64,000 nucleotides of DNA from assembly GCA_003223245.1 (NCBI GenBank), contig QHYI01000102.1:62001-126000 (forward strand), read 5' to 3'. The DNA is from Acidobacteriota bacterium (GTDB lineage Bacteria > Acidobacteriota > Terriglobia > Acidiferrales > UBA7541). A program made the translations under genes and the position numbers. Below, in pieces: positions 1-64,000 of this stretch. Within the stretch, counting starts at the first letter, position 1. Each line of letters begins with the position of its first letter. Below the pieces are notes generated by a model, which saw only the letters and a program-made list of their open reading frames with translations, made no database searches and was not told where the DNA came from.

Positions 1-231
1 GGCCGCACCGGCACGCAGCAGGACGCGGCGGCCGCGGCAGCGGCGGGCGCGGCCACCGGCGCGGTCAAAGGCGTAAAAGATAAAGACAAGAAAGAAGCCG
101 CCGAAGGCGCGGCGCTCGGCGCCATTACCGCCTATTTGATGGAATCCGGCCGCGGCCACGAATTGAACCTCCCCAAAGGCGCCAAGCTTGAACTCGAGTT
201 GGAAAGAACTCTTTACCTTCTCAGGGATTGA
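1..231 (+). CDS. C-terminal part of a glycine/alanine-rich (glycine-zipper-like) protein
   Basis: The reading frame is open from base 1 to a TGA at 229-231, giving the last 76 residues of a protein whose start lies outside the window. The first part is almost all Ala and Gly, followed by a charged Lys/Asp/Glu patch, a second small Gly/Ala segment and the end 'LPKGAKLELELERTLYLL'. Small-residue repeats of this kind are typical of glycine-zipper envelope proteins, and the 'lPKGtkLeLeLerpL' ending is common in acidobacterial secreted proteins of unknown role. No catalytic motif is visible. Function is not known; envelope location is inference. Confidence 0.55.
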   Translation, partial: GRTGTQQDAAAAAAAGAATGAVKGVKDKDKKEAAEGAALGAITAYLMESGRGHELNLPKGAKLELELERTLYLLRD

Positions 232-273
232 ACACCGCCTTTTCATTTCCACAGACGTCAGCGCCCGCGACGC

Positions 274-294
274 ACGACCGCCCGCCTCGGTCGT
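274..294 (+). terminator. Possible hairpin downstream of the first gene
   Basis: ACGACCG (274-280) and CGGTCGT (288-294) form a 7-bp stem with a 7-nt loop, 43 bases after the stop codon of the leading gene. There is no T-tract, so it is at best a weak or factor-assisted terminator. Confidence 0.3.
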
Positions 295-331
295 TCCGGA
301 CGCCTGGCGTTCGGTGGCGCCAGCCAGTAGC

Positions 332-351
332 CTCAAGGAAACTCAAGGAAA
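332..351 (+). repeat. Tandem 10-bp duplication
   Basis: CTCAAGGAAA occurs twice head to tail, about 100 bases upstream of the response regulator start. Whether it has a regulatory role cannot be told. Confidence 0.5.
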
Positions 352-454
352 TGCCTGTCTTGGCATCTTCTTCGGGGCTTGCTACAGTTGAAAAATCCGG
401 CAAAAATAATCCTAGAACGATTTCACCAAGAAAGCCCGAGAGAGGCTGGTAGCC

Positions 455-1879
455 ATGGGGGAAGAAACACGCGCGGCCGTGAGGGCCGTCGAGACGCTCG
501 AACGCAAAGACCGCATTCTCATCGTCGAGGATGAGGACAACGCGCGCAAAGGCTACGAACAGCTCCTGCAGCGCTGGGGTTACGACGTTTTAGGCGTAGC
601 GTCCGCCGAGGAAGTGCTTGCCAAGTTTGCCGGCTATCAGCCGGACACGCTCATTGCCGACGTCGAACTGCCCGGAATGAACGGCCTCGACCTTCTCAAG
701 CAGTTGGGGCCGGACCTCCATGGCGTCCCCGCCATCATCATCACTGGCAAAGGAAACGATGAACGCGCGGTCGCCGCGATCGAAGCCGGCGCCTTCTGGT
801 ACATCGAGAAGCCGCTGAAAGGGCCGGTGTTGCGCGCGCTGCTCGACCGCGCCCTCAGCAAGGCCCGCGATTCGCGGCAACTGGCCGTGCTCCAGCGGCA
901 ACTCCGAGAAACAGGTCGCCTCGGCGAACTTGTCGGCGCGACGAAACAGATGCAAGAAGTGATGCGTGTCGTGGAGATGGCCGCGCCCAGTTCCGCTTCG
1001 GTCTTAATCACCGGAGAAACCGGTGCCGGCAAAGAAATTGTCGCGCGGACCATTCACCGCCTTTCGCCGCGCGCCAGCGGCCCTTTCGTCGCCATCAACT
1101 GCTCCGCAATTCCCGAAACGCTCATGGAGAGTGAAATCTTCGGTCATGAGCGCGGCGCATTTACCGGCGCGGCCGAGCGCCGCATCGGCTGTTTTGAATT
1201 GTCCGACGCCGGCACTCTGCTTCTCGATGAAATCGGCGAAATGCCCGCTCCCACGCAGGCGAAATTGCTTCGCGTCCTGGAAGACCGCAAAGTGCGCCGC
1301 CTCGGAAGCAAAACCGAAACTCCGGTAGACGTACGCGTCGTCGCGGCAACCAACAAAGATCCCGAGCAGGCTGTCGGCAGCGGCCAGTTGCGGCAGGACC
1401 TCTATTTCCGCCTGAACGTTTTTCACATCCACCTGCCGCCGCTCCGCGAACACAAAGACGACATTCCTCTCCTTGTCGAGCACATCCTGCGCGACGTCAA
1501 CGCCAAGCACGGCAAGCACGTCCGCGGAATTGGCGCTGAAGTGATGGACATTTTCATGGGCCACACCTGGCCCGGAAATATCCGCGAATTGCGCAATGCC
1601 ATCGAGCGCGCCGCGATCATGTGCGAAAAGGATTTGATCACCCGGGCGTGCCTCCCGCAGGAATTCGGCAAGATCGCTGCAAAGGGGCCGAGTGATCTCT
1701 CGACCATTAAGTTTCCCCCGGGCACCACTGTGGACGCCATGGAACGCGAGCTCATCCTGCAAACGCTGAGCAACACCGGCAACAACAAAACGCGCGCCGC
1801 CGAACTGCTCGGCATCAGCTTGAAAACACTTCACAACAAACTCAAGGAATACGGCACCGACCGCCCCGACTCCGACTGA
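455..1879 (+). CDS. Sigma-54-dependent response regulator, NtrC family
   Basis: A 474-residue cytoplasmic transcription activator with the three standard NtrC modules. The receiver domain (about 20-135) has the acidic pocket 'VEDEDN', phospho-acceptor D69 in 'IADVELPG' and K120. The AAA+ domain (about 158-390) has Walker A 'GETGAGKE' (188-195), the sigma-54 contact loop GAFTGA (235-240) and Walker B 'LLLDE' (256-260). A Fis-type helix-turn-helix, 'NKTRAAELLGISLKTL', closes the protein. It would be phosphorylated by a histidine kinase and open sigma-54 promoters. The kinase starting at 2399 on the same strand is the natural partner; the gap between them holds only a degraded receptor gene. Target genes cannot be deduced. 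Confidence 0.95.
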   Translation: MGEETRAAVRAVETLERKDRILIVEDEDNARKGYEQLLQRWGYDVLGVASAEEVLAKFAGYQPDTLIADVELPGMNGLDLLKQLGPDLHGVPAIIITGKGNDERAVAAIEAGAFWYIEKPLKGPVLRALLDRALSKARDSRQLAVLQRQLRETGRLGELVGATKQMQEVMRVVEMAAPSSASVLITGETGAGKEIVARTIHRLSPRASGPFVAINCSAIPETLMESEIFGHERGAFTGAAERRIGCFELSDAGTLLLDEIGEMPAPTQAKLLRVLEDRKVRRLGSKTETPVDVRVVAATNKDPEQAVGSGQLRQDLYFRLNVFHIHLPPLREHKDDIPLLVEHILRDVNAKHGKHVRGIGAEVMDIFMGHTWPGNIRELRNAIERAAIMCEKDLITRACLPQEFGKIAAKGPSDLSTIKFPPGTTVDAMERELILQTLSNTGNNKTRAAELLGISLKTLHNKLKEYGTDRPDSD

Positions 1880-2034
1880 GACTCGTGACGGGTAACCCGG
1901 GTAAAACCTCCGAATCTCCACAAAGTGATTTGTGCCACAGGGTGTGCAGAAGAGCGAGCGTCCCACTCCGGAGTACTACCGTGCCTTGCAGAAGCTTGGA
2001 TTGCCTAACGGCCGTTGCCGCGGCCCACTCCACA

Positions 2035-2397
2035 TCAAAACCAATACTTCAGTGAAAACTGGATGAGCCGCGGGGTACCGATGACCTGCGTGATCGGTGT
2101 GAAGCGACTGGGAGCCTCGATATCGGTAGCTGGCGGATTCGCGAACGACGGGTGGTTTGTCAGATTGCAAAGATCGCTTCGGAAAGGCAAGCTTTGGCGC
2201 TCCGTGATTTTGAACCTCTTGCCGATCGTAAAGTCCAGGTTCTTCTGCGGCGGCCCGATGAAGCAATTGCGCGGAACATTGCCCACGAGTCCTGGCCCTC
2301 GGGCTGGTCTAAACTGCGTCGCGCCCTCCACGCTGTAATTCTGTAAAATAGGGACGAACACGCTCGGCGACCACGCCAAATCGGAGTAGGATCCGGC
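2035..2397 (-). pseudogene. C-terminal remnant of a TonB-dependent (Oar-like) outer-membrane receptor
   Basis: Reading the minus strand into a TGA at 2035-2037 gives the characteristic tail of the large acidobacterial carboxypeptidase-regulatory/TonB-dependent receptors: 'GNVPRNCFIGPPQKNLDF', then 'KITERQSLPFRSDLCNLTNHPSF', and the terminal beta-strand 'PRLIQFSLKYWF'. The family order is RN-rGP-(n)-lDfs-ITER-FR-FN-NHP-PR-IQF-LK-F. Intact members are about 1000 residues or more, so about 90% of the gene is missing. The recognisable part ends near 2340-2397, where the kinase gene begins on the other strand. A terminal aromatic Phe, needed for outer-membrane assembly, is still present. It is a truncated relic and not expected to work. 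Confidence 0.65.
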
Positions 2398-2398
2398 A

Positions 2399-4282
2399 AT
2401 GCAGCTACGGCTGCGCACAAAATTCACCCTGGTGATGACCAGCCTCGTGCTGCTGGTCGTCGCCGTGTTGTCCTGCGTGTTCGCCGCGCAGCTCCTCGAA
2501 GAATTGATCAGCGAAACCGACAAGCGCGCCACGGACCTCGCCGTGCAAGTTTTCCTCCAGGCCAAGCACGCTCTGATGGAGGCCGCTCAGAAGGGCCTGC
2601 GCCCGGATTCCTATGATCCTGAGGAAATGCATGATTGGGTGCGCCACATGTTCGAAATCGACGAGGGCTTGCGCACTCAGTTGAGCGACGTCGTCAAGAA
2701 CCCTCTGATCTACGAGGTCTCCATCACCGATATCGATGGCTTGGTGCTCGCTTCAAGCGACCCAAGCCTCCCGGGTTCTTTTCTGCCACGCCGAACCCCC
2801 ATCTCCCAGCTCGAGGCTCGAGGCTTTCTGCACCAGGCAGGTGTTCTCCTGCGTACCATAAGAGGGGTCAAAAAGGGCCCTCAGTTGTTCGAAGTTGACT
2901 ATGCCTTCATCAACGCAGGTAAGCCATTCGGCGAAGTGCGCGTGGTCGTGGACTCGGAACTTCTCTTAGGACAAATCGAATCCAACCTGCGCTCCGGCGG
3001 AGCGATTGTGCTGGTGGCACTGGTCGTTTCCGCCTTGCTCGCCGCGTTCGTGAGCCGCATCACCCTTGCTCCCCTGCGTGACATCACCGCGCAGCTCGAC
3101 CGCATCTCCGCGGGTCAGTTTGACGCGCCTGCGGCTGACCCACCACGCCTGTCGGGGTGGGCCAGCAGCGATGAACTCGGCCTGATGAGCCGCAAAATTA
3201 CCCAGGTCGGGCAGCAGCTCCGCGGCGTGCACGAAATTTTCAGCACCATGCGCGAAAACATGAACTCCGTCATGGCCGGCCTCGAAGACGGCTTGCTTCT
3301 GTTCACGCGCGATGCGCGCGCCGTGATGGTCAGTCCGGCTGCCGAAAAATTTCTCGGCGCGCCAGCCAGCGAATTCCTCGGCCGCCGGGTCACCGACATT
3401 TTTCCGCCGGGCCACGCGCTGCGCGAGGCGCTGCAAATCGAGAACGACGAACTCCGGGAAATCGCCGCCGACGCCGACTTGGAGACGAGCGAGGGCCCCA
3501 AGCGCGTTAACGTCAGCGTGCAAGCCATCCAGGAAGCCGGCGAGCGCATCGGAGCTCTGGTGACCCTGCGCGACCTCGATTCGCTTGAAAGCATCGACAC
3601 GCAGCTTCGCGTGAGCGAACGCCTCGCCGCGCTCGGCCGCATCACCGCGGGCGTGGCGCATGAAGTCAAAAATCCGCTGAACTCCATGCGCTTGTGGCTC
3701 GAAAACCTCAAAGAATCCCTGCCGTATGATGGCGACGGCAATGCGCAGCAAGCCGTGCAAGTCTTGGACAAAGAGATTGACCGCCTCGACCAGGTCGTGA
3801 AGCGCTTTCTCGATTTTACCCGCCCCATGGAAGTGCGCCTGGAAGCTACGCAGCTCGCCGACCTCCTGAAAGAGGTTCTGGAAATCGCCAAACCTCAGTT
3901 GCAACAGTCCAACATCCAGCTCGCGCAACTTTTGCCGATCGATGTTCCGGAAGTGTATGTGGATCGCGCTTTGCTCAAGCAGGCCGTGCTCAATCTGCTG
4001 CTGAACGCCGCAGAAGCCATGCCCGACGGCGGCCAATTGCGCCTGGTGCTGAGCCGGCGGGGCGAAATGGCGGAAATCACCGTCGGCGACACCGGCAAAG
4101 GCATCCCGCCGGAAAACCAGCAAAAGATTTTTCAGTTGTTTTTCACCACCAGGCCGGGGGGCAGCGGAATCGGACTGGCCAGCACGTTCCGAATTGTGCA
4201 GCTGCACAACGGTTCGATAAACTTTACTTCGGAGGTTGGCCGGGGCACCACGTTCCGGATCGAATTGCCGCTCGCGGCCTAA
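2399..4282 (+). CDS. Membrane-bound sensor histidine kinase (HAMP-PAS-HisKA-HATPase)
   Basis: A 627-residue inner-membrane sensor. One membrane helix lies at about 10-30 and a second at about 201-220, enclosing a periplasmic sensing region of about 170 residues. A HAMP linker (about 218-270), a PAS domain (about 287-395), the dimerisation/phospho-acceptor helix with H421 in 'GVAHEVKNPLNSM', and an ATPase domain follow. The ATPase has its N-box at 'NLLLNAAEA' (N536), the G1 box 'GDTGKGIP' and the G2 box 'GGSGIGLA'. The layout resembles NtrB/AtoS-type kinases, which signal to sigma-54 activators, and the preceding regulator on the same strand is one. The ligand is unknown. ATG at 2399 is chosen because the first membrane helix follows directly. 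Confidence 0.93.
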   Translation: MQLRLRTKFTLVMTSLVLLVVAVLSCVFAAQLLEELISETDKRATDLAVQVFLQAKHALMEAAQKGLRPDSYDPEEMHDWVRHMFEIDEGLRTQLSDVVKNPLIYEVSITDIDGLVLASSDPSLPGSFLPRRTPISQLEARGFLHQAGVLLRTIRGVKKGPQLFEVDYAFINAGKPFGEVRVVVDSELLLGQIESNLRSGGAIVLVALVVSALLAAFVSRITLAPLRDITAQLDRISAGQFDAPAADPPRLSGWASSDELGLMSRKITQVGQQLRGVHEIFSTMRENMNSVMAGLEDGLLLFTRDARAVMVSPAAEKFLGAPASEFLGRRVTDIFPPGHALREALQIENDELREIAADADLETSEGPKRVNVSVQAIQEAGERIGALVTLRDLDSLESIDTQLRVSERLAALGRITAGVAHEVKNPLNSMRLWLENLKESLPYDGDGNAQQAVQVLDKEIDRLDQVVKRFLDFTRPMEVRLEATQLADLLKEVLEIAKPQLQQSNIQLAQLLPIDVPEVYVDRALLKQAVLNLLLNAAEAMPDGGQLRLVLSRRGEMAEITVGDTGKGIPPENQQKIFQLFFTTRPGGSGIGLASTFRIVQLHNGSINFTSEVGRGTTFRIELPLAA

Positions 4283-4286
4283 AATC

Positions 4287-4904
4287 ATGGTTAACCCAGC
4301 TCAGCACCGCGTTTGTCCCAGGCACTCCCTTCTCTATCGCAGCGCACCGGTTGTTTGCCTGACCTTTTCACTGACTTTGCTGATGAGCGGTTGCGTCATT
4401 CGGAGGAGACCGGCCGTCCCTTGGGCGACAGCCATCCAAGTACGCCCAACGCTCCCGCCCCAAGGCCCGGTATCGAACGAGGCTGACTTAGAAGCTCCGG
4501 AAATTAGCCTCGATCTGGAACCTCAGGCAGCATTGATGGTTCCCGTGCGCAGCGTCCCTCCGCGACCGCATGTGGCTCCCCCTCCTACTAGTCCAACTCC
4601 GGCATCGCCCCCGGCGGAGGCGGAAGAGGATAAGCCGCCGGCTCCCACGATCGCCACGCAACTTTCCAAGGCAGAATTCGCCGCCGCGCAACAGGAAACC
4701 AATGAAAGCCTGAGCATTGCCGAGAAAAATCTCGCGGCCACGCGCGGGAAAAAATTGAATCCCGCACAATCCGATTTGGTATCGAAGATCAAAGGCTTCC
4801 TCAAGGACGCGCGCGAAGCCGCGAAGGCCGGCGACTGGGCGCTGGCTCGCAACCTCGCCAAAAAAGCCCAGGTCCTCTCTGAAGAGCTCCTCCGCTCGGT
4901 GTAG
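4287..4904 (+). CDS. Putative lipoprotein of unknown function
   Basis: A 205-residue protein starting four bases after the kinase stop codon, so probably in the same transcript. An upstream in-frame start would overlap the kinase and is not preferred. The N-terminus carries a signal peptide ending in the lipobox 'LMSGC', with C36 as the expected lipidated residue. A proline-rich, probably unstructured stretch (about 80-125) leads to a helical C-terminal 85 residues rich in Ala, Lys and Glu, with two likely antiparallel helices. A member of the kinase signalling unit, or an envelope protein reporting to it, is an inference from position only. No named family was recognised. Confidence 0.7.
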   Translation: MVNPAQHRVCPRHSLLYRSAPVVCLTFSLTLLMSGCVIRRRPAVPWATAIQVRPTLPPQGPVSNEADLEAPEISLDLEPQAALMVPVRSVPPRPHVAPPPTSPTPASPPAEAEEDKPPAPTIATQLSKAEFAAAQQETNESLSIAEKNLAATRGKKLNPAQSDLVSKIKGFLKDAREAAKAGDWALARNLAKKAQVLSEELLRSV

Positions 4905-5160
4905 CGCCGGAACTCGAAACGCGAAAAGCGAAATTTGAAAAGCGGCGATTCACTGACGAATGCGCATGCGGTCGACCTCTACCACAAACAATTTGCCGCG
5001 GTAATGCTCCATGGCGCGTGGGCGCGCTGCGCGTTCAAATCTTCCGTAGATCTTGCTCCGTTCGATATGCCGGATATGTTGACGTGCGTTAAGATGGCGG
5101 CAGGAACGGCATGAGTCTGAACACCATGTGCCTAACCGCTGGTAGCAGGACGCAACAAGG

Positions 5161-6294
5161 ATGAAGAAGTACGACGTGGCGATTGCGGGCGGAGGAGTGA
5201 TTGGCGGCTCCATCGCGCTGGAGCTGGCGCGCGCGGGCTTGCGCGTGGCGGTGTTCGACCGGCAGAAGCCGGGGCAAGAAGCCTCGTGGGCCAGCGCGGG
5301 AATCATTTCGCCGGCGCCGGAAAATCCCGGGATGATCGCCACGGTGGAACTGGCAAAATGCAGCGCGGCGTTGTATCCGGAATTTGTCGCGCTGGTGGAG
5401 GAGCTTTCCGGGCAAAGCACAGGCTACCGCCGCAAAGGAACGCTGGAAGCGATCTTTTCGCAAGAGGCGAAGGAAGAGCTCAGCACCATTATTGCGCTGC
5501 ATCACGGCCTGGGGCTGAAAGCCGAGCCGCTGCGCGCGGAAGACGCGCGCGAACTCGAGCCGGCGCTGAGCGACGAACTGCAAGCCGCGGCGCTCCGCCC
5601 GGAGGAAGCTTCGATTGACAATCGCCTGTTGACGCCGGCGGTCTTCGAGGCGGCACAGCGCAGCGACGCGGAAATTTTTCCGGCGAGCCGCGTGAAAGGC
5701 ATTTGGCGCGAAGGCATGCGCTGCCGCGGCCTGCTTCTCGAGAACGAAAAAGTCCAGGCGCAGTGGACGGTGATCGCCGCGGGTTGCTTTTCGGGAACGC
5801 TCGGAGGAATCTCCGCGTACGCGCCGGTAAAGCCGGCGAAAGGGCAAATGATTGCGTTGCGCACCGACGATCTGAAAATTGAACGCGTGTTGTGGTCGGA
5901 GAAGGTTTATCTCGTGCCGCGGAATGACGGAAGGATTCTTGCCGGCGCCACCGTCGAGTACGTCGGCTTTGACAAGCGCATCACGGCGGGCGGCATCGCA
6001 AAGATTCTGGCCGCGGCGATCGAACTCGCTCCTGACCTGCAGGACGCGCGCATCGAGGAAACCTGGGCGGGCTTGCGGCCGGATTCGGCGGACCATCTTC
6101 CCATCCTGGGGCCGACCGACCTCGAAGGCTTGCTGATGGCCACGGGACATTTTCGCAGCGGCATTTTGCTGACGCCGGTGACGGCACGACTGACCCGCGA
6201 GTGGATTACCGAACAAAGAGTCAGCGTGGATTGGGGGCGCTTCAGCCCGCTGCGGTTTGCTGCGGCAGGTGCGGCGCAGCGCGCGCCCGCCTAA
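5161..6294 (+). CDS. thiO: FAD-dependent amine/glycine oxidase, ThiO-like (DAO family)
   Basis: A 377-residue flavoenzyme of the D-amino-acid oxidase superfamily. The N-terminal dinucleotide-binding fold shows 'GGGVIGG' (G10, G12, G15) and an acidic ribose-binding residue at the end of the second strand ('VFDRQ'). The C-terminal half has the family's 'EETWAGLRPDSADHLPILG' segment, and 'GHFRSGILLTPVTA' near the end matches the FAD-binding tail of ThiO. ThiO oxidises glycine to dehydroglycine for the thiazole of thiamine. No other thiamine gene is nearby, so a different amine substrate is possible. The gene stands alone, converging on the minus-strand c-di-GMP gene. Confidence 0.8.
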   Translation: MKKYDVAIAGGGVIGGSIALELARAGLRVAVFDRQKPGQEASWASAGIISPAPENPGMIATVELAKCSAALYPEFVALVEELSGQSTGYRRKGTLEAIFSQEAKEELSTIIALHHGLGLKAEPLRAEDARELEPALSDELQAAALRPEEASIDNRLLTPAVFEAAQRSDAEIFPASRVKGIWREGMRCRGLLLENEKVQAQWTVIAAGCFSGTLGGISAYAPVKPAKGQMIALRTDDLKIERVLWSEKVYLVPRNDGRILAGATVEYVGFDKRITAGGIAKILAAAIELAPDLQDARIEETWAGLRPDSADHLPILGPTDLEGLLMATGHFRSGILLTPVTARLTREWITEQRVSVDWGRFSPLRFAAAGAAQRAPA

Positions 6295-6354
6295 GTCCTT
6301 AGTTATAGCCGGCTGCCAAAGCACTTTCAGTCCCTAGCAACTCTTTAGCGGAAA

Positions 6355-9300
6355 TCAGGAATTGCGCGGAGAGGCGGACGTAGCGGCAACTTCGATAATG
6401 GGATTGGGCAAAGTGCGCATGGTGCGGACGAAAACCTCCACGATGGAGCCGTCGAATTGAGCGTTGGAGCAGCGTTCGAGTTCGGAGAGGGCGTCGGGGG
6501 CGCTGCGCGCTTTCTTGTACGTGCGGTCGCTGGTGATCGTGTCGTAAGCGTCCGCAATGGCGATGATGCGCGCACCGAGCGGGATGCTTTCACCGGAGAG
6601 CGCGTTGGGATAGCCCGACCCGTCGAAAAATTCGTGGTGGTGCAGCACCATTTCGCGAATGCGCGCGAGCGGCGTGAGCGGATCGAGAATCTTCGCGCCA
6701 AAGCTGACGTGGGACTTCATGGTTTCCCACTCTTCCGGATTGAGCGGTCCGTTTTTGTTGAGAATATTTTCCGGGATGCCGACTTTGCCGATGTCGTGAA
6801 GCACGGCGCCGAGGCGAATCTCTTCGACTTCGGCGTCGCCCATTCCCATAGCTTCGGCAATGAGCGCGGCGTACGCGGCGACTTTCTGCGAATGGCCCTG
6901 GGTGTAGTGATCCTTGGCGTCAATCGCGTAGGCCAGCGAAGTGACAGTATCGAGAACGGCCTGCGGGAGCGCGTGCGGACCGTCGGTTTGTGACGCCAGG
7001 GCTTTGCCGTTTTCTGATTCTGTTATGCTGAGCGATTCCGTGAATTGCCGCAAGCGCTGGTAGATTTCCTCGAAAGCTTCGGGACCGGTGGAGAAAAGCC
7101 GCTTGAGCGTGACGCCCAAATAGGCTTCTAGGACGTCGCGCTTCCACTTCTTGGCTTCGCTGGGATCGAAGTGATCGGCGGTGGAAACAGCATTTCCACC
7201 CTGATGCTTCGAAAGATACATCGAAGCATCGGCAACCTGGATGAGTTCTTGGGGCGATGAACCGTGGAGCGGATAGCAAGCGATGCCGAAGCTGGCGCTG
7301 ATGTTTTTCCCGCGCAGCAGCGGATCGGCGGAAACCCAGCCGCGCAGCTTGCTGGCAAGCTGGCGTGCGTGCTCCATGGTGGTTTCTGGCATCAGGATGA
7401 CGAATTCGTCGCCGCCATAACGCGCGACGACGTCGGAGCGGCGGCAATTGGTTTCGAGAATCTGGCCGACACGCTGAAGAACCAGGTCGCCTTCCAGGTG
7501 GCCGTAGAAGTCATTGACGAACTTGAAGCGGTCCAAATCCATGAGTACGAGTGCGAAGGAGCGCCCCGCGCGTGTCGAACGTTTCCATTCCGAAGAGAGC
7601 GCTTCCATGAAGAAGCGGTGCGTCTTGACGCCGGTCAGGCCGTCGGTGATGGCCTGCTCCTGCGCTTTTTGGAACGAAAGCGCGTTGTGCAGCGCGCCCG
7701 CGATGAGGTCGGCGAGAGTTCGAAGCAGCAGGATTTCTTCTTCGGAGAAGTCCGCCAGCGTGGAGGATTCAACGTACAGGATGCCGTGGAGTTGCTCGGC
7801 GTAAAAGACCGGCAGGGCCATGGCCGAAATGGAATCGGGCAAAAGCGGCTTCAAAGCGCTGTCTGTCGAAGAGCCGGCACGAAAGAGCGCCATGTGGCCG
7901 TTGCGCGCAACGTGGCCAACGAGGCCGGTGCCGAGCGCAATGCGCTGGCCAAGGGCCCCGCGGCGCGTGCCCGCTTCGGCTTGGATGACGATTTCGCGCG
8001 TCGCGTAATCGAGCGAGCCGATGCCGATGTGGTCGTACGTCAGGCCGGCTTCCAACTGCTCGGTGATTTTGGCCAGCATCTCATCAGGATTCAGGGTAGC
8101 GATGGCGTTGCGCGAAATCGTGTTCAATAAGGACAGGTGGCGGGCCTTGGTGCGTTCTTCGTGGAAGAGACGGGCGTTTTCGATGGCGATGCTCGCTTCA
8201 CTTGCCAGCACGCGAAGCAATTCAAGGTGGCCTTCATCGAAGGCCCGCTCGTGGTCGGAAAAAACGGCCATGGCGCCGATGGCGCGGTCGTAGGCCACCA
8301 AAGGGACGCCACAAAAGCAGCCGCCGGTTCGAATGGGCTCGACGCCGAGCTTTCTTACTTCGGCGACATAATTCTCGCGGATGAGGACGGGCTGGCGCGT
8401 TCGAATAAGGTACTCGGTGAGATGGTTTCCGGCAGGACGGCTACGGCGAGGAACGCGGTTTCCCGCGATGATTTCCAGCCCAAAATGAAGTTCGTCGCGG
8501 AAGGGATCCAACTCGGCGAGGTAGAAGTTTTCGACATCGAAGAGACGCCGCAGTTCTTCCCACACTTTCTTGGAGAGCTCCTCCTTTTGTAGCGTGGAGC
8601 TGAGCACGCGGCCGATTTCGTTGAGCACGTGCAGCTCTTCGGAACGGCGCGAAGTCTGCTGAATCAGATAGCTATTCTCGACGGCCATGCCGATCTGATG
8701 GCCAAGCGCGAGCAGGAGGCGCAACTCGGCGGAGGTGAAGCGGCGGTGGTCGGGCGTGCCGAGGAGCAGAACGCCAAAAGCATGTTCCTTGGCTTGCAGA
8801 CTGATGGCTACGACGCTGCGCAGACCTTGTGAGAGGGCCAGCTCGCGGAAGCGGCGGATGGATTTTTCCTTGTCGAGAGCGGAGAGAGAATCGTCGCGCA
8901 GGTCGCGGAACCCCAGCAAGCCGCCAAGACTCGCCACCAGAGTGACGAGGTAATCGTCCAAGCCTTCGTTCTGGGCGGCGCGGCAGAACTCATCGCTCAA
9001 GCCAACTGCCACTACGGAAGTTGGACCCTGCGGATCGCCGTGGTGAAGAAACAGCGCGCCAGCGGGAAGCCGCGCCACGCCGAGGACGCGGTCCAAAGCT
9101 TGCGAGAGCATGCGCTGGATTTCGCCGCCGACAAAGCTGGAAGTGGCCAGGTTGAGGTTCGAGAGCGCGAGCATGTTGCGCTCGATGCGGCGCTTCTCTT
9201 CTTCGTAGAGCGCCATGACCATGAGCATGGCGACAAAGGCGCAAGGAGCGGTGGCGACCACGCTCATGTTGGGGCCCTGAAGCTCGGGGGTGGCCTTCAA

Positions 9301-9795
9301 ATAATGAAGCGCCAGCCAAAGAACTCCCCAGCAGGCAAAGGACAGGCCTAGCAGGCGATCGGCCAGCGTCTCCTGGCGGCGGCTTTCCTTCCAGAAGATC
9401 ACGGCAACCGCCACATAAAGAAGCGAGGCGGGAAGGATCGCAGAGAAAGAGAAAGCGTTGAAAGCATTAGCGGCTGCCCAAACGCCCAGAAAAATGGCCA
9501 CCAGAAGGGCGGGAATCTTCCAAGGCTTTCGCTGCGCATAAATCTGGGCGCCGAGAAAGAAGAGCACCGCTGCAAGTCCAAAGAGCCAATGGGTCAGAGC
9601 GCTTTCCAGAGAGCTGGATACCGCGGATTGCGTAATGGCGGGAGAGATATAGTGAACGCCAAAGATGAGCCAGGCTCCCGTCCAAAGGAGCAAGTAACTC
9701 TGGCGCTTGACGCTATAGATATAGGCAAAGAAGCTCGCCACGAGAAACGTGGCGATCAACAGCGCCAGAGAAGTGAAGCTCTGTATCAAGACCAA
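6355..9795 (-). CDS. Membrane GAF-GGDEF-HD-GYP protein (c-di-GMP synthesis and breakdown)
   Basis: About 1146 residues from the TTG at 9795, which has GGAG seven bases upstream. Several other TTG or GTG starts up to 9942 are open, but the extra N-terminus looks non-coding. The order is: about seven membrane helices (first 230 residues), three GAF-like domains, a diguanylate cyclase domain and an HD-GYP phosphodiesterase. The GGDEF motif is intact (about 794-798) and preceded by the inhibitory RxxD site (RRSD, five residues before it). The HD-GYP domain has 'HDIGKVGIP' and 'HHEFFDGSGYP', both complete. Both opposing activities therefore look possible, probably switched by the GAF or membrane sensor parts. 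The gene is transcribed alone. Confidence 0.9.
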   Translation of the reverse strand: MVLIQSFTSLALLIATFLVASFFAYIYSVKRQSYLLLWTGAWLIFGVHYISPAITQSAVSSSLESALTHWLFGLAAVLFFLGAQIYAQRKPWKIPALLVAIFLGVWAAANAFNAFSFSAILPASLLYVAVAVIFWKESRRQETLADRLLGLSFACWGVLWLALHYLKATPELQGPNMSVVATAPCAFVAMLMVMALYEEEKRRIERNMLALSNLNLATSSFVGGEIQRMLSQALDRVLGVARLPAGALFLHHGDPQGPTSVVAVGLSDEFCRAAQNEGLDDYLVTLVASLGGLLGFRDLRDDSLSALDKEKSIRRFRELALSQGLRSVVAISLQAKEHAFGVLLLGTPDHRRFTSAELRLLLALGHQIGMAVENSYLIQQTSRRSEELHVLNEIGRVLSSTLQKEELSKKVWEELRRLFDVENFYLAELDPFRDELHFGLEIIAGNRVPRRSRPAGNHLTEYLIRTRQPVLIRENYVAEVRKLGVEPIRTGGCFCGVPLVAYDRAIGAMAVFSDHERAFDEGHLELLRVLASEASIAIENARLFHEERTKARHLSLLNTISRNAIATLNPDEMLAKITEQLEAGLTYDHIGIGSLDYATREIVIQAEAGTRRGALGQRIALGTGLVGHVARNGHMALFRAGSSTDSALKPLLPDSISAMALPVFYAEQLHGILYVESSTLADFSEEEILLLRTLADLIAGALHNALSFQKAQEQAITDGLTGVKTHRFFMEALSSEWKRSTRAGRSFALVLMDLDRFKFVNDFYGHLEGDLVLQRVGQILETNCRRSDVVARYGGDEFVILMPETTMEHARQLASKLRGWVSADPLLRGKNISASFGIACYPLHGSSPQELIQVADASMYLSKHQGGNAVSTADHFDPSEAKKWKRDVLEAYLGVTLKRLFSTGPEAFEEIYQRLRQFTESLSITESENGKALASQTDGPHALPQAVLDTVTSLAYAIDAKDHYTQGHSQKVAAYAALIAEAMGMGDAEVEEIRLGAVLHDIGKVGIPENILNKNGPLNPEEWETMKSHVSFGAKILDPLTPLARIREMVLHHHEFFDGSGYPNALSGESIPLGARIIAIADAYDTITSDRTYKKARSAPDALSELERCSNAQFDGSIVEVFVRTMRTLPNPIIEVAATSASPRNS

Positions 9796-10116
9796 AGTCA
9801 ATTCTCCGCCCGCAAGAGGGACGGCGTTGCGCACGGTACCGAGGCGCGGAATTCCTTCGTAATGTGACTTACGGGCAAGCCCCCCGCCAGTCACACGAAG
9901 AGGCACTCCTGCGGCGACGCAGAGAGCCGCGCCCGGGCACAAAACAAAGTACAGAGATTATGAATTAGGCATTTTTAAAGAAGCAAGCGTACCGGGGTAC
10001 TGGTTGCGAAAAAGACATAGGGCGGGGTAACAGATCGTATATAAAAGGGCGCAGCGGAAATTGCGCTTTCAAAGCGGATCTTGAAGCTGGGCCTTGGCTA
10101 AAGCCGGCCGACCAAG

Positions 10117-11775
10117 CTAGGGGTGTGGATTTTGCGAACCGACGATTTGGACGTGGTGGTGGTCGAGCAAATCGCCGGTGGCATGGTCGAGTTGCGCCAC
10201 AGCCAATTGGAAATTGACCTGAGACTGAATGAGATTGAGTTCGGCCTGGGCGAGCCGAGTTTGCGCGTCCAGAACGAAAAACACGGGTTCGGCACCGAGT
10301 TCGTACTTGCGTTCGTCGGCATGAAGCGTGTCCACGGCGAGCGATTCTGCAACCTTTGCCGCTTCCATGGAGAGTTTAGCTTGTTCGAGGGCGTGCACGG
10401 CATTGGTCACCTCGAGGGTCACGGCCTGATTGGTCCGGCGCTCCTGATACTGGTCGCGGCCGCGGTTGAGCAATGCATCGGCAAGGTTGGCTTCGGCGGA
10501 GTGCCTTCTCACCGGCAGATTGAGAGTAAGTGAGGCGCCGTAGGCGGGATAGGTAAAGTGGAAAGTCTGACTGAAGCTGTCGCTGAAGCCCGTGCTGCTG
10601 ACCAGTTGCGGCGGCGTGGGATTCAGGTTGAATTGATTGCCGGCGACGCCGTTGCCGGCATAAAAGGCCGAGAGTTCCAGGTCTGGTTTCAAATTATTGT
10701 GCGCCAGGCGAATGGCGAGTTCATCGCTGGCCAGTTGTTCCCTGGCAGAATCGAACTCCGGGCGATTGGCTAGTGCGCGCGAAAGAGCCGTGGCGATGTC
10801 CATGGTAGGCAACTCGCCGACCGGTGCGGGCTGGTCGGTAAGGTCGAGATCCAGGGCGCGAATGTTCGGATCCAAGTCCGCCCCGATGTCGCGCCGGAAA
10901 ACGTCGGAGCTTTGCATGAGCGCGTACTCTGCCTGAATGACGCCAACGCGTTGCGAAGCCACTTGCGATTCCGAGCGGTAAATGTCGAGGGGCGGCAGCG
11001 CGCCGAGGCTCAGGGCCTTCTTGTCGTGTTCGTAACTCTTCTGTGCTTCATCGAGCGACTTTCGCTGCACTTCGAGATTTTCGCGGGCGAGAATGACATT
11101 CCAATAATCGTTCACGACTTGAAGAATGATGTTGCTGACTTCGGCGGTGAAGTTGGCGCGTGCCTGCTTCAGGTTGGCTTGCGCAATCAGAATGGGGGCG
11201 CGATTAGGAAAGAAGCCGAAGTTGCGGAGGAGGGGCTGCGTAACTGTGAACTGAGCATTGGTGGAAACAGAAGGATTGACGAACGCGAGGTTGCTGTTCG
11301 TTGCGGATTTGCTTCCGCTCACAGAAGCTTGGAGATTCGTGCCGCTTTGAAATGTTTGCGTGTAACCAAGCCCTGCGGATTGCGACAGGGTATCAAGAAT
11401 GCTCGTCGTGCCCTGGATCAGGCTAATGGCCGGGCTTTTCGCGCGGCTGTCAGAAAAGGTGGAATTAGCCACGGGATCAAAGGGCGAATGCGTGCGCTGA
11501 AGATTAGCCACCGCGAAGTCAATTTGCGCGCGATCAATGCGGATGTCCGTATTATTGGCAAGCGCCAGTCGAATGCTGTCGTCAAGCGTAAGCGTGAGCT
11601 TGCCGTTCACGACATGATCTTGCAAGCCCTGCGGCGGCGGCAACTGCGCTGGCGGTTTTTGCCAGGCACCAAAGCCGAGAGAGGTCGTGAAGGGCGAGGT
11701 GGATTGTGCGTGCGAAGGAGCCGCGCAGAAGAAAGCAAGAAACGCCGCAAAGAGAAAAAAATGTAGCCGTCCCAT
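10117..11775 (-). CDS. TolC-family outer-membrane efflux protein
   Basis: A 552-residue outer-membrane channel. A clear signal peptide (1-23, ending 'PSHAQ') is followed by the two repeated alpha-helical/beta halves of the outer-membrane efflux family. Long heptad-rich helices alternate with strands, with 'NPxxxxLVNDYWNVILA'-type helices around 180-210 and a second copy near 440-520. It is the last gene of the minus-strand export operon, 36 bases after the MacB-like permease. It would form the exit duct that the upstream adaptors dock onto. The cargo is unknown. A C-terminal His-rich end (about 535-550) is slightly unusual. Confidence 0.88.
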   Translation of the reverse strand: MGRLHFFLFAAFLAFFCAAPSHAQSTSPFTTSLGFGAWQKPPAQLPPPQGLQDHVVNGKLTLTLDDSIRLALANNTDIRIDRAQIDFAVANLQRTHSPFDPVANSTFSDSRAKSPAISLIQGTTSILDTLSQSAGLGYTQTFQSGTNLQASVSGSKSATNSNLAFVNPSVSTNAQFTVTQPLLRNFGFFPNRAPILIAQANLKQARANFTAEVSNIILQVVNDYWNVILARENLEVQRKSLDEAQKSYEHDKKALSLGALPPLDIYRSESQVASQRVGVIQAEYALMQSSDVFRRDIGADLDPNIRALDLDLTDQPAPVGELPTMDIATALSRALANRPEFDSAREQLASDELAIRLAHNNLKPDLELSAFYAGNGVAGNQFNLNPTPPQLVSSTGFSDSFSQTFHFTYPAYGASLTLNLPVRRHSAEANLADALLNRGRDQYQERRTNQAVTLEVTNAVHALEQAKLSMEAAKVAESLAVDTLHADERKYELGAEPVFFVLDAQTRLAQAELNLIQSQVNFQLAVAQLDHATGDLLDHHHVQIVGSQNPHP

Positions 11776-11811
11776 CGATTGCCCCCAAAGAATTGGTTTG
11801 AATTGAAAATC

Positions 11812-13092
11812 CTACTCGTAACGAATTGCTTCCACAGGATCGAGCCGTGCGGCCTTCACGGCCGGGTACGTGCCAAAAATCAAGCCAACAGAAATGGAGA
11901 CCAGGAATGCCAAAAGGATGGAGCCGATGGTTACGACGGTGTTCCATCCCGCTAACCAGGCGATCAGGTGAGACATCACGACGCCCAGCACCACGCCCAA
12001 GGAGCCGCCGGCGAAGGAAATCAATATCGCTTCAATCACGAACTGGCGAACGATGTCCGAGCGCCGAGCGCCAATCGCCCTACGCACGCCGATTTCGCGG
12101 GTGCGCTCGAGAATGGCCGCCAGCATGATGTTCATGATGCCGATTCCGCCGACGAGCAAAGAAATCGAGGCGATGGCCACCATGACGGTGTTGAAGAGCT
12201 GCTCGGTGCGCTTCTGCTGCGCAAGCAGTTCTGCGGGAACGATGACGCTGAAGTCGCCGGCATTGTGATGCGAGGAATTCAGGATGCTGCGCACGACCTC
12301 GGCGTCCTTGGTGCTCGTGTCGGTGGAGGAGAGATGCAGGTACATGCCGTCGATCTCGTCTTTCAACCGGCTTTGTGAATCTTCGAGGCGGTAAAGGACG
12401 GAGTTGAGCGGCGCGTAAATCAGGTTGTTCATATCCTCGCTGCGCACTCCGGAGACTTCGCCCTGCGGGGACATTTGCGGGGCTGCAATGCCAATGACGT
12501 GGCACCACTGGTCATTCAACTTGATGTATTCGCCAACGGCGGAAGCGGCGCCGAACAAGCTGTCCTTAGCCGCGGCGCCGAGAACACAGACTGGCGCCGC
12601 CGCGGCATTGTCCGACTCGTCGAAGAAGCGTCCTTCGGTAACGCGGAGGTGGCCGATTTCGAGGTAATTGGGCTCGACGCCGTATACGACAGGAGTATCC
12701 TGCTGCGGCTTGGGCAGGAATTTGCTTGGTGCAAAACGCTTCCTCGGCGTCCCACTCTGAACATCGCCGACGTTGTGCCGGATAATCTGATAATCGGCTA
12801 GCGTCAGGCCCGGAGAATCTTTCCGCACTTTCTGCAGTTCCTGAAAATTGTGCGCTTCCTTGGCCTCGACAATGATGTTGCGAACGCCGAGCTGCTCGAT
12901 GAAGGCCATCACTTTTTGCTGCGCTCCGGCGCCGATGGAAAGCATGGCCACAACGGCCGCCACGCCAAAAATCATTCCCAGCATGGTGAGCAAAGAGCGC
13001 AGCTTGTGGCTGGCGAGGTTCTCGAAACCGAAGGCCAGATCGGGGACCCATTGTGCCAGCGATCTAGGTTCGGCCAGGGAGCGAGTGTTCAT
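11812..13092 (-). CDS. MacB-like ABC transporter permease without ATPase domain
   Basis: A 426-residue inner-membrane protein. It has an N-terminal membrane helix (about 30-55), a large periplasmic MacB core domain (about 60-280), and three C-terminal helices with the FtsX-type permease signature 'GGIGIMNIMLAAILERTREIGVRRAIGAR'. In E. coli MacB the same fold follows an ATPase domain in one chain; here no Walker motifs are present, and no ATPase gene occurs anywhere in the operon. A LolD/MacB-type ATPase encoded elsewhere must supply energy. It lies 16 bases after the third adaptor gene, matching the tripartite adaptor-permease-TolC design. Substrate could be a lipid, peptide or toxic small molecule. 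Confidence 0.88.
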   Translation of the reverse strand: MNTRSLAEPRSLAQWVPDLAFGFENLASHKLRSLLTMLGMIFGVAAVVAMLSIGAGAQQKVMAFIEQLGVRNIIVEAKEAHNFQELQKVRKDSPGLTLADYQIIRHNVGDVQSGTPRKRFAPSKFLPKPQQDTPVVYGVEPNYLEIGHLRVTEGRFFDESDNAAAAPVCVLGAAAKDSLFGAASAVGEYIKLNDQWCHVIGIAAPQMSPQGEVSGVRSEDMNNLIYAPLNSVLYRLEDSQSRLKDEIDGMYLHLSSTDTSTKDAEVVRSILNSSHHNAGDFSVIVPAELLAQQKRTEQLFNTVMVAIASISLLVGGIGIMNIMLAAILERTREIGVRRAIGARRSDIVRQFVIEAILISFAGGSLGVVLGVVMSHLIAWLAGWNTVVTIGSILLAFLVSISVGLIFGTYPAVKAARLDPVEAIRYE

Positions 13093-13108
13093 TGTCGCGG
13101 GAACCGCC

Positions 13109-14416
13109 TCATTTCGCGCTGGGACCCAGGGACGGTCCGTTGCTGCCGGCTTTGGCCTTTTCTGACGCGCGGGCTTCGGGATTGACCAGCGCCACTACGG
13201 TGCCCGGTTGAATGCCCTCGAGAACCGCGCGGCCCTCGCTAAGCGCACGCACTTTGACTTCCTGTGCTTCGAAGCTGCCGTGGCGCTTGCAGTAGACGAT
13301 CTTCTTTCCGCCGCGGTCGAAGACGGCTTCGCTCGGGAGGGAGACGGCGTTGGAAAGCTGGTCGCCGCGAATGCTCAAGCGCGTGGCGAAGCCGGGGCGG
13401 AGGCGGGCGTCGGGCTTGTCGAGGAGAATGGTAACGTCGAATTTATGTGCGCTGTTCTCGTCCCACCATTCATGGGAAGTCGCGCCACCGACGCTTTCCA
13501 CTTTGCCGGTGAAATGCTCGCCCGGCAACGCGTAGACCTCAACGTCCACGGGCTGTCCCTTCTTCAAGTTGCTGCGATCGCTCTCGCCGACCTGTGCATA
13601 GACTTCGAGGTGCGAGACATCGATCACTTCGGCGACAGGACTGCCTGGATTCACCTGATCGCCCACGTGGTAGTCGGGAAGGGGCATGCCTGTAAACGAC
13701 CATCCGCCCATGGAGTCGCGATTGCCTTCGATGACTACGAGTCCATCAATCGGCGCAGTGATGGTCATCTTTTTGATGTTCTCTTCCGCCTGATTCATAG
13801 CCAGGCGCGCTTTATTGCGTTTCTCCTCGCTGATGGCCAGAGCCGCTTTATTGGAGGCACTGTGGGAGCGAATATCCTGTTCCAGCTGCGCGAGGGCGCG
13901 CTTGGCCTCGTCCAGTCCCAGAATGTTTTTCTGCGCGTCAATCTTGCTGACCAGCTCGTTCTTGCTGACTTCGAGCTCCGCCTGGCGCACCGCGTACTTT
14001 GCTTTCAACAGCGCCGTTTGATCCTCGGCCGTTTGCACGGCGGCGTCGGCCTGAGCCTTGACAATTTCCTGTTCGGCTTGTTCCAGGTCGCTGCGGTTTT
14101 GCGCGAGGTTGTATTCCTGCTCGCTAGGATCAAATCTGAGCACCACCTCGCCCTTATGAACGGGTGAACCGAAGCGCGCGAGCTCGATGATTTGCAGCGT
14201 TCCGCCGGCAATCGCCGGAGCCGTGATCACTCTCGATTCTTTGCTTCGCAATGCACCCGTGGTGAGAATTTTCAACTGCACATCGGCCTGTTTCACCATG
14301 GTCGTCGGAACGTCCAACTCGCCAGCTAGAGCGCTAGTCTGCCTACAGCTGATGCTGGCTCCCGCGAGAAGCAGGAATGCTACAAAGGCGCCGGTTTGCG
14401 TGAACTTGCGGTTCAT
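13109..14416 (-). CDS. HlyD-type periplasmic efflux adaptor (third in series)
   Basis: A 435-residue membrane-fusion protein. The N-terminus 'AFLLLAGASISC' suggests a lipoprotein or signal-anchored form (Cys near 24). Beta-barrel and lipoyl half-motifs flank a long coiled-coil hairpin (about 100-220, rich in Ala, Gln, Glu, Lys), followed by 'ITAPIDGLVVIEG' and a barrel domain. The closing region 'GQPVDVEVYALPGEHFTGKV' is typical of the family. It is the third of three consecutive adaptor genes, 15 bases after the second and 16 before the permease. It should bridge the permease with the TolC-like channel. Confidence 0.85.
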   Translation of the reverse strand: MNRKFTQTGAFVAFLLLAGASISCRQTSALAGELDVPTTMVKQADVQLKILTTGALRSKESRVITAPAIAGGTLQIIELARFGSPVHKGEVVLRFDPSEQEYNLAQNRSDLEQAEQEIVKAQADAAVQTAEDQTALLKAKYAVRQAELEVSKNELVSKIDAQKNILGLDEAKRALAQLEQDIRSHSASNKAALAISEEKRNKARLAMNQAEENIKKMTITAPIDGLVVIEGNRDSMGGWSFTGMPLPDYHVGDQVNPGSPVAEVIDVSHLEVYAQVGESDRSNLKKGQPVDVEVYALPGEHFTGKVESVGGATSHEWWDENSAHKFDVTILLDKPDARLRPGFATRLSIRGDQLSNAVSLPSEAVFDRGGKKIVYCKRHGSFEAQEVKVRALSEGRAVLEGIQPGTVVALVNPEARASEKAKAGSNGPSLGPSAK

Positions 14417-14431
14417 GGTTATTCCTAAAGC

Positions 14432-15679
14432 CTAACGGGGCAGCGTCGGATCTTTCAGCGCAACGCGCTCTCCCGGTTGCAACCCTCTTGCCAGCAAGAC
14501 CTCCTCGGAATTCCGCCGGGAGACTTCCACCGGCGTTTCTTCGAATTTCGATCCGCGCTGCACGTAAACGACCGACCGGCCGGCTTTGCGAAACAGCGCT
14601 GTGGACGGAATGACGATTCCGTTGGGAATTTTGGCTACCGCCACTCGGACGTTCGCGCTCATCCCGGGAGTGAGCCGCGGATCGCTTTCCGAAAGCGCGA
14701 CATCCACGGAAAAATTGCGCGGAAAGGGCCACCCTGCGTTGAAATCCAGGCTTGCGGTAGGGCTAATGTCTTCGACGCGGCCTGCCAGGGCGCGGTCGGG
14801 GACAGCATCCACATACACCTCGGTGGTTTGGCCGACTTTCAATTGCCCGCGCTCCGCCTCTTCCACGCGCCCCGAAAATTTCAGCGAGCTCGGATCCGGC
14901 AATTCCGCGATGGCCGCTCCGGGCCAGGCGCGGTCCCCCGGCTTGAAGGGCGTGGGACCGCCCTGCGGTTGCCAGTGGTTTTGAAGCGCCACCACGCCGT
15001 CCAGGGGAGCGCGCAAGGTGAGCGAGGCCAGGCTGCGTTCGTCTTGTCGCACCTGGTACTGTGCCTGGCCGAGTTTTTCCTTCTTGCTGTCCAAATCCGC
15101 CGCGGCGGACGCACGGTTGGCTTTGAGCTTGGTTTCCGCGGATTTCAAGGTCTCTTCCGCGTCCACCACCTTTAGCTTGGCTTCCTCGGCATCAATGGCG
15201 GAAAGGATTTCCTGCTTGCTGGCGTCCATGCGGGCCTTTTCCGCGTCGAATTTAGCGTTCATGACGTCAGTCACGTCCTGCTCTTCCTTGAGGCGCGCTG
15301 CCGCCTGGGATTGCTGGATTTCCGCCTGAGCCGATTTGACACTGACCTGGTCCTGCGCCAGCTTTTGCTTCATGGTGGTGGCGTCAAATTGCACCAGCAG
15401 GTCGCCTTTCTTGACTTTCGCCGCGTTGGCCACCAGGCTGACAATCTGCAAATCCCCCGCACTGTATGGCGCGGCGATGATCTTCGCGCGAAGAGCTTTG
15501 ACTTCCCCCTTGATTTGCAGGGTGTCCACGAATTCCTTGCGCAATACTTCGGCGGTAGGAATCGCAACAGCGGGCTTCGCCAGCCGGAATGCCCCGAAGC
15601 CCAGCCCACCGATAAGCACGACCGCGGCGCTGGCAACAATTTTGTGGCGCGGTTTCCAGGGCAAAATTCCGCGCATCAT
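14432..15679 (-). CDS. HlyD-type periplasmic efflux adaptor (second in series)
   Basis: A 415-residue adaptor with one N-terminal membrane helix ('IVASAAVVLIGGLGFGAF', about 10-30), a lipoyl half ('KIIAAPYSAGDLQIVSLV'), an Ala/Lys/Glu-rich hairpin (about 100-215), the second lipoyl half 'LRAPLDGVVALQN', and barrel and membrane-proximal domains ending 'GLQPGERVALKDPTLPR'. Its ATG overlaps the stop of the preceding adaptor by four bases (ATGA), indicating coupled translation. It resembles its neighbours over the whole length but is clearly divergent, so the three copies are old paralogues and not a recent duplication. Confidence 0.85.
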   Translation of the reverse strand: MMRGILPWKPRHKIVASAAVVLIGGLGFGAFRLAKPAVAIPTAEVLRKEFVDTLQIKGEVKALRAKIIAAPYSAGDLQIVSLVANAAKVKKGDLLVQFDATTMKQKLAQDQVSVKSAQAEIQQSQAAARLKEEQDVTDVMNAKFDAEKARMDASKQEILSAIDAEEAKLKVVDAEETLKSAETKLKANRASAAADLDSKKEKLGQAQYQVRQDERSLASLTLRAPLDGVVALQNHWQPQGGPTPFKPGDRAWPGAAIAELPDPSSLKFSGRVEEAERGQLKVGQTTEVYVDAVPDRALAGRVEDISPTASLDFNAGWPFPRNFSVDVALSESDPRLTPGMSANVRVAVAKIPNGIVIPSTALFRKAGRSVVYVQRGSKFEETPVEVSRRNSEEVLLARGLQPGERVALKDPTLPR

Positions 15680-16968
15680 GACTGCGCTCCGGATGCCGTT
15701 TCGGGCGCAGCGTTTCTGCGGATGATGTCGCCCTCCTGCAGGCCGGAAAGGACCACAACTTCGGTGTCGTTGTGAGGGCCGACTTTCACGGGGCGTTTCT
15801 CAAATGTCCCGGCGTTTTCCACCCAGACAAACGGATCCCCTGAATCAAACTCCACGCTCTGGCGCGGAACGACCAGCGCGTTGTCTTCCGAACCAAGCTC
15901 AAGATCGAGTGCCGCGGAGAGATCCGGCAGAAGTTTAGGGTCGCTGCCTTGGACGGAGAAACGCGCCGCAAATACCCGCACGGTTTCGCTGAAATCTCCG
16001 TTGTGGCCGAGCGGCGAAATGTCCTCCAAAGTGGCGCCCAGCTCGATGCCGGGATACGCGTCCAGGTGCATCTTTGCGTGCATACCCGGGTGCACTTTCA
16101 ACAAGTCCACCTGATTGAGTTCCACGCGCACTTCCATCTGGGAGGGATCCACCACGGCCATAAATGGCAAGCCCGGGCGAACCTGATCGCCCTGCTGCAC
16201 CGTCCCCATCCGTCCGCCGAGCCAGATGGTGTTGTAAACCACCACGCCGTCCATGGGGGAGTGCACCAGCATTTTTGCGGCGTTGCTTTGCGCGTAGCGC
16301 ATGGCTTCCAGGGCGCGGTCGCGCTGAATCTCGAGAATGCGGATGTCTGCGGCGGCGGCCGCACGCTTCAACTGGTACGTCTCTTTGAGCTGTTTCAGCG
16401 AGGCTTGCGCTTCGTCCGCGGCTTCCTGGTTCTTTTCCGCGTCGATGCGGGAAACAATTTCATTCTTCTGGAGCTCGAGTTGCGCGTGTTTCAAATCGTC
16501 TTCCGCCTGTTGCAAGGCGGTGTCGTCTTTGGCGCGGGCAATATCTTCGTCGGCTTGCTTCTGGGCCACCTGGCCCACGAGACTGTCGTAGGTGGCTTTT
16601 TTGTCGAGATAGTCTTTCATCTGGGCCTGCGGGTCGAATTCCACCAGCACATCGCCTTTCTTCACGAGAGAACCCGCAGGGGCCAATTTGGTGATGACCA
16701 TAGAACCGACCTGCGCCCCTTCGAGCCGGGGAGCCAGGACCGCAAAAGAATGAGCGGCCATGGTGGTTCCACCAAGCCGGAGCGTATGCGAAAACTTCTT
16801 CCTTTCGACTCGGCAGATGGAATCGCCACGGCTTGCAGAGGCTTGGGCCCGGCGAAGATGGGTGAAAAGGAGGGGAAAGACGACGAGAAGGAGCAGACTC
16901 AGGGTGCTTAGGAAGAAAACCTTAGGCTTACTTCGAAAAATCGATTCAGCGCGCATAACCTCGTGCAT
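15676..16968 (-). CDS. HlyD-type periplasmic efflux adaptor (first in series)
   Basis: A 430-residue adaptor and first gene of the export operon. One membrane helix (about 16-36, 'VFFLSTLSLLLLVVFPLLF') anchors it in the inner membrane. The lipoyl halves are at 'KKGDVLVEFDPQAQ' and 'VHSPMDGVVVYNT', separated by a coiled-coil hairpin (about 110-235). The start could be either M1 (16968) or M5 (16956); both give the same membrane anchor. The 669 bases upstream, before gltX on the other strand, must hold the promoter. Its role is to link the inner-membrane permease to the channel. Confidence 0.85.
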   Translation of the reverse strand: MHEVMRAESIFRSKPKVFFLSTLSLLLLVVFPLLFTHLRRAQASASRGDSICRVERKKFSHTLRLGGTTMAAHSFAVLAPRLEGAQVGSMVITKLAPAGSLVKKGDVLVEFDPQAQMKDYLDKKATYDSLVGQVAQKQADEDIARAKDDTALQQAEDDLKHAQLELQKNEIVSRIDAEKNQEAADEAQASLKQLKETYQLKRAAAAADIRILEIQRDRALEAMRYAQSNAAKMLVHSPMDGVVVYNTIWLGGRMGTVQQGDQVRPGLPFMAVVDPSQMEVRVELNQVDLLKVHPGMHAKMHLDAYPGIELGATLEDISPLGHNGDFSETVRVFAARFSVQGSDPKLLPDLSAALDLELGSEDNALVVPRQSVEFDSGDPFVWVENAGTFEKRPVKVGPHNDTEVVVLSGLQEGDIIRRNAAPETASGAQS

Positions 16969-17409
16969 CCCTGAGAGACTCGGGAAGTGCGCCCTCCAGG
17001 GCGGTTGGAATTCAAGGCCGGGGAAATGGTTGTTTCGTGAACGTTCTTAAGCAAGCGCAAGCCTAAAACCAATTCTTCTACAAGCTTTCAGTTTATCGCA
17101 GCAACAAGACCCGGCGTATCCATGGAATACCCTAATGCCCTGCCACTTGCTTGTTTCTCATTTCCATCGACCGCGTCCTGTGACGTTGGCCGAGAAAGCG
17201 CCACTGACCTTGCGGCCAAAAGTTGTCACGACACCAGATTGCAGTCCCCGATCGGTCTGGCCCTGGGCTCTCCTGATTATTAGACGCCGCCAACGGGCAT
17301 TTGTCCTACAAAAAATCGCGCAAAAAACAAAACCTAAGCGGGCGATGCCGGGATTCGCAGTCGGGCGGCTGAAAGCAACCCTGAATAGGAGACGCAACGG
17401 GAGGGTCGT

Positions 17410-17463
17410 ATGTTACCCAGAGTGTTGAGCCTGCTACGCAAGCCGATCCGGGATCGGTTCTAG
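17410..17463 (+). CDS. Possible 17-residue leader peptide upstream of gltX
   Basis: ATG at 17410 is preceded by GGAGGG with a five-base spacer, one of the better ribosome-binding sites in the region. The frame encodes MLPRVLSLLRKPIRDRF and stops at TAG 17461-17463. Its last eight codons run through two overlapping palindromes, and the stop codon sits in the middle of the second. This is the geometry of a leader peptide controlling RNA folding, 175 bases before gltX. Its size means chance cannot be excluded; no conserved family is recognised. Confidence 0.25.
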   Translation: MLPRVLSLLRKPIRDRF

Positions 17464-17468
17464 AACCG
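17443..17468. repeat. Two overlapping palindromes
   Basis: CCGATCC-G-GGATCGG (17443-17457) overlaps the perfect 14-bp palindrome CGGTTCTAGAACCG (17455-17468). They may form mutually exclusive RNA hairpins or a protein-binding site. There is no T-tract after them. Confidence 0.6.
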
Positions 17469-17637
17469 GGCTCGCCAAGGCCATAGTTTAGCGGGCAAAC
17501 AATCTGCGCAGCGAGGATCCGGTCTCAATATCGCCCGGTTGGACGGAATACCTCGCATTCGCTACACTGAACGATTATTCGACAGAGAAAGACGCGCTGG
17601 ACCTAGCGCCCTAGACGCAGCGAAAGATGCACTGGAA

Positions 17638-19155
17638 ATGACCGATTCCACTCAAAAGACCGCGGGCGTGCGAGTCCGCTTTGCCCCTTCTCCCACCGGC
17701 TATTTGCATGTCGGCGGAGCCCGCACTGCTCTTTTCAACTGGCTTTTTGCCAGGCGCCGCGGCGGCGGGATGATTCTGCGCATCGAGGACACCGACGCCG
17801 AGCGCAACAAGCCCGAACTCGTTCAGGGCATCATCGACGGCTTGAAATGGCTGGGCGTGGATTGGGACGAAGGGCCGTACTACCAGTCGCAAAGGACCGA
17901 ACTGTATCGCGCCGCGGCCAAAAAGTGTCTTACGAACGGCAGCGCCTTTCTCTGTTACTGCCCTGCGGACAAATATGCGGGTGGTGATTACGCGGAGTCG
18001 GACCGGCCGGCTCAGGATGAAGAGCCAAAGGGCGGAGGGCCGCGGCGCGTCACGCGCTGCTCCTGCCGCGACGGCAAGCCTTCGACGCGGGGCTCGAAGC
18101 CGGCAATCCGCTTCAAAGTTCCAATTGGCGGGACGACCAAATTTGCCGACTCGGTTTTTGGCGACCGCGAGTTTTCGAACGACGAAATCGAAGATTTCGT
18201 CCTACTCCGCTCCGGCAAAGGCGACGAAGAATTTGGCCAGTCGATGTACCAGCTCGGGGCCGTGGTCGACGACATCGACATGCGTGTGACCCATGTGATT
18301 CGCGGCGCCGACCATCTCTCCAACACGCCGAAGCAAGTGCTCCTATACCGGGCGCTCGGCGCCACCCCGCCGGTCTTCGCGCATGTGCCACTGATTCTCG
18401 GCGCGGACAAGACCCGCCTTTCGAAGCGTCACGGCGCCACCGACGTAAACATGTACCGCGCGGAAGGATTTTTGCCCGAAGCGTTTCGTAATTTTTTGGC
18501 GTTGCTCGGCTGGTCGCCTGGCGGCGACGAAGAATTTCTTCGCACCAAGGATTTGGTTGCGAAATTTTCGCTCGAAGGCGTAAGCCGCACGAACGCCGTC
18601 TTCGACCGGCCCAAACTCGAATGGTTCAACACGCAATATCTGCAGCGGCTGCCGATCGAAGAATTGCTGCCCGAAGTGGAAACTGAATTGAAGCGCAGCG
18701 GCTTGTGGAAGCCCGAATGGGCTGCTGGTGCCGCGCCGGGTCCGGACGCGCGCGATCACGCGTGGTTTGCGCGCACTGTGGATTTGCTGCGCCCGCGCAT
18801 TCGCCTGCTGCCGGATTTTTCCACCTGGGCGCGCGCATTTTTTAGCGACGAATTTTCGCGCGATCCCGGCGCCAAGGAAAAATTCTGGAAAGACCCCAAA
18901 GTGCCGGAACTTCTAGGCAAACTTGCTGACGCTTTGGGAAATCTGAAACAGTGGAACCACGACGCTTGCGATCACGCTACGCGAGCCGTAGCTGAAGCCG
19001 CAGGCGTGAAAGCCGCCTTGCTGATCAACGCTACTCGCGTGGCCATCGTCGGCCAAGCTGTCGCGCCGCCGCTCTTCGACACCATGGTCGCGCTCGGCCA
19101 GCAGCGCGTCGTTCGCCGCCTTCACGACGCCTTAGCCGCCTCCGCGAAAGCCTAG
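17638..19155 (+). CDS. gltX: Glutamyl-tRNA synthetase
   Basis: A 505-residue class I aminoacyl-tRNA synthetase that charges tRNA-Glu. The HIGH-type signature is 'PSPTGYLHVGG' (17-27), and the KMSKS-type loop is 'KTRLSKR' (about 258-264). The C-terminal third is the helical anticodon-binding region. Two Cys-x-Cys pairs separated by 32 residues (from 'CYC' to 'CSC', about residues 103-140) form a likely zinc site in the acceptor-binding insertion, as in the E. coli enzyme. An upstream TTG at 17539 would add 33 residues of no family resemblance, so ATG 17638 is preferred. The gene is monocistronic, divergent from the export operon. Confidence 0.95.
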   Translation: MTDSTQKTAGVRVRFAPSPTGYLHVGGARTALFNWLFARRRGGGMILRIEDTDAERNKPELVQGIIDGLKWLGVDWDEGPYYQSQRTELYRAAAKKCLTNGSAFLCYCPADKYAGGDYAESDRPAQDEEPKGGGPRRVTRCSCRDGKPSTRGSKPAIRFKVPIGGTTKFADSVFGDREFSNDEIEDFVLLRSGKGDEEFGQSMYQLGAVVDDIDMRVTHVIRGADHLSNTPKQVLLYRALGATPPVFAHVPLILGADKTRLSKRHGATDVNMYRAEGFLPEAFRNFLALLGWSPGGDEEFLRTKDLVAKFSLEGVSRTNAVFDRPKLEWFNTQYLQRLPIEELLPEVETELKRSGLWKPEWAAGAAPGPDARDHAWFARTVDLLRPRIRLLPDFSTWARAFFSDEFSRDPGAKEKFWKDPKVPELLGKLADALGNLKQWNHDACDHATRAVAEAAGVKAALLINATRVAIVGQAVAPPLFDTMVALGQQRVVRRLHDALAASAKA

Positions 19156-19273
19156 TCTGCACCTTTCACAACATACCTCAAGCGCTCCACTGCGGTGAGC
19201 GTTGCGCGTGCGCTTGTAGGGACCCACTACGCTGCGCCCTAGCTTAGCAACCAACGCGCCTTGTCAGCTTGGA

Positions 19274-19840
19274 TTATTGCTTTGCAAAGATTTCAGCGTG
19301 AGCCGGCTTGGCTTCGGAGGCGGAAGCGGCGATGTTGACCGCGGCGTCGAGAGGAATCGTCACCGGCGGGAGGCATAGTTCCGTGCTGCATGCCTGATAG
19401 CGCAGTTTCAACGGAATGTGCTGCTCGCCGAGAGGAGCGGTGGCTAAGGCGTTGACCGCCAGACGGACAATCACTGTCCCCTGGTAGACATTGAGCGGCT
19501 TTTTCGAAAACCTGAAGGTTTCGAGTTTTCCCTTGGGATAAACCACTTCGCCGCTGGTGAATCCCGATGGCAGCTGGGCTTTGAGGTCGGTGGCGATCAA
19601 ATACTCTTCCGATTTTTCGCGCGCATTGACGTGAAAGCCCGGCCGGATTTTCATGACCACGGCAATTTGAAATGCACCACCCCGAGCGGCGGGTTCCATC
19701 GAAGCGTAGACTTCCGGCTTGACCACGTCGCGGCCGGAAGGCACTTGCGCATTCAGCGCTGGTAGAAACGCAGCGCCCGCCAGGGCCATAAAGAGACACG
19801 AAATCGTAACAACGGGTCGAAAAAACAGCCAAGGTGTCAT
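19274..19840 (-). CDS. Stand-alone DsbD N-terminal (DsbD-alpha/DsbC-like) periplasmic protein
   Basis: A 188-residue secreted protein. A signal peptide ('ISCLFMALAGAAFLPALNAQ') precedes one immunoglobulin-like DsbD-alpha domain. The redox pair is C-x4-C in 'YQACSTELCLPP', matching the 'YQaC(x)nCLPP' family motif. In full-length DsbD this domain passes electrons from the membrane part to periplasmic partners; here the membrane and thioredoxin parts are absent. The start codon ATG (19838-19840) lies inside the terminal inverted repeat of an intergenic repeat element, and no better start exists downstream before the signal peptide core. It follows cyaY by 122 bases on the same strand. Confidence 0.75.
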   Translation of the reverse strand: MTPWLFFRPVVTISCLFMALAGAAFLPALNAQVPSGRDVVKPEVYASMEPAARGGAFQIAVVMKIRPGFHVNAREKSEEYLIATDLKAQLPSGFTSGEVVYPKGKLETFRFSKKPLNVYQGTVIVRLAVNALATAPLGEQHIPLKLRYQACSTELCLPPVTIPLDAAVNIAASASEAKPAHAEIFAKQ

Positions 19841-19924
19841 TCCCAGGGCGGTTTTTGCCCGAGGAATCTGCTTTTTCTCTGGATTCTGAAGAAAAATAGA
19901 TCCCTCGCTCCGCTCAGAATGACA
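19835..19924. repeat. Palindromic intergenic repeat ('CHSERSEG' type)
   Basis: A 90-bp element bounded by TGTCATTC (19835-19842) and its exact inverse GAATGACA (19917-19924). Its conceptual translation gives 'CHSERSEGS', a string well known as spurious protein sequence from a dispersed repeat in acidobacterial and other genomes. Only this copy was found in the window. The right-hand gene start falls within it. Confidence 0.7.
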
Positions 19925-19962
19925 TCCCGAAGACTTTTTCGGCGCTTTGCGGGCAGCCCGGT

Positions 19963-20295
19963 TCACACCTTCACCTCTTCGCCAAGCTGTTGCGAAATGA
20001 CACGGCTCATCACTCCATAAAGATCTTCGCCGGTCTTTTCCAGTACGAACGCATTTCGCGATGCGTTCCACGCCAGCTTGAAACTGGTGGAAAGCGCCGA
20101 AATCCAGATTTCGCGCACCGGCGTGTTTGGCGAAATCACGAATTTGGCTTCTTCCGGTTCTTCGAAAATTACCTCGAGCTTGCCCGCTTCCCCTTCCACG
20201 TCAAAGCCGTGCGCATCCCCGAGCACGAGCAGGCGCTTCTTTAAACCGTCAAACGCCGCGTCCGCCTTTCTTTGAAAGTCCTTTTCTTCGAGCAT
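19963..20295 (-). CDS. cyaY: Frataxin-like iron donor protein CyaY
   Basis: A 110-residue cytoplasmic protein with the frataxin alpha-beta fold. An acidic first helix ('MLEEKDFQRKADAAFDGL') is followed by strands with 'GKLEVIFEEPEEAKFVISPNTPVREIWISALS', the family's N-P-x-x-x-x-W-h-S pattern. The second helix is 'GEDLYGVMSRVISQQLG'. CyaY binds iron on the acidic ridge and modulates iron-sulfur cluster assembly. No isc or suf genes are adjacent. A further upstream start (20358) exists but adds 21 residues without frataxin character. It sits 80 bases after the carbonic anhydrase gene in a probable four-gene transcript. Confidence 0.85.
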   Translation of the reverse strand: MLEEKDFQRKADAAFDGLKKRLLVLGDAHGFDVEGEAGKLEVIFEEPEEAKFVISPNTPVREIWISALSTSFKLAWNASRNAFVLEKTGEDLYGVMSRVISQQLGEEVKV

Positions 20296-20375
20296 GAATT
20301 GAGCGTACACGAGGGAAATTCTTCCGGCAAGTGAACGCTTCTGGAGTGCGGGGGACATGCTTCCGCTTTCTTCGC

Positions 20376-20876
20376 TTAAAGATCCTTAATTTCGCGCAGG
20401 CGTCCGGTAACCACGTCGTATACGAAGCCGCGCACGGCCACTTCTTTGGGAATCCACGGATGCGTGCGCAGCTTCTGCAACTGATGCCGCACATTTTCGT
20501 CGATATTTTGAAAAGCGTAGAAAAAGGCGGGCGCCACGGCCGCGGTGCCGGTGCGATTCTGGATGCGCGCACGCAACTCCTGCTCGGTCGCGTGCATGAG
20601 GCCGCAGTCTGTGTGATTGATGATCATGAATTCCTCAGTGCCCAACAGGTAGTGCGAAATGACGAGCGAGCGCAGCGAATCGTCCGTGACGATCCCGCCG
20701 GCGTTGCGAATGATGTGCGCATCGCCGGTCTTCAGTCCCATAGTGCGAATAGAGAGGCGCGTGTCCATGCACGTCAGTATCGCGAGTTTGCGCTCTGGGC
20801 GCGGAGTGAGCGCGCGCAGTTCATGCGTGCGCGCATAAATCTCGTTCGCTTCGAGGACTTCGTCGATGACACTCAT
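20376..20876 (-). CDS. Beta-class carbonic anhydrase
   Basis: A 166-residue enzyme interconverting CO2 and bicarbonate. The zinc ligands and active-site dyad are visible: C36 with D38 and R40 in 'CMDTR', and H88 and C91 in 'NHTDCG'. Length and spacing fit the short beta-carbonic anhydrases of the Rv1284 type. Its ATG overlaps the stop of the preceding DUF2961 gene by four bases (ATGA), so translation is probably coupled, an odd pairing since no metabolic link is obvious. Confidence 0.92.
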   Translation of the reverse strand: MSVIDEVLEANEIYARTHELRALTPRPERKLAILTCMDTRLSIRTMGLKTGDAHIIRNAGGIVTDDSLRSLVISHYLLGTEEFMIINHTDCGLMHATEQELRARIQNRTGTAAVAPAFFYAFQNIDENVRHQLQKLRTHPWIPKEVAVRGFVYDVVTGRLREIKDL

Positions 20877-22018
20877 CGCACGGCACCCGCGTTGCCCGGC
20901 CCGCCCACGGGCTCGAGCTTGGGAATACGGGCGTCAACCGCAGGAAGCGGCGGAAACGCGGCGTGCGGTTCGGTCTGATACCAATACGCCACGGAATAAT
21001 AGTTGTCCGAGCGGTGATTGGCGTGGCCGTGCTCGATAGTGGCGCGAATGGATTTCGTGAACGGGATGGGCGAATCGAGATGAAAGCGGTAGACCGAAGA
21101 GCGGCTGCCGGCGCGCTCTTCGCCCTTGACCGGCGCACCGTAGAGCCGGTAAGAAAAAGCGCTGCGCCCGAAATCAAATGCGCCGAGAAAATAATCTTCC
21201 GACCCGGTTCCGTTGATCGAAGGACGGCTTTCGCCGTCGATGAAAAACATGTCGTCGCCTTCGCCCCACCAGCCATCCTGATTTTGCAACACGGACATGG
21301 TAACGCCGACATAGTGCCCGCGGCCTTTCGCTTCCAACCAGATGTAGTTGCCTTCACCGTCCAGATTTTTCTTGTCTTCGACAAGCGGGTCCCCGTTCGA
21401 TTCCCATTTGTTGGTCCAACCGAGATTGGGCTGCGCCTGGCGGAATTGCGCGTGAAAGTAAAGCGTGTCGGCAGGAAGAGGCTTCGAGAGCGCGCGATAG
21501 TCCAGATTGAAATAGAACGAATAGACTTTTCCCTTCCCTTCGTTGGTGACGGTGAGGCGCGCGTGCTTCTGAAAGGGCATGGGGAAAAAGGAATTTAATG
21601 CCCGATCATTCGCGGCGGAAAGCAGCTCGGATTCCCAAACGTGGTAGTCACCCAGGCCCAGTCCGAAAAAATCGCCGAGAGGAGTTTCAACACTCGGCGA
21701 AGTTTCGCCGTCCCAGTACATGCGCAAAACGAGTTTTTTTAGATGATAAGGCTCGGGATCGTAGAGCGTGAACCAAATGTGCATAAGCACGCCCGGACCG
21801 TCCACGTCGAGAACCGTGAGTGTAGCGCCCGGCTCGATGGGGCGAAAATCAGCGTTTCCCCCGGTGGGCTCGGCGCTCGAAACGCGCTTGAGCACATACG
21901 CTTGCGGTTGCGTGAGGTCAACTTGCGCGTTCATGAAGTCCTGAGCCCGAGCTTCCCGCATACCTTGAGCCAACGCAAAAATCAGCACGAACATAAAGAT
22001 TGAGAAGAGATGTTTCAT
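20873..22018 (-). CDS. Secreted DUF2961 (GH172-type) protein
   Basis: A 381-residue exported protein with signal peptide 1-26 ('MREARAQ' cleavage region). The body is a DUF2961 double jelly-roll, recognisable by 'ADFRPIEPGATLTVLDVDGPGVLMHIWFT', 'LRMYWDGETSPSVETPLGDFFG' and the signature 'NGTGSEDYF' (about 270-278). Characterised members belong to glycoside hydrolase family 172 and act on fructofuranose- or arabinofuranose-containing sugars; the Glu in 'GSEDYF' is in the conserved catalytic region. The exact sugar here is unknown. It heads the run DUF2961, carbonic anhydrase, cyaY and DsbD-alpha. Confidence 0.85.
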   Translation of the reverse strand: MKHLFSIFMFVLIFALAQGMREARAQDFMNAQVDLTQPQAYVLKRVSSAEPTGGNADFRPIEPGATLTVLDVDGPGVLMHIWFTLYDPEPYHLKKLVLRMYWDGETSPSVETPLGDFFGLGLGDYHVWESELLSAANDRALNSFFPMPFQKHARLTVTNEGKGKVYSFYFNLDYRALSKPLPADTLYFHAQFRQAQPNLGWTNKWESNGDPLVEDKKNLDGEGNYIWLEAKGRGHYVGVTMSVLQNQDGWWGEGDDMFFIDGESRPSINGTGSEDYFLGAFDFGRSAFSYRLYGAPVKGEERAGSRSSVYRFHLDSPIPFTKSIRATIEHGHANHRSDNYYSVAYWYQTEPHAAFPPLPAVDARIPKLEPVGGPGNAGAVR

Positions 22019-22176
22019 GGCGTTCTCCCTGGTGTCTGGGCGCGCCGTGCTACTTTACGACCGACGCAGTGAAAAAAGAAAGCGGCGACAGGAAACCGAA
22101 TCTCCCAACCTCTGATCGCAAAGCTTCCGGCAACAAAACTTGCGGTTCGAAGCCAAGCCGTGTAATAAAAACGCTC

Positions 22177-22488
22177 ATGAATCGCATTCTTCTAGGAATT
22201 CTTTGTGGAATTTTGTTTGGAGCCATCGATGCATCGATGGTCCTTTTTGGCAAAAGTCCGGGCAAATCAACCACGGCGATCCTGCAAGCCTTCTTCAGCC
22301 GGTTCGCGCTCGGAATTTTGGCCGCCAACGCAAATTTCCGCCTGCACCCGGTGGTGAACGGCGCCATCGTGGGTTTGCTGATTAGCTTGCCCGAAGCCAT
22401 TGCCATGAAATCTTATGCGGGCATTCTGGGTACAGGCCTCGTTTTTGGAGCGTTGACCGGCTTGGCGGTGAAGATCTGGATCCCTTAG
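22177..22488 (+). CDS. Small glycine-rich membrane protein
   Basis: A 103-residue hydrophobic protein starting at ATG 22177. It has three or four membrane segments with many Gly/Ala and GxxxG spacings ('LLGILCGILFGAIDASMVLFG', 'GAIVGLLISLPEAIAMKSYAGILGTGLVFGALTGLAVK'). This pattern is typical of small inner-membrane proteins of unknown role that pack by glycine faces. No Shine-Dalgarno sequence is evident. It is divergent from the DUF2961 gene and has no partner gene. Confidence 0.6.
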   Translation: MNRILLGILCGILFGAIDASMVLFGKSPGKSTTAILQAFFSRFALGILAANANFRLHPVVNGAIVGLLISLPEAIAMKSYAGILGTGLVFGALTGLAVKIWIP

Positions 22489-22744
22489 TCTGCGTCGCAT
22501 GAAGTTTCCCTATAACCAATCGCGGGCCAAAGCGCAGGGCGGCTGGCGGCGCTGTGCGTCTTCAATGCCTATCGGAGCATTGGGTTCATCGTGCTGGTCC
22601 GGCTCAAGTACGCCATCGGCTTACGGTTCGGGAAGAAAAAATGAAGACTTGAAGCGCCCCCTACTCGCTAAAGCAGCGGAGTCACCGCGCGCGAGAAAGT
22701 CACGGGTTTAACTTTAAATTTAAAACTCGCCCCTGCAAGTCCAT

Positions 22745-23554
22745 TCACCAGCCGGGTTCGGCCACGAAGATCATTTCCGGAGAATTGTCGCGGATGGGCG
22801 TGCGGTCGAAGTCGCCGTACTCGGCGGACACGCGGAAGCCGCAGCGCGCCAGCAGATGTTCGATTTCGTAGCGGAAGAAATAGCGCAATGGCCAAGCGAA
22901 TACCAATCGCTCTTTGCGTCCGTCGGGATGCTCGACGGAATAGATCATCTCGACGTCGTTGCGCTGCTCCGCGCGATGAAACGCGGCGACCCGCTCGCTG
23001 ATGCGCACCAGCTTGCCGTCGTGAGACTTGTACTCGACGAGCGGCGATTCGCGCATGTGGATGGGATCGTGGATGCGCTCGGCGTCGGTCTGGAATACGT
23101 CCAGGATGAGTTTTCCGCCAGAGCGAAGGTGCTGGCGGACGCGCTCGAGGCAAGCCATTTGGTCGTGCACTTCCAGCAAGTGCTGAAACGGCCGGAAGGG
23201 GATAAGGATGAGCTGGAATTTTTCGCCCAGCTCGAACTGCGTCATGTCGCCCTGGACGAGGTGGACGCGCTCGCGCTCTTCTTTGTTGAGCACGGCGCGC
23301 TTGCGAGCGGCGTGCTCGAGCATGCGCTCGGAAAGGTCGAGTCCCGTGACGCGCTTGCCCATTTGCGCGAGCGCCATGGCGATACGGCCGGTGCCGCAGC
23401 CGAGTTCGAGTACCGGATCGCCGTATTCGCGCACGGCGTCGCGGTAGAACGCGACGTCCTGCGTGCGCTGGCGCACGAGCGGCGATTCGTCGTAGTAGTC
23501 CGCGATGAACGAATCGTACAAGGCGGGCGACAAGTTTTTTTTGTTGATGGGCAA
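22745..23554 (-). CDS. Class I SAM-dependent methyltransferase
   Basis: A 269-residue cytoplasmic methyltransferase. Motif I is 'LELGCGTG' (49-56) followed by the acidic residue in 'GLDLSE'. Motif II region 'LEVHDQMACLERVRQHLRSGGKLILDVF' fits the Rossmann-like fold. The N-terminus 'ALYDSFIADYYDESP' resembles the methyltransferases that start with a 'YD.lA..YD' segment. The start is TTG at 23552-23554 with GGAA eight bases upstream; no ATG is available near it. The substrate is not predictable. Confidence 0.82.
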   Translation of the reverse strand: MPINKKNLSPALYDSFIADYYDESPLVRQRTQDVAFYRDAVREYGDPVLELGCGTGRIAMALAQMGKRVTGLDLSERMLEHAARKRAVLNKEERERVHLVQGDMTQFELGEKFQLILIPFRPFQHLLEVHDQMACLERVRQHLRSGGKLILDVFQTDAERIHDPIHMRESPLVEYKSHDGKLVRISERVAAFHRAEQRNDVEMIYSVEHPDGRKERLVFAWPLRYFFRYEIEHLLARCGFRVSAEYGDFDRTPIRDNSPEMIFVAEPGW

Positions 23555-23601
23555 GGGGCGCGTTCCTTAAGTCGAACGAAGGCTTCTGTTTTCGGTCGTT
23601 T

Positions 23602-23988
23602 TTAGGAGACTACCGCGTCGGCTTCGATTTCGACGAGCATCTCGGGAGAAATCAGTTTGCTCACTTCCACCATGCTGGTGGCAGGGCGAATCTCGCCGAA
23701 AAACTCCCCGTGGGCGCGGCCGACCTTTTCCCATTCGGAAATATTGGTGACGTAGATGCGCGTGCGGACCACGTCTTTCAGCGTCCCGCCCGCTTTGGCC
23801 AGGGCGGCTTCAATGTTACGAATGGTCTGTATGGTTTGCGCGCGGGCGTCGCCGACGCCCACAATTGTTCCGTGGGGTCCGATCGCGGTTGTTCCAGAAA
23901 CCGTGATGCTGTTGCCGATGCGCACCGCGCGGGAGTAGCCCACAATCGGCTCCCACGGCGCTCCGCTCGAAATATTCTGCCTGTCCAT
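23602..23988 (-). CDS. Rid-family (YjgF/YER057c/UK114) protein
   Basis: A 128-residue protein of the Rid family, which forms trimers with ligand sites between subunits. Typical segments are '[16 protein letters not shown]', '[28 protein letters not shown]' and 'EIEADAVV'. In archetypal RidA the enamine/imine deaminase needs Arg in 'PARS'; here the equivalent segment reads 'PATS', so canonical deaminase activity is doubtful and a different Rid subgroup is likely. Two ATGs are possible; ATG 23986-23988 is nine bases from AAGGAG, whereas ATG 23995-23997 directly abuts it. Confidence 0.85.
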
Positions 23989-24174
23989 GATTGACATCTC
24001 CTTGGAATGCGTTCTTTGTAAGCCGCAGTTTCTTTTTCGCGTGTCAAAAAGAATAATCCAAACGGCGCCATTTCAAAACCAGCCGCAGGAAGTATCCGCG
24101 CGTTTCGCAATGATGCTAAACTGAAGGCACTCTCGCGGAGAACTCAAGACAATTGAAAGAGACCGGGACAGGGG

Positions 24175-25563
24175 ATGAAATGCAATAACATTTTGGAAGC
24201 CGTCGGGCACACGCCTTTGGTGCGCCTGAATCGCATTAATAAAGACCTTAAGCCGCAGATCTACGTAAAGGCGGAGTTTACGAACCCAGGCGGCTCGGTG
24301 AAGGACCGCATCGGCATCACCATGATCAATGACGCGGAGAAACGCGGCTTGCTGAAGCCCGGCGGCACGATTATTGAAGGCACTTCGGGGAACACCGGCA
24401 TGGGACTGGCGCTGGTCGCGGCAGTGCGCGGCTACAAATGCGTGTTCACCACGACGGACAAGCAGTCGAAAGAAAAAGTGGATTTGCTGAAAGCGCTGGG
24501 AGCAGAAGTGATCGTGTGCCCCACGGCAGTCGAGCCCGAAGATCCGCGCAGCTACTACTCTGTGGCGAAAAAACTCGCTCGCGAAATTCCCAATTCGTAC
24601 TACCCAAATCAGTACGACAATCCGATGAATCCGGAAGCCCACTATCTCACGACCGGGCCGGAGATTTGGGAAGATAGCGATGGCAAGATCACACACTTTG
24701 TTTGCGGCCTGGGCACGGGCGGCACCATCAGTGGCGCGGGAAAATATCTCAAAGAACAAAATCCCGAGGTGAAGATCGTGGGCGTCGATCCTTACGGGTC
24801 GCTGTACTACGACTTCGTGAAGACGGGGAAGACGATCAAGGCGAAAACGTATGTCGTGGAAGGCATCGGCGAGGATTTTTTCCCGACGACCATGAATTTA
24901 AAAATCCTCGACGACATCATTCAGGTGAATGACGAAGAATGTTTTGTGGTGGCGCGTCGGCTGGCGAAGCTGGAAGGCTTGTTCACCGGCGGCTCCGGCG
25001 GCGGATGCCTTTCCGGCGCTCTGCGGCTGGCGAAGGATCTCGGGCCGAGCGATTTCGTGGTGGCGCTGCTCCCGGACACCGGTATGCGCTACTTGAGTAA
25101 GGTGTACAACGACGAATGGATGCGCGAGCGCGGCTACGTGGATGCTGCCGTGCAAATCACCGCCGCCGAGGTGGTGAAGGCCAAGCACGCCGCGGGCAAA
25201 GTGCGCGAACTTGTGATTGCGCGGCCGTATCAGACCGTGTTCCACGCCCTGAAGAACATGCAGGACCAGGACATTTCGCAGATTCCGGTGTTCGAGGAAA
25301 ACACTCCTATCGGGACGATCTACGAGGACCAAATCCTGAATCTAGCGCTGCAGGGCAAAGATTTGCGGAAGCTCGTGGTGCGCGAAGTGATGAGCAATCC
25401 GCTGCCACAGGTGCCCAAGACCGCCCCGGTCGAACGCGTGACGCACATTCTCAGCCACGAAAATCCCGCGGTTTTTGTGGACATGGGCAATTCGCACTAC
25501 GAAATTCTCACCAAGTACGACCTCATGAGCACGGTGGCCTCGCTCATGGAACAAAAGCGCTGA
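24175..25563 (+). CDS. cbs: Cystathionine beta-synthase
   Basis: A 462-residue PLP enzyme joining homocysteine and serine to cystathionine. The PLP lysine is K43 in 'NPGGSVKDR'. The phosphate-binding loop is 'GTSGNTG', and 'GLGTGGTISG' and 'GGSGGG' lie further on. The C-terminal 120 residues form a tandem CBS (Bateman) module ('VIARPYQTVFHALKNMQDQDISQIPVFEE'), which in the human enzyme binds the activator S-adenosylmethionine. This separates it from cysteine synthase, which lacks the module. It lies upstream of the methionine-forming bifunctional enzyme, so the two genes control opposite fates of homocysteine. Confidence 0.9.
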   Translation: MKCNNILEAVGHTPLVRLNRINKDLKPQIYVKAEFTNPGGSVKDRIGITMINDAEKRGLLKPGGTIIEGTSGNTGMGLALVAAVRGYKCVFTTTDKQSKEKVDLLKALGAEVIVCPTAVEPEDPRSYYSVAKKLAREIPNSYYPNQYDNPMNPEAHYLTTGPEIWEDSDGKITHFVCGLGTGGTISGAGKYLKEQNPEVKIVGVDPYGSLYYDFVKTGKTIKAKTYVVEGIGEDFFPTTMNLKILDDIIQVNDEECFVVARRLAKLEGLFTGGSGGGCLSGALRLAKDLGPSDFVVALLPDTGMRYLSKVYNDEWMRERGYVDAAVQITAAEVVKAKHAAGKVRELVIARPYQTVFHALKNMQDQDISQIPVFEENTPIGTIYEDQILNLALQGKDLRKLVVREVMSNPLPQVPKTAPVERVTHILSHENPAVFVDMGNSHYEILTKYDLMSTVASLMEQKR

Positions 25564-25615
25564 GTGGGCTGCGAGACCTGATTCTAATGGGAAGTGATGA
25601 GAACCACCCTTTCTA

Positions 25616-25720
25616 TTATGGCCATGGTCGCGAGGCGTGATGGATATGCAGGACTTCGATGGTTGCTCCTTGACCCGGTAGGCAGCGATGTAGCCGTGGG
25701 CCGAGAAATAGCGCCTGGGG
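25616..25720 (-). pseudogene. Remnant of a ParE/RelE-type toxin with a frameshift
   Basis: On the minus strand, 'YFSAHGYIAAYRVKEQ' continues, after a one-base frame slip, as 'IEVLHIHHASRPWP' and then a TAA at 25616-25618. This matches the C-terminal half of ParE toxins ('Y.i.YRV....v.vl.i.H.aR.WP'). The upstream half of the toxin and any antitoxin are absent. It fills the gap between cbs and the bifunctional methyltransferase gene. Confidence 0.5.
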
Positions 25721-25733
25721 AGCCAAGGGACGC

Positions 25734-27563
25734 ATGAAGATTCATGATTTCAATGAGCGGCTCAAGAACGCGATTCTCATCGCCGACGGGGCGATGGGCT
25801 CAATGCTACACGAAGCAGTGGGGCCGCAGCGGTGCTTCGACGAGTTGAACGCCACGGAGCCCGAAGCAGTCTTTCGTGTGCACCAGGAGTACATCGAAGC
25901 GGGTGCGCAGATCATCGAGACGAACACGTTCGGCGCGAATCGCTTCAAGCTCGGGCCGCTGGGGCTTGGCGATGAAGTGCAGCGGCTGAATAGCCGGGGC
26001 GTGAAAATTGCGCGCGAGGCCCGTGAGTCTGCTGCACGCGAAGTGCTGATCGCCGGTTCGATTGGGCCGCTGGGGCTCGGCGTGCAGGCGCGCCATCCGG
26101 ACGACAAAGAGATTCTAGACGTTTTTTACGAGCAAGCCCTGGCGCTGGAAGAGCGCGGCGTGGATTTCTACATCCTGGAAACTTTTTCCTACATTGAAGA
26201 GATTGTCCTGGCGGTGGACGCCATCCGCTCGTTTTCCGGTTTGCCCATCGTGGCGCAGCTAACGTATTCGGAAGAAGGCACGACGCACGGTGACATTCGT
26301 CCCACGGACGCGGCGAGGCAGCTGAAAAACAAAAATGTCCAGGTGATTGGCGCGAATTGCACGCTCGGTCCGCAGGCCTTGCTGCCGATCTTGCAGGAAC
26401 TTGCGGCTGTGGATGACATCCGCATCAGCGCCATGCCCAATGCAGGTTTTCCGAAGCGCGAAGGCGACCGCATCGTGTATCCGAAATCCTCGCCGGAATA
26501 CTTTGCGCTCTTTGCACGGGAGGCCGCCGCGCTGGGAGTGCGCCTTCTTGGGGGCTGCTGCGGGACGACGCCGGCGCACATTCATGCGATGGCGGAAGCG
26601 GTGAAGTCGCTGCGCCCGGCGAAAACGCATGCAGCATCACCGGTAGTGGAAACCGCAGCGAAGCCCGCGCCAATTTCGCAACGCGAGCCGGAAAGCCAGT
26701 TCTGGAAAAAGCTCAAGAAAAAAGAATTTGCCGTGTGCGTGGAAATCGATCCGCCGAAGGGGCTGTCGCTCGACCGCATCTTCGAACAGGTGGACAAAGT
26801 CATGGCTTCGCGCGAAGTGGACGCGATCGACATCAACAGTGGAGCGATGGCACGCGTGGGGATGGACGCGCTCGTGGTTGCGGGCGCGCTCGAGGCGCGC
26901 GGCGTGGAAACCGTGCCGCATCTCACTACGCGCGATCAGAACATCATTGGCTTGCAAGCGGCGCTGCTGGGCGCATGGACGGTCGGCGGCGTGCGCAACA
27001 TTCTTGCGATTACTGGCGACCCGCCTTCGGTCGGCGATTACCCGGAAGCGAGCGGCGTGTATGAAGTGGATTCGGTGGGGCTCGTGAAAGTATTGAACCG
27101 GCTGAATCAAGGGACAGATTGGGCGGGAAAAACGCTGGGCGGCGCGACGAATTTTGCCATTGGCGTGGCGCTTAATCCAATGGCCGATGACCTCGATAAC
27201 GAAATTGCGCGCTTCCGCGCAAAAGTAGAAGCTGGCGCGCACTTCGCGATGACCCAGCCCCTTTTCGACCCACAGCACTGGCACGCTTTTTTAAAAAAGC
27301 TTGGTGGCAAGCCGCCGATTCCGATTTTGATAGGCGTGTGGCCGCTCAACAGCTACAAGCAAGCCTTGCGCCTGAACAACGAAGTGCCCGGGATCATCAT
27401 TCCCGAGCCTTTGTTGAAATCCCTGGAGCGCGCCGGCGCGAACGCGCGCGATTGCGGATTCGCCGTTGCCCGCGACATGTTAGCTTGGGCGCGCACGGAA
27501 CTTGCAGGCGCGTACCTGATTCCGCCTTTCAAGCGCTACGAGGAAATCTTGGAAATCCTCTGA
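25734..27563 (+). CDS. yitJ: Bifunctional homocysteine S-methyltransferase / methylenetetrahydrofolate reductase
   Basis: A 609-residue two-domain enzyme with the architecture of B. subtilis YitJ. Residues 1-290 are a homocysteine methyltransferase barrel with zinc-binding C209 ('ANCTLGP') and C275/C276 ('GGCCGTTP'), and the start motif 'IADGAMGSMLHE'. Residues about 320-609 are a methylenetetrahydrofolate reductase barrel ('CVEIDPPKGLSLDRIFEQV', 'ILAITGDPPSVGDYPEASGVYEVDSVGLV'). One chain can thus make methyltetrahydrofolate and pass the methyl group towards homocysteine. The B12 and reactivation domains of MetH are absent, so the methyl donor route may depend on a separate protein. Confidence 0.9.
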   Translation: MKIHDFNERLKNAILIADGAMGSMLHEAVGPQRCFDELNATEPEAVFRVHQEYIEAGAQIIETNTFGANRFKLGPLGLGDEVQRLNSRGVKIAREARESAAREVLIAGSIGPLGLGVQARHPDDKEILDVFYEQALALEERGVDFYILETFSYIEEIVLAVDAIRSFSGLPIVAQLTYSEEGTTHGDIRPTDAARQLKNKNVQVIGANCTLGPQALLPILQELAAVDDIRISAMPNAGFPKREGDRIVYPKSSPEYFALFAREAAALGVRLLGGCCGTTPAHIHAMAEAVKSLRPAKTHAASPVVETAAKPAPISQREPESQFWKKLKKKEFAVCVEIDPPKGLSLDRIFEQVDKVMASREVDAIDINSGAMARVGMDALVVAGALEARGVETVPHLTTRDQNIIGLQAALLGAWTVGGVRNILAITGDPPSVGDYPEASGVYEVDSVGLVKVLNRLNQGTDWAGKTLGGATNFAIGVALNPMADDLDNEIARFRAKVEAGAHFAMTQPLFDPQHWHAFLKKLGGKPPIPILIGVWPLNSYKQALRLNNEVPGIIIPEPLLKSLERAGANARDCGFAVARDMLAWARTELAGAYLIPPFKRYEEILEIL

Positions 27564-27572
27564 TCCTGGATC

Positions 27573-27750
27573 GGAGCGGGAGTCGGCGCCGGTGCAGGAG
27601 CGCTTGCCGCTGGTACCAGCCACTGGGACCACCAGGGTCTACGCATTTTTCCTTGGACTTGGTGGGGCCGGGGCTGGCGCGCTGGTTGGCGGCATGGTTC
27701 CCATCTTCCCGTTTCTCATCCAACATGGCCACACGATTTATAAGCGATAG
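27573..27750 (+). pseudogene. Possible frameshifted remnant of a small glycine-zipper membrane protein
   Basis: One frame starts with Gly/Ala alternation (GAGVGAGAGALAAG) and a second, shifted by one base, continues 'LGLGGAGAGALVGGMVP' and ends 'HTIYKR' at TAG 27748-27750. The 'tIYkr' end with a glycine zipper is seen in small acidobacterial membrane proteins. GC-rich DNA can produce this by chance, so the call is tentative. Confidence 0.3.
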
Positions 27751-27816
27751 CGCGCCACAGCCGAAAGCATCGCGAGGCATTTCAAGCTGATTTTAATTTT
27801 TGAACTCGCAGCTCGG

Positions 27817-28314
27817 TCATGGATTTATCTGGGACACCGTGCTGGTGTGGTCGTGGATGATTTTCCAGCCTTCGGGGAACTTCTGCCAGACCAAAGTAAA
27901 TACGCCGCCAATGTCGCCGGCAGTCTCCCGCTTCAGATGCCACTTGCCGAGAACGAGCGCGGCGTTCGCCCCAAGGAAACGAAACTCCAGATCCGAAAAA
28001 TCCAGTTCGCCCATGGACTCGCGATCCGGATAATTTTTCTTGTAACGCGCCAGCACCCCGTCCCATCCGCGCGACACTCCGTTGCTTCCCGAAAAGGTCA
28101 ACTCCGGGGACTGCCAGTAGCCAATTAAGAAGGCTTCTACGTCGCCACGATTCCACGCGGCTTGCTGCGCTTTCAAGACCGTGCGGATCCCCGCGCGGTC
28201 GTTGTCGCGCGAGTCGGTGGGGCTGCCAGAGAGCCACCTCGGAACAAACGCAAAGCACACCGCAAACAACCCCACCGCGATCGAAGAAAACGTCGTCGTG
28301 CGAATCCGAGCCAT
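27817..28314 (-). CDS. Secreted SnoaL/DUF4440-like (NTF2-fold) protein
   Basis: A 165-residue exported protein with an N-terminal signal or anchor ('TTTFSSIAVGLFAVCFAFVPRWLSG'). The rest is one NTF2-like domain of the DUF4440 type: 'IRTVLKAQQAAWNRGDVEAFLIGYWQSPELTFSG', then 'GWDGVLARYKKNYPDRESMG' and 'ALVLGKWHLKRETAGDIGGVFTLVWQKFPEGWKIIHDHTS'. Members have a cone-shaped pocket used for varied small ligands or isomerase reactions; the activity here is unknown. ATG 28312-28314 has a perfect AAGGAGG seven bases upstream. Confidence 0.8.
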   Translation of the reverse strand: MARIRTTTFSSIAVGLFAVCFAFVPRWLSGSPTDSRDNDRAGIRTVLKAQQAAWNRGDVEAFLIGYWQSPELTFSGSNGVSRGWDGVLARYKKNYPDRESMGELDFSDLEFRFLGANAALVLGKWHLKRETAGDIGGVFTLVWQKFPEGWKIIHDHTSTVSQINP

Positions 28315-28536
28315 GGCGACCCTCCTTGAAAATGCCGGCAGCTCTCCAGCGGTCAAACTTGTAAGTTGCTGATAATGGGGAGGATAGACCAGGAAGAGGG
28401 CAAAGGCAAGCCCACTCCGCCTTGGAGTAGGGCTCGGTTCAAAGCCGGTAACCTCTGTTCGTTCTAGTTGATTAGTACTAGCGAGCTATTGGCATCCGCT
28501 TTTTCTGCCGGCACACTCCCTTACGAGGCTAGAACG

Positions 28537-28926
28537 ATGTTCTCCACCATGCTATTCGCGATCTCGATCGTGGCCCTTTCGCAGTTTGCTCTCTACTACT
28601 GGAGGGCCGTGCTGGCGGGCACAGCGGCGCTTCCGATATCGGAGCGCGTGCTGGCTGCCGCGCAGGTGCAAGAGGGACGCCTCTTGCCGCAACACTTCGA
28701 AACGCTTGCCGGACTGCACGATTTGACTCCGGATTTGAAGACCCCGCAAGGCGGGTTGGGTTTGGTACGCGTCTACTACCGCTTGGTTCAGGGGCTCGGA
28801 ACGCTTTCCATGCTGAGTGCCTGGAGCGAGCGTGAACGCCTGGTTTGCGCGCGCTACGCGGCGGTGCAGGTTGACCGCCGGCTGCAGGCTAATCTGGAGC
28901 TCTCCGCTTCTCTGCGCTCCTGCTAA
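28537..28926 (+). CDS. Hypothetical membrane-anchored protein
   Basis: A 129-residue protein from ATG 28537 (GAGG nine bases upstream); a TTG at 28468 would add 23 residues. One N-terminal membrane helix ('MLFAISIVALSQFALYYWRAVLAG') is followed by a mainly helical soluble part with 'VYYRLVQGLGTLSMLSAWSERERLVCARYAAVQVDRRLQANLE'. The C-terminal half is Arg/Leu-rich and may form a coiled coil. No family was recognised. It converges with the next gene on the minus strand. Confidence 0.5.
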   Translation: MFSTMLFAISIVALSQFALYYWRAVLAGTAALPISERVLAAAQVQEGRLLPQHFETLAGLHDLTPDLKTPQGGLGLVRVYYRLVQGLGTLSMLSAWSERERLVCARYAAVQVDRRLQANLELSASLRSC

Positions 28927-28941
28927 ATTTTTCCTTTCTAA

Positions 28942-29679
28942 TTATTCTAATTCTTCGAAGGAGTCACTTACCGTGGCTCTTTCGTATTTTTGCTCGCGAC
29001 CACGGCTGCTGGCGCGCGCGGCGGCCTCCTCCAGCATTTTCTTAATGCGGCGTTCGCGGGACTCCGGACTGCGATAGTGGAAGATGCTGAGCAAAGTATG
29101 GCGGCGCTGTGTCGGAGACATCCGCTGCCAGCCTTCCCATGCGCGGGGATCACGCGCGAACGCGGCTTTTAGGACGGGCGGCAGCTCTCTCTCCGCTTCC
29201 ATCGTGGTCAGCAAGTATTCGGCGATTTGCTCGGCCCGGCGCAGGCGCGCTGCTGAGCTCTTCGGCTGGACAACCTGATCGCAGAACCATCTGCGCATGG
29301 AATAACTCAAACTGTCGAACCAGCGCTGCAGGGAGCGCTCCTGGGAAAAGGCGCGCTTCAATTCCGCAGGAACAATGGCTTTGCGGACCTCCAGGTCAGG
29401 CTCGATGCGAAAATGCGCCGTGTCGCCCGCGCGCACCGCGCCCCCGGCCTGCATGCGCTTGTTGACCAGCAGAAAGTGATCTCCCCGGCCAGTAGGAAAC
29501 AGTGCCGTGCGAAAGGCGAAGCCATTGATTTCGCCTTTGACGCGGAGCCTGCCGCGCGCTCCCCACACTTTCAACACGTCGACGGGGACACGAATGATGA
29601 CCCAGCCGAGATTCGACGACGCCAGGCGCTCAAGCGTGGCTTTGAACGCTTTCTCAACCGCTTTCGGTTTCGCCTTCAT
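28942..29679 (-). CDS. DUF1905 / YdeI (OmpD-associated)-like two-domain protein
   Basis: A 245-residue cytoplasmic protein. The first 95 residues are a DUF1905 beta-barrel ('GWVIIRVPVDVLKVWGARGRLRVKGEINGFAFRTALFPTGRGDHFLLVNKRMQ'). The second half is a YdeI-type helical domain with 'RWFDSLSYSMRRWFCDQV', 'RLRRAEQIAEYLLTTMEAERELPPVLKAAFARDPRAWEGWQRMSPTQRRHTLLSIFHYRSPESRERRIKKMLE'. The typical YdeI motif 'P..F..f..qR....w I..AK.petR.RRi.k.v..l' is present. Function of the family is not established. A Lys/Glu/Arg-rich tail follows. The start at ATG 29677-29679 is chosen; a TTG two codons earlier is also open. Confidence 0.75.
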   Translation of the reverse strand: MKAKPKAVEKAFKATLERLASSNLGWVIIRVPVDVLKVWGARGRLRVKGEINGFAFRTALFPTGRGDHFLLVNKRMQAGGAVRAGDTAHFRIEPDLEVRKAIVPAELKRAFSQERSLQRWFDSLSYSMRRWFCDQVVQPKSSAARLRRAEQIAEYLLTTMEAERELPPVLKAAFARDPRAWEGWQRMSPTQRRHTLLSIFHYRSPESRERRIKKMLEEAAARASSRGREQKYERATVSDSFEELE

Positions 29680-29746
29680 CCGCAACTCGCGCAGCTCGCC
29701 ATTTTCCCCTGTTTCTCTGGGTTAACCTTTTTATTTCTGCTTCTTG

Positions 29747-29774
29747 AACTCTCGGCTGTGAGCTGTCAGCTTTC
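29747..29774. repeat. Degenerate heptanucleotide tandem repeat (RRCTSTS family)
   Basis: Four 7-bp units, AACTCTC-GGCTGTG-AGCTGTC-AGCTTTC, sit in the gap beside the intron remnant. A diverged second copy of the same array lies at 31242-31269. Confidence 0.5.
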
Positions 29775-29788
29775 TCTTCTATCTGGTC

Positions 29789-30018
29789 TCAGTTCCAAAC
29801 CGAAGTCCGCGTCGCTCCATCTCGGTCGAACTCGTCGAGCACGGCGTTACTGAGCAAGGGTGACAGAGGTCCGCCTTGGGGCGTCCCTTCGTCCACCGCG
29901 CTCACCAGCCCGTCTTCCATGACTCCAGCTTGCAGAAACGCCCCGATCAGCTTCAACATCCGCTTGTCGCTAACGCGCTCGGCGATCTTAGCCAGGAGCC
30001 GGTCGTGATTAACCCGAT
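29789..30018 (-). pseudogene. Group II intron reverse transcriptase, central catalytic fragment
   Basis: Encodes 'RVNHDRLLAKIAERVSDK', 'LKLIGAFLQAGVMEDGLV', 'EGTPQGGPLSPLLSNAVLDEFDR'. These are RT domains 3-4 of LtrA-type proteins, with the invariant 'TPQGGPLSPLLSN'. The catalytic YADD box that should follow is missing; the frame ends at 29789 in unrelated sequence. The right end coincides with the predicted 3' end of an intron. Confidence 0.75.
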
Positions 30019-30026
30019 GGTGGGTA

Positions 30027-30105
30027 GGGACGGGTCTTGCGACTGTGTCGCTTGTGCTCGTCCCCCCTCGCAGAACCCGCCGAGCGGATTTCCCGCAACG
30101 GGCTC
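30027..30105 (-). ncRNA. Group II intron domains V and VI
   Basis: On the minus strand, 30105-30073 folds as a domain V hairpin: GAGCCCG pairs with CGGGTTC, an inner GCGG pairs with CCGC around a GAAAT loop, and the catalytic AGC triad is in place. Domain VI follows (30064-30027): GGGACG pairs with CGTCCC, with an inner GCGAC-ACA-GTCGC hairpin. The intron 3' end should lie at about 30020. This RNA part is far better kept than the protein. Confidence 0.6.
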
Positions 30106-30131
30106 CCCAGGTTGCTCTCGCTGGATGGCCG

Positions 30132-30357
30132 TCAGACCGTAGCATGGCGTGTCGACACCGCATAAGGTAGTTCGAACCAGGATTGACTCTTGAGATAGGA
30201 CCAGAAGAGTCGGTGTCGCTGACTCCGTCGTCTCAACGTACGGGCCCATTGCCGTTGTACCTCGCACCGGACCCCGTCAAGCTTCGGCTTGCAGTGATGC
30301 AATCCGAAATACTGGTAGAAGCCGCGCAGCATCATCACGAGTTGCTTTTGCCAAACT
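30132..30357 (-). pseudogene. Group II intron maturase C-terminal fragment
   Basis: Encodes 'LRGFYQYFGLHHCKPKLD' followed by 'RRSQRHRLFWSYLKSQSWFELPYA' and a TGA at 30132-30134. This is the usual end of the RT/maturase (domain X and tail). It is joined to the N-terminal piece in a different frame at about 30356, so about 300 residues were deleted between them. Confidence 0.7.
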
Positions 30358-30525
30358 CCTTCGTTGTCTCACCATCGACACCGCTCGCACCCCGCCGATT
30401 CATCTGCTTCCAGGTTTCCGTGAGGAACTTCGGTGTGAGCAGATGCGCCAGCGATGTGAAGCGTAGCTTCGGATTCGACTTCGCCTTCTTCGCGATCTGG
30501 TCCAGTTGTGTGGTTCGCAACCGCT
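30356..30525 (-). pseudogene. Group II intron reverse transcriptase N-terminal fragment
   Basis: Encodes 'LDQIAKKAKSNPKLRFTSLA', then 'LTETWKQMNRRGASGVDGET', the RT domain 0-1 segment of LtrA-type proteins. It begins immediately after the stop codon of the STAS gene, with no intron 5' RNA domains, so the element is 5'-truncated. Confidence 0.7.
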
Positions 30526-30528
30526 GCG

Positions 30529-30876
30529 CTACTTCGAAAAGCTGGCAACCGCCTCGGCTTCGGTGTTGTACACGTCGAAGACGGTCATCAGTTTGGTGAT
30601 CTGGAGCACTTCCTGGAATTTACTGCCGAGATGGCAGAGGCGCAGGCCCGCGCCCTGCGACTTGGCGCTGTGATGAGCCGCCACTAGCGTGCCCAGCCCC
30701 GCGCTGTCGATAAACGTGATGTTGTCCATGTTCAGGACAATTTTCTTTTTACCCGAGTTGATGAGGCCCTTCACTTTTTCGCGCAACGCGTTGCTTTCCT
30801 CGCCAAGCACAATGCGCCCGTCCAGCGCCACCACCGAGACGCCGTCCACTTCACGATTGGTCATCTTTAATGCCAC
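30529..30876 (-). CDS. STAS-domain anti-sigma factor antagonist
   Basis: A 115-residue cytoplasmic protein covering one STAS domain. The phospho-acceptor serine is S58 in 'FIDSAGLGTL', preceded by 'KKKIVLNMDNIT'. Proteins of this type (SpoIIAA/RsbV-like) release a sigma factor by binding an anti-sigma kinase when unphosphorylated. The start is GTG at 30874-30876, eight bases from GGAGG; a longer TTG start would read through the ribosome-binding site. No kinase or sigma factor gene is adjacent. The stop codon lies three bases from the group II intron remnant, yet the C-terminus looks complete. Confidence 0.85.
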   Translation of the reverse strand: MALKMTNREVDGVSVVALDGRIVLGEESNALREKVKGLINSGKKKIVLNMDNITFIDSAGLGTLVAAHHSAKSQGAGLRLCHLGSKFQEVLQITKLMTVFDVYNTEAEAVASFSK

Positions 30877-31160
30877 GTTAGTTTCCTCCTCGTCGAAAAG
30901 AGGTTCCGGCGGCAACCCCCATGCCGGAGCCGTAAGCTTACCAAATCAGGGTTAACCGGGAGCGATGAATCGTAATCGAAGACCTGCCAGCGGTCAAATC
31001 TCCACGAGGTCCCTCGCACCGCCGCGCCAGCGGTTCAAATATCCAAGCCCACCTCTGGGACCATCTTCCTCGGCCGCTACCATTTCGGCGCCGCGCGACC
31101 GGACTCCTTCTGTGTCTGCACTCGCCTTCTTTCTCGCCGCTTGTCACTCGCTACTGTGTT

Positions 31161-31188
31161 TCTGCCCTCTGCCTTCCACTCTCTGCTT
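31161..31188. repeat. Degenerate heptanucleotide tandem repeat (TCTGCCT family)
   Basis: Four units in register: TCTGCCC-TCTGCCT-TCCACTC-TCTGCTT. It lies in the spacer between the STAS and zinc-ribbon genes. Confidence 0.55.
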
Positions 31189-31241
31189 CTTCTCCCCGCC
31201 CGGCGCCTGCCCCGACCCGGTCGGGGTGTCCCTTCCTCTTG

Positions 31242-31269
31242 AAGTGTCGGTTGTGAGCGGTCAGCTTTT
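31242..31269. repeat. Degenerate heptanucleotide tandem repeat, second copy of RRCTSTS family
   Basis: Units AAGTGTC-GGTTGTG-AGCGGTC-AGCTTTT. It matches the array at 29747-29774 unit for unit with a few substitutions, and both lie just outside a coding gene end. Confidence 0.5.
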
Positions 31270-31290
31270 TTTCTTTCCGTTCTCCGCTTC

Positions 31291-31515
31291 TCAGTAATAG
31301 TCCGCGCAGGACATGTAGTAGCCACAGACGGAGCAAATCAACTTGCAACGGCGCGATTCCAACCGCTGCGAGCACACCGGGCAATACCGCGACGGATCTT
31401 CGTTTACCCGCTGCTTGTCGAGAAGCCCCGCAACCTGACCGACTTGCGAAGCCGCTTCAACCGAACCACTGGCTTTTGCCTGCTGAGGCTCCTCCGGATT
31501 CGCGGTGGAATTCAT
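31291..31515 (-). CDS. Small zinc-ribbon protein
   Basis: A 74-residue protein with a flexible polar N-terminal half and a C-terminal zinc ribbon: 'YCPVC' (C45, C48) and 'ICSVCGYYMSCADYY' (C61, C64), with C57 and C70 as further cysteines. Small proteins with this 'CxVCgYyMSCaDYY' ending recur in Acidobacteriota; their role is unknown. ATG 31513-31515 is preferred over a more distal start, which would add a cysteine-containing stretch unlike the family. Confidence 0.7.
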   Translation of the reverse strand: MNSTANPEEPQQAKASGSVEAASQVGQVAGLLDKQRVNEDPSRYCPVCSQRLESRRCKLICSVCGYYMSCADYY

Positions 31516-31707
31516 GGCGGCACGGTTATAGCACAGCCCGGCCGGAAGGGGGTAGGACATAGCGCACCAGTGCACCCGCCATCTCGGCTGGAGCAGCAGT
31601 CAATCGACGGAGACCCAAAGGCGGCATGAAGCTGCGCGGGAAAACACCGTGGTCCGAACCCGAATCGACGATCGCGTAACAGGTAAGGCGGAGAACCTGG
31701 AAGTTCG

Positions 31708-33636
31708 TTACGGTTCCCAGGGTGGCTTGGGAGGCGGTCCTTGCGGCTTGCCCATCGACTTGAAGTTTGCTTGCACCCATTCCATAGCTCGCGGAAGGTC
31801 TTGCGGATGCTGGTAAACGTGCTCGAACAGGCTGCGGCCATCGAAGGGCATGCCGGCGATCTGCCGGAAGGCCGAAGGGAGCGGCGGGCCTCCTGGACGG
31901 CCCGCTGCGGGAATGCGGTCGTGCAAATGGACCGCATACATGCTTCCGCCAGCCAAAGCTTCGTTGGGATATTGCATGATCCAAGCGCAGTTGTGCCCGT
32001 CCAGAATCATGTTCGCGGAGAGCACGACCCATTGCCCCGCATCATCCGGCGAAGGCGACTGGCAATTCCAAGGCCGCGCCTGGGGCACGTAGGCGGTCGG
32101 ATCGGAAAACGCATAGTGATCCAACAGAACACCCGACAAACGGTGTTGCTCCGCGAAGCGCTTCACTTCCGGGAGAGACTGGTTCCAATCCACGTTGGAA
32201 TCGTTGAGCAGAGTGTAGGCGGGACTTCCCAGGCTGAGAGAGTTGATGAAAGGAAAGTAGTAAGGATAAGCGAGCACCGCGGTAAACAGGCAACTGACTG
32301 CGAACACTGTGGTCGCGGCAGTTCCCAATTGCACCCAAGTGGGCCTCGATGGGCGCAGTTCGCTCAGCATCCGCGGCACCGGGGCGAGCAGCAAAATCAG
32401 CAGCACCAGGGGCACGCTGAAATGCCGGATGCTGATGTCGAGCGGGCTGAGCATGCACATGCCGGTAAACACCAGCAAACCGACCCAGAGAACCCGCCAA
32501 TGCACTGCTAGTTTTGACGGGATTACAGGTATGTCAGGTGCGCTTCGCGATTTTCGGACAAGTGCAGTCAGCAGAGACAAAGGGAGAAGAAGCAAAAAGC
32601 CGAGAGGCGTCTTCAACGCAAAGACAACGGGAAAATAAAACCAAACGCCATGCGGATAGGACCGCCCCAAAATGAAGGTTGGCCGCTTTGCGGTGAGCAC
32701 TACCCAAAACACTCCGCGCAGGTACAGCACCGGTGGCAAAAGCGTGCGCCGAAAAAACAGCGCTACGGGCCCGGTTCCAAGCCGATCGAGCGCGATGCTC
32801 GGCTGATGCCAGGAAAAGACAAGGTAGAAAACATAGACGAGTACAGCCGCCAACAAAATGCCTAGTCGCGTTGCCCGGGAACGGCTGCGGCGCCACAGAC
32901 GCGCTTCGCCTTTGTCCGCCGGCTGACCGGGCATAGAACGCCAACGCAGACTCAAGGCAAACGCAAGGAAGGCTAAGAACAAAATGCCTGCGGTAAATTT
33001 TGAGAGCAGCGCTCCTGCGAGACAGAACCCGAACAGCAGGGCATTCTTTCGGCTTGGCTCTCGCCACATCCCGGCAAAAGTCCACAGCGCCAGCAGGGAA
33101 AACAAAGCTGCGGCCATGTCCGTGTGCACCAGGGGCCCAAAGGCAAGGAAAGCGGGCGTGCTTGCAAATAAGCTGACGCAGAGAAGTCCGCCCCAGGGCC
33201 CTCCCAACCGTTTCGCCAACACGTACAAAGCGCAACCCAGGAGGAGCGTGAGTGCCAGCATCGGCAGCCGCGCCCACTTGAGCAATGTCCATGGGTTATT
33301 CCAACTCTCAAGCAGCCGTTCGCCAAACACCCACTGCCCCATGTACTCGGGGAAAAACTTCTCGCTGAAGTTCCAAGAGATGTCGTCATAGTCGGCGCGA
33401 ACGCCTCGTATCACCAGGGGAATCGCCGCCAGGACCTTTACCAGAGGCGGGTGCTCAGGATTCATGCGCAGATCTCGCCTTTGCAGATAACTCACGCCCG
33501 CGCCGATGTGAGACACCTCCTCCACCGTGACCGATTCGCGCAGAGCCGCGCCGCCCGCTAGTACTGTCATGCCTGCCAGCAGTGCAACTGCGAGCAGCGC
33601 ACTCAAGATGCCGCGCGCTTTGTCATGCGGATCCAT
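31708..33636 (-). CDS. PMT-family (GT39/PMT_2) membrane glycosyltransferase
   Basis: A 642-residue integral membrane protein. About 10-12 hydrophobic helices and the first-loop signature 'VEEVSHIGAGVSYLQRRDLRMNPEHPPLVK' place it with dolichol/undecaprenyl-phosphate-sugar-dependent glycosyltransferases; the acidic pair 'EE' is in the catalytic loop. The C-terminal 150 residues form a soluble periplasmic domain rich in Pro at the end. It probably transfers a sugar from a lipid carrier to a protein or envelope glycan. No glycan cluster surrounds it. Confidence 0.82.
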   Translation of the reverse strand: MDPHDKARGILSALLAVALLAGMTVLAGGAALRESVTVEEVSHIGAGVSYLQRRDLRMNPEHPPLVKVLAAIPLVIRGVRADYDDISWNFSEKFFPEYMGQWVFGERLLESWNNPWTLLKWARLPMLALTLLLGCALYVLAKRLGGPWGGLLCVSLFASTPAFLAFGPLVHTDMAAALFSLLALWTFAGMWREPSRKNALLFGFCLAGALLSKFTAGILFLAFLAFALSLRWRSMPGQPADKGEARLWRRSRSRATRLGILLAAVLVYVFYLVFSWHQPSIALDRLGTGPVALFFRRTLLPPVLYLRGVFWVVLTAKRPTFILGRSYPHGVWFYFPVVFALKTPLGFLLLLPLSLLTALVRKSRSAPDIPVIPSKLAVHWRVLWVGLLVFTGMCMLSPLDISIRHFSVPLVLLILLLAPVPRMLSELRPSRPTWVQLGTAATTVFAVSCLFTAVLAYPYYFPFINSLSLGSPAYTLLNDSNVDWNQSLPEVKRFAEQHRLSGVLLDHYAFSDPTAYVPQARPWNCQSPSPDDAGQWVVLSANMILDGHNCAWIMQYPNEALAGGSMYAVHLHDRIPAAGRPGGPPLPSAFRQIAGMPFDGRSLFEHVYQHPQDLPRAMEWVQANFKSMGKPQGPPPKPPWEP

Positions 33637-33745
33637 TCTTATTCACACCCCGAGCGGCGCCCTCGCGCACGCGGTGCGGCAATCATAAACCTTTATTGCG
33701 GATTGGGGTTTAGTTCTTGTGCCGATGCGCTTCGGAGAGCGGCAA

Positions 33746-34711
33746 TTATTTCTTGGCAGGTTCGGGCATGACATAGCCAGAATGGGCGGGCAAGCCCGCA
33801 CGTTCGAGCTGCACGGTAGTATGTTCGATGCGAAATCGCTTGGAGGCAACCTGCCGGATGGCTTCGAGGATGCGTTCGCATTCGTCCATGTGCATGTCCG
33901 GAATGCGCGCGTGCAGGCTGAGGGCATTATAGCTTCCTCCAAGCGACCAAAGGTGAACGTCGTGAACTTCTTGCACGCCTTCGACGGTCAGGATGGCCCG
34001 CGCGACTTCTTCGACAATCAACTCATGGGGGCGGCCTTCCAAGAGCAAGTGCGACGATTCGCGCAGGATGCCGATGCTGGACCACAGGACCAGCGCACCA
34101 ATCCCCAAGCCGAGGAGGGGATCGATCCAGTTAGAACCGGTTTTGCCAATGACGACTGCGCCGACGATGATCGCGATGTTGGAAAGGCCGTCGCCGAAAT
34201 TGTGAATCAAGATGCTCCGAAGATTGAGGTCGCCGCGCGCGCGAACGAGCGCCAAGGTGATGCCGCCGTTCACCGCCAAAGCTGCCATGGAGGTCCACAT
34301 CATCCATTCTTCCACGACCTGCACGGGCGAGCGCAAGCGCTCGACGGCTTCATAACCGAGCCAGAGAGAAAGCAAAACCAGTACAAAGGAGTTGGTAAAG
34401 GCGGCCAGCGTGCCGGCGCGATGATAGCCGTAAGTCTTCTCGCTGTCGGCGGGGCGCTCGGCCCAGCGCATCGCCAGATAGGAGACGCCGAGAGCGGGAA
34501 CATCGGAAAGGTTGTGGACGGCATCGTTGAGCAGCGCGACGCTGCGGCCAAGAATGCCACCGAAAACTTCAGCAACGACTAAAGCGAGGGTGAAGACCAT
34601 CGCCCAGCCAAGAACGGCAGGGTGCAGTGGGGGATGAGCGTGACCCGCACGACCGTGGGAATGATCTCGGCCGCTGTGGTCGTGATCGCAGCCGTGGGGA
34701 TGCCCGTACAT
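33746..34711 (-). CDS. Cation diffusion facilitator (CzcD/ZitB-like) metal exporter
   Basis: A 321-residue inner-membrane proton-coupled metal exporter. A His/Asp-rich N-terminus ('HPHGCDHDHSGRDHSHGRAGHAH') may bind or buffer metal. Six membrane helices follow; the transport-site pairs are H66/D70 in TM2 ('HNLSD') and H170/D174 in TM5 ('HNFGD'). The HxxxD pairs indicate zinc-type selectivity in this family. The C-terminal cytoplasmic domain ('VEGVQEVHDVHLWSLGGSYNALSLHARI') is the usual dimerising metallochaperone-like fold. It is transcribed alone. Confidence 0.92.
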   Translation of the reverse strand: MYGHPHGCDHDHSGRDHSHGRAGHAHPPLHPAVLGWAMVFTLALVVAEVFGGILGRSVALLNDAVHNLSDVPALGVSYLAMRWAERPADSEKTYGYHRAGTLAAFTNSFVLVLLSLWLGYEAVERLRSPVQVVEEWMMWTSMAALAVNGGITLALVRARGDLNLRSILIHNFGDGLSNIAIIVGAVVIGKTGSNWIDPLLGLGIGALVLWSSIGILRESSHLLLEGRPHELIVEEVARAILTVEGVQEVHDVHLWSLGGSYNALSLHARIPDMHMDECERILEAIRQVASKRFRIEHTTVQLERAGLPAHSGYVMPEPAKK

Positions 34712-34880
34712 GCCCCTATTCTACGCGCCCAAGATAGGCCGCGCAGCCAATCAACACGCTTATTAGGCAGTTTGACAACGGGCCTGGTGGAATGGATTGA
34801 CGGTCTTGGAAACGGCTGCCACGATGAGACGAGCCTCTGGCCGTCGGTAGGGTGCTGCACGAGTCCATTGGCTAGGGAAT

Positions 34881-36050
34881 ATGGCGGTTGCGATCACAAA
34901 ATTGAGTTTCTGGGGCGTGCGCGGCTCCACGCCAACAGTGGATCCTGCCACGTGGCGCTATGGCGGCAACACGCCTTGCCTGGAGCTGGAAGCCCCGGAC
35001 GGTACGCAACTCATATTGGATTGCGGCACTGGGTTGCGCATGCTGGGCAACCGCTCGGCCGCTGCGGGCGCGAGCAAGACCCAGGAAACGCACATCCTGA
35101 TCACGCACTATCACTGGGATCACATTCAAGGTGTTCCCTTCTTTGCGCCGCTGTACGTAGAGAAGAATGAATTTCAGTTTTATAGCTTTCGCTCGAAATT
35201 CCTCGGACCCGACAGCCTGAAGCAGGTGTTCGAGGCGCAGATGGCCGTGCCGTATTTTCCCGTGGACATGTCGGTGATGAGCGCGAAGCGAAAATTTCAG
35301 GAAGTGGACGGCGGGGAATCGTTCACCATTGGCGAAAACAAAATCACAACGCGGTGGCTGAACCATCCGCAAGGCTGCCTGGGATTTCGTATCGAAACAG
35401 CCGCGGGGACGGTGGCGTACGCCACCGACAACGAGCCGGGGAATGCGAAGCTGGACGAGAGCTTAGGCGAACTGGCGGCGGGCGCAGACATTTTTATCAA
35501 CGACGCGCAATTCACTCCGGAACAGTTGGCGACAACGAGAAAAGGCTGGGGACATTCTTCCTGGCTCGAAGGCGTGAAAACTGCCCGGCAGGCCCGGGCC
35601 AAAACGCTCGTACTCTTTCATCATGACCCGGATTCGACCGACCGCGCGCTGGATTCGATTTTGCGTCAGGCACGAGATGAATTCGACTCGGTGTTTGCGG
35701 CGAGCGAAGGAATGGTCATCACATTGGGTGCGCCCGGAGAACCGGTGCAGGCCCACATGCCGGGGACGCGCACGGCGCTCCGGCGCGAAGTGCAATTCCA
35801 GGCGAAGGTTTGCGGTTTGACGGAAGGCGGGAAGGAGTTCACGGAAGAAACGGTAGTCTGCGATCTGTCGCTGCAAGGCGCAATGATTACGTTGAACCAT
35901 CTGCCGCAACTGCAATCCGAGCTGCAAGTCACGATGGACACGCCGGGAAGCAACGGGGAGCAAAGCATCCAGTTGAGGGGCTATGTGGTGCGGATTGACG
36001 ATGCCGAAGAAAAAGGGCGCGTGACCGTGGGAGTGCTGTTTACCGATTGA
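34881..36050 (+). CDS. Metallo-beta-lactamase-fold hydrolase fused to a PilZ domain
   Basis: A 389-residue soluble protein. The N-terminal 290 residues form a metallo-beta-lactamase fold of the PhnP/YycJ-like type, with the di-metal site 'THYHWDH' (H76, H78, D80, H81), 'YATDNE' and 'FHHDP'. The C-terminal 95 residues form a PilZ c-di-GMP-binding domain: 'RTALRR' (RxxxR at the start) and 'DLSLQGAMI' (DxSxxG). It is likely that c-di-GMP controls the hydrolase or its location. The GGDEF/HD-GYP gene at 6355-9795 shows the second messenger is made here. The substrate is unknown; a phosphodiester is plausible. Confidence 0.85.
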   Translation: MAVAITKLSFWGVRGSTPTVDPATWRYGGNTPCLELEAPDGTQLILDCGTGLRMLGNRSAAAGASKTQETHILITHYHWDHIQGVPFFAPLYVEKNEFQFYSFRSKFLGPDSLKQVFEAQMAVPYFPVDMSVMSAKRKFQEVDGGESFTIGENKITTRWLNHPQGCLGFRIETAAGTVAYATDNEPGNAKLDESLGELAAGADIFINDAQFTPEQLATTRKGWGHSSWLEGVKTARQARAKTLVLFHHDPDSTDRALDSILRQARDEFDSVFAASEGMVITLGAPGEPVQAHMPGTRTALRREVQFQAKVCGLTEGGKEFTEETVVCDLSLQGAMITLNHLPQLQSELQVTMDTPGSNGEQSIQLRGYVVRIDDAEEKGRVTVGVLFTD

Positions 36051-36392
36051 GCCGGCCTTGAGGCTGTTGCCGTTCTCTAGAGGGCGCAGAGAGTTGTCCC
36101 TTTTCCATTTCTCTTAGCCTGAGAAATGGATTCGCCGGATTGGATTTTTACCGTCAGGGAGTTTCCCGCTGTTTCCTCCCTTTTGGACTCCGTTTGGACT
36201 CATCGCTTGCAGGTCATCCGGCATAAAGGAACGTCAGGCTCGGAGAAAAAAATAATTCCTAAGGCATAATGCCAAGGTGTAAGATAGGGGCCCAATCGCA
36301 GTAAGTTCTTCAGCCCACTTTCCTCGCGATTGCCTCGGCCTATCCCCGCCCGAGGGCTTTACCAATTCGAGCGAATTCTGGCGGAGCTTTCC
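36051..36392. other. Intergenic region before the trypsin/TonB-C gene
   Basis: No gene was recognised. It contains one perfect inverted repeat at 36104-36130, listed separately, and an A/T-rich stretch near 36240-36285 that could hold the promoter of the next gene. Confidence 0.5.
36104..36130. repeat. Perfect 10-bp inverted repeat, 7-nt spacer
   Basis: TCCATTTCTC (36104-36113) and GAGAAATGGA (36121-36130) can form a stable hairpin 54 bases after the hydrolase/PilZ stop codon. No T-run follows it, so terminator function is doubtful; an mRNA 3' end or a protein site are alternatives. Confidence 0.6.
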
Positions 36393-37916
36393 ATGCCAAC
36401 AAACACCGCCGTGGCCCGTTTCCGCAAGGCGGCCGTTAAGGTTTTGACACTATTGGTGTGCGTTTTCTGCTCCCTGACAAGCGCGGGCGCGTCCGAGAGG
36501 GCTCAGCAGGCTTCCGATCCAGGGGCGGCGATTTGTCCTGTGGTTTATCCATTGGACGAGAGCCCTTCGGAGAGGGGGTATCACTACCTTTTTTATGGAG
36601 ACGCCTTCTTCATCAATGAAGACGGCTATTTGATTACCGCGGCGCACCTCATCAACTCGTTTCGAGACGGCGGTCAGCCTCATGTGCTGGTGGAGCTGCC
36701 GACAGGCCAGCGCCGATTGCTGAAGACCGAAGTGGTGGCCACGGACTGGGAACATGATGTCGCGGTGTTGCGAGCGACGCCGAACCCGTTTCAAGGAGAC
36801 TACCGGGTAGCGTTCCTGCCCTTGGCGACGGAACGATTAGCGCCAGGAAAACGCGTGGTTTCGGTTTCGTTGCGTCCCTCCAGCTTGGAGGAGGCATACA
36901 CTTTCGAGCAGCCTCTCGAAGAGCGCTCGGAAGGCGAAGTTTTGAGTTACCAGTACACGCGCACGGAAAGCGGGAGAGAAATCGAGCTATTGCTGTACAG
37001 CCAGAAAGTGATACCGGGGCAGAGCGGCTCCCCGGTCATTTCGGAAGAGTCAGGGGAAGCGGTTGGCTTCATCGAGGGACGCTGGCTGCACCCCACAGCC
37101 ATTCCTTTTGTTACGAGCCCGGAACAAATAGATCCCTCGCCGGGGGCGGCGGTGCGCATTCATTATGCGATTTCCTTGCTGCTGCAAAACGGCATTCCCT
37201 GGCATGCGACTCTGCAGCCCACGGGAATGGTGGAAAGCGCCGCGAAGAACGCGCAGGGGTTCACCGGCCCTACACCTCTTTCCTTAGTGGCAGCACCTTA
37301 TCCGCCGCAAGCGCTGTTTGGCGGCGAGATTCTGCTGGATGCCCGGGTGGATACGAGAGGCAGGCTTACCGACATACGGGTAGTGCAAGGGCAGCCTCCG
37401 TTTCTGGAAGAAGTGCTGGGCGCGCTGCAAACCTGGACTTTCCTGCCGGCGCGCCAGGACGGGCGTGCGGTGGACGCACGGCTCGGGATCGTGTTCCAGT
37501 TTCCGCAACCCTACGTACCGAAGATGACGGCACGAGTGCACGAGTACAAAGAGACGGGCATGGATTCCAAGGATCGCGCGGCTTTGCCGCTCTTTACGCT
37601 GGAGCCGGAATATCCCCCCAACAGCATTGGCGAGGGAAGCGTGATTCTGAATGAGATTGCGGATTCCCAGGGCCGCGTCACTTCCATCCACGTAGTGCGC
37701 GACCTGGAGACGCTCACGGCCCCAACCGTGGCCGCGGTGAAGCAATGGAAGTTTGCGCCGGCGAGGCGAGGCGGAGAAGATGTCGAGTCCGGGGTCATCG
37801 TGGTGGCCACGTTTCGGCGTCCCGTTGTGGCGAGCCGGAGACTCCCCATGGGTAGCGGTGGGCGCTCCTGTGGGGTAAGCATGAAAGGGCATTGCCTGTT
37901 CTGGCAAAGACCTTGA
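36393..37916 (+). CDS. Secreted trypsin-like serine protease fused to two TonB-C domains
   Basis: A 507-residue exported protein from ATG 36393 (GGAG six bases upstream), with signal peptide 1-38. The protease domain (about 50-270) has the full catalytic triad: H85 in 'ITAAH', D122 in 'EHDVAVL', S211 in 'PGQSGSP'. Two copies of a TonB C-terminal-type domain follow: about 300-375 ('YPPQALFGGEILLDARVDTRG') and about 405-480 ('YPPNSIGEGSVILNEIADSQG'), each ending in the family 'tWtFlPA..(dG)' segment. TonB-C domains bind receptor plugs or partner proteins, so the protease may be targeted to an envelope partner. It has no obvious operon partner. Confidence 0.8.
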   Translation: MPTNTAVARFRKAAVKVLTLLVCVFCSLTSAGASERAQQASDPGAAICPVVYPLDESPSERGYHYLFYGDAFFINEDGYLITAAHLINSFRDGGQPHVLVELPTGQRRLLKTEVVATDWEHDVAVLRATPNPFQGDYRVAFLPLATERLAPGKRVVSVSLRPSSLEEAYTFEQPLEERSEGEVLSYQYTRTESGREIELLLYSQKVIPGQSGSPVISEESGEAVGFIEGRWLHPTAIPFVTSPEQIDPSPGAAVRIHYAISLLLQNGIPWHATLQPTGMVESAAKNAQGFTGPTPLSLVAAPYPPQALFGGEILLDARVDTRGRLTDIRVVQGQPPFLEEVLGALQTWTFLPARQDGRAVDARLGIVFQFPQPYVPKMTARVHEYKETGMDSKDRAALPLFTLEPEYPPNSIGEGSVILNEIADSQGRVTSIHVVRDLETLTAPTVAAVKQWKFAPARRGGEDVESGVIVVATFRRPVVASRRLPMGSGGRSCGVSMKGHCLFWQRP

Positions 37917-37934
37917 GGCCTCATAGGCCATTTT
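37917..37934 (+). terminator. Short hairpin at the stop codon of the trypsin/TonB-C gene
   Basis: GGCCT-CAT-AGGCC (37917-37929) begins directly after the TGA stop and is followed by A and TTTT. The stem is only 5 bp, so termination efficiency is uncertain. Confidence 0.4.
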
Positions 37935-38105
37935 CCACGCGATAGGTATTCCTGCCTGTTCATCCTCCTTCGCGCCGCTTTCGGTTCGGGGCAGGAAAAT
38001 CCTCGAAACCCACATACTATAGATGCCGCATCTTTCTACCGCCCTGACTTATGCTACGCAGAGGTTCGGGGGTTAAGCTGGACGAATCGCTGGGAATAAG
38101 GGAGA

Positions 38106-38351
38106 TTAGCCGAGTTCGGCGAGTTTCTTGTCGAGGTGGGCGAGGGCGGCTTCCAGAGATTTGCGGTAGTTGGGGTGCGTGGCGGAGGCCAGGTCGTTCA
38201 TGATGCGTGTGCGGGATAGCTGCAGATCCTTGCGCTGCTGTTCACGACGGATTTCCTCAGCCGACTTGGTCCCCGGTTGAGCTATTTGCTGTGGAGCCTC
38301 GGTGGCTTCGACCTGGGCTTCTACATCCTTACTTTCCCACCCACGTGCCAT
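38106..38351 (-). CDS. Small conserved hypothetical protein
   Basis: An 81-residue soluble protein. After 'MARGWESKDVEAQVE' and a short Pro/Gln-rich linker, the rest is a predicted helical pair, 'EEIRREQQRKDLQLSRTRIM' and 'YRKSLEAALAHLDKKLAELG', with heptad-like spacing suggesting a coiled coil. The 'MARGWESK' start recurs in small Acidobacteriota proteins. Function is unknown. Confidence 0.6.
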   Translation of the reverse strand: MARGWESKDVEAQVEATEAPQQIAQPGTKSAEEIRREQQRKDLQLSRTRIMNDLASATHPNYRKSLEAALAHLDKKLAELG

Positions 38352-38498
38352 GAATATAGTTTCGCACAAATCGGGCGCAATTTGTGCGGTGAATCACAAA
38401 AATCTTCGAAAAAATTGAGCGCCGTACTTGGGGACGCCGGAAAAAAGAGGGGAAATTGACATTTTGCGTCAACAGCAGCCCGTAACGGCCAGTTTTGC

Positions 38499-38849
38499 TC
38501 AGGATTTTAGCCCTTTGATCTCGCGCATGCGGGCAAAAGCGCGGCGGACATGCGGAATGGTAATGGAACCGCCGACGACCAAAGCGATGTTGAGGGCGTC
38601 AATGACCTCGTCACGCTTCCAGCCTTCCTCGCCGCAACGGACCAAGTGATAGGTGATGCAGTCGTCGCAGCGGAGCACTGTGGAAGCGACCAAGCCAAGC
38701 AACTCCTTTGTTTTGGTCCCAAGCGGGCCGGGTTCGTAGGCCTGATGGTCGAGCGCGAAGAAGCGCTTCATGCCCAGGTGGCCACAGCCAAGAATTTCTT
38801 CGTTCAAGTCAGCGCGAAATTTCTGAAAGTCTTCCAGGCGATCGGCCAT
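38499..38849 (-). CDS. Carboxymuconolactone decarboxylase / AhpD-like protein
   Basis: A 116-residue, all-helical protein. The redox motif CxxCxxxH is present: C61, C64, H68 in 'RCDDCITYH'. This suits the AhpD-like peroxidase-reducing branch of the family and not the decarboxylase branch, which lacks the cysteines. ATG 38847-38849 has GGAGG five bases upstream. The protein could reduce peroxides or disulphides together with lipoyl-type partners. Confidence 0.85.
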   Translation of the reverse strand: MADRLEDFQKFRADLNEEILGCGHLGMKRFFALDHQAYEPGPLGTKTKELLGLVASTVLRCDDCITYHLVRCGEEGWKRDEVIDALNIALVVGGSITIPHVRRAFARMREIKGLKS

Positions 38850-39033
38850 GGCTCCTCCAGAGAACCTTTGGCGGCTAAAGAAATCCGCCGCGCTGGCTAT
38901 TATGAATGATTTGCAGGCCGCGACGGTACTGCGGCCGAAGTCCCGCGAATCTGGGATTCCACATACCGGCGTCGAGGCTTACGGTTGGCGAACGCGAAAT
39001 GGCTCTTGCAACTGGCTGCCGGCGCGCGTATAG

Positions 39034-39059
39034 TCGATAATCGATATAACGATGATCGA
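39034..39059. promoter_or_regulatory. 26-bp near-perfect palindrome, candidate PadR operator
   Basis: TCGATAATCGATATAACGATGATCGA reads the same on both strands at 22 of 26 positions. It ends seven bases before the PadR start codon (39066), overlapping the place where the ribosome-binding site or transcript start would be. PadR proteins bind palindromes of similar kind and usually repress their own operon, so this is a strong autoregulation candidate. Confidence 0.65.
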
Positions 39060-39065
39060 GTGTCG

Positions 39066-39416
39066 ATGCCCAAACAAAAACTCAACCCGCTTCCTTCGGC
39101 GGCCTTCCAAATCTTACTGGCCCTAGCCGGCGAGGACCTGCACGGTTACGGCATCATGCGTCAGGTCGCGGAGCAGACCAACGACCGCATGCGACTCGGC
39201 CCTGGAACGCTCTATAGTTCGATCCAGACTCTGCTGGACGCCAAACTCATCGAAGAAATCGAACCGCGCGAGGACGCAAAGCTCGGCCACGAACGGCGCC
39301 GCTACTACCGGCTGACTTCAGCGGGACGCAAACTTGCTCGCTGCGAGGCGGAGCGGCTCGCGGATTTGGTGCGTCTTGCGCGCGCCAAAAAGATTTTGAG
39401 GGGGGAGTATGTCTGA
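39066..39416 (+). CDS. PadR-family transcriptional regulator
   Basis: A 116-residue winged-helix regulator. The N-terminal wHTH has 'FQILLALAGEDLHGYGIMRQV', 'GPGTLYSSIQTLLDAKLIEE' and the wing 'ERRRYYRLTSAGRKLARCEAERLADLVR', with the dimerisation helix at the end. ATG 39066 is just downstream of a 26-bp palindrome. The gene overlaps the next by eight bases, so the S41 peptidase is very likely part of the same regulon. The inducer is unknown; PadR members respond to phenolics or drugs. Confidence 0.9.
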   Translation: MPKQKLNPLPSAAFQILLALAGEDLHGYGIMRQVAEQTNDRMRLGPGTLYSSIQTLLDAKLIEEIEPREDAKLGHERRRYYRLTSAGRKLARCEAERLADLVRLARAKKILRGEYV

Positions 39417-40941
39417 GAAGCTCTACGCTTGGCTGCTGCGGCTGTATCCTTCTCGCTTTCGCGAAGCCTACGGCGACGAAGCTCTTCAACTGTTCCGCGA
39501 CCGGGCGCGCGACGAGAGAGCAAATATCCCGCGCCTCCGTCTCTGGGTGGACTTGCTCTGCGACTTGGCATGGTCCCTGCCGAGGGAGTATTTCCATGTC
39601 CAACCGGAGCTCGCGAGCTATGCGCTTCGCCTGCATTCGGAAGATGGGCCTTCCCTGGTGGTTCTTGCAGATGAATCCCTGGGTCCGGGGGCATTGCTTT
39701 TCGGCGCAGTGTTGGCATTGGCGGTAGTGGCGGCCTTCTCGGCTCTACTCAACCACGGGGTGAAGCATGTTCCTCTGAGCGCGCTCATCCGCCCGGCGCG
39801 GAGCGCGGCCAATGTGCTCTCGTCAAGATTCACCCCGCCAGCACCAGAACTGACCCGTGACTCGCAAGCAGGGGCAATCGCTCCGGGAACCGGACAGCCG
39901 CCAGAACTGACCGCAAGCTCCTCGCAAGCAGAGAATCTGGCGGCGGGCAATGCTGAATCGGACGGCCACATACCGTCGGAGGAATTACGACCGTTCGAAA
40001 AGCCAAGTACGCAACCACGCGGCGCTGTGCTCGTATACGCGAAAGCGAAACTGGCTGCGGCGGAACGCCACCTCGTGATTGTTGAAGCGGCAGCCAATCT
40101 AAAACAGCACTACGTTGACGCAAACGTCGCGCAAAAGATGGCGGATGCGCTCGTGCAGCATGAGAAGAACGGCGATGACGACGTGACGGATGGCAGAGCC
40201 TTTGCGGACCTGCTGACCAAGCAGATGAGGGAGGTGAGCCATGACCGGCACCTGGAAGTGGTCTACAGCGAGACTCCTTTGCCTGACCCGCCGGTGGTAA
40301 CACCTGAATTCTATGCGCGTTACCGCAAGGCGATGGAGCAGACAAATTGCACCTTCGAACCGGTGAAGATTCTTCCTCACAACATCGGCTATTTGAAGTT
40401 CAATTCGTTTCCGGATCCATCGGTCTGCCGGCAGGTGGCCGAGGATGCAATGGAGGCATTGAATCACGCGGACGCAGTCATTTTTGATTTGCGAGATAAC
40501 CGAGGCGGGAACCCCGGCATGGTCAGGCTGATTGCCGCTTATCTTTTCGACCGTCCCCAGTATATGTACAACCCCAGAGAAGAAACGAAGCAGGATTCTT
40601 GGACGCGCTCGCCGGTTCCAGGAAACCGCCTGGCGAACGAGCCGGTTTACGTGCTGACTTCAGGCAATACTTTTTCCGCGGCAGAGCACTTCAGCTACGA
40701 CTTGAAAATGCTGAAACGCGCCACGCTCGTGGGGGAGAGGACGGCTGGAGCGACCGATGTGGGGATTTTTCATCGCCTCGACGATCACTTCGGGATCGCT
40801 ATTCGGGAGACGGGAGCGATCAATCCTTACTCAGAACCCGATTGGGACGGAATCGGCGTGCGGCCGAACGTGAAGGTGAAGGCTGCCGACGCGCTCGAGA
40901 CGGCTGTGAAACTTGCCGAGAACAGGCTCCAGAAGAAGTAA
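39409..40941 (+). CDS. Membrane-anchored S41-family serine peptidase with PadR-linked N-terminus
   Basis: A 510-residue protein. The first 50 residues ('MSEKLYAWLLRLYPSRFRE', 'YGDEALQLFRDRARDE') are the segment that usually starts the PadR-adjacent permeases of Acidobacteriota. A membrane helix (about 92-117) and a Ser/Pro/Ala-rich spacer (about 125-205) follow. The C-terminal 290 residues are an S41 (tail-specific protease/IRBP-like) domain: 'NIGYLKFNSFPDP', 'AVIFDLRDNRGGNPGMV', and the nucleophile S423 in 'TSGNTFSAAEHF'. The usual permease body has therefore been replaced by a protease. Substrate unknown; the catalytic part would be periplasmic or extracellular. Confidence 0.8.
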   Translation: MSEKLYAWLLRLYPSRFREAYGDEALQLFRDRARDERANIPRLRLWVDLLCDLAWSLPREYFHVQPELASYALRLHSEDGPSLVVLADESLGPGALLFGAVLALAVVAAFSALLNHGVKHVPLSALIRPARSAANVLSSRFTPPAPELTRDSQAGAIAPGTGQPPELTASSSQAENLAAGNAESDGHIPSEELRPFEKPSTQPRGAVLVYAKAKLAAAERHLVIVEAAANLKQHYVDANVAQKMADALVQHEKNGDDDVTDGRAFADLLTKQMREVSHDRHLEVVYSETPLPDPPVVTPEFYARYRKAMEQTNCTFEPVKILPHNIGYLKFNSFPDPSVCRQVAEDAMEALNHADAVIFDLRDNRGGNPGMVRLIAAYLFDRPQYMYNPREETKQDSWTRSPVPGNRLANEPVYVLTSGNTFSAAEHFSYDLKMLKRATLVGERTAGATDVGIFHRLDDHFGIAIRETGAINPYSEPDWDGIGVRPNVKVKAADALETAVKLAENRLQKK

Positions 40942-41010
40942 ATGGACTTGGATGTTTTAGAAACCAACCTCGAGTGACCATGCGATCGGATTACAGGTCT
41001 CTGCGGGGAA

Positions 41011-42717
41011 TCAAGGAACGTAGCCGGGGCCGCGAAGGACTTTTCCCGGGCGAGCGCCAGTCATTCTGCCTTGGTCGATCACAGGCACGCCGTTGACCAG
41101 CACATAATCCATCCCTTGTGAGAGTTGATTGGGTTTATCGAACGTGGCGAGGTCGCGAATCATCGCTGGATCAAAGATCGTGACGTCGGCCCACATGCCC
41201 ACGCGAAGCAGGCCGCGGCCTTCCAGGCGCAATCGCTGTGAAGGAAGCGCCGAGAATTTGCGAATGGCATCTTCGAGAGGGAGCTTGTGCTCCTCGCGGA
41301 CGTATTTGCGGAGGATGCGCGGAAACGTACCATAAGCGCGCGGATGTGCGTGCTCCCTTCCTAGAATGCCTTCCGGCGAGACGCCCGAGGAATCATTGTC
41401 GATGGACACCCAGGGCCGTTGCAGCGCGAGCACGACATCGGGCTCGGACATGCCGAAAACGGCCACGCTGGTGAAGGCATCGTCCTGAATCAAAAGGTCG
41501 AAAATCGTGTCCATGGGATCCTTGTTCCAGAGCTTCGCTACCTCCGTGATGGTTTTTCCCTGAAGCGGCAAGAGCTTCGGATTTTGGACTTGGCCAATAA
41601 GGATGGACTCCGGCCCGGGGATTTGCTGCCACTCGTTTTCCCATTCATCGGATGGGGTGAGCATGTCCTTGCGGATGCGCTCGCGCGCGGCGGGATCTTT
41701 CAAGCGCTCGAGGAGCTTGGCAGTGCCGCCGTCGTGGGCCCAGGGCGGGATGAATGCGGAAAGGCCGTTGCCCCACGCGGTGTAAGCGTAAGTGTCCGCA
41801 GCGATGTCGACGCCCTGAGCGCGCGCAGCTTCAATCTTGGCGACGGCTTCCGGCATGCGTCCCCAGGAGGGCTTGCCGGCAACTTTGAAATGCCAGATTT
41901 CCACGGGGATTTGCGCTTCGCGAGCGATGCGCATCACTTCATCGAGCGATTGCAAAATGGCCGTGCTCTCGCTGCGCATGTGCGTGGCGTAGATGCCGCC
42001 GTAGCGTGAGGCCTCGGACGCGAGCGCGACGAGTTCTTCGGTCTTCGCGTAAGGGGCAGGCGGATATTCCAGGGAGGTGGAGACGCCGACCGCGCCATCC
42101 AGCATGGCTTGACGCACCAGTTGCTTCATTTGGTCGAGTTGCGCGGGCGTGGGCTGGACGTCGTCATCGCCGAGCACCATGCGCCGAACCGTGGTAGCGC
42201 CAACATAATCGGCGACGTTGATGCCGATGCCCTGCTTCTCCAGGCGCGCAAAATATTGGCGGAAGGTTTGCCAGCCCGGCTGAATGCCGAGAAGCTCAAA
42301 TTGTTTTTCGCGCGAACGGCGAATGAAGTCGTTCATGGGCGCGATGGATTCGCCTTCGCCGGTAATCTCGGTGGTGATGCCCTGATAGATTTTCGACGGC
42401 AGGCGCGGGTCGACGAGAATCGTCAACTCGGATTGGCCAAGCATGTCGATAAAGCCGGGAGCGACCACTTGGCCGCGAGCGTCAAGGGTGCGCCTACGGG
42501 CAGCGGCGGCGAGGTTGCCGATGGCCGCGATTTTTCCGCTTCGAATGCCAATGTCACCCGAGAACCAGGGGGAGCCTGTGCCATCGATGATTCGGCCATG
42601 GGTAATGACGATGTCGAAGGGCGCGGATTGCGCGAACGAATGGAGCGCCGCAACTGACAGGCAAAGAACAACCACCGGAAAGACAGAAATTCTCCACCTC
42701 GCTCTGCGTTGACTCAC
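41011..42717 (-). CDS. Secreted N-acyl-D-amino-acid deacylase-like amidohydrolase
   Basis: A 568-residue exported TIM-barrel amidohydrolase. The signal peptide follows the GTG start ('ISVFPVVVLCLSVAALHSFAQ'). The fold is recognisable from 'DIVITHGRIIDGTGSPWFSGDIGIRSGKI', 'YATHMRSES' and 'IWHFKV'. The family's metal motif HxH is replaced: 'PGFIDMLGQSE' stands where 'PGFIDvHtH' is expected, and the bridging Cys of D-aminoacylase ('GNCG') reads 'GEGES'. The metal site must be rebuilt or single-metal. It is the last gene of the polyamine transport operon, overlapping potC by four bases (GTGA). Hydrolysis of N-acyl amines is a plausible but unproven role. Confidence 0.8.
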   Translation of the reverse strand: MSQRRARWRISVFPVVVLCLSVAALHSFAQSAPFDIVITHGRIIDGTGSPWFSGDIGIRSGKIAAIGNLAAAARRRTLDARGQVVAPGFIDMLGQSELTILVDPRLPSKIYQGITTEITGEGESIAPMNDFIRRSREKQFELLGIQPGWQTFRQYFARLEKQGIGINVADYVGATTVRRMVLGDDDVQPTPAQLDQMKQLVRQAMLDGAVGVSTSLEYPPAPYAKTEELVALASEASRYGGIYATHMRSESTAILQSLDEVMRIAREAQIPVEIWHFKVAGKPSWGRMPEAVAKIEAARAQGVDIAADTYAYTAWGNGLSAFIPPWAHDGGTAKLLERLKDPAARERIRKDMLTPSDEWENEWQQIPGPESILIGQVQNPKLLPLQGKTITEVAKLWNKDPMDTIFDLLIQDDAFTSVAVFGMSEPDVVLALQRPWVSIDNDSSGVSPEGILGREHAHPRAYGTFPRILRKYVREEHKLPLEDAIRKFSALPSQRLRLEGRGLLRVGMWADVTIFDPAMIRDLATFDKPNQLSQGMDYVLVNGVPVIDQGRMTGARPGKVLRGPGYVP

Positions 42718-43547
42718 GAAGGCTCTCCTAACCGTCCGAGAAGCTCTTGCGATCGAGCACCAAGGCTCGGTGAGCGCAAGTGATACCAGATGACAATGAG
42801 GGCGACAGAAACGGCAAAGATCAAAGTAGAAATTGCGTTGATTTCCGGCGTAATCCCGCGGCGAAGGCGGGCCCAAATTTCGAGAGGCAAAGTATTATCA
42901 CGTCCGATGAGGAAGAACGTCACGGCGATTTCGTCCATCGAAAGGGTGAAAATCAGCAGCCCCGCGGCGATGAGCGAAAGTTTGAGATTGGGTACGGTGA
43001 TGCGCCAAAACGTCTGCCACGGCGTGGCGCCAAGATCGAGCGAAGCTTCTTCTTGCGCGCGGTCCAGCTTTTGCAGCCCGGCGAAAAGCTCCGTCGTGGC
43101 GACGGAAATGAGCGCGGTGCCGTGACCGAGGAGAACCGTGAGCAAACTGAGATGCCAGCCGGCAAACACCGCGAACATCAGGAGCGAAAGGCCGGTGATG
43201 ATACCGGGAAGAATCAAGGGAAGCAGCACGAGGCGGCGGAAAAGGCCCTTGCCCGGAAAGTCTGCCCGATCGAGCGCAAGAGCGGCAAGAAGCCCGAGCA
43301 TCAGAGATAGCACGACGCTGCCCGCGGCCACAATCAGACTGTTGAGCACGGAATCCCACATGGAAGAGTCGGCAAAAAGCTGCGTGTACCAGCTCAGAGT
43401 GAGATGGCGTGGGGGAAAGCCGCCGACGCCATCGCGGTTGAAGGAATAAAGGATAAGCACGACGATGGGCAAATAGATAAAAGCGAACACCAGCACGGCA
43501 TAGACGGCGAGGACCGGCGCGCGGCGTGTTGGGGAGTTGGTGGTCAC
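42714..43547 (-). CDS. potC: PotC-like ABC transporter permease
   Basis: A 277-residue inner-membrane permease of the polyamine type. Six membrane helices and the EAA loop 'EEASLDLGATPWQTFWRITVP' (contacting the ATPase) are present. The end region 'MDEIAVTFFLIGRDNTLPLEIWARLRRGITPEINAISTLIF' is typical of PotC. The GTG start overlaps the stop of the fused ATPase/permease gene by four bases. Together with PotD and the PotA-PotB fusion it completes an importer. Confidence 0.9.
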   Translation of the reverse strand: MTTNSPTRRAPVLAVYAVLVFAFIYLPIVVLILYSFNRDGVGGFPPRHLTLSWYTQLFADSSMWDSVLNSLIVAAGSVVLSLMLGLLAALALDRADFPGKGLFRRLVLLPLILPGIITGLSLLMFAVFAGWHLSLLTVLLGHGTALISVATTELFAGLQKLDRAQEEASLDLGATPWQTFWRITVPNLKLSLIAAGLLIFTLSMDEIAVTFFLIGRDNTLPLEIWARLRRGITPEINAISTLIFAVSVALIVIWYHLRSPSLGARSQELLGRLGEPS

Positions 43548-45496
43548 TTGAAGGCCCAGCGCTTTTCCAGCAATTCGCTCAGGAAAAGCAAGAAAATAGT
43601 AATGACCAGAATTCCCACAGAAATCGCAGCTCCGAGCGGCCAATCAAACGCGGCGCCAAAAAGGCTTTGCACCACGTTGGCAATCATGGTGCCAGAAGGC
43701 CCGCCGACGAGGAGTGGTGCAAGGAAGTCGCCGAGCGAAAGGACAAACGCAAACGTCGCCCCCGCAAGTAAGCCTGGCGTCGAGAGCGGAACAATCACAC
43801 GCCAGAACGTTTGAACGGAGCCCGCGCCCAGGTCTTGCGAAGCTTCGAGGAGCGGGCGCGGGATGTGTTCGAGCGCGGCGTAAATGGGCAGAAAGACAAA
43901 AGGCGTGTAGATATGCGTGAGCACAAGCACGACGGCGAACGGGCTATAAAGAAAAAAACCAACGGGTTCGTGCGTGATATGCAGATATTGCAGAAAGCCA
44001 TTCAGCACGCCGTCGCTGCCAAGGATGGTTTTCCAGGCGTAGCCGCGGACCAGATAGCTGACCCACAGCGGCACGACCACGAGCTGATAAAGGAGCTCCT
44101 TGCGTTGCCCGGCGTGAAAAGCCAAATAGTAAGCAAGCGGATAGCCGAGAAGGAGCGAACAGATCGTGACAGAAGCCGCGATGCGCATGGTGCGGAAGAG
44201 CACTTCGGCGTAAACCGGATTGCTGAAGAGAGTTTTATAATTGCTCAAATTCCAATGGTGAACGATCACGCCTTCGCGCACTGCCCATAGGCTGTGCGCA
44301 AACATCAGCGCGTAGGGAAGCAAAAGGAACGCAGCCACCCAGAAGAGCGGCGGGATAGAGACCAGCGATCTGTAGGCGCGCGAGAACATGAAAAAGTAAG
44401 CGCCGCCTCGTGATACGTGACGGGTGAGAACCGGCTCTCGATACAATTTCAGATCACGAGCGTGTTCGCCGGCGAGCGGGCCACGCGCGGGGACGCGCAC
44501 GCGCAACGTCTGGCCGCTTCCGCAATCCACTTCGAGCAGTTCCGTCGATCCGCTATAGAATTGTTGGCGAACGGCGGCGCGAAATTTCACTTCGCTGGTT
44601 TGGCGCTGGCCATCGGGGCAGATGCGAATCGCTTCCGGGCGGAGCGAAAAAATCACTGGGCCGTCGGCTTCTTCGACAGGCCAGCAGAGTGCGCCACAAC
44701 TTGCAATGCTTCCGCGAATTTCTCCGCGGAGCAGATTGGTCTGCCCGATGAACTGGGCGGTGTATGCGGTGGCCGGATGCGCGTAGATCTCGCGCGGCGA
44801 CGCCACTTGCTCAAGCGCCCCGTCGCGCAATAGCGCGATGCGGTCGGAAAGCGCCATGGCTTCTTCCTGGTCGTGCGTGACAAACAAAAACGTAATGCCA
44901 ATTTCACGCTGCAGTGCTTTTAGCTCGCTTTGCATTTGTTTCCGCAGATTTGCGTCCAGTGCCGAAAGGGGCTCGTCGAGCAGAAGCAGTTGCGGGCGAT
45001 TTACCAGCGCTCGCGCCAGCGCGATGCGCTGCTGCTGGCCTCCACTGAGCTTGGAAGGACGGGAACCGGCAAATTCCTGCATCTTGACCATGCGCAAAGC
45101 TTCTTCGACGCGGTTGCTGACTTCGCTAGCCTCAGTGCCTTTGACGCGCAGCCCATAAGCTATGTTGTCGTGAGCGCTCAAATGCGGAAACAGCGCATAG
45201 TTCTGAAAAACCGTATTTACGCGGCGTTTGTAAGGCGGAAGAAGGTCCAGGCGCGCACCGCTCATCCAGATTTCACCCGAACTAGGCTGCTCGAATCCAG
45301 CAATCAAGCGAAGAAGAGTTGTCTTTCCCGAGCCGCTCTCACCAAGAAGCGTGAGAAATTCGCCCGCACCAAGGCTCAAAGAAATATTTTTAAGAACATC
45401 TACTGCACCAAACCGTTTCGCCACATTGCGCACCTCGAGAAGCGCTGCGCTTTCGGCCGTGTCTTGCTCCGGCGGATTGGCGGGAGAAGCGCTCAC
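43544..45496 (-). CDS. PotA-PotB fusion: ABC ATPase joined to permease
   Basis: A 650-residue single chain. Residues 1-365 are a PotA-type ATPase: Walker A 'GESGSGKTT' (52-60), Q98, signature 'LSGGQ' (150-154), Walker B 'LLLDEP' ending at 176, switch H208, then a TOBE domain. Residues about 370-650 are a PotB-type permease with six helices and the EAA loop 'LEASQDLGAGSVQTFWRVIVP'. In most bacteria these are separate polypeptides. The frame is open across the join, where the linker DNA is three copies of a degenerate 7-mer (44409-44429). No stop, and no credible ribosome-binding site, precedes the internal Met. The GTG start overlaps the potD stop (GTGA). Confidence 0.85.
   Translation of the reverse strand: MSASPANPPEQDTAESAALLEVRNVAKRFGAVDVLKNISLSLGAGEFLTLLGESGSGKTTLLRLIAGFEQPSSGEIWMSGARLDLLPPYKRRVNTVFQNYALFPHLSAHDNIAYGLRVKGTEASEVSNRVEEALRMVKMQEFAGSRPSKLSGGQQQRIALARALVNRPQLLLLDEPLSALDANLRKQMQSELKALQREIGITFLFVTHDQEEAMALSDRIALLRDGALEQVASPREIYAHPATAYTAQFIGQTNLLRGEIRGSIASCGALCWPVEEADGPVIFSLRPEAIRICPDGQRQTSEVKFRAAVRQQFYSGSTELLEVDCGSGQTLRVRVPARGPLAGEHARDLKLYREPVLTRHVSRGGAYFFMFSRAYRSLVSIPPLFWVAAFLLLPYALMFAHSLWAVREGVIVHHWNLSNYKTLFSNPVYAEVLFRTMRIAASVTICSLLLGYPLAYYLAFHAGQRKELLYQLVVVPLWVSYLVRGYAWKTILGSDGVLNGFLQYLHITHEPVGFFLYSPFAVVLVLTHIYTPFVFLPIYAALEHIPRPLLEASQDLGAGSVQTFWRVIVPLSTPGLLAGATFAFVLSLGDFLAPLLVGGPSGTMIANVVQSLFGAAFDWPLGAAISVGILVITIFLLFLSELLEKRWAFK
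44409..44429. repeat. Heptanucleotide repeat in the PotA-PotB linker
   Basis: CGTGATA-CGTGACG-GGTGAGA on the plus strand, coding (on the minus strand) the linker residues between the two transporter halves. The decamer CGTGACGGGT also occurs at 1884-1893 in non-coding DNA just after a stop codon, suggesting that this linker was once intergenic. Confidence 0.45.
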
Positions 45497-46554
45497 TGCG
45501 CGGCTTTCACCTCGTTCCAAATTTCGTTGTATTTGGCGCGACGAGGAACATCCTGCCAGAAGTAGATTCGCTGCATATACGCATCGGGATTGTCGAGATG
45601 CAAACTCTGGATTTCTTCCGGCGTGAGGAATTGCGCCGCCGCGGGATTTGCGGGTGTGTAGTGCGTCCGGTCGGTCACCAGTTTTTGCGTCTTGGCTTCA
45701 ATCATGTATTCGAGGAATTCGTGCCCGAGCTGTTTGTGGTTGCTGGCCGCGGTTATCATCAAGTGGTCGATCCATCCGGTGGTGTTTTCTTTAGGGATGG
45801 TTTCGCCAATCGGGAAACCCGCTTTGCGCAGGTCGTTGGTGTTGAGCGGCCAGCCCATCGCCAGAACGATTTCATGATTTTCGAAGAGATTGGTGAGCTC
45901 GCCGCCGGTGGACCATATCTTTCGAATGTTGGGCTTCAACTCGATCAGCTTTTTCTTGACCGCTGCGAGCTGTTCATCCGTCAGGCTATAAAGTTGCGAG
46001 GGATCAGGCTTGTCGTAGCCGAGGATTTGCGCGGCCATATAGACGGTGGAGAGGTCATCCCAAACGGAAATCTTTCCCTTGTACTTGGGATCCCAAAAAA
46101 CGGCCCAGGAATCCGGCGCCTTGGCAAAGACAGTCGTATCGTACAGAAGTGGATTTGGCCCCCACATGAAAGGTACGCCATAGACCTTGCCGTTGGCTTT
46201 GACGAGCGGCAAGTCGCGGAGTTTCGCTGAAAGTTGTGAATACGAAGGAAGGTTCGAAAGATCAAGCGGCGCGGCCAAGCCCGTTCGCGCAATCGAAGCG
46301 GCGACATCGCTCGAAGGCGAAATGACATCGTAATTCGATGCGCTGCCTCCTCGTAGCTTGGCCACCAGCTCATCGCTTGAGCCCATGTAGGACGCGGAGA
46401 TTTTGCAATGATGGCTTTGCTCGAAGTCGTGAACCGCGGACTGGTCCGCGTAACCTTCCCAAACGAGCAAGCTCAGAGATTCTTCTTTTTTTGCGCAAGC
46501 CCCGCACGCCAAGGCAACGGCAAAAATCCCCGGAAGAATCGCCCGCGGTTTCAT
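45493..46554 (-). CDS. potD: PotD/PotF-like polyamine-binding protein
   Basis: A 353-residue periplasmic binding protein or lipoprotein (Cys-rich signal end 'ALACGACAKK'). 'LSLLVWEGYADQSAVHDFEQ' is the standard opening strand of the spermidine/putrescine-binding family, and 'VYGVPFMWGPNPLLYD', 'MGWPLNTNDLRKAGFPIGETIPKENTTGWIDHLMI' match the hinge and ligand-binding segments. The conserved 'W' and acidic residues of polyamine binders appear present, but the ligand could be another cationic amine. Twelve bases separate its start from the preceding amidohydrolase. Confidence 0.9.
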   Translation of the reverse strand: MKPRAILPGIFAVALACGACAKKEESLSLLVWEGYADQSAVHDFEQSHHCKISASYMGSSDELVAKLRGGSASNYDVISPSSDVAASIARTGLAAPLDLSNLPSYSQLSAKLRDLPLVKANGKVYGVPFMWGPNPLLYDTTVFAKAPDSWAVFWDPKYKGKISVWDDLSTVYMAAQILGYDKPDPSQLYSLTDEQLAAVKKKLIELKPNIRKIWSTGGELTNLFENHEIVLAMGWPLNTNDLRKAGFPIGETIPKENTTGWIDHLMITAASNHKQLGHEFLEYMIEAKTQKLVTDRTHYTPANPAAAQFLTPEEIQSLHLDNPDAYMQRIYFWQDVPRRAKYNEIWNEVKAAQ

Positions 46555-46566
46555 CGCTCCTCCCGC

Positions 46567-48285
46567 TTACTTGGAATCGGCTTGATAAACCAGGCGCCCG
46601 CCCACAATGGTGGCAACCACCTTGGTCGCCCCAATCTTATGCGGATTGATGTCAAAAATGTTCTGAGAAATGATAATCAGGTCGGCGACTTTACCAACCT
46701 CGATGGAACCTTCCGTTTTTTCACGCCGTCCTGCAAACGCCGCGCCCAGCGTGTAGGCTTCGACGGCCTGCGCAACCGTGAGCCGCTGTTCGGGTAGGAA
46801 GCCCTTTGCCGGCGTGCCCTCCTTAGTTTGCCGCGTAACCGCGGTCTGAATGCCTTCCCACGGATTGAGGGTCACTACCGGCCAGTCGCTCCCAAACGCC
46901 AAATGCCCGCCGCCATCGGCGATGCTTTTCCACGCCCATGCGCGCGAAGCGCGGTCGGGACCAACATTGCGCGCCCAAACGTCCAGCGTGTCCGCGTCCG
47001 GATAGGAATGAAGCGGCTGCATGCTGGCGATGACATCGAGCTTTCCGAAGCGCGGAATATCGGCCGAGGCAACCGTTTCAATATGCTCGATGCGCCAGCG
47101 GCGGTCCCGCTTGTGATTGCGTTCTTCAGCATTCTCGTAGGCATCCAGGGCCATGCGCACGCCATAATCCCCGATGGCATGGGTGAAAAGCTGGAAACCA
47201 TGCTTGTCCAACTCTGCAACCGCGGCATTGTAGTTTGCCGGGTCCCAGAAAGGCTTGCCTTTTGAGGAAGGATCGTCGCTGTACGGTTCGAGCATGGCCG
47301 CAGTGTGAGATTCGACCACGCCGTCCACCATGAATTTTACCGCGCCTGCGTCAATCCATTCATCGTGAAATTTCTTGTGCGCCGCCTCGATGGCCTCCAG
47401 GTCCTGCGGGCGCCGCGAAGGAGGATTCAGGAAATAAGCGATGTACATCCGCAAGCTAAGGTCGCCGCGATGGCGCATTTCGTCGAAGAGGTCGACAATT
47501 TCAAAATCGCCGCCAGCGCTATGCACGCGGGTGAGTCCGTTTTGGTTGGCCCATTTCATTCCCGCCCGCAAAGCCAGAAGTTCCTCTTCGCGAGTTGGCT
47601 TGGGAATCACTTTCGCCACGAGGCCTTGGGCCGCTTCTTTCAAAGCGCCCGTGGCTTCGCCGGTTTGCGGATCGCGCACAATAATGCCATTCGGCGGATT
47701 GGGCGTATCCCGGGTGATGCCCGCCAGCGCGAGCGCTTTCGAATTGGCCCAATAGGTATGCCCATCGTAACCTCCCAGAAAAACCGGTCGGTTGGGGAAG
47801 ATCTCGTCGAGATATTTCTTGTTGGGAAGAGTTTCGGAACCGAACATGGCGTAATTCCAGCCGCGGCCCAAAACCCAATCGTCCCCCGGATGCTCCGTTG
47901 CGTATTCGCGCAATCTTTTCTGAATGTCGGCAACATCTTTAGCGCCTTCCAAGTTCACGCGGCCCAAACTCAGCGAACCAGCCAGAAAATGAATGTGGCA
48001 ATCGGTGAGGCCGGGAAGCACCAGCTTTCCGCCGGCGTTGATGATTTTCGTGCCCATGCCGCGTGCTTTCTCGATGTTGGTATCGTCGCCGACAGCGGTA
48101 ATCTTTCCTTTATAGATGGCCACGGCTTGCGCCCACGGTTGCTTGGGATTCTCCGTATACACGCGGCCATGGATGACAATAATGTCGGCCGGCTCGACAA
48201 TCAGCCCCTGCGCGCTGGCTAACAAGGCAGTCGCTACAAACAGGGTAAAAAGTCGTAACGTAAGCCTAATCCCCCGCGTATTCAT
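46567..48285 (-). CDS. Secreted YtcJ-like amidohydrolase (amidohydrolase family 3)
   Basis: A 572-residue exported protein with signal peptide 1-24 ('LRLFTLFVATALLASAQG'). It is a composite-domain amidohydrolase of the YtcJ type: metal motif HxH is intact in 'LTDCHIHFLAG'. Further signatures are 'GDDWVLGRGWNYAMF', 'FLGGYDGHTYWANSKALALAGI', 'HAIGDYGVRMALDAYENA' and 'HLAFGSDWPVV', with the catalytic Asp in the last. Family members hydrolyse N-substituted formamides and amides. It is the first gene of the transport operon, so it may release the transported amine. An upstream TTG start (48390) lacks a signal peptide and is rejected. Confidence 0.85.
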   Translation of the reverse strand: MNTRGIRLTLRLFTLFVATALLASAQGLIVEPADIIVIHGRVYTENPKQPWAQAVAIYKGKITAVGDDTNIEKARGMGTKIINAGGKLVLPGLTDCHIHFLAGSLSLGRVNLEGAKDVADIQKRLREYATEHPGDDWVLGRGWNYAMFGSETLPNKKYLDEIFPNRPVFLGGYDGHTYWANSKALALAGITRDTPNPPNGIIVRDPQTGEATGALKEAAQGLVAKVIPKPTREEELLALRAGMKWANQNGLTRVHSAGGDFEIVDLFDEMRHRGDLSLRMYIAYFLNPPSRRPQDLEAIEAAHKKFHDEWIDAGAVKFMVDGVVESHTAAMLEPYSDDPSSKGKPFWDPANYNAAVAELDKHGFQLFTHAIGDYGVRMALDAYENAEERNHKRDRRWRIEHIETVASADIPRFGKLDVIASMQPLHSYPDADTLDVWARNVGPDRASRAWAWKSIADGGGHLAFGSDWPVVTLNPWEGIQTAVTRQTKEGTPAKGFLPEQRLTVAQAVEAYTLGAAFAGRREKTEGSIEVGKVADLIIISQNIFDINPHKIGATKVVATIVGGRLVYQADSK

Positions 48286-48360
48286 CCCAGCGCAGCCCTT
48301 TCCCAACGCAACGCCCTTTGAGCTTAGAGCCGGCGACGTGTTGGCCCACAAGCACTCAGA

Positions 48361-48390
48361 TTTATAGTAAGGTTTCAGGGGCCGCAACAA
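48361..48390 (-). promoter_or_regulatory. Candidate sigma-70-like promoter of the transport operon
   Basis: On the minus strand TTGTTG (48390-48385) or TTGCGG (48387-48382) precedes TATAAA (48366-48361), with 15-18 bases between. The predicted transcript would start near 48354, about 70 bases before the amidohydrolase ATG. Matches to consensus are partial. Confidence 0.3.
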
Positions 48391-48496
48391 CCACGAAGAT
48401 GTAATCCTCTCAGGCGTCTTCCGGTCAAGTGAGATAATGGATTCACTGCCTCAAACTGAGGGCAGGGAATAGCCCTGCACTCCATGGAGCAGCGTC

Positions 48497-49882
48497 ATGC
48501 ACGAAGCACTGCAGAAAGAACTGGCCGCGTACGAAAAGCGCACTCCGAAATCCGCGGCCGCCTACAAACGCGCCGTCGAGAGGATTCCTCTCGGCGTCGC
48601 CAGCAACTACCGCCACTATGAGCCATATCCGCTCTTCGTGAAAGATGGCAGGGGCAGCCGCATTCACGACCTCGACGGCAACAAATACATCGATCACAAC
48701 CTCTGCTTCGGCGCGCTAATGGCCGGCCATGGCCATCCCGCCGTGGTCAAAGCCGTTGAACAGGAGCTGCACCGGGGCACCACCTTTGGCATGCCGCACG
48801 ATCAGGAATGGGAACTTGCCGAAGAAATTTGCAAACGCTATCCCGTCGAAATGGTTCGTTTCGGCTCCAGCGGCACGGAAGTGACCATGCACGCTTGCCG
48901 CATCGCGCGCGCCGCCACCGGCCGCGACAAGGTCCTGAAATTCGAAGGCGCTTATCACGGTTTGCATGACACCGCTCTCGTCAGCGTAAAGCCCAAAGCC
49001 GAGGATTACGGCGATCCCGACGCACCCACGAGCGTCCCCGCCGGCGCCGGTGTTCCAAAGGCCTCTCTCGCCAACACCGTCGTCGCGGTCTTCAACAATC
49101 TCGCCAGCGTCGAGCGCCGCTTCAAGGACAATCCCCGCCAAATCGCGGCCATCATTCTCGAACCTATTTTGATGAACGTTGGCCTCTGCTGTCCGCAGCC
49201 GGGTTTTCTCCAAGGCTTGCGCGACCTCTGCACCAAGAATGACGCGCTGCTCATCTTCGACGAAGTGAAGACCGGCGCCAAACTCGCCTGGGGCGGTGCC
49301 AGCGAATTTTTTGGCGTCAAACCGGACATCATTTGCCTGGCCAAATCCATTGGCGGCGGATTGCCGCTCGCCGCGTTTGGCGCCAGCCGCGCCGTGATGG
49401 ACCTGATCGCGCAGCACAAAGTCTTTCACGGCGGCACCTACAACACCAATCGCGTGGCCATGGCCGCCGGCCTCGCCATGTTCCGCGAAGTCCTCACCCG
49501 CGAGAACTACGCTCATGTTGGCCATCTCAGCAAAAAACTCACCGAAGGCTATCGCGCCATCATCAAAAAATCCGGCTTGCAAGCTTACGTCGCCAGCGCC
49601 GGAGCCAACGGCGCGCTCATGCTCTACCCTCAGGAAGTTCGCAACTACCGCGACTGGATCAACATCGACGTCGATCTCTGGCGCCACTATTGGTTTGGCA
49701 TGGTCAATCGCGGCGTCCTCGCGCAGCCCTATTGGTGGGACGAACAGTGGACCATCTCCGTCCAGCACACCGAAGCGGACATCGATGAGCATCTTGCGGC
49801 TTTCGAAGAAGTCGCGCCCGCGCTGGCCAAAGAGCAGCAAGAGCGCGGCGCCGCTTCCCTCGGAGCAGCAGGACACCGATGA
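48497..49882 (+). CDS. Class III PLP aminotransferase (GSA-aminomutase-like)
   Basis: A 461-residue PLP enzyme. Fold-type I markers are 'FGSSGTEVTMHACRIARAATGRDKVLKFEGAYHG', 'LLIFDEVKTG' and K283 in 'AKSIGGGLP', which should form the internal aldimine. The sequence is closest in style to glutamate-1-semialdehyde aminomutase, but the context suggests a transaminase acting on an omega-amine. It diverges from the polyamine transport operon across a 211-bp shared promoter region and starts a plus-strand series that continues with an amino-acid permease, an aldehyde dehydrogenase and gabT. Confidence 0.87.
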   Translation: MHEALQKELAAYEKRTPKSAAAYKRAVERIPLGVASNYRHYEPYPLFVKDGRGSRIHDLDGNKYIDHNLCFGALMAGHGHPAVVKAVEQELHRGTTFGMPHDQEWELAEEICKRYPVEMVRFGSSGTEVTMHACRIARAATGRDKVLKFEGAYHGLHDTALVSVKPKAEDYGDPDAPTSVPAGAGVPKASLANTVVAVFNNLASVERRFKDNPRQIAAIILEPILMNVGLCCPQPGFLQGLRDLCTKNDALLIFDEVKTGAKLAWGGASEFFGVKPDIICLAKSIGGGLPLAAFGASRAVMDLIAQHKVFHGGTYNTNRVAMAAGLAMFREVLTRENYAHVGHLSKKLTEGYRAIIKKSGLQAYVASAGANGALMLYPQEVRNYRDWINIDVDLWRHYWFGMVNRGVLAQPYWWDEQWTISVQHTEADIDEHLAAFEEVAPALAKEQQERGAASLGAAGHR

Positions 49883-50020
49883 GCTAGTCAGTCCTGACTA
49901 TTCTTATTTAGATTCGTCAGGGCCGAGTAGGACGGTGTAACCGGACTGACTTGCAGAACGAGCATTAGCGGGTCCCTCCGCAAATGGGACGGGAAGGGAC
50001 TCCCCGAGGAGCGAAGTTCG

Positions 50021-51481
50021 TTGGCGAACGAGGTCATCACAACGGCCACCCCGGTCCTCGAACCACACGAAGCGCCACATCTCAAGCGCGTCCTGGGCCG
50101 CTCGGACCTCGTTCTGCTCTTCGTCGTCGCCGTCTTCAATCTGAACGTGGTTCCCTCCATCGCCGCCAACGGTGGCGCCACCGTCTGGCTTTGGATCATT
50201 TCCCTCTTGCTGTTCTTTTGGCCCCAAGGCATCGCCGTCATTGAATTGGCTCACCGCTATCCCGGCGAAGGCGGCGTCTATCTCTGGGCCAAGGAAGTAT
50301 TCGGCGACTTCCACGGTTTTCTCTCCGGCTGGTGTTACTGGACCAATAACATGATGTACGTGCCTTCCATCCTGCTGTACTTCGTGGGCATCTCGGTCTT
50401 CGTTCTTGGCCCCGCGCACGCTGGTCTCGCCGACCGCAAATCCTTTGCTCTGGCGGCCTCGCTCGCGCTGCTGGTGATTCTCGTGGTCCTCAACATTGTT
50501 GGTCTGGGCGTCGGCAAATGGATCAACAATGTCGGCGGCCTCGGCACTTTCATTGCCGGCGGTCTTTTAATTGCTCTCGGTGTCATCGTCTGGCTTCGTT
50601 TCGGAGCTTCTGTCACCGCCAGAGATTTCCGCATCCCCGCAAACCTGCGCTTTGTCCTGAACTCTTTCGGCGTCATCTGTTTTGGCTTAGTCGGCCTGGA
50701 GCTCGCCTCGGTCATGGGCGATGAAATCGAAAATCCGCGGAAAACGCTTCCCGGAGGTGTCGCTTGGGGCGGCATTCTATCCGGCGCCCTCTACATCGGC
50801 ACGACCCTGACCTTGCTCGTCGCCGTCAGCAAAGAGCAAATCAGTGTGCTCCAGGGCATCGTTCAAGCGGTCAGCCACTTGTCGGGCCGCGTGGGCATCG
50901 GATGGATCATCGCACCTTTTGCCTTGATGCTCAGCTTGTCCATCGCAGGCATCGGCTCCGCGTGGCTCGGCGGCTCGGCGCGCATTCCCTTCGTCGCCGG
51001 ACTCGACTCTTACATGCCCGATTGGCTGGGCAAGATTCATCCAAAGTACGCTACGCCGTACGCTGCGCTCATCGTACACGCCGCGGTTTCTCTAATTTTG
51101 GTAGTAATCAACTTTTCCCTCACCGGCGCTGGCGTGCAGGAAACTTTTCAGAAGCTCTTGTCGCTCGCCGTCGTGCTTCAGTTGATTCCGTTTCTCTACA
51201 TGTTCGGCGCCTTGCTACGCATCGCCTGGCAAAAATCTTTCGCTCCCGGGCATTTCCGCAAAGGCACTCTCATCGCTGCCGGCCTCAGCGGCTTCCTCAC
51301 CACGTCTTTAGGAATCGCTCTCGTGTTTTTTCCTGCACAGCAAATCACCTCTCTTTTTTCGTATGAACTCTGGATGTTTGGCGGCACGCTGGCCTTCATC
51401 GGCCTGGCCGCGTTTTTCTTTTTTATTTACGGCCGGCGCAAAGCCGCTCGCAAACTTGCTTCCGCGGCCTCCGCGGTGTGA
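50021..51481 (+). CDS. APC-superfamily amino acid/amine permease
   Basis: A 486-residue membrane transporter with about 12 helices. 'LGRSDLVLLFVVAVFNLNVVPSIAANGGATVWLW' and 'WPQGIAVIELAHRYPGEGGVYLW' are the first two helices, with the family's unwound-helix glycines. 'GLELASVMGDEIENPRKTLPGGVAWGGIL' is the APC-typical E-N-P-R-K loop. The start is TTG 50021 with AGGAG ten bases upstream. Substrates in this branch include amino acids, GABA and polyamines; the neighbours favour GABA or an amine. Confidence 0.87.
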   Translation: MANEVITTATPVLEPHEAPHLKRVLGRSDLVLLFVVAVFNLNVVPSIAANGGATVWLWIISLLLFFWPQGIAVIELAHRYPGEGGVYLWAKEVFGDFHGFLSGWCYWTNNMMYVPSILLYFVGISVFVLGPAHAGLADRKSFALAASLALLVILVVLNIVGLGVGKWINNVGGLGTFIAGGLLIALGVIVWLRFGASVTARDFRIPANLRFVLNSFGVICFGLVGLELASVMGDEIENPRKTLPGGVAWGGILSGALYIGTTLTLLVAVSKEQISVLQGIVQAVSHLSGRVGIGWIIAPFALMLSLSIAGIGSAWLGGSARIPFVAGLDSYMPDWLGKIHPKYATPYAALIVHAAVSLILVVINFSLTGAGVQETFQKLLSLAVVLQLIPFLYMFGALLRIAWQKSFAPGHFRKGTLIAAGLSGFLTTSLGIALVFFPAQQITSLFSYELWMFGGTLAFIGLAAFFFFIYGRRKAARKLASAASAV

Positions 51482-51501
51482 AATGAGGTGGGGAGGAAGC
51501 C

Positions 51502-52983
51502 ATGTCCAGCATCGCCAAGACCAGCCTTCGCGCCTACCAGAACTACATCAATGGCCAATGGACGAGCAGCGCCTCCGGTGAAACGTTTCCCGTCTACGAT
51601 CCTTCGACCGAAGAGGTCATCGCTCAAGTTGCTTCCTCGAACGCCGCCGACGTCGACAAAGCGGTTAAAGCTGCCCGCGCTGCGTTTGATTCCGGCCCTT
51701 GGCCCGCTACGACCGCGCAGGACCGTGGCCGCATTCTCTTCAAGCTCGCGGAAAAGGTCCGCGAGAACGCTTCGCCGCTGGCCGAGCTCGAATGCCGCAA
51801 CACCGGCAAGCCCATCGTCGAAGCTGAATTTGACATCGCCGACGTCGCCACCTGCTTCGAGTATTACGGCGGCCTCGCGAACAAAGTCACCGGCAACGTG
51901 AACCCCGTTCCCACCAACGCTTTAAGCTTCACCATGCGCGAGCCCGTTGGCGTCGCCGGGCAAATCATTCCCTGGAACTATCCGCTGCTAATGGCCGCTT
52001 GGAAGCTGGCTCCCGCCATCGCTGCGGGCTGCACCTGCGTGCTTAAGCCCGCCGAGCAAACGCCGCTTACGGCGCTGGAACTCGCCAACTGGTTTGAAGA
52101 AGTTGGCCTGCCGCCCGGCGTGGTGAATGTGGTGAACGGTTTCGGCGAAACTGCCGGCGCCGCCATCGTCGCGCATCCCAACGTCGACAAAATCGCTTTC
52201 ACCGGCAGCGCCGCGGTTGGAAAAATCATCGTCAAAAGCGCCGCCGACACACTCAAGCGCGTCACTCTCGAACTCGGCGGCAAGTCCCCCAACATTTTCT
52301 TTCCCGACGCCGATTGGGAAGCCGCTGTGGACGGGGCGCTCTTCGGCGTGTTCATCAATCAAGGTGAAGTCTGTTCCGCCGGCAGCCGCATCCTTGTCGA
52401 GAAAAAGATCTACCCCAAATTTGTCGAAGCCATGACCGAAAAAGCCAAGCGCATCAAGCTCGGAGCGCCGCTCGAACGCGACACCAAGATGGGCCCGCTC
52501 GTCAGCAAAGAACAGTACGACCGCGTGTGCTCCTATCTCGAGGTCGGCAAGAAAGAAGCCAAGGTCGCCATCGGCGGCGGCCGGCCGGAACAGTTCGGCA
52601 AGGGCTACTACGTGGAGCCTACGATTTTCTATGATGTGCAAAACTCCGCGCGCATCGCTCGCGAAGAAATCTTTGGCCCCGTCGCTTCCGTGATTCCCTT
52701 CGACGACGAATCCCAAGCCATTCGCATCGCTAACGACACGCCTTATGGCCTCGCGGCCGCTGTTTGGACCCGCGATATCTACAAAGCTTTCCGCGTCGTC
52801 AAATCGCTGCGCGCCGGCATCATCTGGGTCAATCACATGCAGCCGACTTACGTCGAAGCGCCCTGGGGCGGCTATAAACAATCCGGCTTCGGTCGCGAAC
52901 TCGGTCGCTGGGGTCTCGAAGAATATCTCGAAACCAAACAGGTTTTCGTCAATCTCGACGAAGCCCCCATCGCCTGGTACTGA
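51502..52983 (+). CDS. NAD(P)-dependent aldehyde dehydrogenase
   Basis: A 493-residue enzyme of the aldehyde dehydrogenase superfamily. The nucleophile is C291 in 'QGEVCSAGSR' and the general base is E257 in 'LELGGKSP'. 'IIPWNYPLLMAAWKLAPAIAAGCT' and 'PAEQTPLTALELA' are the NAD-binding signatures. The C-terminal 'PWGGYKQSGFGRELGRWGLEEY' favours the betaine-aldehyde/aminobutyraldehyde branch. The aldehyde made by the upstream aminotransferase is the likely substrate. GGAGG lies ten bases before the ATG, and the gene starts 20 bases after the permease stop. Confidence 0.9.
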   Translation: MSSIAKTSLRAYQNYINGQWTSSASGETFPVYDPSTEEVIAQVASSNAADVDKAVKAARAAFDSGPWPATTAQDRGRILFKLAEKVRENASPLAELECRNTGKPIVEAEFDIADVATCFEYYGGLANKVTGNVNPVPTNALSFTMREPVGVAGQIIPWNYPLLMAAWKLAPAIAAGCTCVLKPAEQTPLTALELANWFEEVGLPPGVVNVVNGFGETAGAAIVAHPNVDKIAFTGSAAVGKIIVKSAADTLKRVTLELGGKSPNIFFPDADWEAAVDGALFGVFINQGEVCSAGSRILVEKKIYPKFVEAMTEKAKRIKLGAPLERDTKMGPLVSKEQYDRVCSYLEVGKKEAKVAIGGGRPEQFGKGYYVEPTIFYDVQNSARIAREEIFGPVASVIPFDDESQAIRIANDTPYGLAAAVWTRDIYKAFRVVKSLRAGIIWVNHMQPTYVEAPWGGYKQSGFGRELGRWGLEEYLETKQVFVNLDEAPIAWY

Positions 52984-53102
52984 CATGCGCACATCCTCAA
53001 CCCTTGAAGTTGCTTGTCATCCCGAACGCGGCGAGCGATCTGCGCCCCCTGCGTTATCTTTTGTCTTCCTTGCCTTTCGCTCCAAACGGAGGACTTAAAC
53101 CC

Positions 53103-54452
53103 GTGAAAACCATCCAACTCCGCACGGAAATCCCCGGCCCGCAATCCCGCGCGCTCATGGCTCGCCGCGAAGCCGCCGTCGCTAACGGCACTTACCATGC
53201 GACGCCCATTTTTGCCGCGAAAGCCGAAGGCGCCGTCATCGAGGACGTCGACGGCAACCGCTTCCTCGATTTCGCCGGCGGCATCGGCTGTCTCAACATG
53301 GGCCATCGCGCGCCGCGCGTCGTCGCCGCGATTCGCGAGCAGCTCGATAAGTTCCTCCACGTCTGCTTCAGCGTCACGCCGTATGAAAGCTACATCGCCC
53401 TCGCCGAAAAACTGAACGCCCTCGCTCCCGGCAAATTCCCCAAGAAAACCTTCCTCATCAACAGCGGCGCCGAAGCCGTTGAGAACGCCATCAAAATCGC
53501 GCGCGCCTACACCAAGCGCCCGGCGGTAATTTGCTTCGAAGACGCCTTCCACGGCCGCACGCTTCTGACCATGTCGCTCACCAGCAAGACGCATCCTTAC
53601 AAAACCGGCTTCGCGCCTTTTGCCAGCGACATTTACCGCATCCCCTACGCTTACGAATACCGCGGAGAAAAAGGCGCCACCGCGGAAAGCTTTGCGCATC
53701 ATCTCGAAAACGCCTTCAAGCGCGTTGTTGCGCCGGAATCGGTGGCCGCCGTCATTGTCGAGCCCGTGCAGGGCGAAGGAGGCTTCATCGTCCCGCCGCT
53801 CAACTATCTCCGCATTGTTCAGGACCTGTGCCGCAAGCACGGCATTGTCTTCATTGCCGACGAAGTGCAGTCCGGCATCGGCCGCAGCGGAAAATGGTTT
53901 GCCTCCGAACACTTTGGCATCGAGCCCGATCTTATCGCCATCGCAAAATCGATTGGAGGCGGCCTGCCGCTCGCTGGCGTCATTGGCCGCGCCGAAATTA
54001 TGGATGCTCCGTCCGAAGGCAGTCTCGGCGGCACCTTTGCCGGCAATCCTCTGTCCTGTGTCGCTGCGCTCGCCGCTCTTGAGACCATTGAAAAAGAGGG
54101 TTTGCTCGAACGCTCCACCGCCATTGGAAAGCGCTTTGAAACTCGCGCTCGGGGCTGGCAGAAAAAGTGGGAGCTTGTCGGCGACGTGCGCGGACTCGGC
54201 GGCATGTGCGCCATCGAACTGGTCCGCAACCCCGCCTCCCGCGAACCCGCCGACACGGAGATGAAACAAATCGCGCGCTACTGCTACGAGCATGGCCTCA
54301 TCACTATCACCGCGGGCACCTACAACAACGTGATTCGCATCCTCGTCCCGCTGGTCATTACCGACGAGCAATTCGACGAAGGCCTCGACGTCATCGAAAC
54401 CGCGCTCGCTTCCGTCACCGAGCCCAAGCGCGCCGCCCTCTCCCGCGCCTGA
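53103..54452 (+). CDS. gabT: 4-aminobutyrate aminotransferase
   Basis: A 449-residue class III aminotransferase. 'GPQSRALMARREAAVANGTYH' and 'DVDGNRFLDFAGGIGCLNMGHRAPRVVAAI' are GabT-like; the PLP lysine is K282 in 'AKSIGGGLP'; 'GTFAGNPLSCVAALAALE' completes the fold. The start is GTG 53103, with GGAGG ten bases upstream; an earlier ATG would read through that site. It converts GABA and 2-oxoglutarate to succinate semialdehyde and glutamate. It is 119 bases after the aldehyde dehydrogenase and is the last step of the amine-degrading series. Confidence 0.88.
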   Translation: MKTIQLRTEIPGPQSRALMARREAAVANGTYHATPIFAAKAEGAVIEDVDGNRFLDFAGGIGCLNMGHRAPRVVAAIREQLDKFLHVCFSVTPYESYIALAEKLNALAPGKFPKKTFLINSGAEAVENAIKIARAYTKRPAVICFEDAFHGRTLLTMSLTSKTHPYKTGFAPFASDIYRIPYAYEYRGEKGATAESFAHHLENAFKRVVAPESVAAVIVEPVQGEGGFIVPPLNYLRIVQDLCRKHGIVFIADEVQSGIGRSGKWFASEHFGIEPDLIAIAKSIGGGLPLAGVIGRAEIMDAPSEGSLGGTFAGNPLSCVAALAALETIEKEGLLERSTAIGKRFETRARGWQKKWELVGDVRGLGGMCAIELVRNPASREPADTEMKQIARYCYEHGLITITAGTYNNVIRILVPLVITDEQFDEGLDVIETALASVTEPKRAALSRA

Positions 54453-54470
54453 GCTCCTTTTATGGAGTGC

Positions 54471-54492
54471 GGCAGTCAGGCTGCTGCCTTTT
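54471..54492 (+). terminator. Rho-independent-like terminator after gabT
   Basis: GGCAG (54471-54475) pairs with CTGCC (54484-54488) and is followed by TTTTCGCTTTT. It lies 19 bases after the gabT stop. Confidence 0.45.
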
Positions 54493-54722
54493 CGCTTTTC
54501 TCTGCGCTTTTTTTGGATGTCGTCTGCGTCGAATCTTTGCTGCACTCGCGAAATCGTTTCCCGAGGGTACCCCAGGCTCGGTCTTGCAACCTGTGACGTG
54601 GATTGACCGCTTTTGTCTTTCGGCGTTCTGCTCTGCCTTACCGTCTCAAAATCTTGAGATGACTTTTTCCGCCCTAAAAGCGTAAAATCTCGACTCTCAT
54701 TTCCCGACATAAGGAGTATCCG

Positions 54723-55343
54723 ATGAAGAATCTCGCCGCAGTTCTCGTCCTGCTGGGTCTCGCGGCCGCCCCAACCGTTCGCGCCCAAGGCGGCTCGGCG
54801 GCCCAGCAACAACCGCCGACTGTCGCGTCCGTCCTCAACACCTATTACGGCATTGTCGAGCAGGAAGTCGTTTCCGCCGCCGAGGCCATGCCCGAAAACA
54901 AATATTCCTTCGCGCCGACCAACGGCGAATTCAAGGGCGTGCGCACTTTTGCCGAAGAAGTGAAGCACATCGCCTACGCCAATCATCTTTTCTTCGGTCC
55001 GCTCATGGGCGAGACCATCGAGGCGAAGTCCGTCGAGCAGAATGCCAACGGCCCTGCCGAGCTGAAGACCAAAGCCGAAATTGTCCAGTACTTGAAGGAT
55101 TCCTTCGTGCTCGGCCATAAAGCTATTTCCACGATCACACCGGAAAACCAAGTCACGCCCCTGGCCAAGCCGGTATTTCCCTTTCTCTCCACGCGCCTCG
55201 GCATCGCCACGATCGGCAGCTTTCACCCGATGGATCACTACGGCCAGATGGTCGAGTACCTGCGGATGAACGGCATCATCCCGCCCGCCAGCCGCCCCCG
55301 CCCGCCCCAACAAGCGTCTTCGCAATCCAAACCTCAACAATGA
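54723..55343 (+). CDS. Secreted DinB-like four-helix protein
   Basis: A 206-residue exported protein with signal peptide 1-21. The rest is a DinB/YfiT-like four-helix bundle: 'SVLNTYYGIVEQEVVSAAEAMPENKYSF', 'RTFAEEVKHIAYANHLFFG', 'FHPMDHYGQMVEYLRMNGIIPP'. The histidines in 'EVKHIAYANH' and 'MDHYGQ' form the expected metal triad. AAGGAG lies seven bases before ATG 54723. DinB relatives often bind metal for thiol-transferase or hydrolase reactions; the role here is unknown. A Pro/Gln-rich tail ends it. Confidence 0.85.
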   Translation: MKNLAAVLVLLGLAAAPTVRAQGGSAAQQQPPTVASVLNTYYGIVEQEVVSAAEAMPENKYSFAPTNGEFKGVRTFAEEVKHIAYANHLFFGPLMGETIEAKSVEQNANGPAELKTKAEIVQYLKDSFVLGHKAISTITPENQVTPLAKPVFPFLSTRLGIATIGSFHPMDHYGQMVEYLRMNGIIPPASRPRPPQQASSQSKPQQ

Positions 55344-55720
55344 AATCCTTTTGCGCGTAGAGGCCGGGCTTCGGCGCAGCTCTCGCGTTTTCCCTTCGCC
55401 GGGCACGACCTTCGGGCTGCCACCGGTGGACCGTTTTGCTCCGCAGCTGCGCGAAGGCACGACTTGTGGCAAACTGAACGTTACTCGGCACGGTCTTCGC
55501 GTCTGCGCTGCTTGCAGCAGACAAGCTTGCCTCAGGCAGGCCAGCTGCGGCAGGCGGGCTTGTGTGTGGCGCATTGTCCTCAAAAGAAGCGGCTTCTGCC
55601 GGTAATTGAAAAAGTTAAAAGCAATCCCAAAGCCGGTGCCTTTCCGACTGCTGGCGTCTCCCGGCTGATGGAAATAAGAGCAACGAGTTGGAAAACGGCA
55701 CTGGGCGATAATCGAGTTAC
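55344..55720. other. Intergenic region upstream of lepA
   Basis: A 377-bp region without a recognised gene. It contains a GC-rich palindrome CCACCGGTGG near 55423 and the imperfect inverted repeat at 55521-55563, listed separately. Conceptual translations on both strands look artificial. Confidence 0.5.
55521..55563. repeat. Imperfect inverted repeat, possible dispersed intergenic element
   Basis: Arms ACAAGCTTGCCTC (55521-55533) and CAGGCGGGCTTGT (55551-55563) match at 10 of 13 positions when inverted, with a nested TGCCT-C-AGGCA. It resembles the small hairpin repeats found between genes; only one copy was seen here. Confidence 0.4.
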
Positions 55721-57529
<1,809 letters not shown>

Positions 57530-57662
57530 TTTCCCCGGGCGAGTTCTTAGTTGTTCGTGAAGAGATTCTCGAGACTTGCTCCCTTCGGACCGTTTTTGAA
57601 GGTTTCCCCTGGTGACGGCGAAGAGTAGAATGAAACTGCCCGCAGGTTAACCGGAGATTTCC

Positions 57663-58544
57663 ATGTACAAGTTCAGAAGCAGTGTATTCTCGTCGATTAT
57701 TTATGCTGCGGTTGCAATCGTGGGTTCGGTTTTCTTGAGCGGACTGACAGCGGCGAAGTTGCCCGTGCAACAAGTACCCGCACAAACTGAAGAGCAAAGA
57801 CAAGCACGCGAGGCGCTCAACCAGGGTGTGCACGCCTTCAAGAACGGCCAATATGAGGAAGCCATTGCTGCATTCCAGCGGGCGAAGGATCTGAGTCCCC
57901 AACTCCTGAACGCGCGGCTGTATCTGGCGACGGCCTACGCCGCTCAATACATCCCAGGAGCGGCGAGCGAGGCGAACCAAGAACTCGGGCGTAAAGCGGT
58001 CGAGGAATTCCGAGGCGTGCTCGATATCGATCCGCAAAACTTGAGCGCAATCGACGGAATCGGTGCCATTTTGTTTCAGATGGCGGCTCAACCCTACGAT
58101 CCCCGCAAGTTCGAGGAAGCGAAGTCGTTTCATCAAAAGCACACTCAGATCCAACCCAACGACCCAGAGCCCTATTACTGGGTCGGCGTGATTGACTGGA
58201 CGCTGTCGTTCCGCGCAAATCACGAATTGCGCGCGCAATTCAACGAAGGCACCCCGGGAGAAAAATTACGCGACGACCAACCGCTGCCGCCTTACCTCCG
58301 CGTTCAGTACGAGCAAGAATTTGGCCCCAAAATCGATGAGGGAATTGCGAGCATCAAGAGAGCGATCGCCCTGAGGCCGGAATACGACGACGCGATGGCC
58401 TATTTGAGCCTGCTGTATCGCCGTAAAGCCGACATCGTTGCCAACGAAGCACAACGGGAGGAATACATCAAGATGGCTGACGATTTCATCGATCAAGTCA
58501 AAGAGATCAAACAGAAAAGGGCGGAACAACGGAGTCAGCCCTGA
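57663..58544 (+). CDS. Secreted tetratricopeptide-repeat protein
   Basis: A 293-residue exported or membrane-anchored protein (hydrophobic N-terminus 1-31). At least three TPR-like units are visible: about 47-80 ('REALNQGVHAFKNGQYEEAIAAFQRAKDLSPQ'), about 85-120, and about 220-260 ('IKRAIALRPEYDDAMAYLSLLYRRKADI'). It is a likely scaffold for protein-protein contacts; the partner is unknown. CGGAG lies seven bases before ATG 57663. It converges on xseA. Confidence 0.75.
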   Translation: MYKFRSSVFSSIIYAAVAIVGSVFLSGLTAAKLPVQQVPAQTEEQRQAREALNQGVHAFKNGQYEEAIAAFQRAKDLSPQLLNARLYLATAYAAQYIPGAASEANQELGRKAVEEFRGVLDIDPQNLSAIDGIGAILFQMAAQPYDPRKFEEAKSFHQKHTQIQPNDPEPYYWVGVIDWTLSFRANHELRAQFNEGTPGEKLRDDQPLPPYLRVQYEQEFGPKIDEGIASIKRAIALRPEYDDAMAYLSLLYRRKADIVANEAQREEYIKMADDFIDQVKEIKQKRAEQRSQP

Positions 58545-58564
58545 CTTAGAGCGGGAGGCGGGGT

Positions 58565-59926
58565 TCAGGTCGTCTCTTTCTTGCGGACTTCGGTGGTGAG
58601 GCGGCCGCGGTGGAGTTGCAAGGAGACCGAGTCGCCGATTTGGACTTGCGCGGCGTCGCGGAGAACGGCTCCGGAGGAGTCCGTGGCGATCGCGTAACCG
58701 CGTTCGAGGACTTTTAGCGGGCTGCGTTCTTCGAGCTGCAAGGCGAGGCGCGCGAGGCGCTCGCGTTTGGCTTGGAGCAGCCGTTCGGCGCGGACGCCGA
58801 GATCGGCGGCGCGCTTTTCCAGGCGCAGGCGGAAGGCCGCAATCTTCATACGAAATTCAAACGACGCGATGCCGAGGTGCGCGACGGTGAAGCGTTTGCG
58901 CGATTGCTCGAGGCGCGCGCGAAGGCCGAGGGCAAGTCGCGCAGTCATTTCGTCGGCGCGTTGGCGCTGCTGGCGAAGAAGGTCGAGCGGGCGTCGGAAG
59001 CCGGGGCGGCCCGCGAGTTCATGAATGCGGCGGCTGAGAACGAGGATGCGGTACCGCACCTGCTCCGCAAGAGCGCCGCGGAGGTCGGCGATGTGCTTGT
59101 CGAACTCGCGGCGCGTCTGGACAACCAGTTCAGCGGCAGCGGAGGGCGTGGAAGCGCGCACATCGGCGACGAAGTCAGCGATAGTGAAATCAGTTTCGTG
59201 GCCGATGCCGGAGATGACCGGAATTTGCGAGTCGGCGATGGCGCGAGCCACGATTTCTTCGTTGAAGGCCCACAAATCTTCTAGCGAGCCGCCGCCGCGA
59301 ACGAGCATCAGCACGTCCACGAACTTTTTGGCATTGAAAAACTTCAGCGCTTTGACGATTTCCTGGGCGGCGCCTTCTCCCTGCACGCGCACGGGAAAAA
59401 CGGTGAGGTGCACGTTGTGAAAGCGGCGACGGAGGATACGAACGACATCGCGAACGGCTGCGCCTTTGGGCGAAGTGATAAGGCCGATGCGGCTGGGGAG
59501 CAGCGGCAGCGGTTTCTTGCGCGCGGCATCGAAAAGGCCTTCGCCTTCGAAGCGTTTTTTCAATTGGTCGAAAGCGAGTTGCAGCGCGCCAAGGCCGACC
59601 GGCTCGATCGTCTCGACGTAAATCTGATATTCACCACGCTGCTCGTAAACGCTAATGCTGCCGCGCACGGTGACTTCGAGGCCGTCCTCGGGGCGGAACT
59701 TGATGCCGCGCTGCTGCTGTTTGAAGACTACGCAGCGGACCTGGGCGCGGTCGTCCTTTAAAGTGAAGTAGATGTGGCCGGACTGGGCTTCGCGGCAGTT
59801 GGAGATTTCGCCTTGAACGAAAATATCGGTGAAATTTCGGGCCAGCAAGTCGCGAATGCGCGCGCTGAGCTCGCTGACGGTGAGAACCTGGCGGGTGGGT
59901 TGAAGGTTAAAGGTGAGTTGGCTCAT
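58565..59926 (-). CDS. xseA: Exodeoxyribonuclease VII large subunit
   Basis: A 453-residue protein. The N-terminal OB fold (about 1-100) has 'LTVSELSARIRDLLARNFTDIFVQGEISNCREAQSGHIYFTLKDD'. The catalytic domain shows 'IGLITSPKGAAVRDVVRILRRR', 'RGGGSLEDLWAFNEE' and 'GIGHETDFTIADFVADVRASTPSAAAE'. A long coiled-coil region follows (about 270-400). ExoVII degrades single-stranded DNA from both ends and needs the small subunit XseB, which is not encoded next to it. Confidence 0.95.
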   Translation of the reverse strand: MSQLTFNLQPTRQVLTVSELSARIRDLLARNFTDIFVQGEISNCREAQSGHIYFTLKDDRAQVRCVVFKQQQRGIKFRPEDGLEVTVRGSISVYEQRGEYQIYVETIEPVGLGALQLAFDQLKKRFEGEGLFDAARKKPLPLLPSRIGLITSPKGAAVRDVVRILRRRFHNVHLTVFPVRVQGEGAAQEIVKALKFFNAKKFVDVLMLVRGGGSLEDLWAFNEEIVARAIADSQIPVISGIGHETDFTIADFVADVRASTPSAAAELVVQTRREFDKHIADLRGALAEQVRYRILVLSRRIHELAGRPGFRRPLDLLRQQRQRADEMTARLALGLRARLEQSRKRFTVAHLGIASFEFRMKIAAFRLRLEKRAADLGVRAERLLQAKRERLARLALQLEERSPLKVLERGYAIATDSSGAVLRDAAQVQIGDSVSLQLHRGRLTTEVRKKETT

Positions 59927-60218
59927 GGTTGGCGACTCTTAAATGGTTGGGACCGGTGATTCGGGAGCACGCAGATAGCAGTGTACCCGCGGGCGACAAG
60001 TCGCGGCAAATCGGGAAGGTTATACCCATCGGTACTGTTGTATCTAAGTGGTTGGTCTGGTTGGAGATAGCAGTGTGCCCTTATTCGGGCAAGCCTTGCC
60101 TGTGAACGATGCGTTGATGTTGAACGCACAAAACAGCGGGCCACCGTGGATGAGGTCTTTTGGCGAGCGGCACTTGAAGCCTCATTTGAGACTACGCCTT
60201 TCTTACGGTTTGCCCGCT

Positions 60219-62817
60219 TCATTTCACGAATTGGATGGTGATCGCCACCTGGGCGATGGGGTCGGCGGGGTTTGGCGGGAATTCCACGAGCAGATCGGCT
60301 TTGCCGGCGGGACCCTTGGTGAGTTTGGCGCCGGAGACGGCGGCGATTTGGGTGGGATTCCAGACGGTGAGGCGATACTGACGCCCCGAAAGGCCTGAGA
60401 CGGCAAGGGAGAGGCGGTCGCGTGAGGGGGACCAAGTCTCGGAGAGGATACGCAGGCCTCCGGCTGTGGAGCCCAGTCGCGGCAAAGTGGACTCATAGGT
60501 CAGGCCAAAGTCGTCTTTGAGGCGGATGTGGAACGTGCTGGTTCCGGCGGAGACGGGAATCCGCGCGACGACGTGTTGGTCGGCAGCATTAGCTTCCACG
60601 TGGAACGACGCGGGACGGCCGTTGAGTGTGGCACTAAGGACTTTGGCACGCAGACTGATGGCGGGCTGAAAGTTGATGAAGAGTTTGTTAGAGGCCCGTG
60701 CCGCGGTCTTAGAAGAACCTTCGAAGACTTCCAGAGTCATACCTTCGAGATCCTTAGCGTAGTGCAAATCCAGTTTTGCCAAGCCGACCGGCACATTGCG
60801 GATCGCGAAGGAGGTCCAGTCGGCTGGAACGTGCGGCGCAAACGTGAGCGTTCCCTCGGCCGCGTCAGGTTGCAGGCCAAACAGCCCACGCAGCATGGGG
60901 CTGACGACCATGGCGGCGGACCAAATCTGGTGCGGAGAACTGGTGGAAAGCGACTGGTAGAAATCGCCCGAGAGCACTTCGGTGACGTGGCCGAGCGAGC
61001 CATCAAAAGCCAGAAGGGCGTTGGCGCGTAGATTTTCGTAGGCGGGAAGGGCGCGGTGATAGCGATACTCGCCGACCGAGGCCCAGCCGGTGAAGAGCGG
61101 CCAGACAGAGCCAAAATGGTAGCCGCCGCCACTGAATTTCGGCGAATGGTCGGAAATGATGCGCATGCCCCAGTCCGCTTGCTGATCGAAGTCGGCAAGT
61201 TGGGTGATCATGGCGTCGGCCTTGGGCTTGTCGAGCAAGCCGAACCACATCGGGACGGTTGCGAGCACACTGGGTTCGTCAACGGGGTGGTCACTCTTGT
61301 CCAGGGCGAAAGCGAAGCGCTTTTTGTCAGCAAGCCAGAAGGTTTCATTCATCAGCGGCTTCTGCTGCTGGAAGGTTTCTTCCAACTCTTTGCTTGCGTC
61401 TTCTTTGCCGGTGAGATGAGCGAGATTGGCAAGCGCGCGCAGGGCTTCGATGCCGAGGCCGGTTTGATACAGTTCGGTTTTCACGGGGAGCAGCGGGCCG
61501 CCCTCGACCCAGCCGTGGCCGACATTGAAATTTTGCGCAAAGCCGTGTTCGTCGTAGGTGGAGCGCAAGAATTCATAGGCTTTCCAGAGGCTGTCCCATT
61601 TTTCTTTGGCGAAGGCGACGTCGCCGCTTTGAACCACATAATCGTTCATGGCGATGAGGTAGAGCGGCGTGGCGTCGGCGGAGGCGTAGGGATACGGATA
61701 GCCTTTGAACCAATCGACAAAATTCGCGCCTTGCGAAATTTCGTGCGGGATTTTGCCGTCCTCGCGTTGGAACTTGCTGATAAACGCGATGCCGGTGCGA
61801 GGTCCAGAAAGAATCGCGGCCAAAGAACCAGGCGAAGCCAGGACGCTGGGACTCGCCGGAAGTGCGGTAGCCGGCAACCAGGCCGGTGCCGAGATAGGGA
61901 TTAGTGACAAGGCCCTGAAACTCGCTGATGCACGCCCAATCATAGGCTTGCTGCAATTGCGCGTCAGGTAGCTCGAGATTCACGGTGCGTGCGAGATAGT
62001 CCTGGTAATACTTTGAGGCTTCTTGCAGAAGTGCGGCGTAATCGAGGAGGAGATGCTGATAGGTTTTTTGCGCGGCGTCATGGCCCTCGGTCGAACCGGC
62101 GATGACCATGAGTTTGGTGTCCTTTCCTTTGGCAGTGACGCCGAGGTGGAACGAACTGGTCTCTGATTCGGAATAGTTGTTCTGATATTCGGCGTGAGGA
62201 TCGGCGGCGGTGGGAGAGCCGACAAAGGCGGCGAATTTCTTTTGCTCTTCGCCAAAGTAGAAGGCGTGGTTGCGCGTGCTCCAGTCGAGATAAGTGGCTC
62301 CGAGCGCGGCAGGCCATTCGAGTTGGAAATCGCGATGGAAGACGGCTTCCATTTCAAGAGGCTGTTCGGTTTCTACGTTGAGGAGGATAACGGCGCCTTG
62401 CGCGTCCACGGGGACGAAAAATGTTTCGCGCACGGTGAAAGTGTCGCCGGCATAGAGAAGCGTGGCGGATTCGGGGCGCACGGTGAGCGTGCGAGCGAGC
62501 GTTTCGGCAGGGAGGACACGGCCTTCGGTGAGAAAGTTCAGATGGAATTCGCGGAAGATCTTTAGCGGATAGACCCAGGCTTCCATTTTGCCGCTTTCGG
62601 TGCCGAATAGCGCGGCGCGTTGGCCGGTAATGGGGAGAAATTCCCAGGGGCGCACCGTGCGGGAGAGTTCAAGAGGCGGAGGGGCTTCGTTTTTTTGCTG
62701 GGATAAGGCCGGAGGAGTAAAGATCGCAAGACTAATCAGTGCGCCAAAGCATGCAGTGGTTCGAAGAGAGAGAGATTTGCGGAACAGCCCTACGAAAAAG
62801 ACACAAAAGTTGGACAA
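60219..62817 (-). pseudogene. Secreted (alpha/alpha)6-barrel glycoside hydrolase (GH63/MGH1-like) with a frameshift
   Basis: Two frames on the minus strand together cover one protein of about 860 residues. The first (62817 to about 61795) carries the start (TTG) and signal peptide, an N-terminal beta-sandwich domain and the motif 'FAWFFGRDSFWTS'. The second (about 61810-60219) continues 'IAFISKFQREDGKIPHEI', 'YASADATPLY', 'GYPYPYAS' and a C-terminal beta domain. In relatives, about a dozen residues separate 'GRDSfWTs' from 'a.eFi...QR.DGKI.HE'; here they are missing and the frame changes. It is either a true loss-of-function deletion or an assembly/base-calling error. The family cleaves alpha-glucosidic or mannosylglycerate-type bonds. 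Confidence 0.72.
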
Positions 62818-62953
62818 GGATTGATTTCTCCTGGGCTCTTTAGGCCGTAACTTGCATTGGAAAGCGGGTCTTACTATAAAAGAAAGCGCCGCATTTCAGA
62901 AAAGAAAGTCGCGGATTTTTTCACCGGTTTCTTCAAGAAAGGTATCGGTTCTT

Positions 62954-64000
62954 TTGGCTTCCACACGCCGTAATTTCTTGCGTTCGCTCTGCCGCTCGGC
63001 AGGGGTGCTCTCGTTCGAAAGAGTTTTGGCGTTGGCGCTTCCCCTCAGAAGGCGGCAGTTTGCGTTGGGCGCTTCGACTTTCTCGTCACGGCAAGCTCCC
63101 GGTACGCCAGCGGCTAATGCGAAGCCTGCACAGGATTTGGGCGTGACGTTTTTGAATGTGGCGCGCGAATCAGGGCTGGATTCGAAGACGATTTACGGCG
63201 GCGAGCACAAAAACAAATATTTGCTGGAGACAACCGGCTGCGGCGTGGCTTTTTATGATTACGACAACGACGGCTGGCTGGACATTTTCCTGGTGAACGG
63301 CACGCGGCTCGAAGGTTTTCCTGTGGGGCAAGAGCCGAGCAATCATCTTTTCAAGAACAATCGCGATGGGACATTTACGGATGTGACCGAAAAAGCCGGG
63401 CTGGTGCATTCCGGCTGGGGACAAGGGGTTTGCGTCGGCGACTACGACAACGACGGGTTCGACGATTTGTTCGTGACGTACTTCGGAAAAAATGTGCTGT
63501 ATCACAACAACGGCAACGGGACGTTCACGGATGTGAGCGAAAAGGCCGGCGTCGCGGGCAACGGCAAACGCTGGAACACCGGCTGCGCGTTTGTAGACTA
63601 CGACCGCGACGGGCAGCTCGACCTTTTTGTGGCGAATTACATTGACATGGATTTGAAGACCGCGCCCGTGCCGGAGTCCGGGCCGTGCCTATACAAAGGA
63701 ATCCTGGTGGCATGCGGGCCGCCGGGGCTGATTGGCGGGAAAAATATTCTGTACCACAACAACGGGAACGGGACGTTCACAGACGTGAGCGAAAAATCGG
63801 GGATTTTGAAGGCGAACGGGACGTATGGGCTGGGTGTGCTGACCGCAGACCTCGACAACGATGGCTGGCCGGATATTTATGTGGCGAATGACTCGACCGC
63901 GAGCGCGCTCTATCAGAACAAAAAGAACGGGACGTTCGCGGACATTGCGCTGGAAGCGGGTTGCGCGCTAAGCGCGGACGGCAAGCCGCAGGCCGGCATG
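62954..64000 (+). CDS. Tat-exported FG-GAP/VCBS repeat protein (ASPIC/UnbV family), partial
   Basis: The frame is open to the end of the window. A TTG at 62954 starts 'ASTRRNFLRSLCRSAG', a twin-arginine signal peptide. From about 63140 there are FG-GAP repeats with calcium-binding loops: 'YDYDNDGWLDIF', 'DYDNDGFDDLF', 'DYDRDGQLDLF', 'DLDNDGWPDIYVAND', and the repeated phrase 'NGNGTFTDVSEK'. This matches the beta-propeller part of CRTAC1/UnbV-type secreted proteins, whose C-terminal ASPIC/UnbV domain would lie beyond base 64000. The role is likely binding or adhesion. The gap before it (62818-62953) shows no other feature. Confidence 0.75.
   Translation, partial: MASTRRNFLRSLCRSAGVLSFERVLALALPLRRRQFALGASTFSSRQAPGTPAANAKPAQDLGVTFLNVARESGLDSKTIYGGEHKNKYLLETTGCGVAFYDYDNDGWLDIFLVNGTRLEGFPVGQEPSNHLFKNNRDGTFTDVTEKAGLVHSGWGQGVCVGDYDNDGFDDLFVTYFGKNVLYHNNGNGTFTDVSEKAGVAGNGKRWNTGCAFVDYDRDGQLDLFVANYIDMDLKTAPVPESGPCLYKGILVACGPPGLIGGKNILYHNNGNGTFTDVSEKSGILKANGTYGLGVLTADLDNDGWPDIYVANDSTASALYQNKKNGTFADIALEAGCALSADGKPQAGM

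Follow-up and report, generated by a model that had tools for sequence, protein, structure and literature searches.

Some group II introns, including RmInt1 and other En-minus introns, encode a reverse transcriptase (RT) without an endonuclease and home into insertion sequences, which are a dispersed mobile-element target. The inner intron described here is like RmInt1 in having an RT without an endonuclease and in being specialised on another mobile element, but it targets RT genes of other group II introns and not a transposase gene. En-minus introns prime at replication forks (PMC4424553).

Nested group II introns have been described in Thermosynechococcus elongatus, where TeI3 introns are found within TeI4 introns, at one site inside RT ORFs that belong to related introns (Mohr et al. 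2010, PMC2882425). In both that system and the locus reported here, a bacterial group II intron occupies a conserved position within the RT ORF of other group II introns. The inner introns of T. elongatus, however, have no ORF, share their origin with the outer introns and lie between two start codons, so that RT can be made without splicing (PMC2882425), whereas the inner intron here carries its own RT, belongs to another class than most of the outer introns, cuts the RT in the motif-A region and is found in several RT types. Nested introns of Methanosarcina acetivorans (Dai and Zimmerly 2003) are presented in PMC4424553 and PMC2882425, and the former reviews nested homing with loss by recombination in Methanosarcina; as summarised there, the M. 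acetivorans case is archaeal and consists of related introns in nested arrays, while the present one is bacterial and involves several RT types at a homologous codon. The locus also resembles group IIC introns (bacterial class C, GsI-IIC), which contain the closest PDB match to its outer RT centre, and intact relatives of its outer intron lie after terminator-like hairpins; unlike GsI-IIC, the outer piece is a 222-nt fragment, which is all that the window holds of it.

Twintrons and homing into intron ORFs are already known from Thermosynechococcus and Methanosarcina. What is new is an En-less bacterial lineage that uses the conserved codon in motif A of several distinct types of RT. Within an incomplete coverage of the literature, no paper combining group II intron, twintron and Acidobacteria was found.

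Composition of the relic

The window, a stretch of 64,000 nucleotides from an Acidobacteriota contig, contains a scrambled relic on the minus strand (Table 1). A previous sequence-only reading had placed it at 30525-29789; the feature stands, and its exact limits were corrected to 30513-29797. The order of pieces that it had proposed was borne out: N-terminus of the inner RT (30513-30352), C-terminus of the inner RT with its stop codon (30351-30132), D5-D6 (30107-30019) and the centre of a second RT (30018-~29797). The N- and C-terminal pieces, which are too short for family models and were placed through their match to the congener G024, belong to the same (inner) RT, and the centre to a different RT type. 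The centre matched TIGR04416 with an E value of 1.5e-22 in the window profile search, and its best PDB match was the GsI-IIC RT (E 2e-21, over 65 residues), by which the RT of the outer element was taken as IIC-type. The outer-type RTs that resemble it most come from named MAGs, and these point to Acidobacteriota as the host phylum.

The junction reads CTACCCACC|AT CGG GTT AAT CAC, that is (D)RVNH, with the centre starting at the base that follows the intron end. The RT centre had been said to begin exactly at the intron end within FDRVNHDRL, and the junction indeed falls inside the Asp codon, FD|RVNHDRL. The inner 5' junction and the outer 5' exon are gone from the window, and nesting there rests on this one junction together with the relatives.

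Table 1. Features of the relic and of its upstream flank in the window.
Feature	Position	Strand	Basis
STAS-domain (anti-sigma-factor antagonist-like) gene, intact host gene upstream of the relic	30529..30945	-	ORF; orthologs 82-90% identical in congeners; STAS name from sequence, not family scan
Host intergenic 15 nt common to empty-site orthologs; relic begins directly after	30514..30528	-	G012/G014 alignment ends at window 30513
Inner intron RT N-terminus, codons 2-55; the whole upstream part (D1-D4) lost	30352..30513	-	98.8% over 162 nt to G024 C52 3756-3917
Deletion joint; 913 bp of internal sequence (G024 3918-4830) absent	30351..30352	-	Comparison with G024
Inner intron RT C-terminus (maturase/X region) to stop codon	30132..30351	-	G024 match; weak TIGR04416/GIIM matches
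Inner intron domain V hairpin	30072..30106	-	RF00029; conserved fold with covariation
Inner intron domain VI hairpin; the window copy has one broken pair	30022..30067	-	RF00029 and fold
Inner intron 3' end, ...CTACCCACC	30019..30021	-	Same end in G024, G244 and G363; CTACCATCC in G118; end restores exon reading frame
Outer (host) intron RT centre, which starts within the motif-A Asp codon, (D)RVNHDRLL, and stops shortly before YADD; frameshifted once close to its end	29797..30018	-	TIGR04416 positions 136-204; GsI-IIC RT best PDB match; at most 85% DNA identity to RT genes of related genomes

A covariance search with RF00029 matched 30107-30019 with 36.1 bits (E 2.9e-5), slightly below the gathering score of 40; the scores in three relatives of the inner intron were 37.5-44.3 bits. 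The D5-D6 consensus has 31 pairs, with compensatory changes in 4 of them among four close copies, and the window retains 30 of the 31; the pair at alignment columns 62-67 is broken or altered in other copies. The single-sequence z-score was -3.0 in the window versus -5.8 in G024. The RT is dead in both introns of the window, and so is the window copy of the inner intron, in agreement with the previous remark that D5-D6 are still folded while the protein parts are dead.

Elsewhere in the window, an open frame on the plus strand (25674-27563) reads, from its sequence, as a homocysteine S-methyltransferase / methylenetetrahydrofolate reductase fusion.

An intact copy and a clade found in RT genes

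A blastn search of 95 genomes of the order showed that contig C52 of G024 matches the relic over its first 162 nt (99%) and next 358 nt (93%), with 913 bp between; for the intron-only parts, identities were 98.8% (162 nt) and 94.9% (334 columns). This contig contains a complete inner intron, composed of a 5' end GTGCGCC, D1-D4 (RF02005, 131.6 bits), a 432-aa RT located within D4 (345 bits against TIGR04416, cut-off 300), D5-D6 and a 3' end CTACCCACC. Since the G024 match flanks the 913-bp gap, the window holds a copy of this intron that starts only at RT codon 2 and lacks C52 3918-4830, with a joint that shows no microhomology. The full-length G024 copy places each inner-intron segment of the relic, which is recent judging by its identity to that copy.

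The 5' exon in G024 ends in GATCTGGATCTCGAGAAATTTTTCG (DLDLEKFF + G) directly before the intron, and the 3' exon is the second half of an RT, (D)NVQH. Joined, the G024 frame reads FFD-NVQH, and the window would read FD-RVNH. Because the two G024 exons differ in RT type, the 5' one being of the IIC type and the 3' one of another, this locus is either recombined between two copies or chimerically assembled. The outer IIC-type intron of G024 has itself undergone internal deletions (L102 3090-3243): ahead of the inner intron it retains its 5' end, a small part of the D4/ORF and 25 nt of RT. At the end of another G024 contig (C123; L167 1-92), 92 nt identical to the inner intron lie beside a transposase-like coding sequence, which suggests a second, disrupted copy.

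A class-wide protein search (399 genomes) detected three more relatives at 68-92% identity, in G244, G363 and G118, giving a family of five members with RTs at least 68% identical. The inner RTs group in a single clade (support 100/99), and in the intact relatives no endonuclease domain follows the RT. G024, G244 and G118 contain the RF02005 match (124-132 bits) and the 5' end GTGCGCC (GUGYG-like) that were deleted from the window copy. No further member was found in overlapping draws, searched with a strict cut-off, of 396 genomes of the phylum, 39 of the G244 family, 11 of the G118 family, 300 of the G363 family, 237 of another family and an order of 257 genomes. IMG/VR gave no match to the inner RT or to the 3'-end pattern, and plasmids contained only relatives below 60% identity (best listed ~43%).

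The relatives are all from draft assemblies, in several of which a contig ends where the intron begins. Each of the five known copies lies in the RT gene of another group II intron. One homologous RT codon is the site of four of them, in four different RT types, with 3' exons reading (D)RVNH in the window, (D)NVQH in G024, (D)LLPH in G244 and (D)HISH in G363. The first residue after the junction corresponds to TIGR04416 position 136 in the window and G024, likewise in G244 by a two-residue extrapolation, and the G363 position is consistent with it. The fifth insertion, in G118, is at a different site, later on TIGR04416, where the 3' exon reads (Y)VLDEW. As all five inner copies are in RT genes compared with none of ~30 sister-family loci, RT-gene targeting appears to be a property of the inner clade, and this comparison is the main argument for it. 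Insertion into RT genes at a conserved codon would thus be a family habit and not a one-off event.

Other introns were observed near some of these loci. A further group II intron (RF02003, with a full RT) is found directly downstream of the interrupted RT in G244 (L141 77-1869), so that three intron types are stacked on that contig, and 300 bp from the sister locus L124 there is a separate intron that carries an RT. In G363 the copy breaks off at motif A of its own RT (L143 866-872, ..TTTAACCAC), a spot homologous to the usual target, and no other intron end was seen upstream.

The G118 locus spans two contigs, C82 and C123, which overlap by 149 identical nt. Across both, it contains the outer D1-D4, the 5' half of the outer RT, the inner intron and the 3' half of the outer RT, and the RT exons rejoin in frame as Y-V-L-D; it reads as a full twintron. 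The window keeps the 3' side of the nesting only, and both outer halves are present in G118. This bears on the possibility that two independent intron fragments were made neighbours by recombination or deletion and joined by chance with no nesting at all. Recombination between copies does occur, as G024 has two RT types around one inner intron, and the window is without its 5' half. The joint, however, coincides exactly with the 3' end of the intron and recurs at one RT codon across four genomes and four RT types, and the presence of both halves of one RT in G118 largely refutes a chance join; we regard it as improbable. Less probable still is an assembly artefact at repeated introns. The G244 and G118 contigs end at the 5' boundary of the inner intron, as expected for repeats, and the G024 exons are chimeric, but the window genome holds a single copy, the relic itself, and therefore no repeat that could cause a misjoin, and the same 3' junction was recovered in independent assemblies. 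A search of that genome for a second copy or donor found, besides the relic, only an intact sister-family intron (L001) and an RT fragment at a contig end (L002). Circular permutation, a known natural form of group II introns (PMC8637638) with D5-D6 before the rest, would account for D5-D6 lying upstream of RT coding sequence in a superficially permuted order, but its probability is negligible, given that the RT pieces flanking D5-D6 are of different types, that intact relatives show the normal domain order and that no D1-D4 of the inner class was found downstream of D6 in any copy. All three alternatives were rejected.

Host locus and proposed history

Orthologs of the STAS gene and of the downstream genes were found in six congeners without the relic, five of them with a short spacer between (that of G018 is longer). 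Several of these empty sites contain a hairpin followed by a T-run, for example GGGCACG...CGTGCCC and then TTTTTG, and no intron. In the closest empty-site congeners, the sequence resembles that of the window, on the side of the STAS gene, up to position 30513 and no further. The terminator-like hairpin present in the empty-site orthologs is missing from the window, where it was deleted together with the 5' end of the outer intron. The outer intron's intact relatives (L102, L105) start just past a hairpin and T-run. Because of the IIC-like RT, the position of the relatives after the hairpin and T-run, and the hairpin in the empty sites, the outer intron was probably located at the STAS terminator. 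Deletions would have removed this terminator together with the 5' parts of both introns. The orthologous empty sites also exclude scrambling of the order by local rearrangement. Among the genome-contig loci of the outer RT type that were covered, none was seen interrupted at FD|RVNH by the inner intron.

The window very probably contains the dead remnant of a twintron, in which an inner intron had inserted in the RT gene of an outer one before deletions occurred. The sequence-only reading had already proposed a 5'-truncated and internally deleted intron in the RT gene of another, and the intact G024 copy, the full G118 twintron and the empty sites all support it. In the proposed history, an outer intron with a IIC-type RT would first have been established between the STAS gene and its neighbour, where its remains are now observed, presumably by targeting the terminator. 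The inner intron, which is of a different class (RNA model D1D4-6, with an En-less RT), would then have entered the Asp codon of the FD|RVNH motif in the outer RT gene; the 3' junction of this insertion is present in the window, and retrohoming guided by EBS/IBS pairing could have produced it. Deletions, visible by comparison with G024 and the empty sites, would finally have removed the outer 5' part with the inner D1-D4, cut 913 bp out of the inner RT and taken away the 3' part of the outer intron.

The inner intron would represent a small clade targeting the RT genes of other group II introns. Such an insertion would disable the polymerase gene of a competitor unless the inner intron were spliced out; the exons are in frame across the junction, and splicing would restore the RT reading frame.

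Exon pairing and the intron's own RT gene

The EBS1 slot, located after CCGACGNNNT, was defined from 12 sister-family introns (RTs 42-47% identical to the inner RT), in each of which 5-7 of its 7 positions, counted by hand, pair with the 5' exon of the same intron. Pairing could be scored in G118 and G024 only, since the window and G363 are without both partners and the G244 contig is without the 5' exon. The EBS/IBS motif suggested for the inner insertion point was present in G118, where EBS1 CGTAGTG pairs with exon CATTACG at 7/7 positions, one of them G-U, and was partial in G024, where CGAATAT pairs with TTTTTCG at 5/7, four of them contiguous at TTCG; the window retains the 3' junction only. 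The weaker pairing in G024 may reflect its recombined 5' exon. As TTCG|A corresponds to the FD codon pair, the core pairing would fall on codons that RTs keep, which we consider a lead and not proof. G118 combines a changed EBS1 with a matching new RT site, and retargeting could be studied through it.

The motif of the inner RT itself is YFN (G024, G244) or YFT (G118), versus FFD in all 17 sister RTs scored (L102 4237-4246; L141, L142). YFN or YFT would remove a C-G pair beside the insertion site in the intron's own gene, a possible means of self-avoidance. Tentatively, and with a little less than even confidence, the lineage could be regarded as a hyperparasite of other group II introns, which would recognise the DNA for the near-invariant FD codons of RT motif A and spare its own gene through YFN/YFT. 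If so, it could invade many distinct RT genes, and this would be an example from bacteria in which selfish elements attack one another's polymerase gene, at a codon that the victim cannot easily change. The scrambled relic leads in this way to a testable model of an RNA-guided element with a broad but specialised target range that avoids its own gene.

Different exon preferences were observed among the sister introns. In L118, L119, L121, L132, L108 and L109 the 5' exons end in CTCCT or TTCCT and EBS1 reads AGGAG..., and these sites apparently lie antisense to Shine-Dalgarno sequences, a short distance upstream of start codons. The intact sister intron of the window's own genome (L001/L118) is among these inserters, and other sister introns have different EBS1/IBS1 pairs.
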